From a virus, in IMG/VR virus record IMGVR_UViG_3300035145_002112, positions 1-35,047 of that record: 35,047 nucleotides of DNA. One strand, written 5' to 3'. Below, one piece after another: positions 1 to 35,047 of this stretch (its first letter is position 1; each line of letters starts with the position of its first letter). The position numbers and the translations under genes were made by a program. The notes under the pieces are model-generated. The model was not told where the DNA came from. It ran no database searches and worked only from the letters and a program-made list of their open reading frames with translations.

Positions 1-158
1 CAAGCTGGATAGGCTTCCTTCCATTGTTCCATATCTTGATCGGTGATTCCTGTCCATCCTTCGGCCACAGACCAGGCGATAGCCCGCGTCGGGGCAAAAG
101 CTTCTCCTTCTCCTTCTCCTTCTCCTCCTCCTTCTCCTTCTCCTTCTCCTTCTCCTTT
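1..158. repeat. Left copy of the 158-base terminal overlap (circular contig)
   Basis: Bases 1-158 match 34890-35047 at every position except one: C at 127 against T at 35016, inside a hexamer tract. This is what an assembler leaves at the ends of a circular or circularly permuted molecule, and a gene is continuous across the join. True terminal direct repeats are possible but less likely, because the large terminase belongs to the lambda-type cos family. Confidence 0.9.
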
Positions 159-638
159 AACAAAACCCGCAGTAGGTGGGAGGGAATCCGCAGTAAGTGG
201 CAGATTTCTGCCGGTAGTTGCCTGAACCCACCCAACATCTGCCAGCAATGGCAGGCTATTGGAGATCACCTTTTCCGGCATCCTAGTTAGATCAGACAGG
301 TCTTCGAGATCCATTGCTTTGCCGTCCGAGTGCAAGAATTGCCCTCTCCCCTTTGCGGTCCCGGTAGCCGTAAGCTGACAGAGGGCCTGATAAACTCCGA
401 ATGCGAGGACTCCGGCCTCACCCTTCTTCATGAGCCTCCGATACCCCTTTGAGTCACACCCAGAAGGAGACAGAAACCAACCCAGCCGCTGCCGCTTTCT
501 CGTATCGGCATTCTCGAAAGTCTCGCTCCATTTGTTGATTTTGATCATTGGTAAAAAAAGCCTCTTGAGGAACGCAGAACGGGTTTCCCCGGTGAATGAA
601 TCTGCGCCCATCAAGAGGCTCAAGGTTAATTCGGGCAT
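1..638 (-). CDS. Phage replication protein, N-terminal part (gene crosses the circular junction)
   Basis: Probable phage replication initiation or helicase-loading protein. The gene continues from base 1 to base 34889 and stops at 34700. It is 275 codons from the ATG at 638, or 245 from the ATG at 548. From the 548 start the N-terminus has the block WSETFENADTRKRQRLGWF, which I associate with phage replication proteins carrying a winged-helix N-terminal domain. After the domain (about residue 125 from 548) comes a (Gly-Glu)n linker from the hexamer tract, then a second conserved segment (TDQDMEQWKEAYPACDL). The 638 start has a good ribosome site, GAGGG five bases upstream. The 548 start fits expected family length but has only a distant AAGAGG. 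The neighbours are the SNF2-type helicase upstream and, beyond the junction, the Mom-like gene and DnaB. The role is inferred from resemblance and context. Confidence 0.7.
   Translation of the reverse strand, partial: MPELTLSLLMGADSFTGETRSAFLKRLFLPMIKINKWSETFENADTRKRQRLGWFLSPSGCDSKGYRRLMKKGEAGVLAFGVYQALCQLTATGTAKGRGQFLHSDGKAMDLEDLSDLTRMPEKVISNSLPLLADVGWVQATTGRNLPLTADSLPPTAGFVKGEGEGEGEGGGEGEGEGEAFAPTRAIAWSVAEGWTGITDQDMEQWKEAYPA
102..155. repeat. In-frame TTCTCC hexamer microsatellite (9 units)
   Basis: Nine head-to-tail hexamers TTCTCC; the fifth unit here is TCCTCC. In the right-end copy (34991-35044) all nine are identical. On the minus strand each unit reads GGA GAA, so it codes a Gly-Glu linker in the replication protein. 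Gain or loss of a unit changes length by two residues and keeps the frame. Confidence 0.9.
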
Positions 639-727
639 TCACTCCCTCGTCAATATCTATACTATCGGCCTCGATGACTCATTCCAAGATTCAGCATCTA
701 TCGAAAGGAATTTCTTTTCGAGTGTCT

Positions 728-2104
728 TCATAAGAATGAAGGGATTTTGCTTTTCGAGTTTGGCTTGTAGTCGTCTCTATCAACTTTCAAAGCGTTGTGC
801 ATTAGATCAACCAAGTTGTTAAACATCTCGGAAGCGGCTTCCGATTTTCTTTTAATGTTCTTCAATATGTTAAGCTCGCCATTAGTGCATACGATGTCCA
901 CCTTAACCTTTTTTTCTTGACCGAAACGCCAGCATCGACGAACGGCTTGATAGTATTGCTCATAGGAATGAGTCGGAAAGAAGGTCTGATGGTGGCAGTG
1001 TTGCCAGTTCAGACCAAAGCAAGCAAGTGACGGCTTTGTGATTAGATTGGCAATTTCGCCAGACTCGAAAGCCTGGAAAATTTCTTCCTTTTTTTCGTCT
1101 GAGTCTGATCCCTTAACCTCTTCGCTGTTCTTAGTTATTCTTTTTAGAGTTTCGGATTCCCTGTTGAGATGGCACCACATGACGCTTGAACCATCATGAT
1201 TCTCTGCGATCTCACTTGCAAGCTGGCATCGCTCCTCAACTGTCCTAGATCTCTCTTCGCGTTGCTCTTTGAGACCAACAGCAGGAACGGAGAAAAGGAA
1301 TCCTTCAGGCTTTGAATCTGATTTGACGAGATGCTGAGTTTCAATTAGTTCCGGCAGCTTGTATCCATCATCTGAAAAACCAAGGTCGCTTGGCTTTCGG
1401 ACTGCCCTGGCCCATGAGCAAACCCATCTCCAAAAGTCTTTCTCTGAATGACCTCGAAATCGGTATTTTCCGCCTAGCATGTTGTGAGATCTACCACCAG
1501 CGGCATTCGTGTTATTCTCGTTTCGGAAGAACTTTTTAAGCATGTCGATATGACCAAGGTATCCAAGTGCCTCGCTACTTGTCCCAAGCTCGGTGTAATC
1601 GTTTGGTGATGCGGTAGCCGTGCAAAGCAATCGGTATTTAAGTTTTCTCATAAACTGGACAATCTGAGATTTCATTGATCCGTCGAAGTTTTTGAGAATA
1701 CTTGATTCATCACAAACACACCCCTCAAAATCTAAAGGATTTAGTTTGTGAAGTTGTTCGTAGTTTGTAACCACTATTTTCTCCTTTGGCATTTCTTTTC
1801 CACGGTATCGTCCTGTTTCTATTTCAAATCTTGTTGCCTCTTTCGTGGTCTGAGCCGATACAGCAAGAGGTGTTAGGATTAAAACTTTCCCGTTGGTTTC
1901 CCTCACAACATTCTCGGCCCATGTTAACTGTTGAACGGTCTTTCCAAGTCCACAGTCTTCAAAAAGAGCCGAGCGACCATTCCGACAAGACCAATCGACA
2001 AGAGCCGCTTGAAATGGGAACAAAAAGTCTGGCATGAATGATGGATTAAACCCAGCACCGCTAGAAAGCTGAGTTTTCTTTTCTAAAAAATCTTTAAATT
2101 TCAT
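728..2104 (-). CDS. SNF2/DEAD-type phage helicase
   Basis: 458-residue superfamily 2 helicase. Visible motifs: FPFQAALVDW (Q-motif-like region, residues 29-38), Walker A EDCGLGKT (49-56), motif II as CDESSILKN near residue 140, a TATASPND motif III-like segment, and a C-terminal motif VI QAVRRCWRFGQ. The DES form of motif II with a Gly-Gln after the arginines is typical of the phage SNF2-like group. The ATG at 2104 overlaps the TGA of the upstream methyltransferase gene (ATGA), so the two are probably translationally coupled. A longer frame from 2140 exists but lies inside the methyltransferase gene. A role in replication or in DNA modification/anti-restriction is inferred from the neighbours. 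Bases 639-727 downstream hold no convincing gene. Confidence 0.85.
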   Translation of the reverse strand: MKFKDFLEKKTQLSSGAGFNPSFMPDFLFPFQAALVDWSCRNGRSALFEDCGLGKTVQQLTWAENVVRETNGKVLILTPLAVSAQTTKEATRFEIETGRYRGKEMPKEKIVVTNYEQLHKLNPLDFEGCVCDESSILKNFDGSMKSQIVQFMRKLKYRLLCTATASPNDYTELGTSSEALGYLGHIDMLKKFFRNENNTNAAGGRSHNMLGGKYRFRGHSEKDFWRWVCSWARAVRKPSDLGFSDDGYKLPELIETQHLVKSDSKPEGFLFSVPAVGLKEQREERSRTVEERCQLASEIAENHDGSSVMWCHLNRESETLKRITKNSEEVKGSDSDEKKEEIFQAFESGEIANLITKPSLACFGLNWQHCHHQTFFPTHSYEQYYQAVRRCWRFGQEKKVKVDIVCTNGELNILKNIKRKSEAASEMFNNLVDLMHNALKVDRDDYKPNSKSKIPSFL

Positions 2105-3069
2105 AGCGCAAGCTCCTCCTGTTCCTCGTGAGATTTGCAAGCTTTGATGTTTTTTACGGCTTGGTTAAAATAAGACCTTTTCAACTCTACTCCGATTGCC
2201 TTTCTGTCGTTAAGCAATGCCCCGTAGCACTCACTACCTACTCCCATGAATGGAGTGAACACTACCTCGCCAGGATTTGATCGTAGGACCACCACTCTTT
2301 CGATAACGTCCAACTGTAAAGGGTGGACATGTTTTTCGTCGTCCTCGTCTTTGGATTCCTTGTAAGGCAATACGTTATCAATTCTGATGTCATCCCAAAA
2401 AGAGGAAGCGTATTGACGCCAGATAAAATGAGAGAAACGGTTTTTCTTCTGGTCACCCTCATACCCTTTCCATTGAAGAACCTCGTGAGGGATTTTCCTT
2501 TCCCCGGCATATCGGTGAAGTCCTGTCGGATAAGTCACTGGGGTCTTGTTGTCACCCTTCTTTCTAAACTCCAAAAGGTAATCAGCCCCGGCAACCGTTG
2601 TAAGAGTTGCGTCATCGCAGATCTGACGATGAGCCAACCCTTTAGCCATTGTTCTCAGTCTGACGGCAAGAGGCTCTTTCCAGATTGCCCGACGAGTCCA
2701 GAACTCAAACCCTGCCTTTTCATGGGCTCTAATGATGTCTCCCGGAAAGTCAATATATGCCCCGATGTTAGAACTTCCAGATTTAGGAACATCCATGCAA
2801 TGGACTGCAGTAATTCGTCCCGGTTTTGTGATCCTGTGGATCTCGTTAATGAGGAATTGATAATGCTCGAAAAAGTCTTCATAGCTATCACAATTAGACA
2901 TGTCGCGAGGTGAAGATGAGTAGTTATACATCCCGCAAAACGGAGGGGAGTAAACTGACAAATCAATAGATTCATCAGGCATTGATTTAACTACCTCCAC
3001 ACAATCACCATGAAACAGGTGCCAGTTTTCCCCGTTTTTAGAATCGAGGCATTCAATTTGTTTTTTCAT
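2101..3069 (-). CDS. Class beta DNA methyltransferase (N4-cytosine or N6-adenine)
   Basis: 322-residue protein of the N6/N4 DNA methylase family. Catalytic motif IV, SPPF, is at residues 41-44. The AdoMet-binding motif I, FTPFMGVGSE, is near residue 275. The order IV then I defines the beta class. SPP[FY] is more often seen in N4-cytosine enzymes, whereas DPP[YF] marks N6-adenine, but the specificity cannot be read from this. The leader is A-rich (AACAACACGAGAAAATG) without a clear Shine-Dalgarno sequence, and an 8-base inverted repeat lies just upstream at 3087-3110. It is coupled to the downstream helicase by ATGA. The likely role is self-protection of phage DNA from restriction. No cognate nuclease is visible. 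Confidence 0.9.
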   Translation of the reverse strand: MKKQIECLDSKNGENWHLFHGDCVEVVKSMPDESIDLSVYSPPFCGMYNYSSSPRDMSNCDSYEDFFEHYQFLINEIHRITKPGRITAVHCMDVPKSGSSNIGAYIDFPGDIIRAHEKAGFEFWTRRAIWKEPLAVRLRTMAKGLAHRQICDDATLTTVAGADYLLEFRKKGDNKTPVTYPTGLHRYAGERKIPHEVLQWKGYEGDQKKNRFSHFIWRQYASSFWDDIRIDNVLPYKESKDEDDEKHVHPLQLDVIERVVVLRSNPGEVVFTPFMGVGSECYGALLNDRKAIGVELKRSYFNQAVKNIKACKSHEEQEELAL

Positions 3070-3086
3070 TTTCTCGTGTTGTTATT

Positions 3087-3110
3087 ATCTCGATTTAAAG
3101 GCATCGAGAT
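3087..3110. promoter_or_regulatory. Perfect 8-base inverted repeat upstream of the methyltransferase gene
   Basis: ATCTCGAT, an 8-base spacer, then ATCGAGAT, 18 bases upstream of the methyltransferase ATG. It could be an operator or an RNA hairpin in the leader. It is not followed by a T run on the minus strand, so it is not a classical terminator for the DnaA-like gene that ends at 3123. Confidence 0.5.
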
Positions 3111-3122
3111 TAGCCTAGCTTT

Positions 3123-3428
3123 TCAAGCTTTCTCAAAAAGGCTTTCTACTTTTTCCCTAAATTCAGAGTCGAGTTCCATCCTTTTGCGAATCCTTGAAAC
3201 CGCTTTTCCAGCAGTCGATGGGTCTCGGCCTCCGAAGACTTTGGCGATCTTCAGCATCTGAATATCAAGCTCATCTTGAACTAGATACATTGCGACTGCC
3301 CTAGCCTCCGGAGCCGATCCACATCCCCTGGTTGGAGATAGGATCTCGTCAATACTAACCTCCCATTTCGCGGATACTCGCGAAAGTATTTCGACAATTT
3401 GATATGCCTTTTGTTTGTTTTCATTCAT
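3123..3428 (-). CDS. Stand-alone DnaA domain IV-like DNA-binding protein
   Basis: 101 residues resembling the C-terminal DNA-binding domain of DnaA. Residues 21-35 (KWEVSIDEILSPTRG) match the pattern V...F.IS.DELLS..R, residues 41-49 (EARAVAMYL) match ARQIAMYL, and residues 66-74 (GGRDPSTAG) match the signature GGRDHSTV. The histidine of the signature is proline here. There is no AAA+ ATPase part, so it cannot be a full initiator. It could bind DnaA boxes to regulate or localise replication, or modulate host DnaA; this is inference. The leader carries a 45-base hairpin element (3449-3493) that recurs upstream of the SSB-like gene. The ATG at 3428 is preceded by GCTAAAAAATC and no clear ribosome site. 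Confidence 0.8.
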   Translation of the reverse strand: MNENKQKAYQIVEILSRVSAKWEVSIDEILSPTRGCGSAPEARAVAMYLVQDELDIQMLKIAKVFGGRDPSTAGKAVSRIRKRMELDSEFREKVESLFEKA

Positions 3429-3448
3429 GATTTTTTAGCTCAACATCT

Positions 3449-3493
3449 CGAATCAGGAAACCTCTTCGCGGTTCCTGTTCATTTCTCTGTTAT
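3449..3493 (-). ncRNA. Conserved leader hairpin element, copy 1 (before the DnaA-like gene)
   Basis: 45 bases matching 32419-32463 at 37 positions without gaps. Arms are 3454-3462 and 3470-3477 with a single unpaired base at the same place in both copies. On the minus strand the element lies 20 bases upstream of the DnaA-like ATG. It also contains a 9-codon frame beginning ATGAACAGG and ending TCCTGA, which could be a leader peptide. Confidence 0.6.
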
Positions 3494-3762
3494 CCAAAGA
3501 ATACGTAACAAGCCACCCATGCCGAGCGCGATACTTTCTTGGCGTGTTCTTCAGCGTCGTTTCCGGGAAGCGGTCGAATGCCTGATCCTACGTCCTCCCA
3601 CCATTGTTCAAACGAGGCGGATTTCAGATTGGTGTGGGCAAGTGCTTTTTCCAGCCTCTCAATCTCCTCAAGCAAGACAGTGGCAACAGTAGGCCAATGT
3701 CCCGCTGACTCGTTTTGCGTGGCAATCTTAGCTTCTTCTAGCGGTGTTGGTTCTTCGTTCAT
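3490..3762 (-). CDS. Hypothetical small protein
   Basis: 90 residues from the ATG at 3762 (MNEEPTPLEEAK); I do not recognise it. It is acidic with a helical middle (VLLEEIERLEKALAH) and an aromatic C-terminus (EQWWEDVG, then WVACYVFFG). The start lies 23 bases below the stop of the upstream gene (3785). A TTG at 3831 would extend the frame but overlaps that gene. There is no clear ribosome site. Its stop lies within the start of the hairpin element of the next leader. Confidence 0.6.
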   Translation of the reverse strand: MNEEPTPLEEAKIATQNESAGHWPTVATVLLEEIERLEKALAHTNLKSASFEQWWEDVGSGIRPLPGNDAEEHAKKVSRSAWVACYVFFG

Positions 3763-3784
3763 AATATCAAAAATGGATAACAAG

Positions 3785-4081
3785 TCAGTGATCGGAACGC
3801 TTCGCGTCCGATACTTCGCCGTTCGGCTCAAAAATTCGGCGCAAGGCGTTCGTTACGACTTCAACGGGCAACCCCACTTTTTCCGCTAACACGTCAGCCC
3901 CCTCTCCATCCTCCCAATCCATTAGCAGATACCGAGCACTCCCAAGCGCAAGCTCGGCCTTTGCTGCTTTCTTTTCTAGTTCCCGCGCAATCCAATAGGC
4001 GTTTCGTCCTCCAGAACAAGACCGCCCGCCTGATCTCAGGCAAGCGGCTAGATGCTCGTCGGTGATTGGAGTGTCGCTCAT
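3785..4081 (-). CDS. Small TPxTD-family phage protein
   Basis: 98 residues from the ATG at 4081, which overlaps the upstream TGA (ATGA). It starts MSDTPITDEHLAACL and continues with NAYWIARELEKKAAKAE. The pairing of TPxTD near the N-terminus with a helix containing (A)RxLE recurs in two other genes of this genome (4560-5234 and 30868-31104). Many tailed phages carry short proteins with this pattern, of unknown function. The C-terminal part (VLAEKVGLPVEVVTNALRRI) may form a helix-turn-helix-like unit; this is a guess. Confidence 0.65.
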   Translation of the reverse strand: MSDTPITDEHLAACLRSGGRSCSGGRNAYWIARELEKKAAKAELALGSARYLLMDWEDGEGADVLAEKVGLPVEVVTNALRRIFEPNGEVSDAKRSDH

Positions 4082-4278
4082 ACCGTTTTGGCGAGGTTTG
4101 CAGCGTGCCATGATTGGCTCCATGCTTTAAGGATTGGGATTGACCAACCCATGCCCGTGCTGTTTTCGGCAACGAGATCCATCAGGTTCTTGTCGTGGGC
4201 GGGGGTTGATGTCTTGCCTTCGTTGTGGGCGATGGTTCCAAGGACTGCGGCGGCGGCGATTGCTTCGTTCGTTGTCAT
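4078..4278 (-). CDS. Small early protein, probably the first gene of the leftward early transcript
   Basis: 66 residues from the ATG at 4278 (MTTNEAIAAAAVLGTIAHN); not recognised. The start was chosen because a promoter-like pair (TTGCCA, 17 bases, CATATT) ends six bases before it, so transcription would begin at or next to the ATG and the mRNA would be leaderless. A longer in-frame ATG at 4329 would start upstream of that promoter and inside an operator copy. The stop overlaps the next ATG (ATGA). Divergent from the HTH gene at 4363. Confidence 0.55.
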   Translation of the reverse strand: MTTNEAIAAAAVLGTIAHNEGKTSTPAHDKNLMDLVAENSTGMGWSIPILKAWSQSWHAANLAKTV

Positions 4279-4284
4279 GCGTGT

Positions 4285-4313
4285 AATATGTCTGCATTGC
4301 GGACACTTGGCAA
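4285..4313 (-). promoter_or_regulatory. Candidate leftward early promoter
   Basis: -35 TTGCCA (4313-4308), 17-base spacer, -10 CATATT (4290-4285), then six bases to the ATG at 4278. The operator copy at 4291-4303 lies wholly inside the spacer, so a bound dimer would block RNA polymerase. Confidence 0.5.
4291..4303. promoter_or_regulatory. Operator copy 1
   Basis: TCTGCATTGCGGA, one base away from the perfect odd palindrome TCTGCA-T-TGCAGA. Its centre is 32 bases (about three helical turns) from copy 2. It sits in the spacer of the leftward promoter. The likely ligand is the HTH protein encoded at 4363-4563. Confidence 0.6.
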
Positions 4314-4322
4314 GCTCTTTTT

Positions 4323-4335
4323 TCTGCATTGCAGA
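4323..4335. promoter_or_regulatory. Operator copy 2 (perfect palindrome)
   Basis: TCTGCATTGCAGA is a perfect 13-base odd palindrome. It overlaps a weak rightward -35 (TTGCAG, 4329-4334), which is followed 16 bases later by TAGGGT (4351-4356), six bases before the ATG of the HTH gene. Confidence 0.65.
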
Positions 4336-4362
4336 CTTTTTTTTCTGAGGTAGGGTTTCCCC

Positions 4363-4563
4363 ATGAGTTTCCAAGATGAGATTGCCACTTATTCCGCCGC
4401 TGAGATTGTCGCGGCCTTGGGTTGTCCACGCCAGACTGCCTACGCCTGGTTGGATGGCTCCAGAATGCCCCCGGAATGGCAGCAAGAGCATTGGTTGAGG
4501 GTGTTGCGTAGTCATAAGCGTAAAACAAAGAAGCCGAACAAAGGGAAGCAGGGCGACAGCTAA
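4363..4563 (+). CDS. Cro-like helix-turn-helix repressor
   Basis: 66 residues. Residues 12-35 read SAAEIVAALGCPRQTAYAWL then DGSR, a typical Cro/YdaS-type helix-turn-helix (helix 2 IVAALG, recognition helix RQTAYAWL), followed by MPPEWQ, a common sequel in small phage repressors. The tail is basic (SHKRKTKKPNKGKQ). It is one of only three plus-strand genes, divergent from the early module across two operator copies and convergent with 4560-5234 (four-base overlap of the stop codons). The likely job is autoregulation and control of the leftward early promoter. Whether it sets a lysogenic state is open: no integrase or CI-type repressor was found. Confidence 0.8.
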   Translation: MSFQDEIATYSAAEIVAALGCPRQTAYAWLDGSRMPPEWQQEHWLRVLRSHKRKTKKPNKGKQGDS

Positions 4564-5234
4564 CGCTGCGCCTGTTCACCAGCGTTCTCCAAAAATAATT
4601 CTGACGCCCACTCACACATCTGACATTTATCCTGATCGCAGTGGTTGTAGAATGGAGAGGACTCATCAGCGTGGTCTTGCAGGATGTCGCGCAGAATGGG
4701 TTCCACCTTATCCCAGCGGACATATCGAACGTCATGCCGGAATACCTGATCCGCGCACCATGTTACCTCCGAAGGCTCAACATCTCCGATCTCGTTAGGA
4801 TCGGCGTCTCCATGCCATTGCAGAAAAATCTCTACGGGAGAACAAGCCAGCGATGGCGACGGGTGTCGCTCGTTGTTTGGATCATTGGTTAATTGTTCGG
4901 CCCGCGCCATGCCTTGATCGTTCTTCCTAAGCTCAAGGTTCTCGGACATAGCCTTGTTGAACTGCTTGGTCATCTCGTCGCGTTGACGGGTGATCGCACG
5001 GAGTTCTTCGCTCATGTTCTGAATTATCTTTCGGCGATAATTTGAATTTAACTCAGATCGCTCTCGCCTAGCCTTCTCTTGCTTGGCTTCCTGTTTCCAA
5101 TCGTCCCGCTCTCGTTCGAGCTTTCGGCAAAGATCGGCGTATGGCATCAGTTTATCTCTTGGGACGTAGTCCTGCTCATCCATGCTGATCTCTAAATGAT
5201 CGGTCTCCGGCGTATCGGTGTATTCGTCACTCAC
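4560..5234 (-). CDS. TPxTD-family protein with a coiled coil
   Basis: 224 residues from GTG at 5234, chosen for the strong ribosome site GAGAGGAG seven bases upstream. The N-terminus has SDEYTDTPETDH followed by YADLCRKLERERDDW, the TPxTD plus RxLE pattern shared with 3785-4081 and 30868-31104. Residues about 40-115 are charged and probably coiled-coil. The C-terminal third has several aromatic and cysteine residues (CDQDKCQMCEW), possibly metal-binding. Function unknown. Last gene of the leftward recombination transcript; its stop meets that of the convergent HTH gene. Confidence 0.65.
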   Translation of the reverse strand: MSDEYTDTPETDHLEISMDEQDYVPRDKLMPYADLCRKLERERDDWKQEAKQEKARRERSELNSNYRRKIIQNMSEELRAITRQRDEMTKQFNKAMSENLELRKNDQGMARAEQLTNDPNNERHPSPSLACSPVEIFLQWHGDADPNEIGDVEPSEVTWCADQVFRHDVRYVRWDKVEPILRDILQDHADESSPFYNHCDQDKCQMCEWASELFLENAGEQAQR

Positions 5235-5451
5235 TATGGGACTCCTCTCCACGTTGTGAAATTTTCTCAGTCGCGAACTTAGAGGAAACTCTCAGGGTGA
5301 CGTGATACTCTTCCCCACATGATCCACATTTACAATAGTCTGTATCTCCATCATTTCTAAGGATAGTTTTATCCCACCAATCATGGTTTTCTGTCCCGCA
5401 ATAAGGGCACACCGGGACGTTTGTCCATTTCGCATCGATCTGGTCACTCAC
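5227..5451 (-). CDS. Small zinc-ribbon protein
   Basis: 74 residues starting at GTG 5451, overlapping the stop of the resolvase gene (GTGA). Two cysteine pairs, CPYCG near residue 15 and CKCGSCG near residue 40, form a likely zinc ribbon. Such small proteins are common among phage replication and recombination genes; partner and role are unknown. Confidence 0.65.
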   Translation of the reverse strand: MSDQIDAKWTNVPVCPYCGTENHDWWDKTILRNDGDTDYCKCGSCGEEYHVTLRVSSKFATEKISQRGEESHSE

Positions 5452-5906
5452 AGCAGCCCCCCTTCCTTTCGTCGCGCATACTCGGCCAGAAGAAGAGCGT
5501 CAGCGTTCCGATGAGTGATCTTGATCGAAGGGAAAAGACGCTGAGCAGCGGCCTTGGTGACGTTCTTGTCGCCCTTCGTCCGGCACTTCATATCACCCTG
5601 CCATTTCGCTGGCGTGACGTATTCAAAAGGGACGTTAAAGCAGGCTAAGAGCATCTCCAGTTTCCCGAACGATTGGCCGAAGGAAAAGGCAGACTTGACT
5701 CCCATCTGCGGTGAGGAGTGGACTTTTTCAAGAATTGCCAAAGTTTCCCAGCCCTCAAAATTAGCAACACGATCGGCGTCCCAAAGCACTCTTTTGATAT
5801 CGTGATCCGTTTCATCCAACCGGAGCGTCCAAGGATCTCCTTCTGGCGGTAGGAATGCGATTGACCCAGACTTACCCGGGTCGATTCCAATGTATAACTT
5901 TTTCAT
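5448..5906 (-). CDS. RuvC-like Holliday junction resolvase
   Basis: 152 residues of the RNase H fold resolvase type. Visible: GIDPGKSGS with Asp9, the second acidic residue Glu60 in LAILEKVHSS, and the C-terminal HRNADALLLAEYARR with His132 and Asp136. Spacing and length fit phage RuvC proteins. It would cleave branched DNA during recombination or resolve it before packaging. It follows the RecT-like and YqaJ genes in the same transcript, giving a complete recombination set. The start overlaps the upstream stop (ATGA). Confidence 0.85.
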   Translation of the reverse strand: MKKLYIGIDPGKSGSIAFLPPEGDPWTLRLDETDHDIKRVLWDADRVANFEGWETLAILEKVHSSPQMGVKSAFSFGQSFGKLEMLLACFNVPFEYVTPAKWQGDMKCRTKGDKNVTKAAAQRLFPSIKITHRNADALLLAEYARRKEGGLL

Positions 5907-6085
5907 CTGATCTTCTTTTTAAATTGCGAGTAATCGCGGAAATCTTCCGGCGTTATTGTGAGCCCTTTTTTTTCAAGCCATCTTTCACAAGCCCTGCGGA
6001 CATCACAAAACGGCTCCCACTTTTGCTGGACCCCGGCAGTCTTTTTCCCTCCTGCTCGTCCTTCCATTGGTGATTTTTTATTCAT
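5903..6085 (-). CDS. Hypothetical small protein
   Basis: 60 residues, basic (MNKKSPMEGRAGGKK at the start), with ACERWLEKKGLTITPEDFRDY in the second half. Not recognised. Its start overlaps the end of the upstream gene by eight bases and its stop overlaps the resolvase ATG, so it is almost certainly translated as part of the operon. Confidence 0.6.
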   Translation of the reverse strand: MNKKSPMEGRAGGKKTAGVQQKWEPFCDVRRACERWLEKKGLTITPEDFRDYSQFKKKIR

Positions 6086-6371
6086 CGTCTGGCAGGTTGA
6101 GGTGCTTGAGGATCTTCGTCGGCCCGTGGTGGTTGAGCAGGCCGATGACTTGAGCCCATTCGGTTCTGGTGTCGAGTCCTGATTCTTTCGTTTCTTCGTA
6201 GGGTGTGACCGCTAGAACTGGGTGCCACGGGTCGCCGTCCTTGATTTCATAAAAGTGTTCGAGGTCCCAGTTTTGAGAATAAGAACTGGGGATCATGACG
6301 AGGTCCTCTTGATCGCTATCCGCCTCATTTGGTCGCCGGTCAGTGATCCATTCGATTTCAATCGGCTTCAT
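6078..6371 (-). CDS. Hypothetical acidic protein
   Basis: 97 residues, acidic, with MKPIEIEWITDRRPNEADSD at the start. Not recognised. The start is well supported: GGAGG lies seven bases upstream inside the exonuclease gene, and the ATG overlaps that gene's stop (ATGA). In some phages a small acidic protein next to the Exo/Bet genes inhibits host RecBCD-type nucleases. Nothing in this sequence proves that here. Confidence 0.6.
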   Translation of the reverse strand: MKPIEIEWITDRRPNEADSDQEDLVMIPSSYSQNWDLEHFYEIKDGDPWHPVLAVTPYEETKESGLDTRTEWAQVIGLLNHHGPTKILKHLNLPDDE

Positions 6372-7201
6372 TCCGCGCCTCCTTTCATCATGCCGATGAT
6401 CTCCAGAGTCGTCTTCCGTAGATGGTCGGCAAAAAGATTAATTCCAGTTTCCATGCGTTCCGTGAACTCGTCACGCTCAACTAGGATTCTCAAGGTAGGA
6501 AGCCCCGGGCAGTAGCTTTGAAACCACCAGGCATCTGCCCCAGTGACTGCCATCGAGCCATGAACCTGAGCCTTGTATTGCTCTGGTAGTTCTCCATTTA
6601 ACAGGTAGAGAGCATGGGTTTCGGGCAGTGGCGCCTTGCCTTCAAAACCGATATTCTTACCTCGAATCAACCCGTCTGGACTAACTCCAACGAATTGAGA
6701 ATAGTGAGTGCAGAATCCCACCTTGCGGATCACTTCGCCGGTCTCCTCCTCGAAAGCTTGTTCCGCTTCGGGCTCACTCTTGATCCCGTTCCAGATCGCC
6801 CATTGCGATCGGTTTCTCGGAGGTGGTCCATCTGGATCAACTCCCCATTCGTCAGGCACAACGCAGGATGACATCTGCCCAATGATCTTGGCGATTGCCT
6901 TCTTCCTTGCTTCCTCAGTGGTCTTCGTGTAGGTCTTAGGGAGGTTGATTCCGAGATCCTGGCACTCGCCTAGGAGAGCAGCTCTGGTCATGTTTTTGGG
7001 TGGTTCCTGACCCACAAGCTCCGAGATCTGTTGTCGCAGTTCTGCCACAGTGTAGCGGCATTCTGGCTTCTCAGCTAGCCATGCCCCGAATTGAGACCCG
7101 GTGAGCTTCCCCTTTCGGACCTCAAACCATTTATCGGTTCGTTGCTCCATCAAGTGGATCTTGCAATCGGGGAACAGTTCTTTTTCGGTTTTAGCAATCA
7201 T
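6368..7201 (-). CDS. YqaJ-type viral exonuclease (lambda Exo-like)
   Basis: 277-residue PD-(D/E)xK nuclease. Motifs: QRTDKWFEVRKGKLTGS (20-36, the YqaJ start box), SEPEAE with Glu145, SPDGL with Asp176, FEGKAP with Glu188-x-Lys190, and QYKAQVHG with Gln212. A segment at about residues 44-130 is inserted after the first box and includes a SAP-like stretch (TRAALLGECQDLGINL). It would resect double-stranded ends 5' to 3' and hand single strands to the RecT-like protein encoded immediately upstream. The ATG overlaps the RecT-like stop (ATGA). Confidence 0.88.
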   Translation of the reverse strand: MIAKTEKELFPDCKIHLMEQRTDKWFEVRKGKLTGSQFGAWLAEKPECRYTVAELRQQISELVGQEPPKNMTRAALLGECQDLGINLPKTYTKTTEEARKKAIAKIIGQMSSCVVPDEWGVDPDGPPPRNRSQWAIWNGIKSEPEAEQAFEEETGEVIRKVGFCTHYSQFVGVSPDGLIRGKNIGFEGKAPLPETHALYLLNGELPEQYKAQVHGSMAVTGADAWWFQSYCPGLPTLRILVERDEFTERMETGINLFADHLRKTTLEIIGMMKGGAE

Positions 7202-7857
7202 TTCGACACCTCCTTTTCTTCCTTGTCCCAGAGATCCTCTGATGACGGCTCGGCCTCAACCTCGGGAGGGGAGACGAGAGCTTCTAGGGATTCTAGGGTC
7301 TTATCCTTGGATGGTTCTGGGGTAACGTTCCTCAACTCTCCAGCGATGTCGCGAGCTTCATCCTCGTCATAAATCCCACCGATACCAAAGGCTACACGCG
7401 CTGCCTGAATGATCGCTTTATGCCGCAACATCCTTTTTGGCATCGCCTTCCAAGGTTCGGAATTTCGGGAGCATTCCGAGAAATACTCTGTCACGGTCAC
7501 TGGGTGAGAGCGATCCTTGATGTAAATCTTGCAGGTAGCCTCCTTCCCGTCTTCAGAGATCGTCACGTCGATCCCGTCAAGGTTAGGCTGGCGGTTGATA
7601 ATCTTGAGCCAACCATCAATCCCGACAACGGGAACGATTCCTCCGCCTTTTTGAGGGAAGGCGTAAAGCTCTTTCAGGATCGGGTTTAGCTTGTATTCAT
7701 TGGCAGTGATAACCAGAGCTAAAAGCTCATCGTCGCTTGCTCCCTTGAAGACCGTATTTTTCAAGGTTGAGAGAAGCTTTTTGGGCTCAACTGAAACCCT
7801 CGAAGCCATTTGCGTCAAAGCAGTCTTGCTGCTTTTTTCCGTTGTTATATCATTCAT
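7198..7857 (-). CDS. RecT/Bet-family single-strand annealing protein
   Basis: 219 residues. The core (DELLALVITANEYKLNP, then ELYAFPQKGGGIVPVVGIDG) and the block KRMLRHKAIIQAARVAFG are the hallmarks of the Redbeta/RecT family. The C-terminus is acidic (EPSSEDLWDKEEKE). It anneals complementary single strands made by the YqaJ exonuclease encoded next. The start ATG at 7857 follows a leader of about 110 bases containing a 7+3 bp hairpin (7887-7916). Confidence 0.88.
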   Translation of the reverse strand: MNDITTEKSSKTALTQMASRVSVEPKKLLSTLKNTVFKGASDDELLALVITANEYKLNPILKELYAFPQKGGGIVPVVGIDGWLKIINRQPNLDGIDVTISEDGKEATCKIYIKDRSHPVTVTEYFSECSRNSEPWKAMPKRMLRHKAIIQAARVAFGIGGIYDEDEARDIAGELRNVTPEPSKDKTLESLEALVSPPEVEAEPSSEDLWDKEEKEVSK

Positions 7858-7886
7858 AGTTCAAAGCCCTGTCTGGGCACCCCGAA

Positions 7887-7916
7887 ACCCCGCCACTCAA
7901 TTACGGTGCGCGGGGT
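7887..7916 (-). promoter_or_regulatory. Hairpin in the leader of the annealing-protein gene
   Basis: ACCCCGC (7887-7893) pairs with GCGGGGT (7910-7916), with a CAC/GTG inner stem. On the minus strand it is followed by TTTCGGGG, too weak for a clear terminator. The interval 7858-7966 has no convincing gene, only a possible 9-codon frame (ATGTCCACTCCC). Confidence 0.4.
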
Positions 7917-7966
7917 GGGAAGTTGGTTTTACGGCGTCTCAAGGCCGGGAGTGGACATCCAGTCGG

Positions 7967-8194
7967 TCAAGATTTTGGCCGTCTCTCCGACCTGTCACTG
8001 CTTCGCTTTCGGGCAGTCCCGCCGCGCTGTTTTGTCTGTCGGGTCGCTTGACAGTCCCAAGGGTGATCACTCCCTGAAAACGAATCTCCATCCCACATCC
8101 CCCGAAAGGCTTGGGCAACGATCCTCACGGCTTGGATCAGGGCGAGGAGCAGGACGGCAAAAAGTCCACTTACGAAAACTTGTTCTAAGCTCAT
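7967..8194 (-). CDS. Small membrane protein
   Basis: 75 residues: an N-terminal hydrophobic segment (residues 7-29, VFVSGLFAVLLLALIQAVRI then VAQ) followed by a hydrophilic, basic tail (GGTARKRSSDRSERRPKS). One membrane pass with the tail in the cytoplasm is likely. Not recognised. Its ATG overlaps the upstream stop (ATGA). A role in superinfection exclusion or host takeover is possible but unsupported. Confidence 0.55.
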   Translation of the reverse strand: MSLEQVFVSGLFAVLLLALIQAVRIVAQAFRGMWDGDSFSGSDHPWDCQATRQTKQRGGTARKRSSDRSERRPKS

Positions 8195-8409
8195 GATTCC
8201 ACCTCCTCCAATTCAACACCAGCAAGGTCGGCAAGTTCCTGAAGCTTCTTAACTCCAATGATGGCTACCTCCTGCGCCATTGACGGGGAGAATTTATCCC
8301 CCCCGAAAGGGTGCTGGTCCTCCAACTCTTGGACCGATAGTCCAAGGTTGATGAAGCCCCGTCCTCCCCTCGTCTTGTAGTAGGTCGCGAATCTTTTAAG
8401 AATCTTCAT
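8191..8409 (-). CDS. Hypothetical small protein
   Basis: 72 residues from the ATG at 8409 (MKILKRFATYYKTRGGRGF), ending with an acidic helix (ELADLAGVELEEVES). The ATG overlaps the TGA of the upstream ribbon-helix-helix gene (TGATG). A GTG one codon earlier is less likely. Not recognised. Confidence 0.55.
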   Translation of the reverse strand: MKILKRFATYYKTRGGRGFINLGLSVQELEDQHPFGGDKFSPSMAQEVAIIGVKKLQELADLAGVELEEVES

Positions 8410-8534
8410 CACAACGTCTTTCTGAGAAGGTGGGCGAGAAATGCTCTGATCGAAAGCCCCTTCTCAGAGGCTAGGACCTTTAACTTAATGTGCAGGTCTA
8501 TAGGGATCTGCACGGGCTTGGTTTTTGTTTTCAT
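8409..8534 (-). CDS. 41-residue ribbon-helix-helix (Arc/CopG-like) regulator
   Basis: A short gene easily missed by length cut-offs. The ATG at 8534 gives MKTKTKPVQIPIDLHIKL, then KVLASEKGLSIRAFLAHLLR and KTL. The alternating KPVQIPI strand, helix A (DLHIKLKVLASEKG) and helix B (SIRAFLAHLLRKTL) match the ribbon-helix-helix plan; the usual family length is 40-55. It should dimerise and bind DNA through the strand. TGATG overlap with the next gene supports translation. Likely target: a nearby promoter, unidentified. Confidence 0.75.
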   Translation of the reverse strand: MKTKTKPVQIPIDLHIKLKVLASEKGLSIRAFLAHLLRKTL

Positions 8535-8576
8535 GAATTAAGTTTCCAGCGTGAAGGATGCGCGGCCCCCTTGGTG

Positions 8577-8825
8577 TTAGTTGGCGATTGCAATCGCTTG
8601 ACTAATGTTCCGAACAAACACACCAGCGGAATAATCGGACATCGAGTCATGATGGTCATCACGGCTTCTGACGTTAATGCAAATAACGTTTTGGGTCCCT
8701 CCGTTTTTAAAGAACTCAATAACATCAGAAGAGTTTTCCTTTTCAGCGAAAAAGAAGCGGTCTTCTTTGTTGCTGACTTTAAATCCGTTTCTTTCCAGCT
8801 TCTTGATGGCGTTTTTGATGGTCAT
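8577..8825 (-). CDS. Hypothetical small protein
   Basis: 82 residues from the ATG at 8825 (MTIKNAIKKLERNGFKVSN). The first 20 residues look like a helix-turn-helix-like cap and the remainder is beta-rich (FFFAEKENSSDVIEFF, NVICINVRSRDD). Not recognised. The leader CAAGAAAGAAAATG is nearly identical to that of the DnaB gene at 33949 and lacks a clear Shine-Dalgarno sequence. A longer frame from 8996 overlaps the next gene and is unlikely. The interval 8826-8938 has no other gene. Confidence 0.6.
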   Translation of the reverse strand: MTIKNAIKKLERNGFKVSNKEDRFFFAEKENSSDVIEFFKNGGTQNVICINVRSRDDHHDSMSDYSAGVFVRNISQAIAIAN

Positions 8826-8938
8826 TTTCTTTCTTGATTTGTCTCGGGCTTCATTGCCTCCGACACACGAAAGAAAACAAAAGAACTCACCCCCGGCAAG
8901 ATCTTTTTTAACTTTTTTTCTTTTTAACCGCTTTCCCC

Positions 8939-9148
8939 TTAGTCTTGGGGAATTTTCCGGTAGTAAAGCTCCAGCCTGCCGGGAAACTTTTTGCACTCGT
9001 AAAGCCCCGAGTGGTAGAGATCCCGCAGGAGCTTTCGAGCCGTATCGTATGAGATTCTATCTTCCTCCGCGAAGTCTCTAATCGTCCGAAAACCCTCGGG
9101 AATCTCGGTCTGACGGCTGTGCTGATAGAGGTCTGCTCTTAGGCTCAT
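8939..9148 (-). CDS. Winged-helix-type DNA-binding protein
   Basis: 69 residues with a helix-turn-helix at 21-48 (FRTIRDFAEEDRISYDTARK followed by LLRDLYHSG) and a short wing (LYECKKFPGRLELYYRK). Its ATG overlaps the stop of the metallophosphoesterase gene (ATGA). Probably a small transcription regulator at the switch between lysis and recombination genes; the target is unknown. Confidence 0.65.
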   Translation of the reverse strand: MSLRADLYQHSRQTEIPEGFRTIRDFAEEDRISYDTARKLLRDLYHSGLYECKKFPGRLELYYRKIPQD

Positions 9149-10098
9149 GCTTTTTCAAGGAGTGGAGTTAAAAACGATTCCCCGTTCTCGATGCCAACGG
9201 GGACAACAAGGAAATTCTCCGAACGGGAAACGAATTGAACACCGTGACCCTGGGTCCAGTCTGAGTAGTTTGAACGAGACCAAAGCGGTCTTGCGGCTTG
9301 GCAAAGGCAGCCAAAGTTCCAGGCCCCGATCCTTCCGTTAGCTGGCGTTTTGATCGTGGCATGATCGGCCCGGTGAGTGTCGGCGTAGAACACGTTCTGC
9401 CCGGTCTTCGTCACCGATTGCATAGCCGCATTCCGGCAAGTTCCCACACGATGAGCCATCAGGACTTTCCCCTTCCTGATCCATCCCGGCTCATTGGGCA
9501 CGTTGTGGATCTCTCCTCTCCTGTAATACGTGATGCCACGCTCTTTAAGATGGCAGAGATACTCGGGAGAGATCGCCTTCAGAACGGCTTCAGCGGCCAA
9601 TCTGGAGCCGGGGTTGGTGCTTACGGCATACCTCTCAACACGATCCTCATGATTGCCCTCGATAATCTCAATCTTGGCCCGGGGTGCCGCCTCCTGAAGA
9701 CTATCGAGGATTGCGTTTGTGGCCTCGATATCCTCCTCGTAGGAGTAGCCATAGGCATCAACCCAGTTCGTAGCCTTGTATTCGCTCAAGAACCCTCCGC
9801 AGTCGATGTAATCCCCGAGGATAACTACCTCGTCAGGGTCAACGGTCTTAACGTCCCGAAGCCATGCCTTGACTGCCGCCGGGTCATGCTTCATTCCGTG
9901 GATGTCACCGGCAATGCATCGGACGAAATCACCCTTCTTCCTGCCCTTACCGTTCCCGATCTTAATCTTTGGATGAGCCTTTGCCGCTTTGAGTTTATCT
10001 AGTCGATTTGAAAGAAGGAGGTTTTCGGCTTCGAGTGCTTTAATCCGCTCACTCATTCCGTCACTCTCCAACTTCTTAACATCGGATTTCAGGCTCAT
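9145..10098 (-). CDS. Calcineurin-like metallophosphoesterase
   Basis: 317 residues. An N-terminal coiled coil (about 1-40, KALEAENLLLSNRLDKLKAA) precedes the phosphoesterase domain with GDIHG, GDYIDCGG, EGNHEDR and a late His pair (DTHRADHATIKT), the metal ligands of the family. Substrate unknown: phage members act on nucleic acid ends or nucleotides, or are uncharacterised. It sits between the lysis genes and small regulators and shares ATGA overlaps on both sides. The coiled coil suggests it oligomerises or is tethered to a partner. Confidence 0.8.
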   Translation of the reverse strand: MSLKSDVKKLESDGMSERIKALEAENLLLSNRLDKLKAAKAHPKIKIGNGKGRKKGDFVRCIAGDIHGMKHDPAAVKAWLRDVKTVDPDEVVILGDYIDCGGFLSEYKATNWVDAYGYSYEEDIEATNAILDSLQEAAPRAKIEIIEGNHEDRVERYAVSTNPGSRLAAEAVLKAISPEYLCHLKERGITYYRRGEIHNVPNEPGWIRKGKVLMAHRVGTCRNAAMQSVTKTGQNVFYADTHRADHATIKTPANGRIGAWNFGCLCQAARPLWSRSNYSDWTQGHGVQFVSRSENFLVVPVGIENGESFLTPLLEKA

Positions 10099-10334
10099 TT
10101 TTTTAGATGGTCTCGGATCTCTTGATGTATCTGGTCAAGTTTAGGGGAAAGGTTTTCGGCAATCGAAATTTTCCCTTTCAACTCCCCGACCTCTTTGGTG
10201 ACGATAAGCAAATCGCCAGACGTTTTTTCATGCTTCCTCTCGCAATCGTTCGCTCGTTTGATGACCACTCGCCAGAGGATGGTGATGGCTCCCACGAGGG
10301 CGGTGCCGAGGGCGTATAGGATTTCGTCACTCAT
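10095..10334 (-). CDS. Small membrane-anchored lysis-associated protein (holin-like)
   Basis: 79 residues with one N-terminal membrane segment (LYALGTALVGAITILWRVVI, about residues 6-25), then a charged coiled-coil tail (NDCERKHEKTSGDLLIVTKE). The shape, N-in membrane anchor plus coil, is that of small phage proteins next to endolysins, such as XhlA-like holin partners. The gene is directly downstream of the amidase with an ATGA overlap. Holin, antiholin or inner-membrane spanin are all possible. Confidence 0.55.
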   Translation of the reverse strand: MSDEILYALGTALVGAITILWRVVIKRANDCERKHEKTSGDLLIVTKEVGELKGKISIAENLSPKLDQIHQEIRDHLKK

Positions 10335-10819
10335 AACAATTCGTCGATGCGCTCGATCACAAGCTGATAGGTTTCAGGCGAACAATCATTTTTACGTTGA
10401 GGTGCGATCATTTGATGGGTCAGGATTCCGTCTTTCCCGATCTTGAATTTGTTCATCAAGTAGACGCACTTGTGAGCCACCGAGTCGATCTCGATCTCAG
10501 AGGGTGTTCGCTTGTTGGTGTCCCCTGCAAAGGCAATCCCGACACTGTGAGAGTTGAGCCCAGTGCGTCCCTGCCATTGGCTCCGGCCTGCGTGCCATGC
10601 CCGTTTTGAGTCCCAGACTAGCTGCACACGATTCCCGGTATCTGGGTCGATTAGGTAGTGATACGAGACTTTGCTTTTCGGGTTCAGAATCCACGAAACT
10701 CCTCCCTCGAATGATCCTCCAGAATGGTGCAAAATGATGTAAAGCGGAACAATCGTATCGCCTCGGTTGGGCGACAGCTTCACCGTCTCCTGGTATAGGT
10801 CAGGGTTGCGAAAGATCAT
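10331..10819 (-). CDS. Endolysin: N-acetylmuramoyl-L-alanine amidase
   Basis: 162-residue amidase_2/PGRP-type domain filling the whole protein. Visible: ILHHSGG (His31/His32), SYHYLID, WHAG (His76), NSHSVGIAFAGD and a late THQMIAPQRKNDCSP with His135 and Cys146, the expected zinc-site residues. No signal peptide, so export needs a holin. The two flanking genes code small membrane proteins and are both coupled by overlap, giving a three-gene lysis cassette. Confidence 0.88.
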   Translation of the reverse strand: MIFRNPDLYQETVKLSPNRGDTIVPLYIILHHSGGSFEGGVSWILNPKSKVSYHYLIDPDTGNRVQLVWDSKRAWHAGRSQWQGRTGLNSHSVGIAFAGDTNKRTPSEIEIDSVAHKCVYLMNKFKIGKDGILTHQMIAPQRKNDCSPETYQLVIERIDELL

Positions 10820-11133
10820 TTCCCCGGCGTGATGATAATGGTTGCGCTCCCTCCTCCCAGATCGTCAGGGAGCGGTCGCGAAATCGAGAACGATGTTCCG
10901 CAGGATGGCAGTGCAAGCGTCAGGATTCCGCACACGAGGATCAGCGGCAAGGTAGACGGTTTGAGGTGAGGCACAACGTATTTGACCGCCAGCCAAGACA
11001 GAGTGCCTACGACGGCTAGGGCAATGACGTCAGCCCCTTCTGATAGTCCTTCGGTCGGTAGTCCGAGCTTTTCAACCGCCATGACTAGGCCGGTGACAAT
11101 TAGATGACGGATGTATGATGCGAGGGCGTTCAT
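10816..11133 (-). CDS. Holin candidate with an internal lipobox-like segment
   Basis: 105 residues from the ATG at 11133 (TAATG overlap with the upstream stop). A first hydrophobic region lies at about 36-53 (VIALAVVGTLSWLAVKYVV). A second (LPLILVCGILTLALPSCG) ends in LPSC-G, which resembles a lipoprotein processing site, followed by a short Ser/Pro-rich tail (SFSISRPLPDDLGGG). It could be a two-pass holin. Alternatively the second part may be an embedded outer-membrane lipoprotein (o-spanin-like), possibly from an internal GTG (VPHLKPSTLPL). It precedes the endolysin gene with an ATGA-type overlap. Confidence 0.55.
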   Translation of the reverse strand: MNALASYIRHLIVTGLVMAVEKLGLPTEGLSEGADVIALAVVGTLSWLAVKYVVPHLKPSTLPLILVCGILTLALPSCGTSFSISRPLPDDLGGGSATIIITPGK

Positions 11134-11438
11134 TATATGATTTCGGGTTTTAAGTTTTGATATTCGGAGAGAGTCAATTCCTCGATCAATCCGGCTTGAA
11201 TCGCAGGGGCAATGAGTTCGTCGTCGGCTGGTGTAAATCGCCATTTATCAATCTCAATAAGTCCTCGTCCGCTCTTATCGTTGGCAAGCTCAAGCTCGTC
11301 GAAGGGCGGCAGGCCGCGCAATGTCACGGCTCTTGTGCCGAGCCCTCGAGGATAACCCCGTGACTGGTCAACTGCGGCAGCGAGTTGGGTGTATGTCGCT
11401 GCCTCGCACTTGAAATACCTGTGTGTTTCGTCGGTCAT
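11133..11438 (-). CDS. Hypothetical protein following the tail fibre gene
   Basis: 101 residues (MTDETHRYFKCEAATYTQLA at the start). Not recognised. The ATG overlaps the stop of the fibre gene (ATGA), so it may be a fibre-associated or fibre-assembly protein. It has no membrane segment. Its stop overlaps the start of the holin candidate. Confidence 0.55.
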   Translation of the reverse strand: MTDETHRYFKCEAATYTQLAAAVDQSRGYPRGLGTRAVTLRGLPPFDELELANDKSGRGLIEIDKWRFTPADDELIAPAIQAGLIEELTLSEYQNLKPEII

Positions 11439-12715
11439 TGCAAGGTGCCGTTAATGTTGATTTCCCAATCTTTTCCTTTGAGGCTAGTGATCGCGGTTGT
11501 CGTCGCAGCACTGAGCGAACCAGTTGATACATCGTAGTCGATATCAATGACGGGATCATTTAGAGTTGTCCCGCTGCTCGTGCCGTCATTTGTCGCCCAT
11601 ATCCCGCTCGCGTCGATGGATGTCAGGATGTTCTCGACGGATTGAGAGGTGAGGGATGAGCAGCCGTCCCATGTTAGGTTAAACACCCCATTGATGATTG
11701 AGGAGGGATTCCAATTATCGAAAAATCCTGCTGGAAAATCTTCAAGGCTGGAGCAACCAAACCAAGTATACCCGAAATTAGTTCCCGATGAAGTATCAAT
11801 TAAAGGAAAGCTGGTAAGGCTTGAGCAATGAGACCAAGCAACAGAAAAATTAGTTCCCGATGAAGTATCAATTAAAGGAAAGCTGGTAAGGCTTGAGCAA
11901 TGAGACCAAGCAGTAAAAAAATTAATTCCCGATGATGTGTCAATCAAAGGAAAACTAGTCAGGCTGGAGCAACCATGCCAAGCCTCACGAAAACTAGTTC
12001 CCGATGATGTGTCAATCAAAGGAAAACTAGTCAGGCTGGAGCAACCAAACCAAGTATACCCGAAATTAGTTCCCGATGAAGTATCAATCAAAGGAAAACT
12101 AGTCAGGCTGGAGCAACCAAACCAAGCAAGAAAAAAATCAGTTTCCGACCCATAATCCTCAACCGCTCCTTTGGTGACGAAGTAGGATTTGCGTTCAGCG
12201 ATCTGAGTCTCGCTCAATTCGTAGTCGAACAAGTAGAGCGCGACAAGATCGTTTGAGAATACGTAATTGTCGGAAATCTTATTCCCGCTGAAATCATGCG
12301 TGCCAGCCGCAAGATTAAGATTGGCAGCGTAGCTACCTTTTTTGGTAGCAAAGAAAACCGTGCCATTTGTGATAGACTCTGCTAGCGTGAACGACATGCG
12401 ATCATTGCTGCCGTCGAATCTGGCGAATGGTCCACCGTTGGCGGCATCAAAAGCGATGGGTTGGTGGGTGGCAGTGGTCTGGGTCGCGTCGATACTGTTG
12501 GCGGTCAGATCGTCAAGAGTCGAGATACCATCCCCTTGCGCTGCGGGTACCCCACCATCCGCAAGCATCGACGACTCGGCCTCGTAGGCGAGAACGGGGT
12601 TGGTGGCTAAGCCAGAAAATGAACCCGGGACATAGAGACCAGCCTCGTTGTAAAGACCTGCCCTATCGACAAGCCCAGCACCACTAAAAAGACCAGCTTG
12701 GTTTATCAATCCCAT
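11435..12715 (-). CDS. Tail fibre/receptor-binding protein with BspA-like repeats
   Basis: 426 residues in four parts. The N-terminus has an xAGL repeat (NQAGLFSGAGLVDRAGLYN). A LamG/concanavalin-like domain follows (about 40-190; FDGSNDRMSFTL, VFFATKKGS). Then come five full 24-residue repeats of the type CSSLTSFPLIDTSSGT plus eight variable residues ending in W, like BspA/DUF285 leucine-rich surface repeats. The end has CSSLTSQSVENILTSIDASG and a beta-rich tail. The repeat block is coded by near-identical 72-base DNA repeats (11751-12110). Position among spike, fibre and lysis genes supports a receptor-binding role. Confidence 0.75.
   Translation of the reverse strand: MGLINQAGLFSGAGLVDRAGLYNEAGLYVPGSFSGLATNPVLAYEAESSMLADGGVPAAQGDGISTLDDLTANSIDATQTTATHQPIAFDAANGGPFARFDGSNDRMSFTLAESITNGTVFFATKKGSYAANLNLAAGTHDFSGNKISDNYVFSNDLVALYLFDYELSETQIAERKSYFVTKGAVEDYGSETDFFLAWFGCSSLTSFPLIDTSSGTNFGYTWFGCSSLTSFPLIDTSSGTSFREAWHGCSSLTSFPLIDTSSGINFFTAWSHCSSLTSFPLIDTSSGTNFSVAWSHCSSLTSFPLIDTSSGTNFGYTWFGCSSLEDFPAGFFDNWNPSSIINGVFNLTWDGCSSLTSQSVENILTSIDASGIWATNDGTSSGTTLNDPVIDIDYDVSTGSLSAATTTAITSLKGKDWEININGTLQ
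11751..12150 (-). repeat. 72-base tandem repeats in the fibre gene
   Basis: Unit boundaries marked by GAGCAA at 11751, 11823, 11895, 11967, 12039 and 12111: five full 72-base units and one partial. About 44 bases of each unit are nearly constant and about 28 bases vary. The variable part codes NFGYTWFG, SFREAWHG, NFFTAWSH, NFSVAWSH and NFGYTWFG. The first and last variable windows code the same residues. Confidence 0.9.
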
Positions 12716-12717
12716 AT

Positions 12718-12963
12718 CTAGGATAGCATGATAAATTCAGTTCCCGCAGCGGAAGCCGTGACTCGGATTTTCGCCCCATCGCTATGCGTTCTCAAAATTT
12801 TTTGTTCTCCGTCCGCAAGTGGACCGTTAAAGACTGAAACCCAATCGCCGTCTAGCTTCTTTTTCTCAATCGTCAAGTTCCCATCGTTGGCTTCGACCTG
12901 ATAAGTCTTACCCGGGATGATTACGAATTCTTGCGGGTTCGTATCTGCAAAAGTATATTCCAT
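12718..12963 (-). CDS. Small beta-rich structural protein
   Basis: 81 residues (MEYTFADTNPQEFVIIPGKT), beta-rich, ending TASAAGTEFIMLS. Not recognised by family. It lies between the spike and fibre genes, with two bases to the next start, so an adaptor or small decoration of the tail tip is plausible. Confidence 0.55.
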   Translation of the reverse strand: MEYTFADTNPQEFVIIPGKTYQVEANDGNLTIEKKKLDGDWVSVFNGPLADGEQKILRTHSDGAKIRVTASAAGTEFIMLS

Positions 12964-12992
12964 GATTCTAAAAAGATTGGTTTGTCAATTTC

Positions 12993-14513
12993 CTATGTGA
13001 TGAAAGAATACCCTGAGGGGGTTGCCCCGCTGAAAAGGGTCGTTGAGTTTTTGAATGTATTGTTGAAAAGCCTGATATTCGTCACCGTGCTCCCATTGTC
13101 GTCAAAGAAGTCATCCCCGTCGTTGGCATGATTGTTGATTACCTGAACGTCATTGCAGTTAAACATGCGGAAAATAGACTTTAAATCAGTGGCCCCGCTA
13201 TCTGTTGTAAATCCTCTGAACGTAACTGTGTTTCCCTCAACTACAGAATTATCATGCCTGACTATCCCGATCAAATAGCTAGATTCTGTGTGTTCTGATT
13301 CGTAGTTGTAAAAGATATGATTATTCTTAATTGCTACACTTCCAGAGGTTTCAGGGGAAACGGTAAACGTATCAATGCACCTAGTCGGCTCAATCGTTGA
13401 GGATGTGTTGATCAGGTTACCCGTAATAACTGACCTTCTAGGATCGGTTGAAGAGGGGGGGTTGACGATTGTGATGGGAGATACAGCCTCTTGCACGTTG
13501 TTCCCCGAAATAATAGCGTAGCTTGACGCGCACCAAATAGGCCACATTGAAGCGGTTCCTGCTGGGTCACTCGTTGGGAACTTGTAAGCACCAGATGGGA
13601 CTGAACAATCAATCGAGTTGTCTGAAATGATGATAGGAGCTTCTGGGCTGCCGTCCTCATACTCCCGAGTGCATTGAACACCCTCAAAGCCAAAGTTTCG
13701 GATTTTGTTATTGGTGAAAACCAGTCCGTTGGTATCCCCCCAGATTGAACCATCCATTGTTGCCCTGGTCACCGGCGCATCAGTAGCAATCCCATTTAGT
13801 CCAGAATATCCATCAAAAAGATTATTTTTGACGGTTGTGTTCTTTACCGCACCTCCTGAAAGACTCGAATCGCATCGAATAAAGACATTGGGGCTGGTGT
13901 TAGAAGATGATCCCCCGTCCCTACCGTTAGGAGCTAGAAAGCGATTCCTTTCGATGTGAGCCCCGTCAACGCCAGCCAATCCCACGGAGACTGCAAAACC
14001 CTCAAACAAACAATCAGAGATCACGGGGTTGATGATACCAGTTCCCCCGCTGATCGAATTGATACCATAAGACAAGTCCGTGGTTCCGTTTGCTGTATTC
14101 TTAAAATGAATGTTTGAAATCTTAGCGTTTCTACTGCTTCCCTGAAGCCTTAGAACTGTGGAGTCTGATTGTGCGGTTGTCAGGATAACTCTGCCTTCTC
14201 CGATGAAGTCACATCTCGAATTGGCAGAAACAGAATTAGTTTCAAAAAGTGAAAGGTGGATTGTTCCCGTGGTGAATGACTCCAAGAGGTATTCCCCAGA
14301 AGGGATTAAAACTCCAGTCCCCCTGCTTATCGCCTCAGTGATTGCATCTTGAATCGCGGGGGCTGAATCAATCGTCCCAGTTGGGTCGGCTCCATATACG
14401 ACAGGGTTGACGTAATTAGACTCTCCAGCGATCCCAGCAGGCCCCCGATTGATGACAATGGTTGAAAGGGTTTGATTCCTCTTAGCCGTGATCTGGATGG
14501 TTCTCAAAGCCAT
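12993..14513 (-). CDS. Tail spike with pectate-lyase-like beta-helix
   Basis: 506 residues. After a short N-terminal adaptor (QITAKRNQTLSTIVINRGPA) the motif VVYGADPTGTIDSAPAIQDA marks the pectate-lyase-3 domain opening of phage tail spikes. A long series of parallel beta-helix rungs follows (repeated N-rich turns such as ISGNNVQEAV and VEGNTVTFRG). It probably binds or degrades host surface polysaccharide; the active site cannot be assigned. The start codon overlaps the stop of the upstream gene. Confidence 0.8.
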   Translation of the reverse strand: MALRTIQITAKRNQTLSTIVINRGPAGIAGESNYVNPVVYGADPTGTIDSAPAIQDAITEAISRGTGVLIPSGEYLLESFTTGTIHLSLFETNSVSANSRCDFIGEGRVILTTAQSDSTVLRLQGSSRNAKISNIHFKNTANGTTDLSYGINSISGGTGIINPVISDCLFEGFAVSVGLAGVDGAHIERNRFLAPNGRDGGSSSNTSPNVFIRCDSSLSGGAVKNTTVKNNLFDGYSGLNGIATDAPVTRATMDGSIWGDTNGLVFTNNKIRNFGFEGVQCTREYEDGSPEAPIIISDNSIDCSVPSGAYKFPTSDPAGTASMWPIWCASSYAIISGNNVQEAVSPITIVNPPSSTDPRRSVITGNLINTSSTIEPTRCIDTFTVSPETSGSVAIKNNHIFYNYESEHTESSYLIGIVRHDNSVVEGNTVTFRGFTTDSGATDLKSIFRMFNCNDVQVINNHANDGDDFFDDNGSTVTNIRLFNNTFKNSTTLFSGATPSGYSFIT

Positions 14514-14839
14514 TATGCGGGAAGAGTTTGAGTTGCAGAAATAACAAGTTGAATGACTTCTGAGACATACTCATTTTCTTCTTCATCAGTTATCCTGACA
14601 TCGTAGAAATAAATTCCCGCAGTCCAAGGAGCATCCCCGGTATCAATCGAGGCAGTGGCTACCCCGTCTGCAATCACCATATCCCCGGCAGCGATCTCCG
14701 TTCCTCCTAGTTCCCTTAAATCCGTGAAACGGTATTTCGCAGAATATGTTTCATCAAGAGTGACAGCATTCCCATCAGAATCGCAAACCGAAACCGATAG
14801 ATCGTAGGTTTCCCCGTATGAAATCTTGTCCTTTAACAT
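14513..14839 (-). CDS. Baseplate/fibre N-terminal adaptor-like protein
   Basis: 108 residues, beta-sandwich-like (KISYGETYDLSVSVCDSDGN, then DAPWTAGIYFYDVRITDEEE). It resembles the N-terminal domains of BppU-type upper baseplate proteins; this is a structural guess. The ATG follows the upstream TAA directly and the stop overlaps the spike start, so stoichiometric co-expression is likely. Confidence 0.55.
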   Translation of the reverse strand: MLKDKISYGETYDLSVSVCDSDGNAVTLDETYSAKYRFTDLRELGGTEIAAGDMVIADGVATASIDTGDAPWTAGIYFYDVRITDEEENEYVSEVIQLVISATQTLPA

Positions 14840-15976
14840 TTAACCAATTCTCCAATCAGTTCCATCTGAAAATACGGGGACGGTATTGCTCCCCCCATCA
14901 TTTACAACGGCCCCAAAGTTTCCAGATGCCGCAACGTCTGAATCAGTTACGAACAATCTTCGCCCTTCGCTGATTCCCTCATCTGGCAAATCGGAAACCG
15001 TCATAGTGTTAGCAAGCCAGCCAATCGGAATCCATTCAATCCCATCGTAAATATACGTTTGTCCCGTAGATTGAATGTATCCCATATCCCCCATGATCGG
15101 CGCAACAATGCCAAGGGGATTCGTAATTGATACATCAGTCCGGCCAGGTTCTACGAGAGTCACTCCAGTCGGGTCTGTGTATGATGCCGCAATTCCATCA
15201 GATTCATAGACTACGGTAGCGGGTGATCCTCCGAAATCCACCGTTAGATCCCACTCCTTTGAGACATTGTTCCAGGCTAAGTCTAGATCAATCGTTTCGG
15301 CAGTGGTCACACTGTATTGAGGATAGCCGTTAGAATCAGTGCTAGAATAAACCAAGGGCTCCAATGTGATTGGAACGTCTCCAGATCCTAGAATTTCCCC
15401 GTCAATCGTAACTGATGGCGGGAATAGATGGTTAAGTCCTGTTCTGATTGGTTGAATTCCCCGTTCCGTATTCCTAGCGGTTAACCATGCCTCGGGAGTT
15501 GGTTGACTCGTGGGTGTTGATTCGCTCCCACGATAAACATCGTTCTCGACCGTTACGCTAAAAGTGCGGGTGCTAGTCGGCCCAGTGTCCCCCGTAGCTT
15601 CCCATGTGAGTTCTCCCATCGCAACAACTGATTCTGGATCGTTGGAGGAGTCCCCGTCGATTGAGAAGAGCGCGTTTAGCTCGGTCGTGTTAAGGCTAGG
15701 CGTTGCCGTGTAGCGTGGATCGCTGTCTGGATCTTCAACGGTAGAAGCAGAGAAGGATGATTCTAAAACTAGAGGATCGTCATCATACTTTCCGTTTTCC
15801 TTGATCGCGAAATTGATGACGGTCGTTGAATCAAGTCTAACCTGAGATCCACCCTGAACGAATCTAACGACAAGCGGAAGAGCATCACCTCTCTTTACCT
15901 CAATTCCCGAAACCCTCCTTGCATCGGTCAAGGATGCCCGTAATTGCAAAGCGTCTAGGTCAACGTAAAGATTCAT
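14840..15976 (-). CDS. Tail protein, fibre or tip adaptor
   Basis: 378 residues, beta-rich throughout, no catalytic motif seen. The C-terminus (TYIYDGIEWIPIGWL, and GRRLFVTDSDVAASGNFGAV with FSDGTDWRIG) is typical of phage tail and fibre proteins that end in a trimerising knob. It is the first gene after the tape measure, where distal tail or tip proteins are coded. Exact role not assigned. Confidence 0.6.
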   Translation of the reverse strand: MNLYVDLDALQLRASLTDARRVSGIEVKRGDALPLVVRFVQGGSQVRLDSTTVINFAIKENGKYDDDPLVLESSFSASTVEDPDSDPRYTATPSLNTTELNALFSIDGDSSNDPESVVAMGELTWEATGDTGPTSTRTFSVTVENDVYRGSESTPTSQPTPEAWLTARNTERGIQPIRTGLNHLFPPSVTIDGEILGSGDVPITLEPLVYSSTDSNGYPQYSVTTAETIDLDLAWNNVSKEWDLTVDFGGSPATVVYESDGIAASYTDPTGVTLVEPGRTDVSITNPLGIVAPIMGDMGYIQSTGQTYIYDGIEWIPIGWLANTMTVSDLPDEGISEGRRLFVTDSDVAASGNFGAVVNDGGSNTVPVFSDGTDWRIG

Positions 15977-15995
15977 CCTTAAATTTTAGTTTGTG

Positions 15996-17462
15996 TCAAA
16001 AGTCGGAGATACCGCTACCCATGCCCCCGGCTGAGTTGATTTGTTTTAATAGTTCCACCATCTCGGCTTGTAAGTTTGCTTGCCTCTTTTGAATGTCGAG
16101 GGTTGAAGCAACCCCACCACCTCCACCGATTCTCTGCATTGAAGAAACGGCAAGGTTTCCCGAGAGGGATGAGGATTGATTTAAAGAATCTTGGACTTCT
16201 TCCATTCTTTTTTTGAGGGTATCCATCAAGGTCGGTTGATCTAATGTTTCTTCTTGAGCTTTTTTAGAAGCGATCTTTGTCGCAGCCCCTGCAATCGTTT
16301 GTCTAGGAGGTTTCTTGAAGATATTTGCTGCGATTAATGCTACATCCCTAGCCTTATCTAACGCCTGATTTTTAGCTGCCTTATCAGCTTTCTCGCTTAG
16401 TTGTCTTTCATACTCTTCGTTAAACTCTCGAAAGAATTTATCCGACTCGCTTTCTTGCTTCTTGGGTTCCTCTGCAAAAAACCCGATCCCATCCCGCTTA
16501 TTTGCTTCGATAATAGAACGCATCACGTCTGGGTCGGTTATCTTTTTGAGTTGAGCTGCATCTTGTGTGATGCTGACCCATCTTTTCAAAGCAATATACC
16601 CATTGCTTGCGGTTTCGGTAAGCGATAAAATAGCTTTTGCGATTGAACCGATTCCCTCCCCGATGCTTTGCCAGTCCACGTCCCGCAAGTAAGAGATGAA
16701 AGACTTCATCGCTGGAAGAAGCTCCTGACCGATTAGCGATTTTGCGTTATCAAGCTCGGCATTGAGTATCTTTTTTGAGTTTGCTAGACCATCAGAAGTC
16801 TTTGCGAAGTCTCCTTGCGCGGAAGTGGTTTGCTTTAGGATAACCGAGTAAGCAGAAAGTGCCCTAGATGCCGGTTCTAGTGCGCCTTTTCCATCGTAAA
16901 GGCCCTTTGTTAATGCTTCGGCCTTCAGTGTAGCATCATCCAAAAGAACACCATAGCGGCGGATTGGCTCAGACTCTCCACGAAGTGCTGCCCCGATTGC
17001 TTGGATGGCGTCATCGGTTGAAGTGTTGTTAAATGATCCAAGGTCAGCAGCAAGCTTGACCATATTCATCGACATGTCAGCGGCCTCTTTTCCGCTCATG
17101 CCCATTGCCGTGAACATATTCCCGATAGTCCCGGTTGCCTCAAGTGCTGCCGTTTTAGCCAAGCCCATTGACTCAGCGGCACCATTAGCAAACTCCTCAA
17201 TCTCCAATGATGCTTCCTTGAAGATGGTTTCTGACTTTGAAAGCTCTTCGTTTAAATCAGAAGCTGCTTTGATCGCATCATTCAGAATACCCGGGACCGC
17301 TCTTGCTGCCCCCATCAGCCCATCAAAAAGCTTATGACCGATTCTTTCTTGAAAGCCTTTTTGGATACTCTTTGCAATCTTCCGAGTCTTCCTCTCGAAA
17401 GACTTCAGTTCCCTTTCCGCTTTCTTGGAATCGGCTCCAATGCTGACGTGCGCTCCTGCCAT
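15996..17462 (-). CDS. Tape measure protein
   Basis: 488 residues. It starts MAGAHVSIGADSKKAERELK, a typical tape measure opening. The core (AAESMGLAKTAALEATGTIG, then SFNNTSTDDAIQAIGAALRG and SEPIRRYGVLLDD) matches the TMP family. Helical and Ala-rich, with a hydrophobic stretch in the middle. At about 1.5 angstrom per residue it predicts a short siphovirus tail of about 70 nm. It lies directly after the frameshifted tail chaperone, as in lambda. No ribosome site is obvious (AATTGATATAATG). Confidence 0.85.
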   Translation of the reverse strand: MAGAHVSIGADSKKAERELKSFERKTRKIAKSIQKGFQERIGHKLFDGLMGAARAVPGILNDAIKAASDLNEELSKSETIFKEASLEIEEFANGAAESMGLAKTAALEATGTIGNMFTAMGMSGKEAADMSMNMVKLAADLGSFNNTSTDDAIQAIGAALRGESEPIRRYGVLLDDATLKAEALTKGLYDGKGALEPASRALSAYSVILKQTTSAQGDFAKTSDGLANSKKILNAELDNAKSLIGQELLPAMKSFISYLRDVDWQSIGEGIGSIAKAILSLTETASNGYIALKRWVSITQDAAQLKKITDPDVMRSIIEANKRDGIGFFAEEPKKQESESDKFFREFNEEYERQLSEKADKAAKNQALDKARDVALIAANIFKKPPRQTIAGAATKIASKKAQEETLDQPTLMDTLKKRMEEVQDSLNQSSSLSGNLAVSSMQRIGGGGGVASTLDIQKRQANLQAEMVELLKQINSAGGMGSGISDF

Positions 17463-17478
17463 TATATCAATTCAAAAG

Positions 17479-18110
17479 TCAATTCTCTGTTTCCAAAACT
17501 TGCAATCTTCTATCAATCTCCTTGTCCATGTAACCTCCCTTCTTAGGCTCCATCCCCGAAGCCCAAGCGGAACAAGCGGACAAGGCAAAGGCTTGACTTA
17601 CCGGGAGTTGGTGAAGAACGAAGTCAGGCGTCCAATGATACTGGCGACAAAGTCCCGCAAGCGTTGACAGAATCCATCCGAAAGGGTTTTTTTTTGAGCC
17701 TTTCCCTTTGCGTTAGGATCGTGCATCTCCACCCCTGTTTGTAGCGATTCGATATAATGAGCCATCAAAATGGCAGTAAAAGCTAGGACTGATCCCAAGG
17801 GAATATCCTTCATGAAATCATCAAGGGATTGTTCTAGCGTTCCATTTGCAACCTCATCTTTTAGTTCGCCAGATCCTCTAGTGAACGCAAATAATGCTAG
17901 TGCGGTCTCATGGGGCTTCCAGTTTTCAAGCTCTCCACGGGACAAGGGATGGTCGCAATTTGCTAGGAAAATTGAATGTCCCAAGGTTAAAGGAACCAGA
18001 TTTCTCCCAGCGATCTCCTTTTTCTTAGGGAGAAAAGCGTCAATTACTTCCTTCGGTGTGGCTCCTTCGACGCTATCAAGAGCCCTCTGGAGATTGTCAA
18101 GAGATGACAT
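17479..18110 (-). CDS. Tail chaperone -1 frameshift product (gpG-T-like), 210 residues
   Basis: The first 141 codons are those of the gpG-like gene, to AAA at 17690-17688. A -1 slip on A AAA AAA then reads NPFGWILSTLAGLCRQYHWT, PDFVLHQLPVSQAFALSACS, AWASGMEPKKGGYMDKEIDR and RLQVLETEN to TGA at 17479. The new 69 residues look like a genuine protein (Trp-rich helical region as in T domains) and end 17 bases before the tape measure ATG, as in lambda G/GT. The stretch 17463-17597 has no other explanation. An SD-like AAGGGAAAGG lies about 10 bases upstream of the slip site. Confidence 0.75.
17598..18110 (-). CDS. Tail assembly chaperone, unshifted form (gpG-like)
   Basis: 170 residues from the ATG at 18110 to TAA at 17598. 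Its location between tail tube and tape measure, its size, and a slippery run near its 3' end identify it as the gpG-type chaperone that coats the tape measure during tail assembly. The sequence has HETALALFAF and an acidic middle (DEVANGTLEQSLDDFMKD). The ATG overlaps the tail tube stop region. Confidence 0.7.
   Translation of the reverse strand: MSSLDNLQRALDSVEGATPKEVIDAFLPKKKEIAGRNLVPLTLGHSIFLANCDHPLSRGELENWKPHETALALFAFTRGSGELKDEVANGTLEQSLDDFMKDIPLGSVLAFTAILMAHYIESLQTGVEMHDPNAKGKAQKKTLSDGFCQRLRDFVASIIGRLTSFFTNSR
17687..17695 (-). other. Slippery run A9 for -1 frameshifting
   Basis: Minus-strand context GCT CAA AAA AAA ACC. The heptamer A AAA AAA is correctly phased (CAA-AAA-AAA). It fits the X XXY YYZ rule and is followed by a GC-rich stretch that can form a modest hairpin (GCGGGACTTTGTCGC). 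Confidence 0.75.
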
Positions 18111-18499
18111 TAGGGAGCAGACATGTCAGGGTAATGGGAAACCGTAATTGAAACGGTTGTCGTATTGGTCCCAGCGTAGGCGATAGAGGCATCCTCAACA
18201 AAAGCAAGCCCGGTGTTGAGTGCCACTCCATCAATCGCAGCAGCGAACGTCACGGAAGCTCCCTTGGCTGGCAGAGTTGGGCTTGTGTCGGTTACTAGGC
18301 TAGAGAATGTGACCGTGTTCTTCTCTCCGTGGTCAACACGAGAAACAAAGTCTCCGTCCTCGTCAGTGATCTCAGTAAGATTGCCATCTGTGGAAATCTC
18401 GAAATCTTGAACGATTCCCTCAACTAGTGAATCCGCTGCCGTCTTCCCATCTGCCGGGATTCCCCATGAAACCTGAGTTCCAGAAACTTGAACTGCCAT
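18110..18499 (-). CDS. Major tail (tube) protein
   Basis: 129 residues, beta-rich. It opens MAVQVSGTQVSWGIPADGKT and contains ISTDGNLTEITDEDGDFVSR with ALNTGLAFVEDASIAYAG. Size, composition and position immediately before the tail chaperone and tape measure fit the tube subunit. The family was not confirmed by a search. Eighteen to 22 bases separate it from the upstream gene. Confidence 0.7.
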   Translation of the reverse strand: MAVQVSGTQVSWGIPADGKTAADSLVEGIVQDFEISTDGNLTEITDEDGDFVSRVDHGEKNTVTFSSLVTDTSPTLPAKGASVTFAAAIDGVALNTGLAFVEDASIAYAGTNTTTVSITVSHYPDMSAP

Positions 18500-18521
18500 G
18501 ACTCTTTTAAGGTGTCAAAAT

Positions 18522-18929
18522 TCAAGGCGAGTCTGCCGCAATGAGGTGGAAACCATGAACGTGCATCCATTTAGTTTCCTCTCTTCCCGCCTCTATCGTT
18601 AACGGTCTCCAGACAGAAACCAGGAACCCTCCAAGCTCTAAATAGTTGGTCACTTCCTCAATATCACAAAGCTCGTTAAACAGGGCTTCTGATTGAGTTT
18701 CTGCGGTTTCGATAGAGTCTTCATCAGCATCGTGAAAGACAGCGATCATGACATTGAAGTCCCAGACTAAAGCTTGGTTTGCTCCAAATTCATCGCTCTG
18801 TCCGATCCTCACCACGGCGCATGGTGGGGTTAAATCCCCGTCATCCTCTTCTGCTAAGATTGTGATCGGTCCGTCATAGGCCGTCTGGAGGTAGCTCTGA
18901 AGCCTTCTGATAATTCCTGTCCTTGTCAT
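18522..18929 (-). CDS. Tail terminator / tail completion protein candidate
   Basis: 135 residues (RRLQSYLQTAYDGPITILAE at the start, acidic DADEDSIETAETQSEALFNE in the middle). The alternating pattern of an N-terminal helix and beta-sheet, and the position just before the tube gene, match tail terminator proteins of the lambda gpU type. The ATG overlaps the upstream stop (ATGA). Confidence 0.55.
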   Translation of the reverse strand: MTRTGIIRRLQSYLQTAYDGPITILAEEDDGDLTPPCAVVRIGQSDEFGANQALVWDFNVMIAVFHDADEDSIETAETQSEALFNELCDIEEVTNYLELGGFLVSVWRPLTIEAGREETKWMHVHGFHLIAADSP

Positions 18930-19699
18930 TTCATTCGTTGGGTTGCTCTTTTAGCTTTTCTGTCAAGCATCGCTTGAAGTGCGGTTTTTAATGCGTATTC
19001 TCTACGATCAATCGCTCTTTGAAATCGTCTCGCGTAATCCTTCGGGAAATACGGCATCTTGTTTCTGATAGTAATCGTCAGACCAGACTTAGAGTGCCGA
19101 AACTCGGTTGCTCCAGGTTTTGTTCCATGCCTTGTGATCCATGCAGGGGTTTTCCCCTTGGCAGTTTGAAGCTTCCTAGCTGCCTTCATCCATCCCGCGC
19201 TAAGAATACCAACGTCTCCCTTGATCATCTTAAAGTATTCGTTCTTCAAAGCGGCTCTTGTGAGTGCCATGTTTTGCCCAGTCGTTCCCGTCCTTACCCG
19301 TCCCGATGATTTAGATCTAGCTAATTGATGAATTCTGCGAAGGTCAGCGATGCTTTCAGCATACATCTTGACCGTCTTTCTGCCTCGTCTCGTTCCAAAT
19401 TGATAGCCAGCCTTGACCATTGCCTTGGCATTCTCTGGTTTCATTCTAGCCGTTGGAAATAAAACTGCTAAGTCTGCCTTGATGCGATTCTCTCCTCGCT
19501 TTCTAGCCTCTGGCTTAATTCCCCCGGAATCGTTCATCGCTTGGCTCTTAGCGGCTGCTGGTGGCGTCAAAGCAATAAGGTGACCAACAAGCATCCCCGC
19601 TTGCTTCTCAACAATCTCATCCATCTCCTTGTTTGCCTGCTTTGCAAAGTCACGCATGACTCGCTCAAGATTGCTGGTATCAACGTCAATATCAAACAT
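18926..19699 (-). CDS. Head-tail or minor tail protein (gp10-like candidate)
   Basis: 257 residues from the ATG at 19699, preceded by a G-run ribosome site (GGGGGGTGAT). It begins MFDIDVDTSNLERVMRDFAK and has a helical first third with IVEKQAGMLVGHLIALTPP, resembling HK97 gp10-type connection proteins, which start with a segment counting residues around a cysteine-free helix and the LTPPxxG motif. The C-terminal half is very basic (KTALQAMLDRKAKRATQRMK). The assignment is tentative. Confidence 0.5.
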   Translation of the reverse strand: MFDIDVDTSNLERVMRDFAKQANKEMDEIVEKQAGMLVGHLIALTPPAAAKSQAMNDSGGIKPEARKRGENRIKADLAVLFPTARMKPENAKAMVKAGYQFGTRRGRKTVKMYAESIADLRRIHQLARSKSSGRVRTGTTGQNMALTRAALKNEYFKMIKGDVGILSAGWMKAARKLQTAKGKTPAWITRHGTKPGATEFRHSKSGLTITIRNKMPYFPKDYARRFQRAIDRREYALKTALQAMLDRKAKRATQRMK

Positions 19700-19700
19700 A

Positions 19701-20711
19701 TCACCCCCCCGATCCACTACCAGAACACCCTGCGGTGATCTTGGTATCTTCATTTGTTACGATTAACCCGTCTTCCCACTGAAGGAGTGTAACGGTCACT
19801 GCTGGATCTTCACAATTAGACCACTCCAAGACTCCAGAGTTTCCGTTACCCTCAACCGTGATGATCCCGGCCCCGTCATCTTTCACGTTGACTTGGGGAT
19901 TACTCGCCCGTTCAGCGATTGCGGAAAATTTGATGGAATCGTTCGCGTCATCCTGCTCGTCTCCATTTACAAAGGGAACAATAACCTTCCCATAAGTTCT
20001 CCCAACTGGCTCAAATTGTTCAAGCGTTCGGAAGTCGTATTCCCCGTTTGTCTCATCGAACTCCTTGTGAATGTATCGCGCCCCACCGATATTCTTTCCC
20101 TTCCAAAGTCTTGAATGCTCGATGTCTGATTGCTGGAAATAAGTAAAGGTCGGCTTACCGTCGATTACCTCAAATTCAAAAAGCTTGATCCAGTAATCTC
20201 CTTCCGTGCCGCTTCCAGTCGTCGCGCCCGAAACTGGGATATGGTGCTGGGTTTCGTTGGTGTCGGAACTTGCCACGACAACCGGGATGTCATCCAAAAG
20301 ACCATCTGAGTCGGTTGAGTAGTTGCACCAAATTGTATCACCTGACTCAATGGTAAGCTCGGGGTAAGGTCTGGAGGACATATAATCCGCCCCGATTTTT
20401 ACCTCATGTTCTTGGACTCCATCGACACCGCTCCTTGTGTGACGTTCCAAGACAATCCCTTCTTGAAGGGTTACGACGTATTCAGCTGGGTCAGTTCCCT
20501 GCTCTTTTCGGAAGGTCAGGACAGAGAAAGGGGGGGATTGCGAACGCTCAGGGGGGATTTCCCTCACCGCTGAAATCACGCTCCCAGTAGAATGGCTTCT
20601 GTTAATTCTAACCCCGTCCCCTGGATGGAGTTGAGTAGATCTCAAATAATCACCCAGCATCTTCCACTTTTGCGGAGTAACCGGACCTTTGAAGATTGTT
20701 TCTAGGTTCAT
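19701..20711 (-). CDS. Structural protein of unknown role
   Basis: 336 residues, beta-rich, with TYFQQSDIEHSRLWKGKNIG in the middle and a Cys/Gly/Ser-rich C-terminus (ITAGCSGSGSGG). No family recognised. It lies in the head-tail block. The stop is one base before the start of the next gene, and the start overlaps the upstream stop (ATGA), so expression is tightly coupled. Possibly a tail tip or decoration component. Confidence 0.55.
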   Translation of the reverse strand: MNLETIFKGPVTPQKWKMLGDYLRSTQLHPGDGVRINRSHSTGSVISAVREIPPERSQSPPFSVLTFRKEQGTDPAEYVVTLQEGIVLERHTRSGVDGVQEHEVKIGADYMSSRPYPELTIESGDTIWCNYSTDSDGLLDDIPVVVASSDTNETQHHIPVSGATTGSGTEGDYWIKLFEFEVIDGKPTFTYFQQSDIEHSRLWKGKNIGGARYIHKEFDETNGEYDFRTLEQFEPVGRTYGKVIVPFVNGDEQDDANDSIKFSAIAERASNPQVNVKDDGAGIITVEGNGNSGVLEWSNCEDPAVTVTLLQWEDGLIVTNEDTKITAGCSGSGSGG

Positions 20712-21424
20712 TCTGAATCGTAAATGTCAGGGTCCCAACCATTTCGACCACTCATTCTCCAAGTGGTAGTAACTTGATACAATGCCCCGCGCCTGATGTA
20801 ACTATAGCTCCACACGATCCAATCTCGGGGGGCGAGGTCTGGAGGATTCCCAGCAGGATCTTGGATGTTGCCAAGGTCAGTTACTGAATTTGGCCTTGTC
20901 TTCTGAAACTTGGTTTCCCGCCATTCGACAGACGGCTCAAGGTAGCTATCAACCCCGGCTTTTGATTGAGAACCCGGTTCAGGACTGTTTAAAAACTCTT
21001 TGAATACTGCATTGCTTGCCTCAGATTGTAGCCTTGTTTGAGGATCAACGAAAATCGCCCCATTCTTCGCATCATTAGGAGTGCCTGCAATTACTGTCGA
21101 AAAGTCTGGATGAGTCTGAATCGGCTCTTGGCTTAGTGAGCCGAGAAGCTCATATGTCGGCTCTTCAGGAGCCTCATCAAGGAATCCTTCAAAAAGATAA
21201 GAGACCGTCATATAGCCAGGTTCATTTCTAGATCCCGACCTCCTAGAAAGGAGCATGTTTGAAAACCTAGGATGAGGAGCGAAGTCTGATAAGACCTGGG
21301 ACGGGAAAAGATTATCAGGAATCTTCACTACAAGCTCCACGGTATCAATCCCGAATCTATCGGTTTCAAACCTCTCCGAAACCTGCTGGATTGTCTGAGA
21401 TGTTCCCGATTGCCTGAAAGCCAT
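20708..21424 (-). CDS. Structural protein of unknown role
   Basis: 238 residues (MAFRQSGTSQTIQQVSERFE), beta-rich, with YMTVSYLFEGF and DWIVWSYSYIRRGALYQVTT. Not recognised. It is the first gene of the tail block after the antisense plus-strand pair; only six bases separate its ATG from the plus promoter. No minus-strand promoter is visible between them, so it is probably read from a transcript that started upstream of 22452. Confidence 0.55.
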   Translation of the reverse strand: MAFRQSGTSQTIQQVSERFETDRFGIDTVELVVKIPDNLFPSQVLSDFAPHPRFSNMLLSRRSGSRNEPGYMTVSYLFEGFLDEAPEEPTYELLGSLSQEPIQTHPDFSTVIAGTPNDAKNGAIFVDPQTRLQSEASNAVFKEFLNSPEPGSQSKAGVDSYLEPSVEWRETKFQKTRPNSVTDLGNIQDPAGNPPDLAPRDWIVWSYSYIRRGALYQVTTTWRMSGRNGWDPDIYDSE

Positions 21425-21430
21425 TAAGAA

Positions 21431-21459
21431 TTGCTAATTTGTCAAATGAAGAGTAATTT
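21431..21459 (+). promoter_or_regulatory. Candidate rightward promoter of the antisense pair
   Basis: -35 TTGCTA (21431-21436), 17-base spacer, -10 TAATTT (21454-21459), seven bases to the ATG at 21467, again predicting a leaderless mRNA. The odd palindrome ATTTG-T-CAAAT (21437-21447) lies in the spacer and could be an operator. Confidence 0.5.
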
Positions 21460-21466
21460 TTATTGC

Positions 21467-21850
21467 ATGTCTGAAAGATTTTATTGGGAGAATGGCGAAA
21501 GGGTCCCGGTTGTCATGCCTGAAGAAATCAAAGAAGAGGAACCCAAGATGGATTCACCAGAGCTAATGATGATGAGAACCTTGATCGGGATTCTTCATAA
21601 ATGCCCCCACCCTGCACTCTCGATTGAATGCCTATCTCTTATATCGGGAATTGGCTATCAAGGGAAATCAATGGCCCAGATCGCAAGGGATAACATGGTT
21701 ACCCGGGCAACCGTCAGTCGAAGATGCGTCGATCTCTGTAACCTTTTAGGGATTCCGCCTGTTCGGGCAATGCGGAATTTTTCGGGGCAAGAAAATTGCC
21801 GGATCGCTCGTTCCAAAAAACTAAAACAACTGATTGAGCAATGTCTTTAG
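21467..21850 (+). CDS. HTH regulator (sigma-like helix-turn-helix)
   Basis: 127 residues from the ATG at 21467, chosen because the promoter-like -10 box ends seven bases upstream; ATGs at 21446 and earlier lie inside the promoter. Residues about 75-100 form a helix-turn-helix (KSMAQIARDNMVTRATVSRR) followed by CVDLCNLLGIPPVRAMR. The RATVSRR recognition helix and IPPVRAM tail are like small sigma-region-4-type regulators. Its stop overlaps the next start by 10 bases. Confidence 0.7.
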   Translation: MSERFYWENGERVPVVMPEEIKEEEPKMDSPELMMMRTLIGILHKCPHPALSIECLSLISGIGYQGKSMAQIARDNMVTRATVSRRCVDLCNLLGIPPVRAMRNFSGQENCRIARSKKLKQLIEQCL

Positions 21851-22452
21851 AACTTATCGAAACTCCCGGCCAAGTCGGGATTCAATTTCAAGGGGAACTT
21901 CCCTTTGAAGAATGGCAAGAGATCGGAAACCGCTTTGGAGAAGCAACCAAAAGGTTTTCATGGGCTTTGGGAGATTGGCTGGTTTACGGGGGCACCAATT
22001 TCAAAAAGAGGATTCCAAATGAATTGATGATTGAAGCTGAGAAACTGACGGGGGTTGATCGTCAATCCCTTCTCTCATTGGCCACTGTTTGCCGCAGAAT
22101 CCCGATTGATAAAAGAGTCCCATCTCTCACTTTCGAGCATCACCAAGCAATCTCCACAATCTCAAACGAGGACAAGCGGGACGCATGGCTTGAGTTCGTT
22201 TCAAAGCTAGACAAAGCCCCTCCTAAGAAGCTCCTTAAGCTTTCAATCTCATGCTTCCCAGATGATCCTAAGATCATCACACCCGAGGCTTACGAGGAGA
22301 GAAAGAGAAAGTTCGGTAGGGACAACTACGTTCCCCATCTGCGCGGCCTAATTTCAATCCTAAGAAAGACAATCCCCGCAATGGATGAAGACGAGATTGA
22401 GGCCCTGAAAGCCGATACCGCTGGCTTGATTGAGCTTCTGAAGCGTCTTTAA
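21841..22452 (+). CDS. Phage protein of the FEEWQEIG/GDWL family, likely DNA-binding
   Basis: 203 residues. The N-terminal block LPFEEWQEIGNRFGEATKRF, then SWALGDWLVYGG, a helix-turn-helix-like LTGVDRQSLLSLATVCRRI and the LTFEHHQAISTI segment match a group of phage and mobile-element proteins whose C-terminal halves resemble ParB/KorB-type HTH domains. Function not established; a transcription or partition-like regulator is the best guess. It shares an mRNA with the upstream HTH gene and ends overlapping the convergent head-tail gene by four bases. Confidence 0.65.
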   Translation: MSLELIETPGQVGIQFQGELPFEEWQEIGNRFGEATKRFSWALGDWLVYGGTNFKKRIPNELMIEAEKLTGVDRQSLLSLATVCRRIPIDKRVPSLTFEHHQAISTISNEDKRDAWLEFVSKLDKAPPKKLLKLSISCFPDDPKIITPEAYEERKRKFGRDNYVPHLRGLISILRKTIPAMDEDEIEALKADTAGLIELLKRL

Positions 22453-22763
22453 CGCTTGGCTGGTCGGCAGGTAATCTCCCCGACAAGGGCTCCAGGTTGG
22501 ATTCCTAGGCGTGAAACTCGGAAGTTCCTGTCTCGATAGGTCACGAGATCCCCAAGGCTAGGAATTGCCGATAGGTCGGAGAGTAGGAATTTCACATCAA
22601 TATCAGAGTCATCGGCGAAGCCTCCCTCCATCAGTTCCCTTCCAAATTGGGATTCGTTAACAACGGCGCGAATAGTCTGGGAATTGATAACTATTGAAAC
22701 CGCGAAGTCTTCAAGGTGCTCTTCAAACGAATCACTGAAAGATTGAGCAAGTGCAGTTTGCAT
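22449..22763 (-). CDS. Head-tail joining/head closure candidate
   Basis: 104 residues (ALAQSFSDSFEEHLEDFAVS; VTYRDRNFRVSRLGIQPGAL). The C-terminal beta-strand block with YRDRxFRV is typical of small head-closure proteins such as gpFII or gp16-like stoppers. It is the second gene after the capsid, where connector proteins are coded. The start overlaps the upstream stop (TAATG). Confidence 0.6.
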   Translation of the reverse strand: MQTALAQSFSDSFEEHLEDFAVSIVINSQTIRAVVNESQFGRELMEGGFADDSDIDVKFLLSDLSAIPSLGDLVTYRDRNFRVSRLGIQPGALVGEITCRPAKR

Positions 22764-22960
22764 TACTTAGCCTTTTTCTTAGCTGCCTTTTTAGCGGCTT
22801 TCTTGGTAACGGGCTTTTCTTCGATAACTCCATCGAAAAGTTTAACCCGACCACCAGTTAGCAACATATACGCTTTCGCATCTTCAAGCTTTAGAACTTC
22901 TCCAGTCTCCAATGGCTTTCCATCGAGAAAACAAGGAGAAGTCACGATAAGAGTCTTCAT
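22763..22960 (-). CDS. Small lysine-tailed protein after the capsid gene
   Basis: 65 residues from the ATG at 22960 (MKTLIVTSPCFLDGKPLETG), ending in a Lys/Ala tail (KKAAKKAAKKKAK). The first 45 residues resemble small head-completion or DNA-packaging accessory proteins found directly after HK97-type capsid genes. The tail could contact DNA. It starts 18 bases below the capsid terminator, so its expression depends on readthrough. Confidence 0.6.
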   Translation of the reverse strand: MKTLIVTSPCFLDGKPLETGEVLKLEDAKAYMLLTGGRVKLFDGVIEEKPVTKKAAKKAAKKKAK

Positions 22961-22977
22961 GATAATCAAGAAGAGTC

Positions 22978-23008
22978 AAAAAGGCGCAGGAGCCGTAACC
23001 CCTGCGCC
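22978..23008 (-). terminator. Rho-independent terminator after the capsid gene
   Basis: Stem GGCGCAGG (22983-22990) with CCTGCGCC (23001-23008), 10-base loop, then five T on the minus strand (22982-22978). It lies between the capsid stop (23046) and the next start (22960). Confidence 0.8.
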
Positions 23009-23045
23009 CTTCGGACTATGAACAACCAAACAAGAAAGTTGTGAT

Positions 23046-24989
23046 TTACGCTCCCAGAGCGTCGAGCATTGCGGCAAAACTCTTAGGACGTTGGACACCG
23101 CCATCGTAGTAGGTCTCCCCAACGAGTCGGTAGAGTCCCTGCGTAGCGAGGGTAGCGTCAGAAACGAGGTCAAGCATCAAGCCACCCCAGTATCCAATGA
23201 AGTAATCGGAAGCATTCCCGAAGAAGATTGCAGAACAGACGCCAGTAGCATTCCCCTGATCTAGAGTCCGGCTAATAGCATTCGTGAATGCAGTCCGGTA
23301 TCCATTCAGTTCGATCTCTCCGTTTCGAGTGTTCGGGGGGATGATGAACGCACCCTCGACACCCGATCCCTGAAGTGGAGTCTCCTTGAGCTTCTTCTTG
23401 ATCTGCCCGTTGGTGAAGTAATACAGGCTACCTCCAAGAGCATTCTGGGCGTCTACTGCTTCTTCAAGATCAACGATGTCTTCCCAGGAAGGAGCGGCTC
23501 CGTTAGGTCCACCAACAACGCTTCCGATTCCATTGGTTCCAGCGATACCTTCGGCTTCGTTGGTTCCAGTCCCGTGGAAGAATGCGGCCTCTTGAACGGC
23601 AAGCATTTGAGCGGTCACGTTAGAGCGCACAATTGCTTCAATCGCAGATGAACTCTGCATGATAAGCTGCTTCGAGATGTTGACGTAACCCGGGAGACGT
23701 TGCGGCGAAAGCTCAAGCTGGGCGGTCGTAGGTGCAATCTCATCAGCAGTGGCATTCTCGGCCTTGCCTGCGGGATCACTTCCTGCGATGAGACGGGGAA
23801 CGTCAAGATTGCTGGTAAGACCGGTCAGAACGGTAGCACCGCTTTGAGCAAGAACGTTAGCATTGTAGAAGTCATCGAGGAGACCTGCCTTTTCAGTAGC
23901 TACGGTCATTCCTCCTTGATCTCCACCAGTGCCCCCAGTCGCAGTCATGTCGCGCTGTGCGCGATTGACGTAAAACCCAGGAAGCATGATTCCTCCACCT
24001 CGTTTGATTCCGGCCTCGTTAGCCTCACGGAAACCTTCAGTGACGATTTCCTTTTCGATGCCTTCAAGTTTCCGCTCACCGATGCAGGATTGCAGGGCTC
24101 GGGAAAGATCGAATTTTGCGAGATCCCGCTTTTCACTCTTGGAGAGATCGTTGGCGGGGGTGTAGTCGGTATGACGACTGGTGAATGCAGCAAGGGCTTC
24201 GGACTGAAACTCATTGATGTCAGTTCCTCGCTCAATCGCTTTGTTGGCATCAAGAACGATTCCCCGAGACTTGGAAGCTTCGGCAATCTCTTGAATGCGT
24301 GCAATACGGCTACGTTCTGCGCTAATAGCGGTTTCCCGCTCCTTCTTAGCGTCCACAGTGGGACGCTCGTTGATCACCTCCACGGAACGCTTTTGAGCCT
24401 CGGGAGGAGTGGCCTTGTCAGCCTGGTCTTTGATAGTATCAGACATGGGTTTAGTAGTATTAATTTGGTCCGTGGTTTCGTTTTCCATCTTTCGTCCGAC
24501 TCCCACAGAGTCATCGAACGGGATGCTGACCAAGCTCAGTTCGTAAGGTTCCCAGTCGGTAGCAGTGACGGCCTCCCGACCACCATCAAGCTTTTGGGTG
24601 CTCTCACCGTGAATGACATAACCGACAGAAACCAACTGTCTGATTCCGTCTTTCACGTCTTGGAAAATCTCTTCACCTCGTGCGCTCTTGCTAAACTTAA
24701 CACGAGCCCTTCCTTTCTTGTCGTCGTCAATCCACGCACGTTCAACAACCCCGATTTGATCGTTGCGGTCATGCTCCAAAAGCAATGCGCCCCCGTTATT
24801 GATTCGATCAAGGCGAACCGCGCTTCTCTCGTGGCTCAATGTCTCGGTCCCATACCAACGCTCTCCGGTGAACTCAGAGGAAAATGCTAGTTCAACCGTC
24901 CGAGACTCTTCGTCAATGGCCCGTTTGTCGATCTCCAGAGACCGATGCCAAAGCTTGTTTTTAGGAATCTCCTTGCGAGTCACCATCAT
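23046..24989 (-). CDS. Fused prohead protease and HK97-type major capsid protein
   Basis: 647 residues from the ATG at 24989, overlapping the portal end. The N-terminal protease part (about 1-175) shows LLLEHDRN (catalytic His), RQLVSVGY (catalytic Ser) and ELSLVSIPFDDS. A charged linker with coiled-coil character (DKATPPEAQKRSVEVINERP to RSRIARIQEIAEASKSRG) serves as scaffold. The capsid domain starts near 330, with NVLAQSGATVLTGLTSNLDV and the typical LYRLVGETYYDGGVQRPKSF end. Fusion of S78-type protease and capsid in one chain is known in some phages. Cleavage probably occurs around the linker end; the site is not predicted. A terminator follows the gene. Confidence 0.85.
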   Translation of the reverse strand: MMVTRKEIPKNKLWHRSLEIDKRAIDEESRTVELAFSSEFTGERWYGTETLSHERSAVRLDRINNGGALLLEHDRNDQIGVVERAWIDDDKKGRARVKFSKSARGEEIFQDVKDGIRQLVSVGYVIHGESTQKLDGGREAVTATDWEPYELSLVSIPFDDSVGVGRKMENETTDQINTTKPMSDTIKDQADKATPPEAQKRSVEVINERPTVDAKKERETAISAERSRIARIQEIAEASKSRGIVLDANKAIERGTDINEFQSEALAAFTSRHTDYTPANDLSKSEKRDLAKFDLSRALQSCIGERKLEGIEKEIVTEGFREANEAGIKRGGGIMLPGFYVNRAQRDMTATGGTGGDQGGMTVATEKAGLLDDFYNANVLAQSGATVLTGLTSNLDVPRLIAGSDPAGKAENATADEIAPTTAQLELSPQRLPGYVNISKQLIMQSSSAIEAIVRSNVTAQMLAVQEAAFFHGTGTNEAEGIAGTNGIGSVVGGPNGAAPSWEDIVDLEEAVDAQNALGGSLYYFTNGQIKKKLKETPLQGSGVEGAFIIPPNTRNGEIELNGYRTAFTNAISRTLDQGNATGVCSAIFFGNASDYFIGYWGGLMLDLVSDATLATQGLYRLVGETYYDGGVQRPKSFAAMLDALGA

Positions 24990-26412
24990 CTTCTGATGGC
25001 GTGTCAAATTGCGCGGGATCTTCTTTTAATTTCAATCCCATGCTTTCTGCAAGTTCTTCATCATCCTTGGCCTTGGCAAAGACTTCGTAAACATCTCCCC
25101 CTCCGTCTGCAATAACGTCTCGATGGGTTGTGATGTGATGCTGAATCCCAAGGATTGCGGCTTCCATATCCTTCTTGGGATCAACCCAAGCCCAGCGACG
25201 GCCTCGGAAATCAGGAGCGTTGAATTTCCAAAACTTATCAAAAGGAAGCCCTAAGCGTCCCGAAAGAAGTTCAATCTCAAGCCAAGCTTCAAAGATCGGT
25301 TCGAGAATATGTTCGATCAAGAATCTTTGGATTGCTTTCCAAACTTCCCTTTCCTCCAAGAGCCCCGCTCTGATAGAAGAATAGTTAACACCCTCCAAAT
25401 CATTGGAAAGTGAGTTATAGCTAATGCCGAGAGAAGTAGCGACTCCACGGAGGCACGATTTGACGAAATCTCCATAACCAGAATTAGGGTGGTTGGTGTC
25501 CCAAGATTGAAAGTCAACCCCCATTGGGAGTTCCTCGATTGTTCCTGGCGAGGCATCAACGGGGAGGTTCCCGTCATCATCTATTTCCCCTGTCCATCCC
25601 TCGGGTGTCTTTTTGGTGAAGAATCCCATCTTTGCCGCGCCGGTCCTGGCAGCGACAAGCTCGGCCTCAGCGTAACCGTCTAACATCTTGAGACGGTTCA
25701 TTGAAGATACCAGCCATGGAATGCCCCTTGTTTGCTCTGCTCGTTCCGTTCGGAATGGATGTAAGATTTCATCCGCAGGAATCCTAACTCGCCTTTTGAA
25801 ATCAGCCCCGAATTGAGAATCCCCAGGGTGATTCGTCAGCATGTGATATGCTATCGGCTTCCTGTATTGATCAAATTCGATACCAAATCTGATCTCGTTT
25901 CCATTATTTAGTTTTAGAAAATATGTCTCATCAAGCAGGTCAGCTTCCAAGACTTGAAGTCTCAGGCCATCACTAGACCTCATCATCCTGATGATTACCT
26001 CTCCATCCCTTGCAATAGAACGTAGGATTAGTCTTTGGACATCACACCAAGAATGCTTACCGGTCACATCACAATTCCCGCGCCGCCCCCATTGTTTCCA
26101 ACCTGCCTCAATCAGATTGTTTGCTACCTCGTCAAGCGTTCCGTTTGGCTCCTTCGATCGGACCTGGAGAGAAACCCCCTTTTCTCCTAAGACGTTGTTT
26201 TCAAGGGACCGCAAGAAACCCTTTACCCATTCGTTGTTCCTTTCAAGATCGCGCGAACGATTGCGAAGGCTCGTTAGGTTTCCCCTCAACTCCCCATCTT
26301 GGGAAAGAGAAGATGTAATCCAGTCAAGAGTCAGACGACTAGAAGAAACCGCTTTGAAACTGCGCTTCTTAACCTTGTCTTTCGGTTTGCGTTGAAAGAA
26401 TTTACCGATCAT
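24961..26412 (-). CDS. Portal protein (lambda gpB family)
   Basis: 483 residues. Family features: DLERNNEWVKGFLRSLENNV near the N-terminus, SIARDGEVIIRMMRS, the block ADEILHPFRTERAEQTRGIP, and VATSLGISYNSLSNDLEGVN with NYSSIRAGLLEERE. These are the conserved lambda-type portal segments. It would form the dodecameric ring at the packaging vertex. The start overlaps the upstream stop (ATGA); the end overlaps the capsid gene start by about 29 bases. Confidence 0.9.
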   Translation of the reverse strand: MIGKFFQRKPKDKVKKRSFKAVSSSRLTLDWITSSLSQDGELRGNLTSLRNRSRDLERNNEWVKGFLRSLENNVLGEKGVSLQVRSKEPNGTLDEVANNLIEAGWKQWGRRGNCDVTGKHSWCDVQRLILRSIARDGEVIIRMMRSSDGLRLQVLEADLLDETYFLKLNNGNEIRFGIEFDQYRKPIAYHMLTNHPGDSQFGADFKRRVRIPADEILHPFRTERAEQTRGIPWLVSSMNRLKMLDGYAEAELVAARTGAAKMGFFTKKTPEGWTGEIDDDGNLPVDASPGTIEELPMGVDFQSWDTNHPNSGYGDFVKSCLRGVATSLGISYNSLSNDLEGVNYSSIRAGLLEEREVWKAIQRFLIEHILEPIFEAWLEIELLSGRLGLPFDKFWKFNAPDFRGRRWAWVDPKKDMEAAILGIQHHITTHRDVIADGGGDVYEVFAKAKDDEELAESMGLKLKEDPAQFDTPSEDDGDSQGDS

Positions 26413-26651
26413 CTAAACTGGATTTTTAGAGTTTTCCTACTCCCGGCAACCGCTTGTTTTAATTGTTGGATCTCAACCCGATATTTGTCGCGGCTTTCCT
26501 CTAGATCCTTGATGCTCGTGAGCGTCAACGACTGATCCCCGAAAGAGGTTGAGGATGCGGTCTTTGCGTAAAGTTTCAGGAGAGTGGCGTCAATAACCTC
26601 CAATGTATCCAAAGCCTTTGACAACTTTTCTTCGTTGGTGGCGTCTTCCAT
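26409..26651 (-). CDS. gpW-like head-tail joining protein candidate
   Basis: 80 residues from the ATG at 26651 (MEDATNEEKLSKALDTLEVI); a TTG start at 26672 is possible. Helical N-terminus, then a beta hairpin (SFGDQSLTLTSIKDLEE) and a final helix. The SxxFGDxSLT...L segment and its position between large terminase and portal match gpW-type joining proteins. Confidence 0.65.
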   Translation of the reverse strand: MEDATNEEKLSKALDTLEVIDATLLKLYAKTASSTSFGDQSLTLTSIKDLEESRDKYRVEIQQLKQAVAGSRKTLKIQFR

Positions 26652-26675
26652 TAAGTTTTGACGATATGTCAATTC

Positions 26676-28502
26676 TTACCAGTTGTTCACCCATCCGCCT
26701 CGCTTCTTTGTAGTCTTCTTTTTGGGCTTCTCGGTTTCCTTCGGCTTAGGCGTCAAAATTGTCCTTTTCAAAGTATCCCAGTTGACCCGCAACAATGCCA
26801 AGGCTGCGCTGGCGTAAACCCTCAAATCTAGTGCCTCGTTCCTCGCTTTTGAGGGATTCTCGAAATGGGAATAGGGGATGCCATTTCGATAACGTGTGAC
26901 CTTTACCTCACTTGTAAGCTGGCGAAACCAATCTTCCTGGCGGTCGTTCGGAAAGTGCATGAACCCGTCACCCTTCTCTCCTAGGCTCAATCTGGAGTAG
27001 ATTAGTTCCTTTGCGGTATCGGTTCCCACCGAAAACAAGAGGGAACGCTCGGCCCCTTGTTTTGTCGGTCTATTAACCATTGGAACCCCGGGACCACCCA
27101 CCCCCTTACATGCGAAAACCTTCCTGATTTGCCTCGGTTTAGTGTAGGAGTAAACCGTCTTTGTCTTATGACCCGAGTCAATGAAAGTGCATGAGATGGC
27201 GATCTCGGAGCCGCTAGGATGAATCCATTTCGTCTTCAATACCTCGTCCAATTCCCTTTGAACCTCAGGAGTGTTGAAGTCACCGATTATGACTCGATAG
27301 TCTAGACTCCATGATTCCTCACCCTCACCCCATCCGACAAGTTCAACCTCTACACGGTCCCCTTGAATATCCACCCCAGCGGTAACCAGAAGGCATTCTT
27401 TCGGAAAGTCACCCCAATCCTCACGCCTTTGCATCAGTGGCTCCCATTTCACGCCTTCTCCCTCGTCTTCCCATGTCTCACCTAGGAAAGTATTGATCCA
27501 CGTTCTCAGTGCTTCCTTTCCCGCTTTCTTGACTTTGATATTTTCCGCCGCCATTTGATGAAGACGGTTTTGATATCCCCTCTTGTGGCGAAACATCGAG
27601 GCAATACCGGGAAGGTGGTAACCTCTCAATGTTCTCTCGGGATAGGTAGGAACCCATTTCCCGTTCATGACCATTTGAATCCTGTCCTCGTCACTTAGTC
27701 GCTCTTCGCACCCCTCACAATGAAGATAGGCGTCTGAGCCATCCTCCGCATCCCATCGCACGTTCGCCCATTTTAGGGTTTGCTCATGTCCACACTTGGG
27801 ACAAGGGCAAAAGTATCGCCTTTGATCGCTAGCCTCAAACTCCGTTTCAATCCTGCTTCGGCCTTTTACGGTAGGAGTTGACGTCATCACGACAACGGCA
27901 TTCCAGAAGCTTTCTGTTCGCCTAACGGCAAGCGAGACGGGATCGCCCTCACTCCCAGCCGTCACGGGGTAGCGGTCAACCTCGTCCAAGAAAACAACTC
28001 TTCTGGGACGGGCTGCGAGTCCAGAAGGAGCATTCGCCCCGGTAATCGCTAGGTTACCACCGGGAAAGGTTTTGTGCGCGATGGTATTCCCAGAATGCCT
28101 AGATTTAACGTCAGAGAGCTTGTCTTTGATCCTCGGGGTGTCCCTAGCCATCGGTGCCAGCCTCTCTTTACTCCATGCCTCACCCATCTCAACGGTAGGT
28201 TGAACCATCAGCATCGGGGCAGGGTCAACGTCGATGAAGTATCCCACGAGATTGTTCAGAGCTTCTGTCTTCCCAAGTTGAGCCCCTACCATCAAGACGG
28301 TTCCCGTAGTGTCAGGATCTAGAACAGAATCCATCCATTCCACGGCGTAGGGCGTCATTTCCGTCGAGTATTTCCCATGACTCGCGGAAGACTCCGAAGA
28401 AAGAAAACGGTATTCATTCGCCCATTCTGAAACCGATAGCCGGGGTGGTGGCTCGAAGACGTTCAGCCACGATGAAAAGATTTCTTGAAGTTGATCGCTC
28501 AT
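26676..28502 (-). CDS. Terminase large subunit (GpA family)
   Basis: 608 residues of the lambda gpA type. Walker A-like MVGAQLGKTEA (71-81), Walker B RVVFLDEVDR near residue 170, a zinc-binding CPCPKCGHEQ with a later CEGCEE, and the C-terminal nuclease part with VTAGVDIQGDRVEVELVGWG and FIDSGHKT. It cuts cos and pumps DNA into the prohead. The ATG overlaps the small-subunit stop (ATGA). Confidence 0.92.
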   Translation of the reverse strand: MSDQLQEIFSSWLNVFEPPPRLSVSEWANEYRFLSSESSASHGKYSTEMTPYAVEWMDSVLDPDTTGTVLMVGAQLGKTEALNNLVGYFIDVDPAPMLMVQPTVEMGEAWSKERLAPMARDTPRIKDKLSDVKSRHSGNTIAHKTFPGGNLAITGANAPSGLAARPRRVVFLDEVDRYPVTAGSEGDPVSLAVRRTESFWNAVVVMTSTPTVKGRSRIETEFEASDQRRYFCPCPKCGHEQTLKWANVRWDAEDGSDAYLHCEGCEERLSDEDRIQMVMNGKWVPTYPERTLRGYHLPGIASMFRHKRGYQNRLHQMAAENIKVKKAGKEALRTWINTFLGETWEDEGEGVKWEPLMQRREDWGDFPKECLLVTAGVDIQGDRVEVELVGWGEGEESWSLDYRVIIGDFNTPEVQRELDEVLKTKWIHPSGSEIAISCTFIDSGHKTKTVYSYTKPRQIRKVFACKGVGGPGVPMVNRPTKQGAERSLLFSVGTDTAKELIYSRLSLGEKGDGFMHFPNDRQEDWFRQLTSEVKVTRYRNGIPYSHFENPSKARNEALDLRVYASAALALLRVNWDTLKRTILTPKPKETEKPKKKTTKKRGGWVNNW

Positions 28503-28984
28503 GATCCCGAGAAATCTTTATCTTTCAATGCCACGAGATCCTGTAAAGTCTTGTCCTTCACCGAATCAGGAACCGAAGCGTTCAGAATCGTGGTCTTGAT
28601 CGCTGCCATCACTTTCTCGCCCTCCCTCTTGACTAACTCAACCTCTACCAGGTCACCCCGAGTCTTAGCGTTGAGAAGCTCAAGCTTGTCGGCTTCCTCT
28701 TTGGTCCTCCTCAACCGCTCCCGTTCAAAGTCCGTCTGCCCTTCGTCCTTGCTTCCCCATTGATTCTTCGGGGCCGATCTCAAGTAGCGAACGTAGCTGT
28801 TGACTGATTCAAAAAGCTGATACTTCCCGGGTGCCTTCCTGAACACGATTCCCTCGTTTGCTAGTTGAGCAATGTATTGAGGGGTCACATCCAACGCTTT
28901 CGCTAGCCCCTTCCCGGAAATAACCTGCTCTTCCCCCGTGAAATCGGGATTTGGGCCGTCCCCGCTCTTACTCATTCCCTTCAA
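28499..28984 (-). CDS. Terminase small subunit (Nu1-like)
   Basis: 161 residues; the ATG at 28984 or 28975 (MSKSGDGPNPDF) are both possible. A winged helix-turn-helix lies at about 25-60 (ISGKGLAKALDVTPQYIAQL, then NEGIVFRKAPGKYQL), as in lambda Nu1. The rest is helical and charged. It would recognise the packaging site, which in this family lies just upstream of the gene, here the noncoding stretch 28985-29197. Confidence 0.8.
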   Translation of the reverse strand: MKGMSKSGDGPNPDFTGEEQVISGKGLAKALDVTPQYIAQLANEGIVFRKAPGKYQLFESVNSYVRYLRSAPKNQWGSKDEGQTDFERERLRRTKEEADKLELLNAKTRGDLVEVELVKREGEKVMAAIKTTILNASVPDSVKDKTLQDLVALKDKDFSGS

Positions 28985-29197
28985 ATGTAGTATTGAGAAC
29001 CTTCAATGAAAAGGAGCAAACCGAAAAAAGTTATGACTAGTTTTTTGCGGCGAGGCAAGGGACTCCGGTCGTCTGTTTTGAGAGAGGACCCGCGAGCCCT
29101 AGAGCCACAAGGGCTAGGGGCTGAAAGGACGCATTTCATGTCATGTTTCTGTTGCATTGAATTGCATTGATTTTGCATTTCTAGTCGTCAATTCTGG
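28985..29197. other. Noncoding interval: candidate cos/packaging region
   Basis: 213 bases between the HNH gene and the small terminase gene, without a convincing gene (a 65-codon minus frame is dubious). It holds three TTGCATTGA-type direct repeats (29152, 29162 and a partial at 29173), an imperfect AGCCCT/AGGGCT hairpin (29096-29116) and GC-rich blocks. Position and repeats fit cos and its terminase binding sites. Confidence 0.5.
29158..29169. repeat. 12-base direct repeat beyond the HNH 3' end
   Basis: TGAATTGCATTG, identical to 29980-29991 at the other end of the HNH gene. Confidence 0.7.
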
Positions 29198-29980
29198 TCA
29201 GCTTATACTAAGCAGCAACTCCGGTTGACAATCCACGATTTTTGCTCCCTTGCTTAGATTCTCCTCTGCCCATAGCGGTTGCAGATTTGTGTAGTGTGCC
29301 AGCCTGTTCAGTTCTTCTGGTGTCTTTGCGGAAGAAAGGGGAATGATGTGGTCGATGTGCCATTCTCCAAAATTCTCAAAGGTCATCCCTTTCGTGAATT
29401 GGTTTTCAAGGTGTTTGATGAACATCTCCTGTGAACACCCCAGCACCTCAAAGGTTTTGCTGTCTTTGGTCCAACCTTTGCTTTTGAAGGCTTTTCTGGT
29501 TCTTGATCTGATGGTGTTGGAAAGGCGGAACATTGGATCTTCTCTCATTCTCTTCTTGTATCGAGCGCTTATTTCCTCGCGGTTTTCTTCGCAGTATTTC
29601 TTTTGTCGAGCGCTGATTTCCTCGCGTCTCTCTTCGCGGTATTTCTTTTGTCGAGCGAGGATTTTCTCGCGGTTCTCTTTGTAGCGTTTTTTTCGTCGAG
29701 CGCTGATTTTCTCACGGTTCTCTTCGTAGCGTTTCTTTTCTCGAGCGAGTATTTCCTCACGGTTCTCTTTGTAGCGTTTCTTTTGTTGAGCGAGTATTTC
29801 CTCACGGTTCTCTTTGTGGTGTTTCTTTCGTCGAGCGAGGATTTTCTCGCGGTTCTCTTTATAGTGTTTTTTCTGGCACTCCTTGCAAGATGATTGCAGC
29901 CCGTCACTTGACGATTTGCACTTATGAAACAACTCCACCCCTTTCTCCTCTCCGCATTTCTTACACAGTTTTGTATTCAT
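29198..29980 (-). CDS. HNH endonuclease with zinc finger and tandem repeat linker
   Basis: 260 residues from the ATG at 29980. The N-terminal zinc finger (CKKCGEEK ... CKECQ) is followed by seven 15-residue repeats (KKHYKENREKILARR type, highly charged, probably one long helix) and then the HNH domain near residue 190 (FGEWHIDHIIPLSSA, with YTNLQPLWAEENLSKG). HNH genes next to terminase are often needed for cos cleavage in HK97-like phages; this one could also be a homing enzyme. It is flanked by a 12-base direct repeat (29158-29169 and 29980-29991). Confidence 0.82.
   Translation of the reverse strand: MNTKLCKKCGEEKGVELFHKCKSSSDGLQSSCKECQKKHYKENREKILARRKKHHKENREEILAQQKKRYKENREEILAREKKRYEENREKISARRKKRYKENREKILARQKKYREERREEISARQKKYCEENREEISARYKKRMREDPMFRLSNTIRSRTRKAFKSKGWTKDSKTFEVLGCSQEMFIKHLENQFTKGMTFENFGEWHIDHIIPLSSAKTPEELNRLAHYTNLQPLWAEENLSKGAKIVDCQPELLLSIS
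29557..29871 (-). repeat. 45-base tandem repeats in the HNH gene
   Basis: Seven units of about 45 bases coding the charged 15-residue repeat of the HNH protein. The units are similar but not identical (TCGAGCG, TATTT or GATTT, CTCGCGG, TTCTCTTCG blocks recur). Confidence 0.85.
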
Positions 29981-29991
29981 GAATTGCATTG
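29980..29991. repeat. 12-base direct repeat at the HNH start codon
   Basis: TGAATTGCATTG, identical to 29158-29169. The two copies bracket an 810-base segment containing the whole HNH gene. Confidence 0.7.
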
Positions 29992-30078
29992 TTTGTAATG
30001 CCCCCGAGGTGTTCAAAGAAGGTCGAACGAAACCCGGTCCAGAGACATCCTCTGGCTCCTATGCCCTCGGGAGCAAAA

Positions 30079-30339
30079 TCAAGATTGTTTGATGATTGGT
30101 TGTTCTTGTCTTCTCCTCTCGATTTCCCTCTCGATATACCATCTCGCTTTTTCAAGATCCTCGATAGCATTCACTTTCTCGTCTGCCCTCCAGATGTATT
30201 TAATGGCGTTACCAAGGCAGAATCCCATGTGTTCTGTCACTTGGATGCACTCAATACCCGAGGGGTGTGACTTGTAGTGTGGGGGATGGTTGACGTTGTC
30301 AGGTTGGGGTGAGATCACTCCCGTGATAGTTTCAATCAT
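30079..30339 (-). CDS. DUF3310 protein
   Basis: 86 residues from the ATG at 30339. The block DNVNHPPHYKSHPSGIECIQ, then TEHMGFCLGNAIKYIWRADE and NAIEDLEKARWYIEREIER is the DUF3310 signature found in many phages, sometimes called nucleotide kinase-like. Function unknown; often near DNA metabolism genes. The leader is AACAACAAACGAAAAATAACAATG, A-rich without a clear ribosome site. It is the first gene below the 30.5 kb terminator. Confidence 0.85.
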   Translation of the reverse strand: MIETITGVISPQPDNVNHPPHYKSHPSGIECIQVTEHMGFCLGNAIKYIWRADEKVNAIEDLEKARWYIEREIERRRQEQPIIKQS

Positions 30340-30519
30340 TGTTATTTTTCGTTTGTTGTTAGTTCTAGGATTCGCTTTTTGATACACCCCCCTTACCCCC
30401 CTCATGAAATGAAGTGGACAAGAGGAGCCGACCTCCAGAGCAATGCTTTAGTTCCGTCTCTGGCCTAGCCCCTCGGAACATAAACCCGCCTTTTGATCTG
30501 TGGCCGATTGCGGAACAGG

Positions 30520-30565
30520 GGGCAAAGAAAAGCCCCGCAGGTGGTAGTCTCACCTAGCGGGGCTT
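30520..30565 (-). terminator. Terminator of the early/replication transcript
   Basis: On the minus strand: AAGCCCCGC (30565-30557) ... GCGGGGCTT (30538-30530), a 9-bp stem extended by an inner AGGTG/CACCT stem and a 7-base loop AGACTAC, followed by TTCTTTGCC. One unpaired A separates the stems. Confidence 0.75.
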
Positions 30566-30600
30566 CTCGGTATGCAATAACACAAGAAAGAACTGTCTGA

Positions 30601-30615
30601 GGAGAGACTACCTCC
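30601..30615 (-). ncRNA. Small hairpin whose loop complements the terminator loop
   Basis: On the minus strand GGAG-GTAGTCT-CTCC. The 7-base loop GTAGTCT is the exact reverse complement of the terminator loop AGACTAC (30550-30544). The longer arms 30604-30615 and 30540-30551 can pair at 11 of 12 positions. Confidence 0.55.
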
Positions 30616-30677
30616 AACAATCTGAACTTCGCCCGTGCCCGTGTTTCTTGCAATTATTTTATTTAGGAAAACTGAAC

Positions 30678-30887
30678 TTATTCCTTCTGATGCCAAATCC
30701 AAACCCTTCGGAGATACGAGTCACACTCGTCGGTCGGGTAGTATCCTGTTGGTTCCTCATCCTCTGGGTCGTTCGGATAGCCGTGAGGAATGAATAGTGA
30801 AAAGCCCTTGAGATCAACCCCCTGTCCACATAGGGGTCCACCCAAAAGGACATCCGTGGTTGAGTGTTCAAGCTCTTCGTAGGTCAT
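30678..30887 (-). CDS. Hypothetical small protein
   Basis: 69 residues from the ATG at 30887 (MTYEELEHSTTDVLLGGPLC), with PNDPEDEEPTGYYPTDECD and the end RRVWIWHQKE. Not recognised. The start overlaps the upstream gene by 20 bases. Last gene before the noncoding interval and terminator. Confidence 0.6.
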   Translation of the reverse strand: MTYEELEHSTTDVLLGGPLCGQGVDLKGFSLFIPHGYPNDPEDEEPTGYYPTDECDSYLRRVWIWHQKE

Positions 30888-31104
30888 GGATCTGATTGAG
30901 CATGTGAGAAATGAGCCAGAAGTCATCCCCGGTAACTCGGGATGCTAGGTAGTTCAAGGACTGCTCCAAGTCATCGAGGAGCTTCCGGCCTGCGTTGTTC
31001 TTTTGCTCCAGGTTGCGAGCGAGATTCATCATCAGGAAATATGACGAACAGGGCTCATCTCGATTTCTAAGCTCGTGGAGAGCGTCTGTCTTTGGGGTGT
31101 TCAT
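30868..31104 (-). CDS. Small TPxTD-family phage protein
   Basis: 78 residues from the ATG at 31104. It begins MNTPKTDALHELRNRDEPC and continues FLMMNLARNLEQKNNAGRKL, the TPxTD plus (A)RxLE pattern seen also in 3785-4081 and 4560-5234. Function unknown. An upstream extension of the frame lies inside the preceding gene and is unlikely. Confidence 0.65.
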   Translation of the reverse strand: MNTPKTDALHELRNRDEPCSSYFLMMNLARNLEQKNNAGRKLLDDLEQSLNYLASRVTGDDFWLISHMLNQIHDLRRA

Positions 31105-31112
31105 CGTTGGTG

Positions 31113-31385
31113 TTAATCGAAAAGGTCTTTCCCGCTGTCGATCCATTCTTGTAGAGTATGATTGCCCGGAGTGCGACCAAGAATTTCGATGTCGCTCACG
31201 GTGGACCAAACCCACCTTTTGTCTGGTGCGTAAAGCTTCCATAGATCATCTTTCTCAGGGTTGGCCCTGCGGCTGATTTCCCCACGCCATTCGAGTATGT
31301 GGTTGGGCATTACTTCAGTTTCGTCATTGTATGCCATCCCATAGCAGATAAGGCGGCACTGTTTCGGTGGTCTTTCAATGTTCAT
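31113..31385 (-). CDS. Hypothetical small protein
   Basis: 90 residues (MNIERPPKQCRLICYGMAYN), with WKLYAPDKRWVWSTVSD and the end TLQEWIDSGKDLFD. Not recognised. The ATG overlaps the upstream stop (ATGA). Tryptophan-rich and hydrophilic, without a membrane segment. Confidence 0.6.
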   Translation of the reverse strand: MNIERPPKQCRLICYGMAYNDETEVMPNHILEWRGEISRRANPEKDDLWKLYAPDKRWVWSTVSDIEILGRTPGNHTLQEWIDSGKDLFD

Positions 31386-31618
31386 TTTCTATTGGTTGTT
31401 TTCGTTTTGTTAATGCTATCCCTCACCATCACGGCAAGGGCTTTGTAGTCCATCTCTGGCACTGCCCACTTGCGGCAACGGCACTCAGCCCAGGTTGCGC
31501 CGGGATCGTATTTCAGGATGGGTGTCATCTCGCAGGCAGGGCAGGTAGGCACCATCATCTGGCACCTTAGCCTGTCACTTTGTTCTGCGATTAGGATAGG
31601 ATGTTTCTCGTTTGTCAT
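31382..31618 (-). CDS. Small cysteine-rich protein, possible zinc ribbon
   Basis: 78 residues. CQMMVPTCPACEM and later CRCRKW give five cysteines that could form a zinc ribbon. The end (MVRDSINKTKTTNRK) is basic. Not recognised further. The 45 bases upstream contain a run of six C on the plus strand and no clear ribosome site. Confidence 0.6.
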   Translation of the reverse strand: MTNEKHPILIAEQSDRLRCQMMVPTCPACEMTPILKYDPGATWAECRCRKWAVPEMDYKALAVMVRDSINKTKTTNRK

Positions 31619-31663
31619 CGCGAAGTATTAGGAATTTCCGAACAGTTCAAACCACCTACCCCC

Positions 31664-31978
31664 CTACCGGGGCGGGTGTTCTCGGCTGTTCTCCAAAGGA
31701 TAATTCTCTGCCATCCACACGGCAGGGTTTCCGTGTTCGAGCGTGTAGTCGCACGGGTGCCAGCACCTTTCATCGTGGTATTTTGCTACAGGCAAATCAT
31801 CGCCCCAGTTCTTCGGCGTTTCGTTGATGTAGGCACCCTTCCAGTTCGTGGCGATAGGGTGCGCCATGTCTACTCCGTCCACGTTCCTGACTTCCATCAG
31901 CGTGTCGGCGTAATTGCTTCCGTAGGCTTGCTCCGTGTAGAAGTAGAAGCCCCCTGTTTTTATGTCTTCAAGTTTCAT
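31664..31978 (-). CDS. Hypothetical small protein
   Basis: 104 residues, acidic and aromatic (MKLEDIKTGGFYFYTEQAYG, then DTLMEVRNVDGVDMAHPIAT). Not recognised. A hairpin lies just upstream at 32008-32029. A-rich or AAC-type leader features are weaker here (TTACGAATCACCATG). Confidence 0.6.
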   Translation of the reverse strand: MKLEDIKTGGFYFYTEQAYGSNYADTLMEVRNVDGVDMAHPIATNWKGAYINETPKNWGDDLPVAKYHDERCWHPCDYTLEHGNPAVWMAENYPLENSREHPPR

Positions 31979-32007
31979 GGTGATTCGTAATGTAGAACAA
32001 AACGTCG

Positions 32008-32029
32008 CAGCGAATGCTACGCATCGCTG
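32008..32029 (-). terminator. Hairpin after the SSB-like gene, weak terminator candidate
   Basis: On the minus strand CAGCGA-TGC-GTA-GCA-T-TCGCTG, a 6+3 bp hairpin with one bulge, followed five bases later by TTTTGTTCT. It lies ten bases below the SSB-like stop. It could trim expression of the small genes downstream. Confidence 0.45.
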
Positions 32030-32038
32030 GACTCAGCG

Positions 32039-32380
32039 TTAAAAAGGAATTTCGTCATTCTCCTCGGTCCCCTGCGCTGGAGCCTGTGCGGTCGCTGGCT
32101 GGGCTTGGTTGTCCTCTCGCTCGATGCGCCAGGCTTGAAGATCTACGTAGTGGCGGCCTTTGTATTCGTTGCCTCGGACGTTGAATGAGACCGTGACCTT
32201 GTCTCGCACTTGGAACCGGTCTAGGATCTCGCACTTGTCCTTGACGAATGCGAACTTCACAGAGTCGGAGTATTGACCCCCGGTCTCGATGACAAATTCC
32301 CGTTTCTGGAATCCGCTAGGGAAGGTCTGCGTCTCGCTGATTTGGACGATTGTCCCCGTCATTTCGTATTTATTACTCAT
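32039..32380 (-). CDS. SSB-like OB-fold protein (DUF3127)
   Basis: 113 residues. The N-terminal OB-fold (MTGTIVQISETQTFPSGFQK, then REFVIETGGQYSDSVKFAFV and DKVTVSFNVRGNEYKGRHYV) matches DUF3127. A flexible Ala/Gln/Pro linker leads to the acidic tip ENDEIPF, the protein-docking tail typical of bacterial SSB. It should bind single-stranded DNA at replication forks and recruit partners. It lies just below DnaB in the replication block. The leader carries copy 2 of the 45-base hairpin element. Confidence 0.85.
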   Translation of the reverse strand: MSNKYEMTGTIVQISETQTFPSGFQKREFVIETGGQYSDSVKFAFVKDKCEILDRFQVRDKVTVSFNVRGNEYKGRHYVDLQAWRIEREDNQAQPATAQAPAQGTEENDEIPF

Positions 32381-32418
32381 GGTTTTTGTTTTGGTTGATT
32401 TGTAAAATTTGAAAACAT

Positions 32419-32463
32419 CGAATCAGGAAGCCCCTCTGGGGTCCCTGTTCTTTTTTCTGTTAT
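32419..32463 (-). ncRNA. Conserved leader hairpin element, copy 2 (before the SSB-like gene)
   Basis: Matches 3449-3493 at 37 of 45 positions without gaps; the stem here is longer (four C-G pairs at the apex, loop AGA). It lies 38 bases upstream of the SSB-like ATG on the minus strand. Confidence 0.6.
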
Positions 32464-32641
32464 GCGGTAAAAATTTGCGGGTTGTTGGCTCTGAGTAAGG
32501 GGGCGTTGTAGCCTTCACCCCTCCCGCGCTCAGTCGGCGTCCCTCGACTGGGTTCTCCCAATCCTTATTTTTTTTATCCTCACGGAAGGGTAAATCGCGC
32601 ATAACAATTCGTGGATAGCAACGCCTACGGCGTGCCATCAC
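32423..32641 (-). CDS. Doubtful 72-codon frame between DnaB and SSB-like genes
   Basis: A frame beginning MMARRRRCYPRIVMRDLPFR, basic, with NPVEGRRLSAGGVKATTPPY and ending NRKKNRDPRGAS. It has no recognised domain. The same DNA holds several hairpins (ACGCC-TAC-GGCGT at 32620-32632; CAGTCG ... CGACTG at 32530-32549), two DnaA-box-like sequences and the hairpin element. It may be a real small basic protein or a chance frame over a structured or origin region. Confidence 0.3.
   Translation of the reverse strand: MMARRRRCYPRIVMRDLPFREDKKNKDWENPVEGRRLSAGGVKATTPPYSEPTTRKFLPHNRKKNRDPRGAS
32565..32635. other. Candidate replication origin segment
   Basis: An AT-rich run (TTATTTTTTTTATCC) followed by TTATCCTCA (32574-32582, eight of nine matches to the DnaA box TTATCCACA) and, on the other strand, CTATCCACG (32618-32610, seven of nine), then a perfect 5-bp hairpin ACGCC-TAC-GGCGT. 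It lies between replication genes in a genome that encodes a DnaA domain IV-like protein. No iteron array is seen. Confidence 0.35.
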
Positions 32642-32650
32642 AGTTAACGT

Positions 32651-33949
32651 TCATTGTTTATTTTTGAATGGTGTTTCTTTGAAGTAGAGGGTGTCAGGGT
32701 GTCTCTCGATTGGGACAGTCCATCCTGAGCGTCCTGTGTGACGGTCCTTGTTGATCGTAATACCGGTAACCTTTTTGAAGTCAACGCTTTCCTTATCCAT
32801 GACCTGCTGGATTGATAAGACGTAATCGGCATCCTCGATGGTGGTGGTCGCGTATTTCGTATCCCCGTCCTTGTTTTGCTGGGACAAAAGGAAGATCAGC
32901 AGGCCAAGTTCTTTCATGATCGCTTGGAGCTTGTGTGAGATGCTTGTGAGTTCCTGCTCTTTGCTCCCGGCGCCCGGCGATCGGATAAGCTGGAGGTAAT
33001 CGATGCCGAATGCAATCACCCCGTGCTTTCGATGGGCTCTTCGGATCATGGCGCAGACCTGGTCAATGGTGGGACCAGTGGCCTCATCGAGATAGAGGGG
33101 GGAATCGGTGATTTGACGGTAGGATTCTTTCACTTTGAGGAGATCGGCTTTTGATGGCTTATCCCTCCCTTGTCTCTGCCCGTTCCTGATCGGATCGTAG
33201 ATCACCTCGGGATCGAATCGACCATTGGTGACGATGAGACGCTTCCCTAGTTGGTCCCGTGGCATCTCGAAGCTCATCAGCATCGACGGCACCCCCTGTT
33301 TTGCAAGATCGACCAGGAATTGCCCAACGAGGAGCGTCTTTCCGCTTGATGGGTATCCAGAGACTACGCAGACACGATTCGGGCAAAAGCCTCTCAGAGC
33401 GGTTGTGAGGCTTGGTAATGAAACTTGCCAGCCCATCGCTTGAGTCCTGCCCTCCAGAAGAGACTTAAAATCTGCCAGAACGTCTTGGAAGACTTGTTTC
33501 GTCGATTTCTCGGGTGCCGATGCCGATGCCACCTCGATGACGTTGGTGATCGGTTCTCCTAGATGTTCGAGAAACGTGTCATCCCCGAGGTCATAGGCAG
33601 ACTCCTCGATTTGCCGGGCTGCTTTGATCGCTAATCGTCTCGCAGCGCATAATCGGAGTCGTTCAACGTCTTTGAGGAAAGTGCCCCGGGGAACGTAGTC
33701 GTGGTAGATTTCGAGTAATGCCGGGGCTCCTCCCATCTCGGAGAGAATGCCTTTTTTCAGCCCGATCTCCACAAGCTGCACCTCATCCATAGCGTGATCC
33801 ACCTCTTGAGAGAGTCGGAAAATCTGCTTGTGAGCCTCGGAGTAAAAGAGGCTCTCATCCAGGGGAGTCTCGTCCCATCCCTTTTCACGTTGCAGGATGA
33901 CCGATAGGACGGCCTTCTCCGTCTTTTCGAGTGTTGGTGGTGGTTTCAT
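32651..33949 (-). CDS. dnaB: Replicative DNA helicase (DnaB family)
   Basis: 432 residues from the ATG at 33949. The N-terminal DnaB domain (TLEKTEKAVLSVILQ; LLEIYHDYVPRGTFLKDVER) is followed by the RecA-like domain with Walker A SGYPSSGKT (197-205), SFEMPRDQLGKRLI, Walker B GVIAFGIDYLQLI and ISHKLQAIMKELGLLIFLLS with QQNK. It unwinds DNA at phage forks, probably loaded by the junction replication protein. The leader CAACCAAGAAAGAAAAATG is A-rich without a clear ribosome site. A longer upstream frame overlaps the Mom-like gene and is unlikely. Confidence 0.92.
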   Translation of the reverse strand: MKPPPTLEKTEKAVLSVILQREKGWDETPLDESLFYSEAHKQIFRLSQEVDHAMDEVQLVEIGLKKGILSEMGGAPALLEIYHDYVPRGTFLKDVERLRLCAARRLAIKAARQIEESAYDLGDDTFLEHLGEPITNVIEVASASAPEKSTKQVFQDVLADFKSLLEGRTQAMGWQVSLPSLTTALRGFCPNRVCVVSGYPSSGKTLLVGQFLVDLAKQGVPSMLMSFEMPRDQLGKRLIVTNGRFDPEVIYDPIRNGQRQGRDKPSKADLLKVKESYRQITDSPLYLDEATGPTIDQVCAMIRRAHRKHGVIAFGIDYLQLIRSPGAGSKEQELTSISHKLQAIMKELGLLIFLLSQQNKDGDTKYATTTIEDADYVLSIQQVMDKESVDFKKVTGITINKDRHTGRSGWTVPIERHPDTLYFKETPFKNKQ

Positions 33950-33993
33950 TTTTCTTTCTTGGTTGATTTCAAAGAGGCGGGTTCTCTTGGGTG

Positions 33994-34665
33994 TTATCCT
34001 AAGAAAAATGCCGTTTGTAACTCGATGGGCGCGTCGGCGTCGTATCGGCGGCTTTCGCCCTTGGGGTATGGTTCCACCGCGTAGCGGAGTGCATCCAGCA
34101 TCGCGATCCGTTGTTTCTTGTTTCCGCATGCATAGACATATCGGTGTTTGCGGGGGCGTTCCTCTATGTAGAAATCGTCCCCATATTTTTCGCGCATCCA
34201 TTCTGCGCGGTTGTCTTGTCCCCTGCTTTGATCTACCACGGTTGCCCCGTTAAGGTGTTCCCGGCCTTTTATCTTCCAGTCCGTGCGCTTCGCACTCAGT
34301 CCAGTGTATAGAAAGTTTGTCGCTTGGTAGATGTATCCGACATGCCCTTGTGCTGTGTCGGCGTAGCTCACGACCAGCGAGGGCTTCGGGAGCATCCTCA
34401 AAGATTGCCCGACGAGTCGGCTTGCCATGTTCTTTTCGCTCACGCAGCAGAGTCGATTTAGTTCCAACACATGCTTGGCCCATTCCTTACCCGCTATCCC
34501 TTCCCGTAGCTTTGCGCTTGCTGGCGTTCCGTAAGTCACTACTCCTTGAAGCTCTCCACCCCGATACGCTCCGAACGCATACGACACAGAACACATTCTG
34601 CGAGCGTAATGACGCTTTAACAGCCAAGGTTTGGCGTCTTTGGTTGGTATCGGTTCAATCGTCAT
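33994..34665 (-). CDS. Mom-like DNA modification protein
   Basis: 223 residues from the ATG at 34665. The block GVVTYGTPASAKLREGIAGK, then HVLELNRLCCVSEKNMASRL and SLVVSYADTAQGHVGYIYQA with TNFLYTGLSAKR matches the phage Mu Mom family, an acetyltransferase-fold protein that converts adenine to a modified base (N6-carbamoylmethyl type in Mu) and blocks restriction. Residues of the ELNRL and SYADT motifs are present. It would protect the genome together with the methyltransferase at 2101-3069. The upstream extension of the frame overlaps the junction gene and is unlikely. Confidence 0.8.
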   Translation of the reverse strand: MTIEPIPTKDAKPWLLKRHYARRMCSVSYAFGAYRGGELQGVVTYGTPASAKLREGIAGKEWAKHVLELNRLCCVSEKNMASRLVGQSLRMLPKPSLVVSYADTAQGHVGYIYQATNFLYTGLSAKRTDWKIKGREHLNGATVVDQSRGQDNRAEWMREKYGDDFYIEERPRKHRYVYACGNKKQRIAMLDALRYAVEPYPKGESRRYDADAPIELQTAFFLG

Positions 34666-34699
34666 AACAAAAAATGAAAAAACTTTCCTAGGGTTCTGA

Positions 34700-35047
34700 T
34701 CAAAGATCGTCCGGGGTGAGAATTTTAACGTGTGCGGGTGCTTTGGTGGAATTGGACTGGGCGTCTCCACCTCGTTCTTGGGATCTGGATAGCCAGTTGG
34801 TCAGAAACCGCCTCCATTGCTTTTTCTTAGCCTTGGCTGGATTTGATCTCAGCCATTCGGAGGATGCTGCGATCTGTCGTCTGAGGTCACAAGCTGGATA
34901 GGCTTCCTTCCATTGTTCCATATCTTGATCGGTGATTCCTGTCCATCCTTCGGCCACAGACCAGGCGATAGCCCGCGTCGGGGCAAAAGCTTCTCCTTCT
35001 CCTTCTCCTTCTCCTTCTCCTTCTCCTTCTCCTTCTCCTTCTCCTTT
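34700..35047 (-). CDS. Phage replication protein, C-terminal part (continues from base 1)
   Basis: This is the other end of the junction gene; the part at 34890-35047 duplicates bases 1-158. Read from the Gly-Glu linker it gives the C-terminal region containing TDQDMEQWKEAYPACDL, a basic stretch (KAKKKQWRRFLTNWLSRS) and the end KILTPDDL. The pattern of an N-terminal winged helix, a low-complexity linker and a short C-terminal domain ending in WLSR is common in phage replication proteins that recruit helicase. An internal ATG at 34957 would give an 85-residue protein. I see no reason to treat that as a separate gene, because the frame is open across the join. Confidence 0.7.
   Translation of the reverse strand, partial: KGEGEGEGEGEGEGEGEGEAFAPTRAIAWSVAEGWTGITDQDMEQWKEAYPACDLRRQIAASSEWLRSNPAKAKKKQWRRFLTNWLSRSQERGGDAQSNSTKAPAHVKILTPDDL
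34890..35047. repeat. Right copy of the 158-base terminal overlap
   Basis: Duplicate of bases 1-158 with one mismatch (T at 35016, C at 127). Base 34889 is followed on the circle by base 1. Removing this copy gives a unique length of 34,889 bp. Confidence 0.9.

Follow-up and report, generated by a model that had tools for sequence, protein, structure and literature searches.

A putative kissing-loop leader element in a phage genome and related elements with private seven-nucleotide loop pairs

Why should the loop of a phage terminator be exactly complementary to the loop of a hairpin that precedes it on the same strand? This question is raised by a locus on the minus strand of a stretch of viral DNA of 35,047 nt (IMG/VR record IMGVR_UViG_3300035145_002112, positions 1–35,047), which was analysed as a whole and is referred to here as the window. 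The first hairpin (30591–30622), when drawn in the register that permits kissing, has a two-part stem, with the lower part formed by GATTGTT/GACAGTT (30622–30616 and 30597–30591) and the upper part by GGAG/CTCC (30615–30612 and 30604–30601), the latter enclosing loop 1, GTAGTCT (30605–30611), which is 7 nt long, closed by a G-C pair and has U at position 2. A linker (30569–30590) leads to hairpin 2, a stem of 17 bp with one bulged T (30527–30568) that reads GAGAAGCCCCGC-T-AGGTG-AGACTAC-CACCT-GCGGGGCTTTTC from 30568 to 30527; its apical hairpin, AGGTG-AGACTAC-CACCT, presents loop 2, AGACTAC (30544–30550), also 7 nt long and G-C closed. Together with the T-tract TTTTCTTT (30524–30531), hairpin 2 constitutes an intrinsic terminator placed in a putative leader. 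Re-reading the DNA returned the same positions and letters for hairpin and terminator as the original prediction, and the complementarity that it had claimed between the two 7-base loops is exact, GTAGTCT and AGACTAC being perfect reverse complements whose match extends to 9 bases once the closing G-C pairs are included. Its further count, 11 paired positions in 12 across some 52 bases, describes the same match as the 88% complementarity of two 16-nt arms, which lie 44 nt apart and both on the minus strand.

When considered from an energetic point of view, the segment folds far below shuffled sequence (z -4.9, with none of 200 shuffles as good), and hairpin 2 alone reaches -29.9 kcal/mol. Under a nested model the two-hairpin fold, in which both loops are largely unpaired, is calculated at -54.3 kcal/mol, as against -45.9 kcal/mol for a long duplex between the arms; this duplex, considered as an antiterminator, was rejected as a candidate, being ~8 kcal/mol worse than the two hairpins in that model. 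The 7-bp loop-loop helix amounts to about -7.7 kcal/mol if only stacking is counted. The form of hairpin 1 drawn originally is a possible one, but it is not the form favoured by ViennaRNA, which, with a register preference computed without kissing energy, assigns 2% to the kissing register GGAG/CTCC and 98% to a shifted register, GAGG-UAGUCUCU-CCUC, atop the 7-bp lower stem. With the shifted loop UAGUCUCU, six of the seven kissing pairs are still possible.

The element is located between an 82-aa gene that ends at 30678 and a DUF3310 gene (30339–30079, minus strand; Pfam PF11753, E 7.5e-17), a member of a phage nucleotide kinase-like family, and the next gene start lies ~190 nt beyond it. It had rightly been placed between the replication genes and the DUF3310, HNH and terminase genes. 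Neither a recognisable promoter nor a nearby Shine-Dalgarno sequence was seen for the element, nor was a promoter-like site found on the opposite strand near it; since no promoter was found, the small RNA of about 120 bases envisaged in the original prediction is unsupported as a transcript. A contig assembled from a different metagenome (IMGVR_3300042731_004088, L002) contains the identical 461 nt, and the element is thus not an assembly error. Among the nearest IMG/VR relatives (97% identity in DnaB, 100% in terminase), the contigs end on either side of the region, at about window positions 29050 and 31350, so that none spans the element. The HNH gene, DUF3310, the element and the small genes around it look like a strain-variable locus. 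As for other features of the window, an HNH-like ORF (29198–30016) contains an internal tandem repeat of ~12 residues or slightly more (ENREEILARxKKRYK), an ORF among the tail genes (11435–12715) carries repeated CSSLTSFPLIDTSSGTNF units with resemblance to BspA-like leucine-rich repeats, and a DNA-modification gene near the record end (33994–34770) encodes a Mom family protein (PF25680, E 1.7e-40).

Searches by descent or by exact sequence were negative within their scope. No direct relatives of the region were found in named phages, no 15-mer copies beyond chance elsewhere in the window, and only chance hits by pattern scans with exact arms; in Rfam, the whole window gave sub-threshold matches only, with no family at gathering score. 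No such element was present in MT835513, C75C1 and three Roseobacter phages (relatives in capsid, portal or terminase), in Moraxella Mcat17 (a DUF3310 relative), or in clostridial prophage early regions with PF09524.

Taken alone, the loop match of the window could be luck. A different kind of relative is provided by G029 (also L247; IMGVR_3300032038_000063), a phage contig of 70.9 kb that was fetched solely because it contains the window's terminator stem pattern, CTAGGTG-N(5-9)-CACCTGCGGGGC, which is silent on the sequence of the loop. Seven elements of this design are found in the contig, each with a 7-base loop pair of its own: E (loop 1 at 735, GTGGTAG/CTACCAC), A (2082, ATGACGG/CCGTCAT), B (2437, GTACCAG/CTGGTAC), D (2798, GTAGGAG/CTCCTAC), C (3903, ATTGCGG/CCGCAAT), F (4440, ATTGGCC/GGCCAAT) and G (29419, GTTGCAG/CTGCAAC). 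Dinucleotide shuffles of G029 returned three hits over 20 trials, compared with the seven real elements, which fold below shuffled energies with z from -2.4 to -6.4. An alignment of five of them, spanning the -10 box to the start codon, has the loop-loop helix paired in 35 of 35 cells; in this helix, five pairs out of seven have changed on both sides.

The G029 elements also share a setting. In all seven, hairpin 2 stands directly before a Shine-Dalgarno sequence and ATG, and a predicted -10-like box (TATAAT, TAAAAT or TGnTACAAT, consensus matches read from the sequence) precedes hairpin 1 by ~7–10 nt, from which it follows that the RNA would start at hairpin 1. The linker of six of the seven contains TGnTACAAT or a near form, which may represent a second promoter producing an RNA without hairpin 1, whereas the window linker (30569–30590) has no clear promoter motif; in element G, the TGnTACAAT box sits upstream of hairpin 1. 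A T-tract follows hairpin 2 in five of the seven, the exceptions being D and E, where hairpin 2 is consequently not a terminator. Among the genes that follow the elements are those for an HTH_17 protein and for proteins without known function, and a NinB-like and a DnaD-like replication protein are encoded nearby. The 19-nt tail of elements A–C, GGGTGTTTTGTTTTAGGAG, occurs as well in leader terminators of Oscillospiraceae MAGs, which fits a reading of the G029 elements as candidate transcription attenuators; as a route to further elements, this tail was abandoned, as it led to T-box-like leaders without kissing loops. Element D (L247:2776-2887) shows a peculiarity of its own, in that hairpin 1 can pair, through its 3′ arm, with the Shine-Dalgarno stretch, GTAGGAG, which repeats loop 1, and loop 2 could pair with either copy; a three-way translational switch is a possible reading of this arrangement. 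A covariance model built from five G029 elements and run against 197 genomes from the order of a rumen Ruminococcaceae MAG returned ordinary terminators or single hairpins only. Ahead of a start codon elsewhere (L262:1501-1582), TATAAT, the hairpin ACGTTG-TGTTCGG-CAACGT and TATACT resemble the first half of a G029 element, the second hairpin being absent.

The second relative of the design ranked next after the window in a scan of all the sequences analysed; it is a single element of L112 (IMGVR_3300047392_000072), of which L116 has a near copy. Its hairpin 1 carries the loop CTAGCCC and is followed 60 nt later by the terminator ACCCGTCTGAG-GGGCTAG-CTCGGGCGGGT-TTTTT. Like the window element, and in the same orientation, it lies upstream of a DUF3310 gene, whose product in L112 and L116 is ~77-80% identical to that of the window. 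Relative to the window, both partners have been replaced in three of the seven kissing pairs, with no pair lost. The stretch after the terminator (CCCCTGTTC...ACAGAYCAAAAG, 30490–30523 in the window) is identical at 22 of 32 positions at a near-equal offset, a level attained by none of 2000 shuffles with the offset restricted; free local alignment of the two flanks was not significant. Common descent of the L112 and window elements is suggested by these similarities. Neither a -10 box before hairpin 1 nor a Shine-Dalgarno sequence and ATG right after hairpin 2 was seen in the L112 element. A hairpin just upstream of it (L112:3545-3580) falls short of the gathering score of the Rfam abiF RNA (33 bits, with 37 required) and may be merely terminator-like.

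Nine elements can be compared in all: that of the window, the seven of G029 and the one of L112/L116, so that the independent relatives found number only two, one multi-copy and one single. Their kissing helix is paired in 63 of 63 cells, with six of the seven positions changed on both sides, a count to be read in the light of seven of the nine being paralogues or neighbours within one contig and of the full pairing being partly by construction, as A, B and C were found by a first loop-match scan and L112 by a later one. The remaining four G029 elements were not chosen for loop matching, D being the pattern hit itself, E having been read from neighbouring sequence, and F and G coming from a promoter-motif search; all four match at 7/7. 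The covariation score is 1.063, as against 0.236 +/- 0.068 for shuffled pairs and at most 0.21 with slid partners. Each loop 1 fits its own loop 2 at 7/7, and the best fit to a foreign one is 5/7. Independent variation of the loops had been named beforehand as the outcome that would speak against a kissing pair, and in the relatives of the design the loops are found to change together with complementarity kept.

Several further features recur across the nine. All 18 loops have G-N7-C closure, T-tracts follow hairpin 2 in seven elements, and the spacing of the hairpins ranges from 40 to 61 nt. U occupies position 2 of loop 1 in all nine, within U-N-R in eight. Loops that initiate kissing between RNAs are usually marked by a U-turn motif, YUNR (PMC4485353), and loop 1 bears a likeness to it rather than a match, as most loops have R, not Y, before the U. 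The window element has the complementary 7-nt loops, G-C closure, U at position 2 and spacing of the class, the definition of which was drawn from these same elements; it is without the -10 box before hairpin 1 and the Shine-Dalgarno sequence and ATG after hairpin 2 seen in G029, extras that are not required for the class.

The rarity of the design was gauged by scans. In 4.09 Mb, with both strands included, 672 hairpins were terminator-like, and a 7-base kissing partner was found only for the window element, whose hits are redundant copies, and for two elements of G029; for the other T-tailed hairpins of the window, upstream complement to the loop amounts to 5 bases at most. A strict rule, drawn up post hoc, required G-N7-C twice, reverse-complement loops and a hairpin 2 of at most -18 kcal/mol. 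Applied to 2.45 Mb of real sequence, it yielded nine distinct matches, which are exactly the nine elements, and applied to 7.34 Mb of shuffled sequence it yielded one, which gives ~0.005 matches expected by chance per window under a criterion written after the elements had been seen. Looser rules bring in background matches (~6 per Mb at one setting), none of which has a strong second hairpin apart from the class elements.

Because the loop sequence changes while complementarity is kept, it is base pairing that appears to be selected, and because each element has its own loop sequence, a sequence-specific protein cannot explain it. To judge from this comparison of sequences, the kissing pair of the window is very probably real and under selection. 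As hairpin 2 is a terminator, mostly with a T-tract, the pair would act on termination or on what follows it; that modulating termination is its main job is a tentative proposal, given a little less than an even chance. On balance, the window element appears to be a cis-acting kissing-loop leader or attenuator belonging to a phage RNA class, and this putative class can, with modest confidence, be described as a 5′ hairpin followed 40–61 nt on by a long GC-rich hairpin, usually an intrinsic terminator, the two having mutually pairing 7-nt loops.

Mechanistically, hairpin 1, once folded, would dock co-transcriptionally onto the terminator loop as that loop leaves the polymerase. Docking might then alter the speed or completeness with which the terminator stem closes and would thereby set the fraction of read-through into the next gene, that is, towards DUF3310, HNH and terminase in the window and into single early genes in G029. 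The inclination is that docking would help rather than hinder termination, since a pre-formed partner holding the loop should favour nucleation of the stem. For elements D and E, a translational effect on the adjacent Shine-Dalgarno sequence is more likely, given the absence of a T-tract. The docked state would keep both stems, so that the leader RNA, once complete, would form a compact kissing complex.

Retention of both stems in the docked fold, as well as folding far below shuffles (z -4.9 in the window, -2.4 to -6.4 in G029), would also suit an RNA whose kissing pair mainly shapes or protects the terminated product. Such a leader or 3′-end small RNA of ~100 nt might be compact, nuclease-resistant or dimerising, with hairpin 1 bound to hairpin 2 of another copy, and may act in trans; private loop codes would stop cross-pairing among several such RNAs. 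This explanation is nevertheless unlikely, as the G029 elements are placed as gene leaders before a Shine-Dalgarno sequence and not as stand-alone genes. A translational device, in which the kissing complex at the end of the 5′ leader gates a ribosome-binding site behind hairpin 2 in the manner of the IncI repZ pseudoknots, is quite unlikely for the class: the abutment of hairpin 2 on the Shine-Dalgarno sequence in 7/7 G029 elements, the lack of a T-tract in D and E and the ability of the hairpin 1 3′ arm of D to pair with the Shine-Dalgarno sequence argue for it, but the window and L112 elements have no closely following start codon and a T-tract is present in 7/9 elements.

It might also be held that the G029 family is real and that the window loops were matched by luck. 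The window element came from a scan that selects odd features, has neither promoter boxes nor an adjacent Shine-Dalgarno sequence, and relaxed criteria yield a handful of background hits per Mb. Coincidence is nonetheless improbable when set against the post hoc strict expectation of ~0.005 hits per window, the G-N7-C closure, U at position 2, loop size and spacing that the window shares with the others, the location of G029 through the stem alone, and the occurrence in L112 of a similar element ahead of a DUF3310 gene, as in the window. Finally, a feature acting or arising at the level of DNA, be it a pair of operator or recombination sites or an inverted duplication, is highly improbable even though both sites, as DNA, are inverted copies of GGWGGTAGTCTCWCC, because a protein would need a fixed sequence whereas the shared 7-mer differs in every element, a turnover that rules out an operator or recombination site, because the stems of hairpins 1 and 2 differ, leaving inverted-repeat gene conversion no explanation, and because the window has no further copies.

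The reading as a kissing-loop attenuator has several partial precedents. RNA I and RNA II of ColE1 have two fully complementary 7-nt hairpin loops, and the comparison with them made in the original prediction is apt for this geometry; it fails for the arrangement, since the window loops are not an antisense pair but lie on one strand, where the hairpins, 44 nt apart, would pair intramolecularly and in cis. Phage P4 CI RNA immunity combines leader RNA pairing with premature termination, as is proposed for the window element, but involves a processed, trans-acting RNA. Guanidine-II riboswitch loops are short and conserved (ACGR), in contrast to the 7-nt loops of the present class, which are different in each element; the window loops GTAGTCT/AGACTAC are not ACGR and there was no Rfam match. 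In this riboswitch, loop-loop kissing has been proposed between two tandem leader hairpins (PMC7544219). In pT181-type attenuators, kissing hairpins decide between termination and read-through with a specificity that derives from loop sequence (PMC3753616), but the partner there is a separate antisense RNA, whereas in the present class the 5′ hairpin of the transcript itself would be the partner. For IncI-alpha repZ, an intramolecular pairing of leader loops just before the ribosome-binding site is attributed to Asano and Mizobuchi in PMC10724649; the system differs in concerning a plasmid replication gene, translational control and an antisense RNA competitor, which are not seen here.

The closest working likeness is found in the corrinoid (cobalamin) riboswitches, where an L5-L13 kissing loop controls a terminator or a ribosome-binding site (PMC10653944, PMC10907184) and, as proposed here, a hairpin loop docks on that of an expression-platform hairpin within one leader. 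The window element differs in being without the ligand-binding four-way junction, in that the kissing hairpin is itself the terminator, and in that the 7-nt loops vary freely; no cobalamin aptamer matched in a permissive Rfam scan of 30300–30700, and none at gathering score window-wide. None of these known families includes the window element according to the tests applied. In Rfam and in word searches of the open-access literature, subscription papers being outside their reach, no description was found of a leader hairpin that kisses the loop of a phage terminator within one molecule, and any novelty is to that extent provisional.

Kissing loops and attenuators are both known, whereas a terminator whose own loop enters into an intramolecular kiss, a design present seven times in one phage with private codes, was not found described. 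Before the work of PMC10653944, the effect of the kissing loop on terminator formation was unknown for transcriptional corrinoid riboswitches, and the design seen in the window makes it testable whether a kissing loop modulates terminator formation, a gap stated in that paper. The most far-reaching reading, somewhat short of an even chance, is that of a hitherto undescribed family of leader RNAs in phages, with a private 7-nt kissing code between hairpin 1 and the terminator for each gene or operon, the window member having diverged and controlling the passage from replication to packaging. If true, several orthogonal, protein-free attenuators would operate side by side in one genome, and they would give natural evidence for the orthogonal kissing-loop regulators that synthetic biology has built by hand (PMC3753616).
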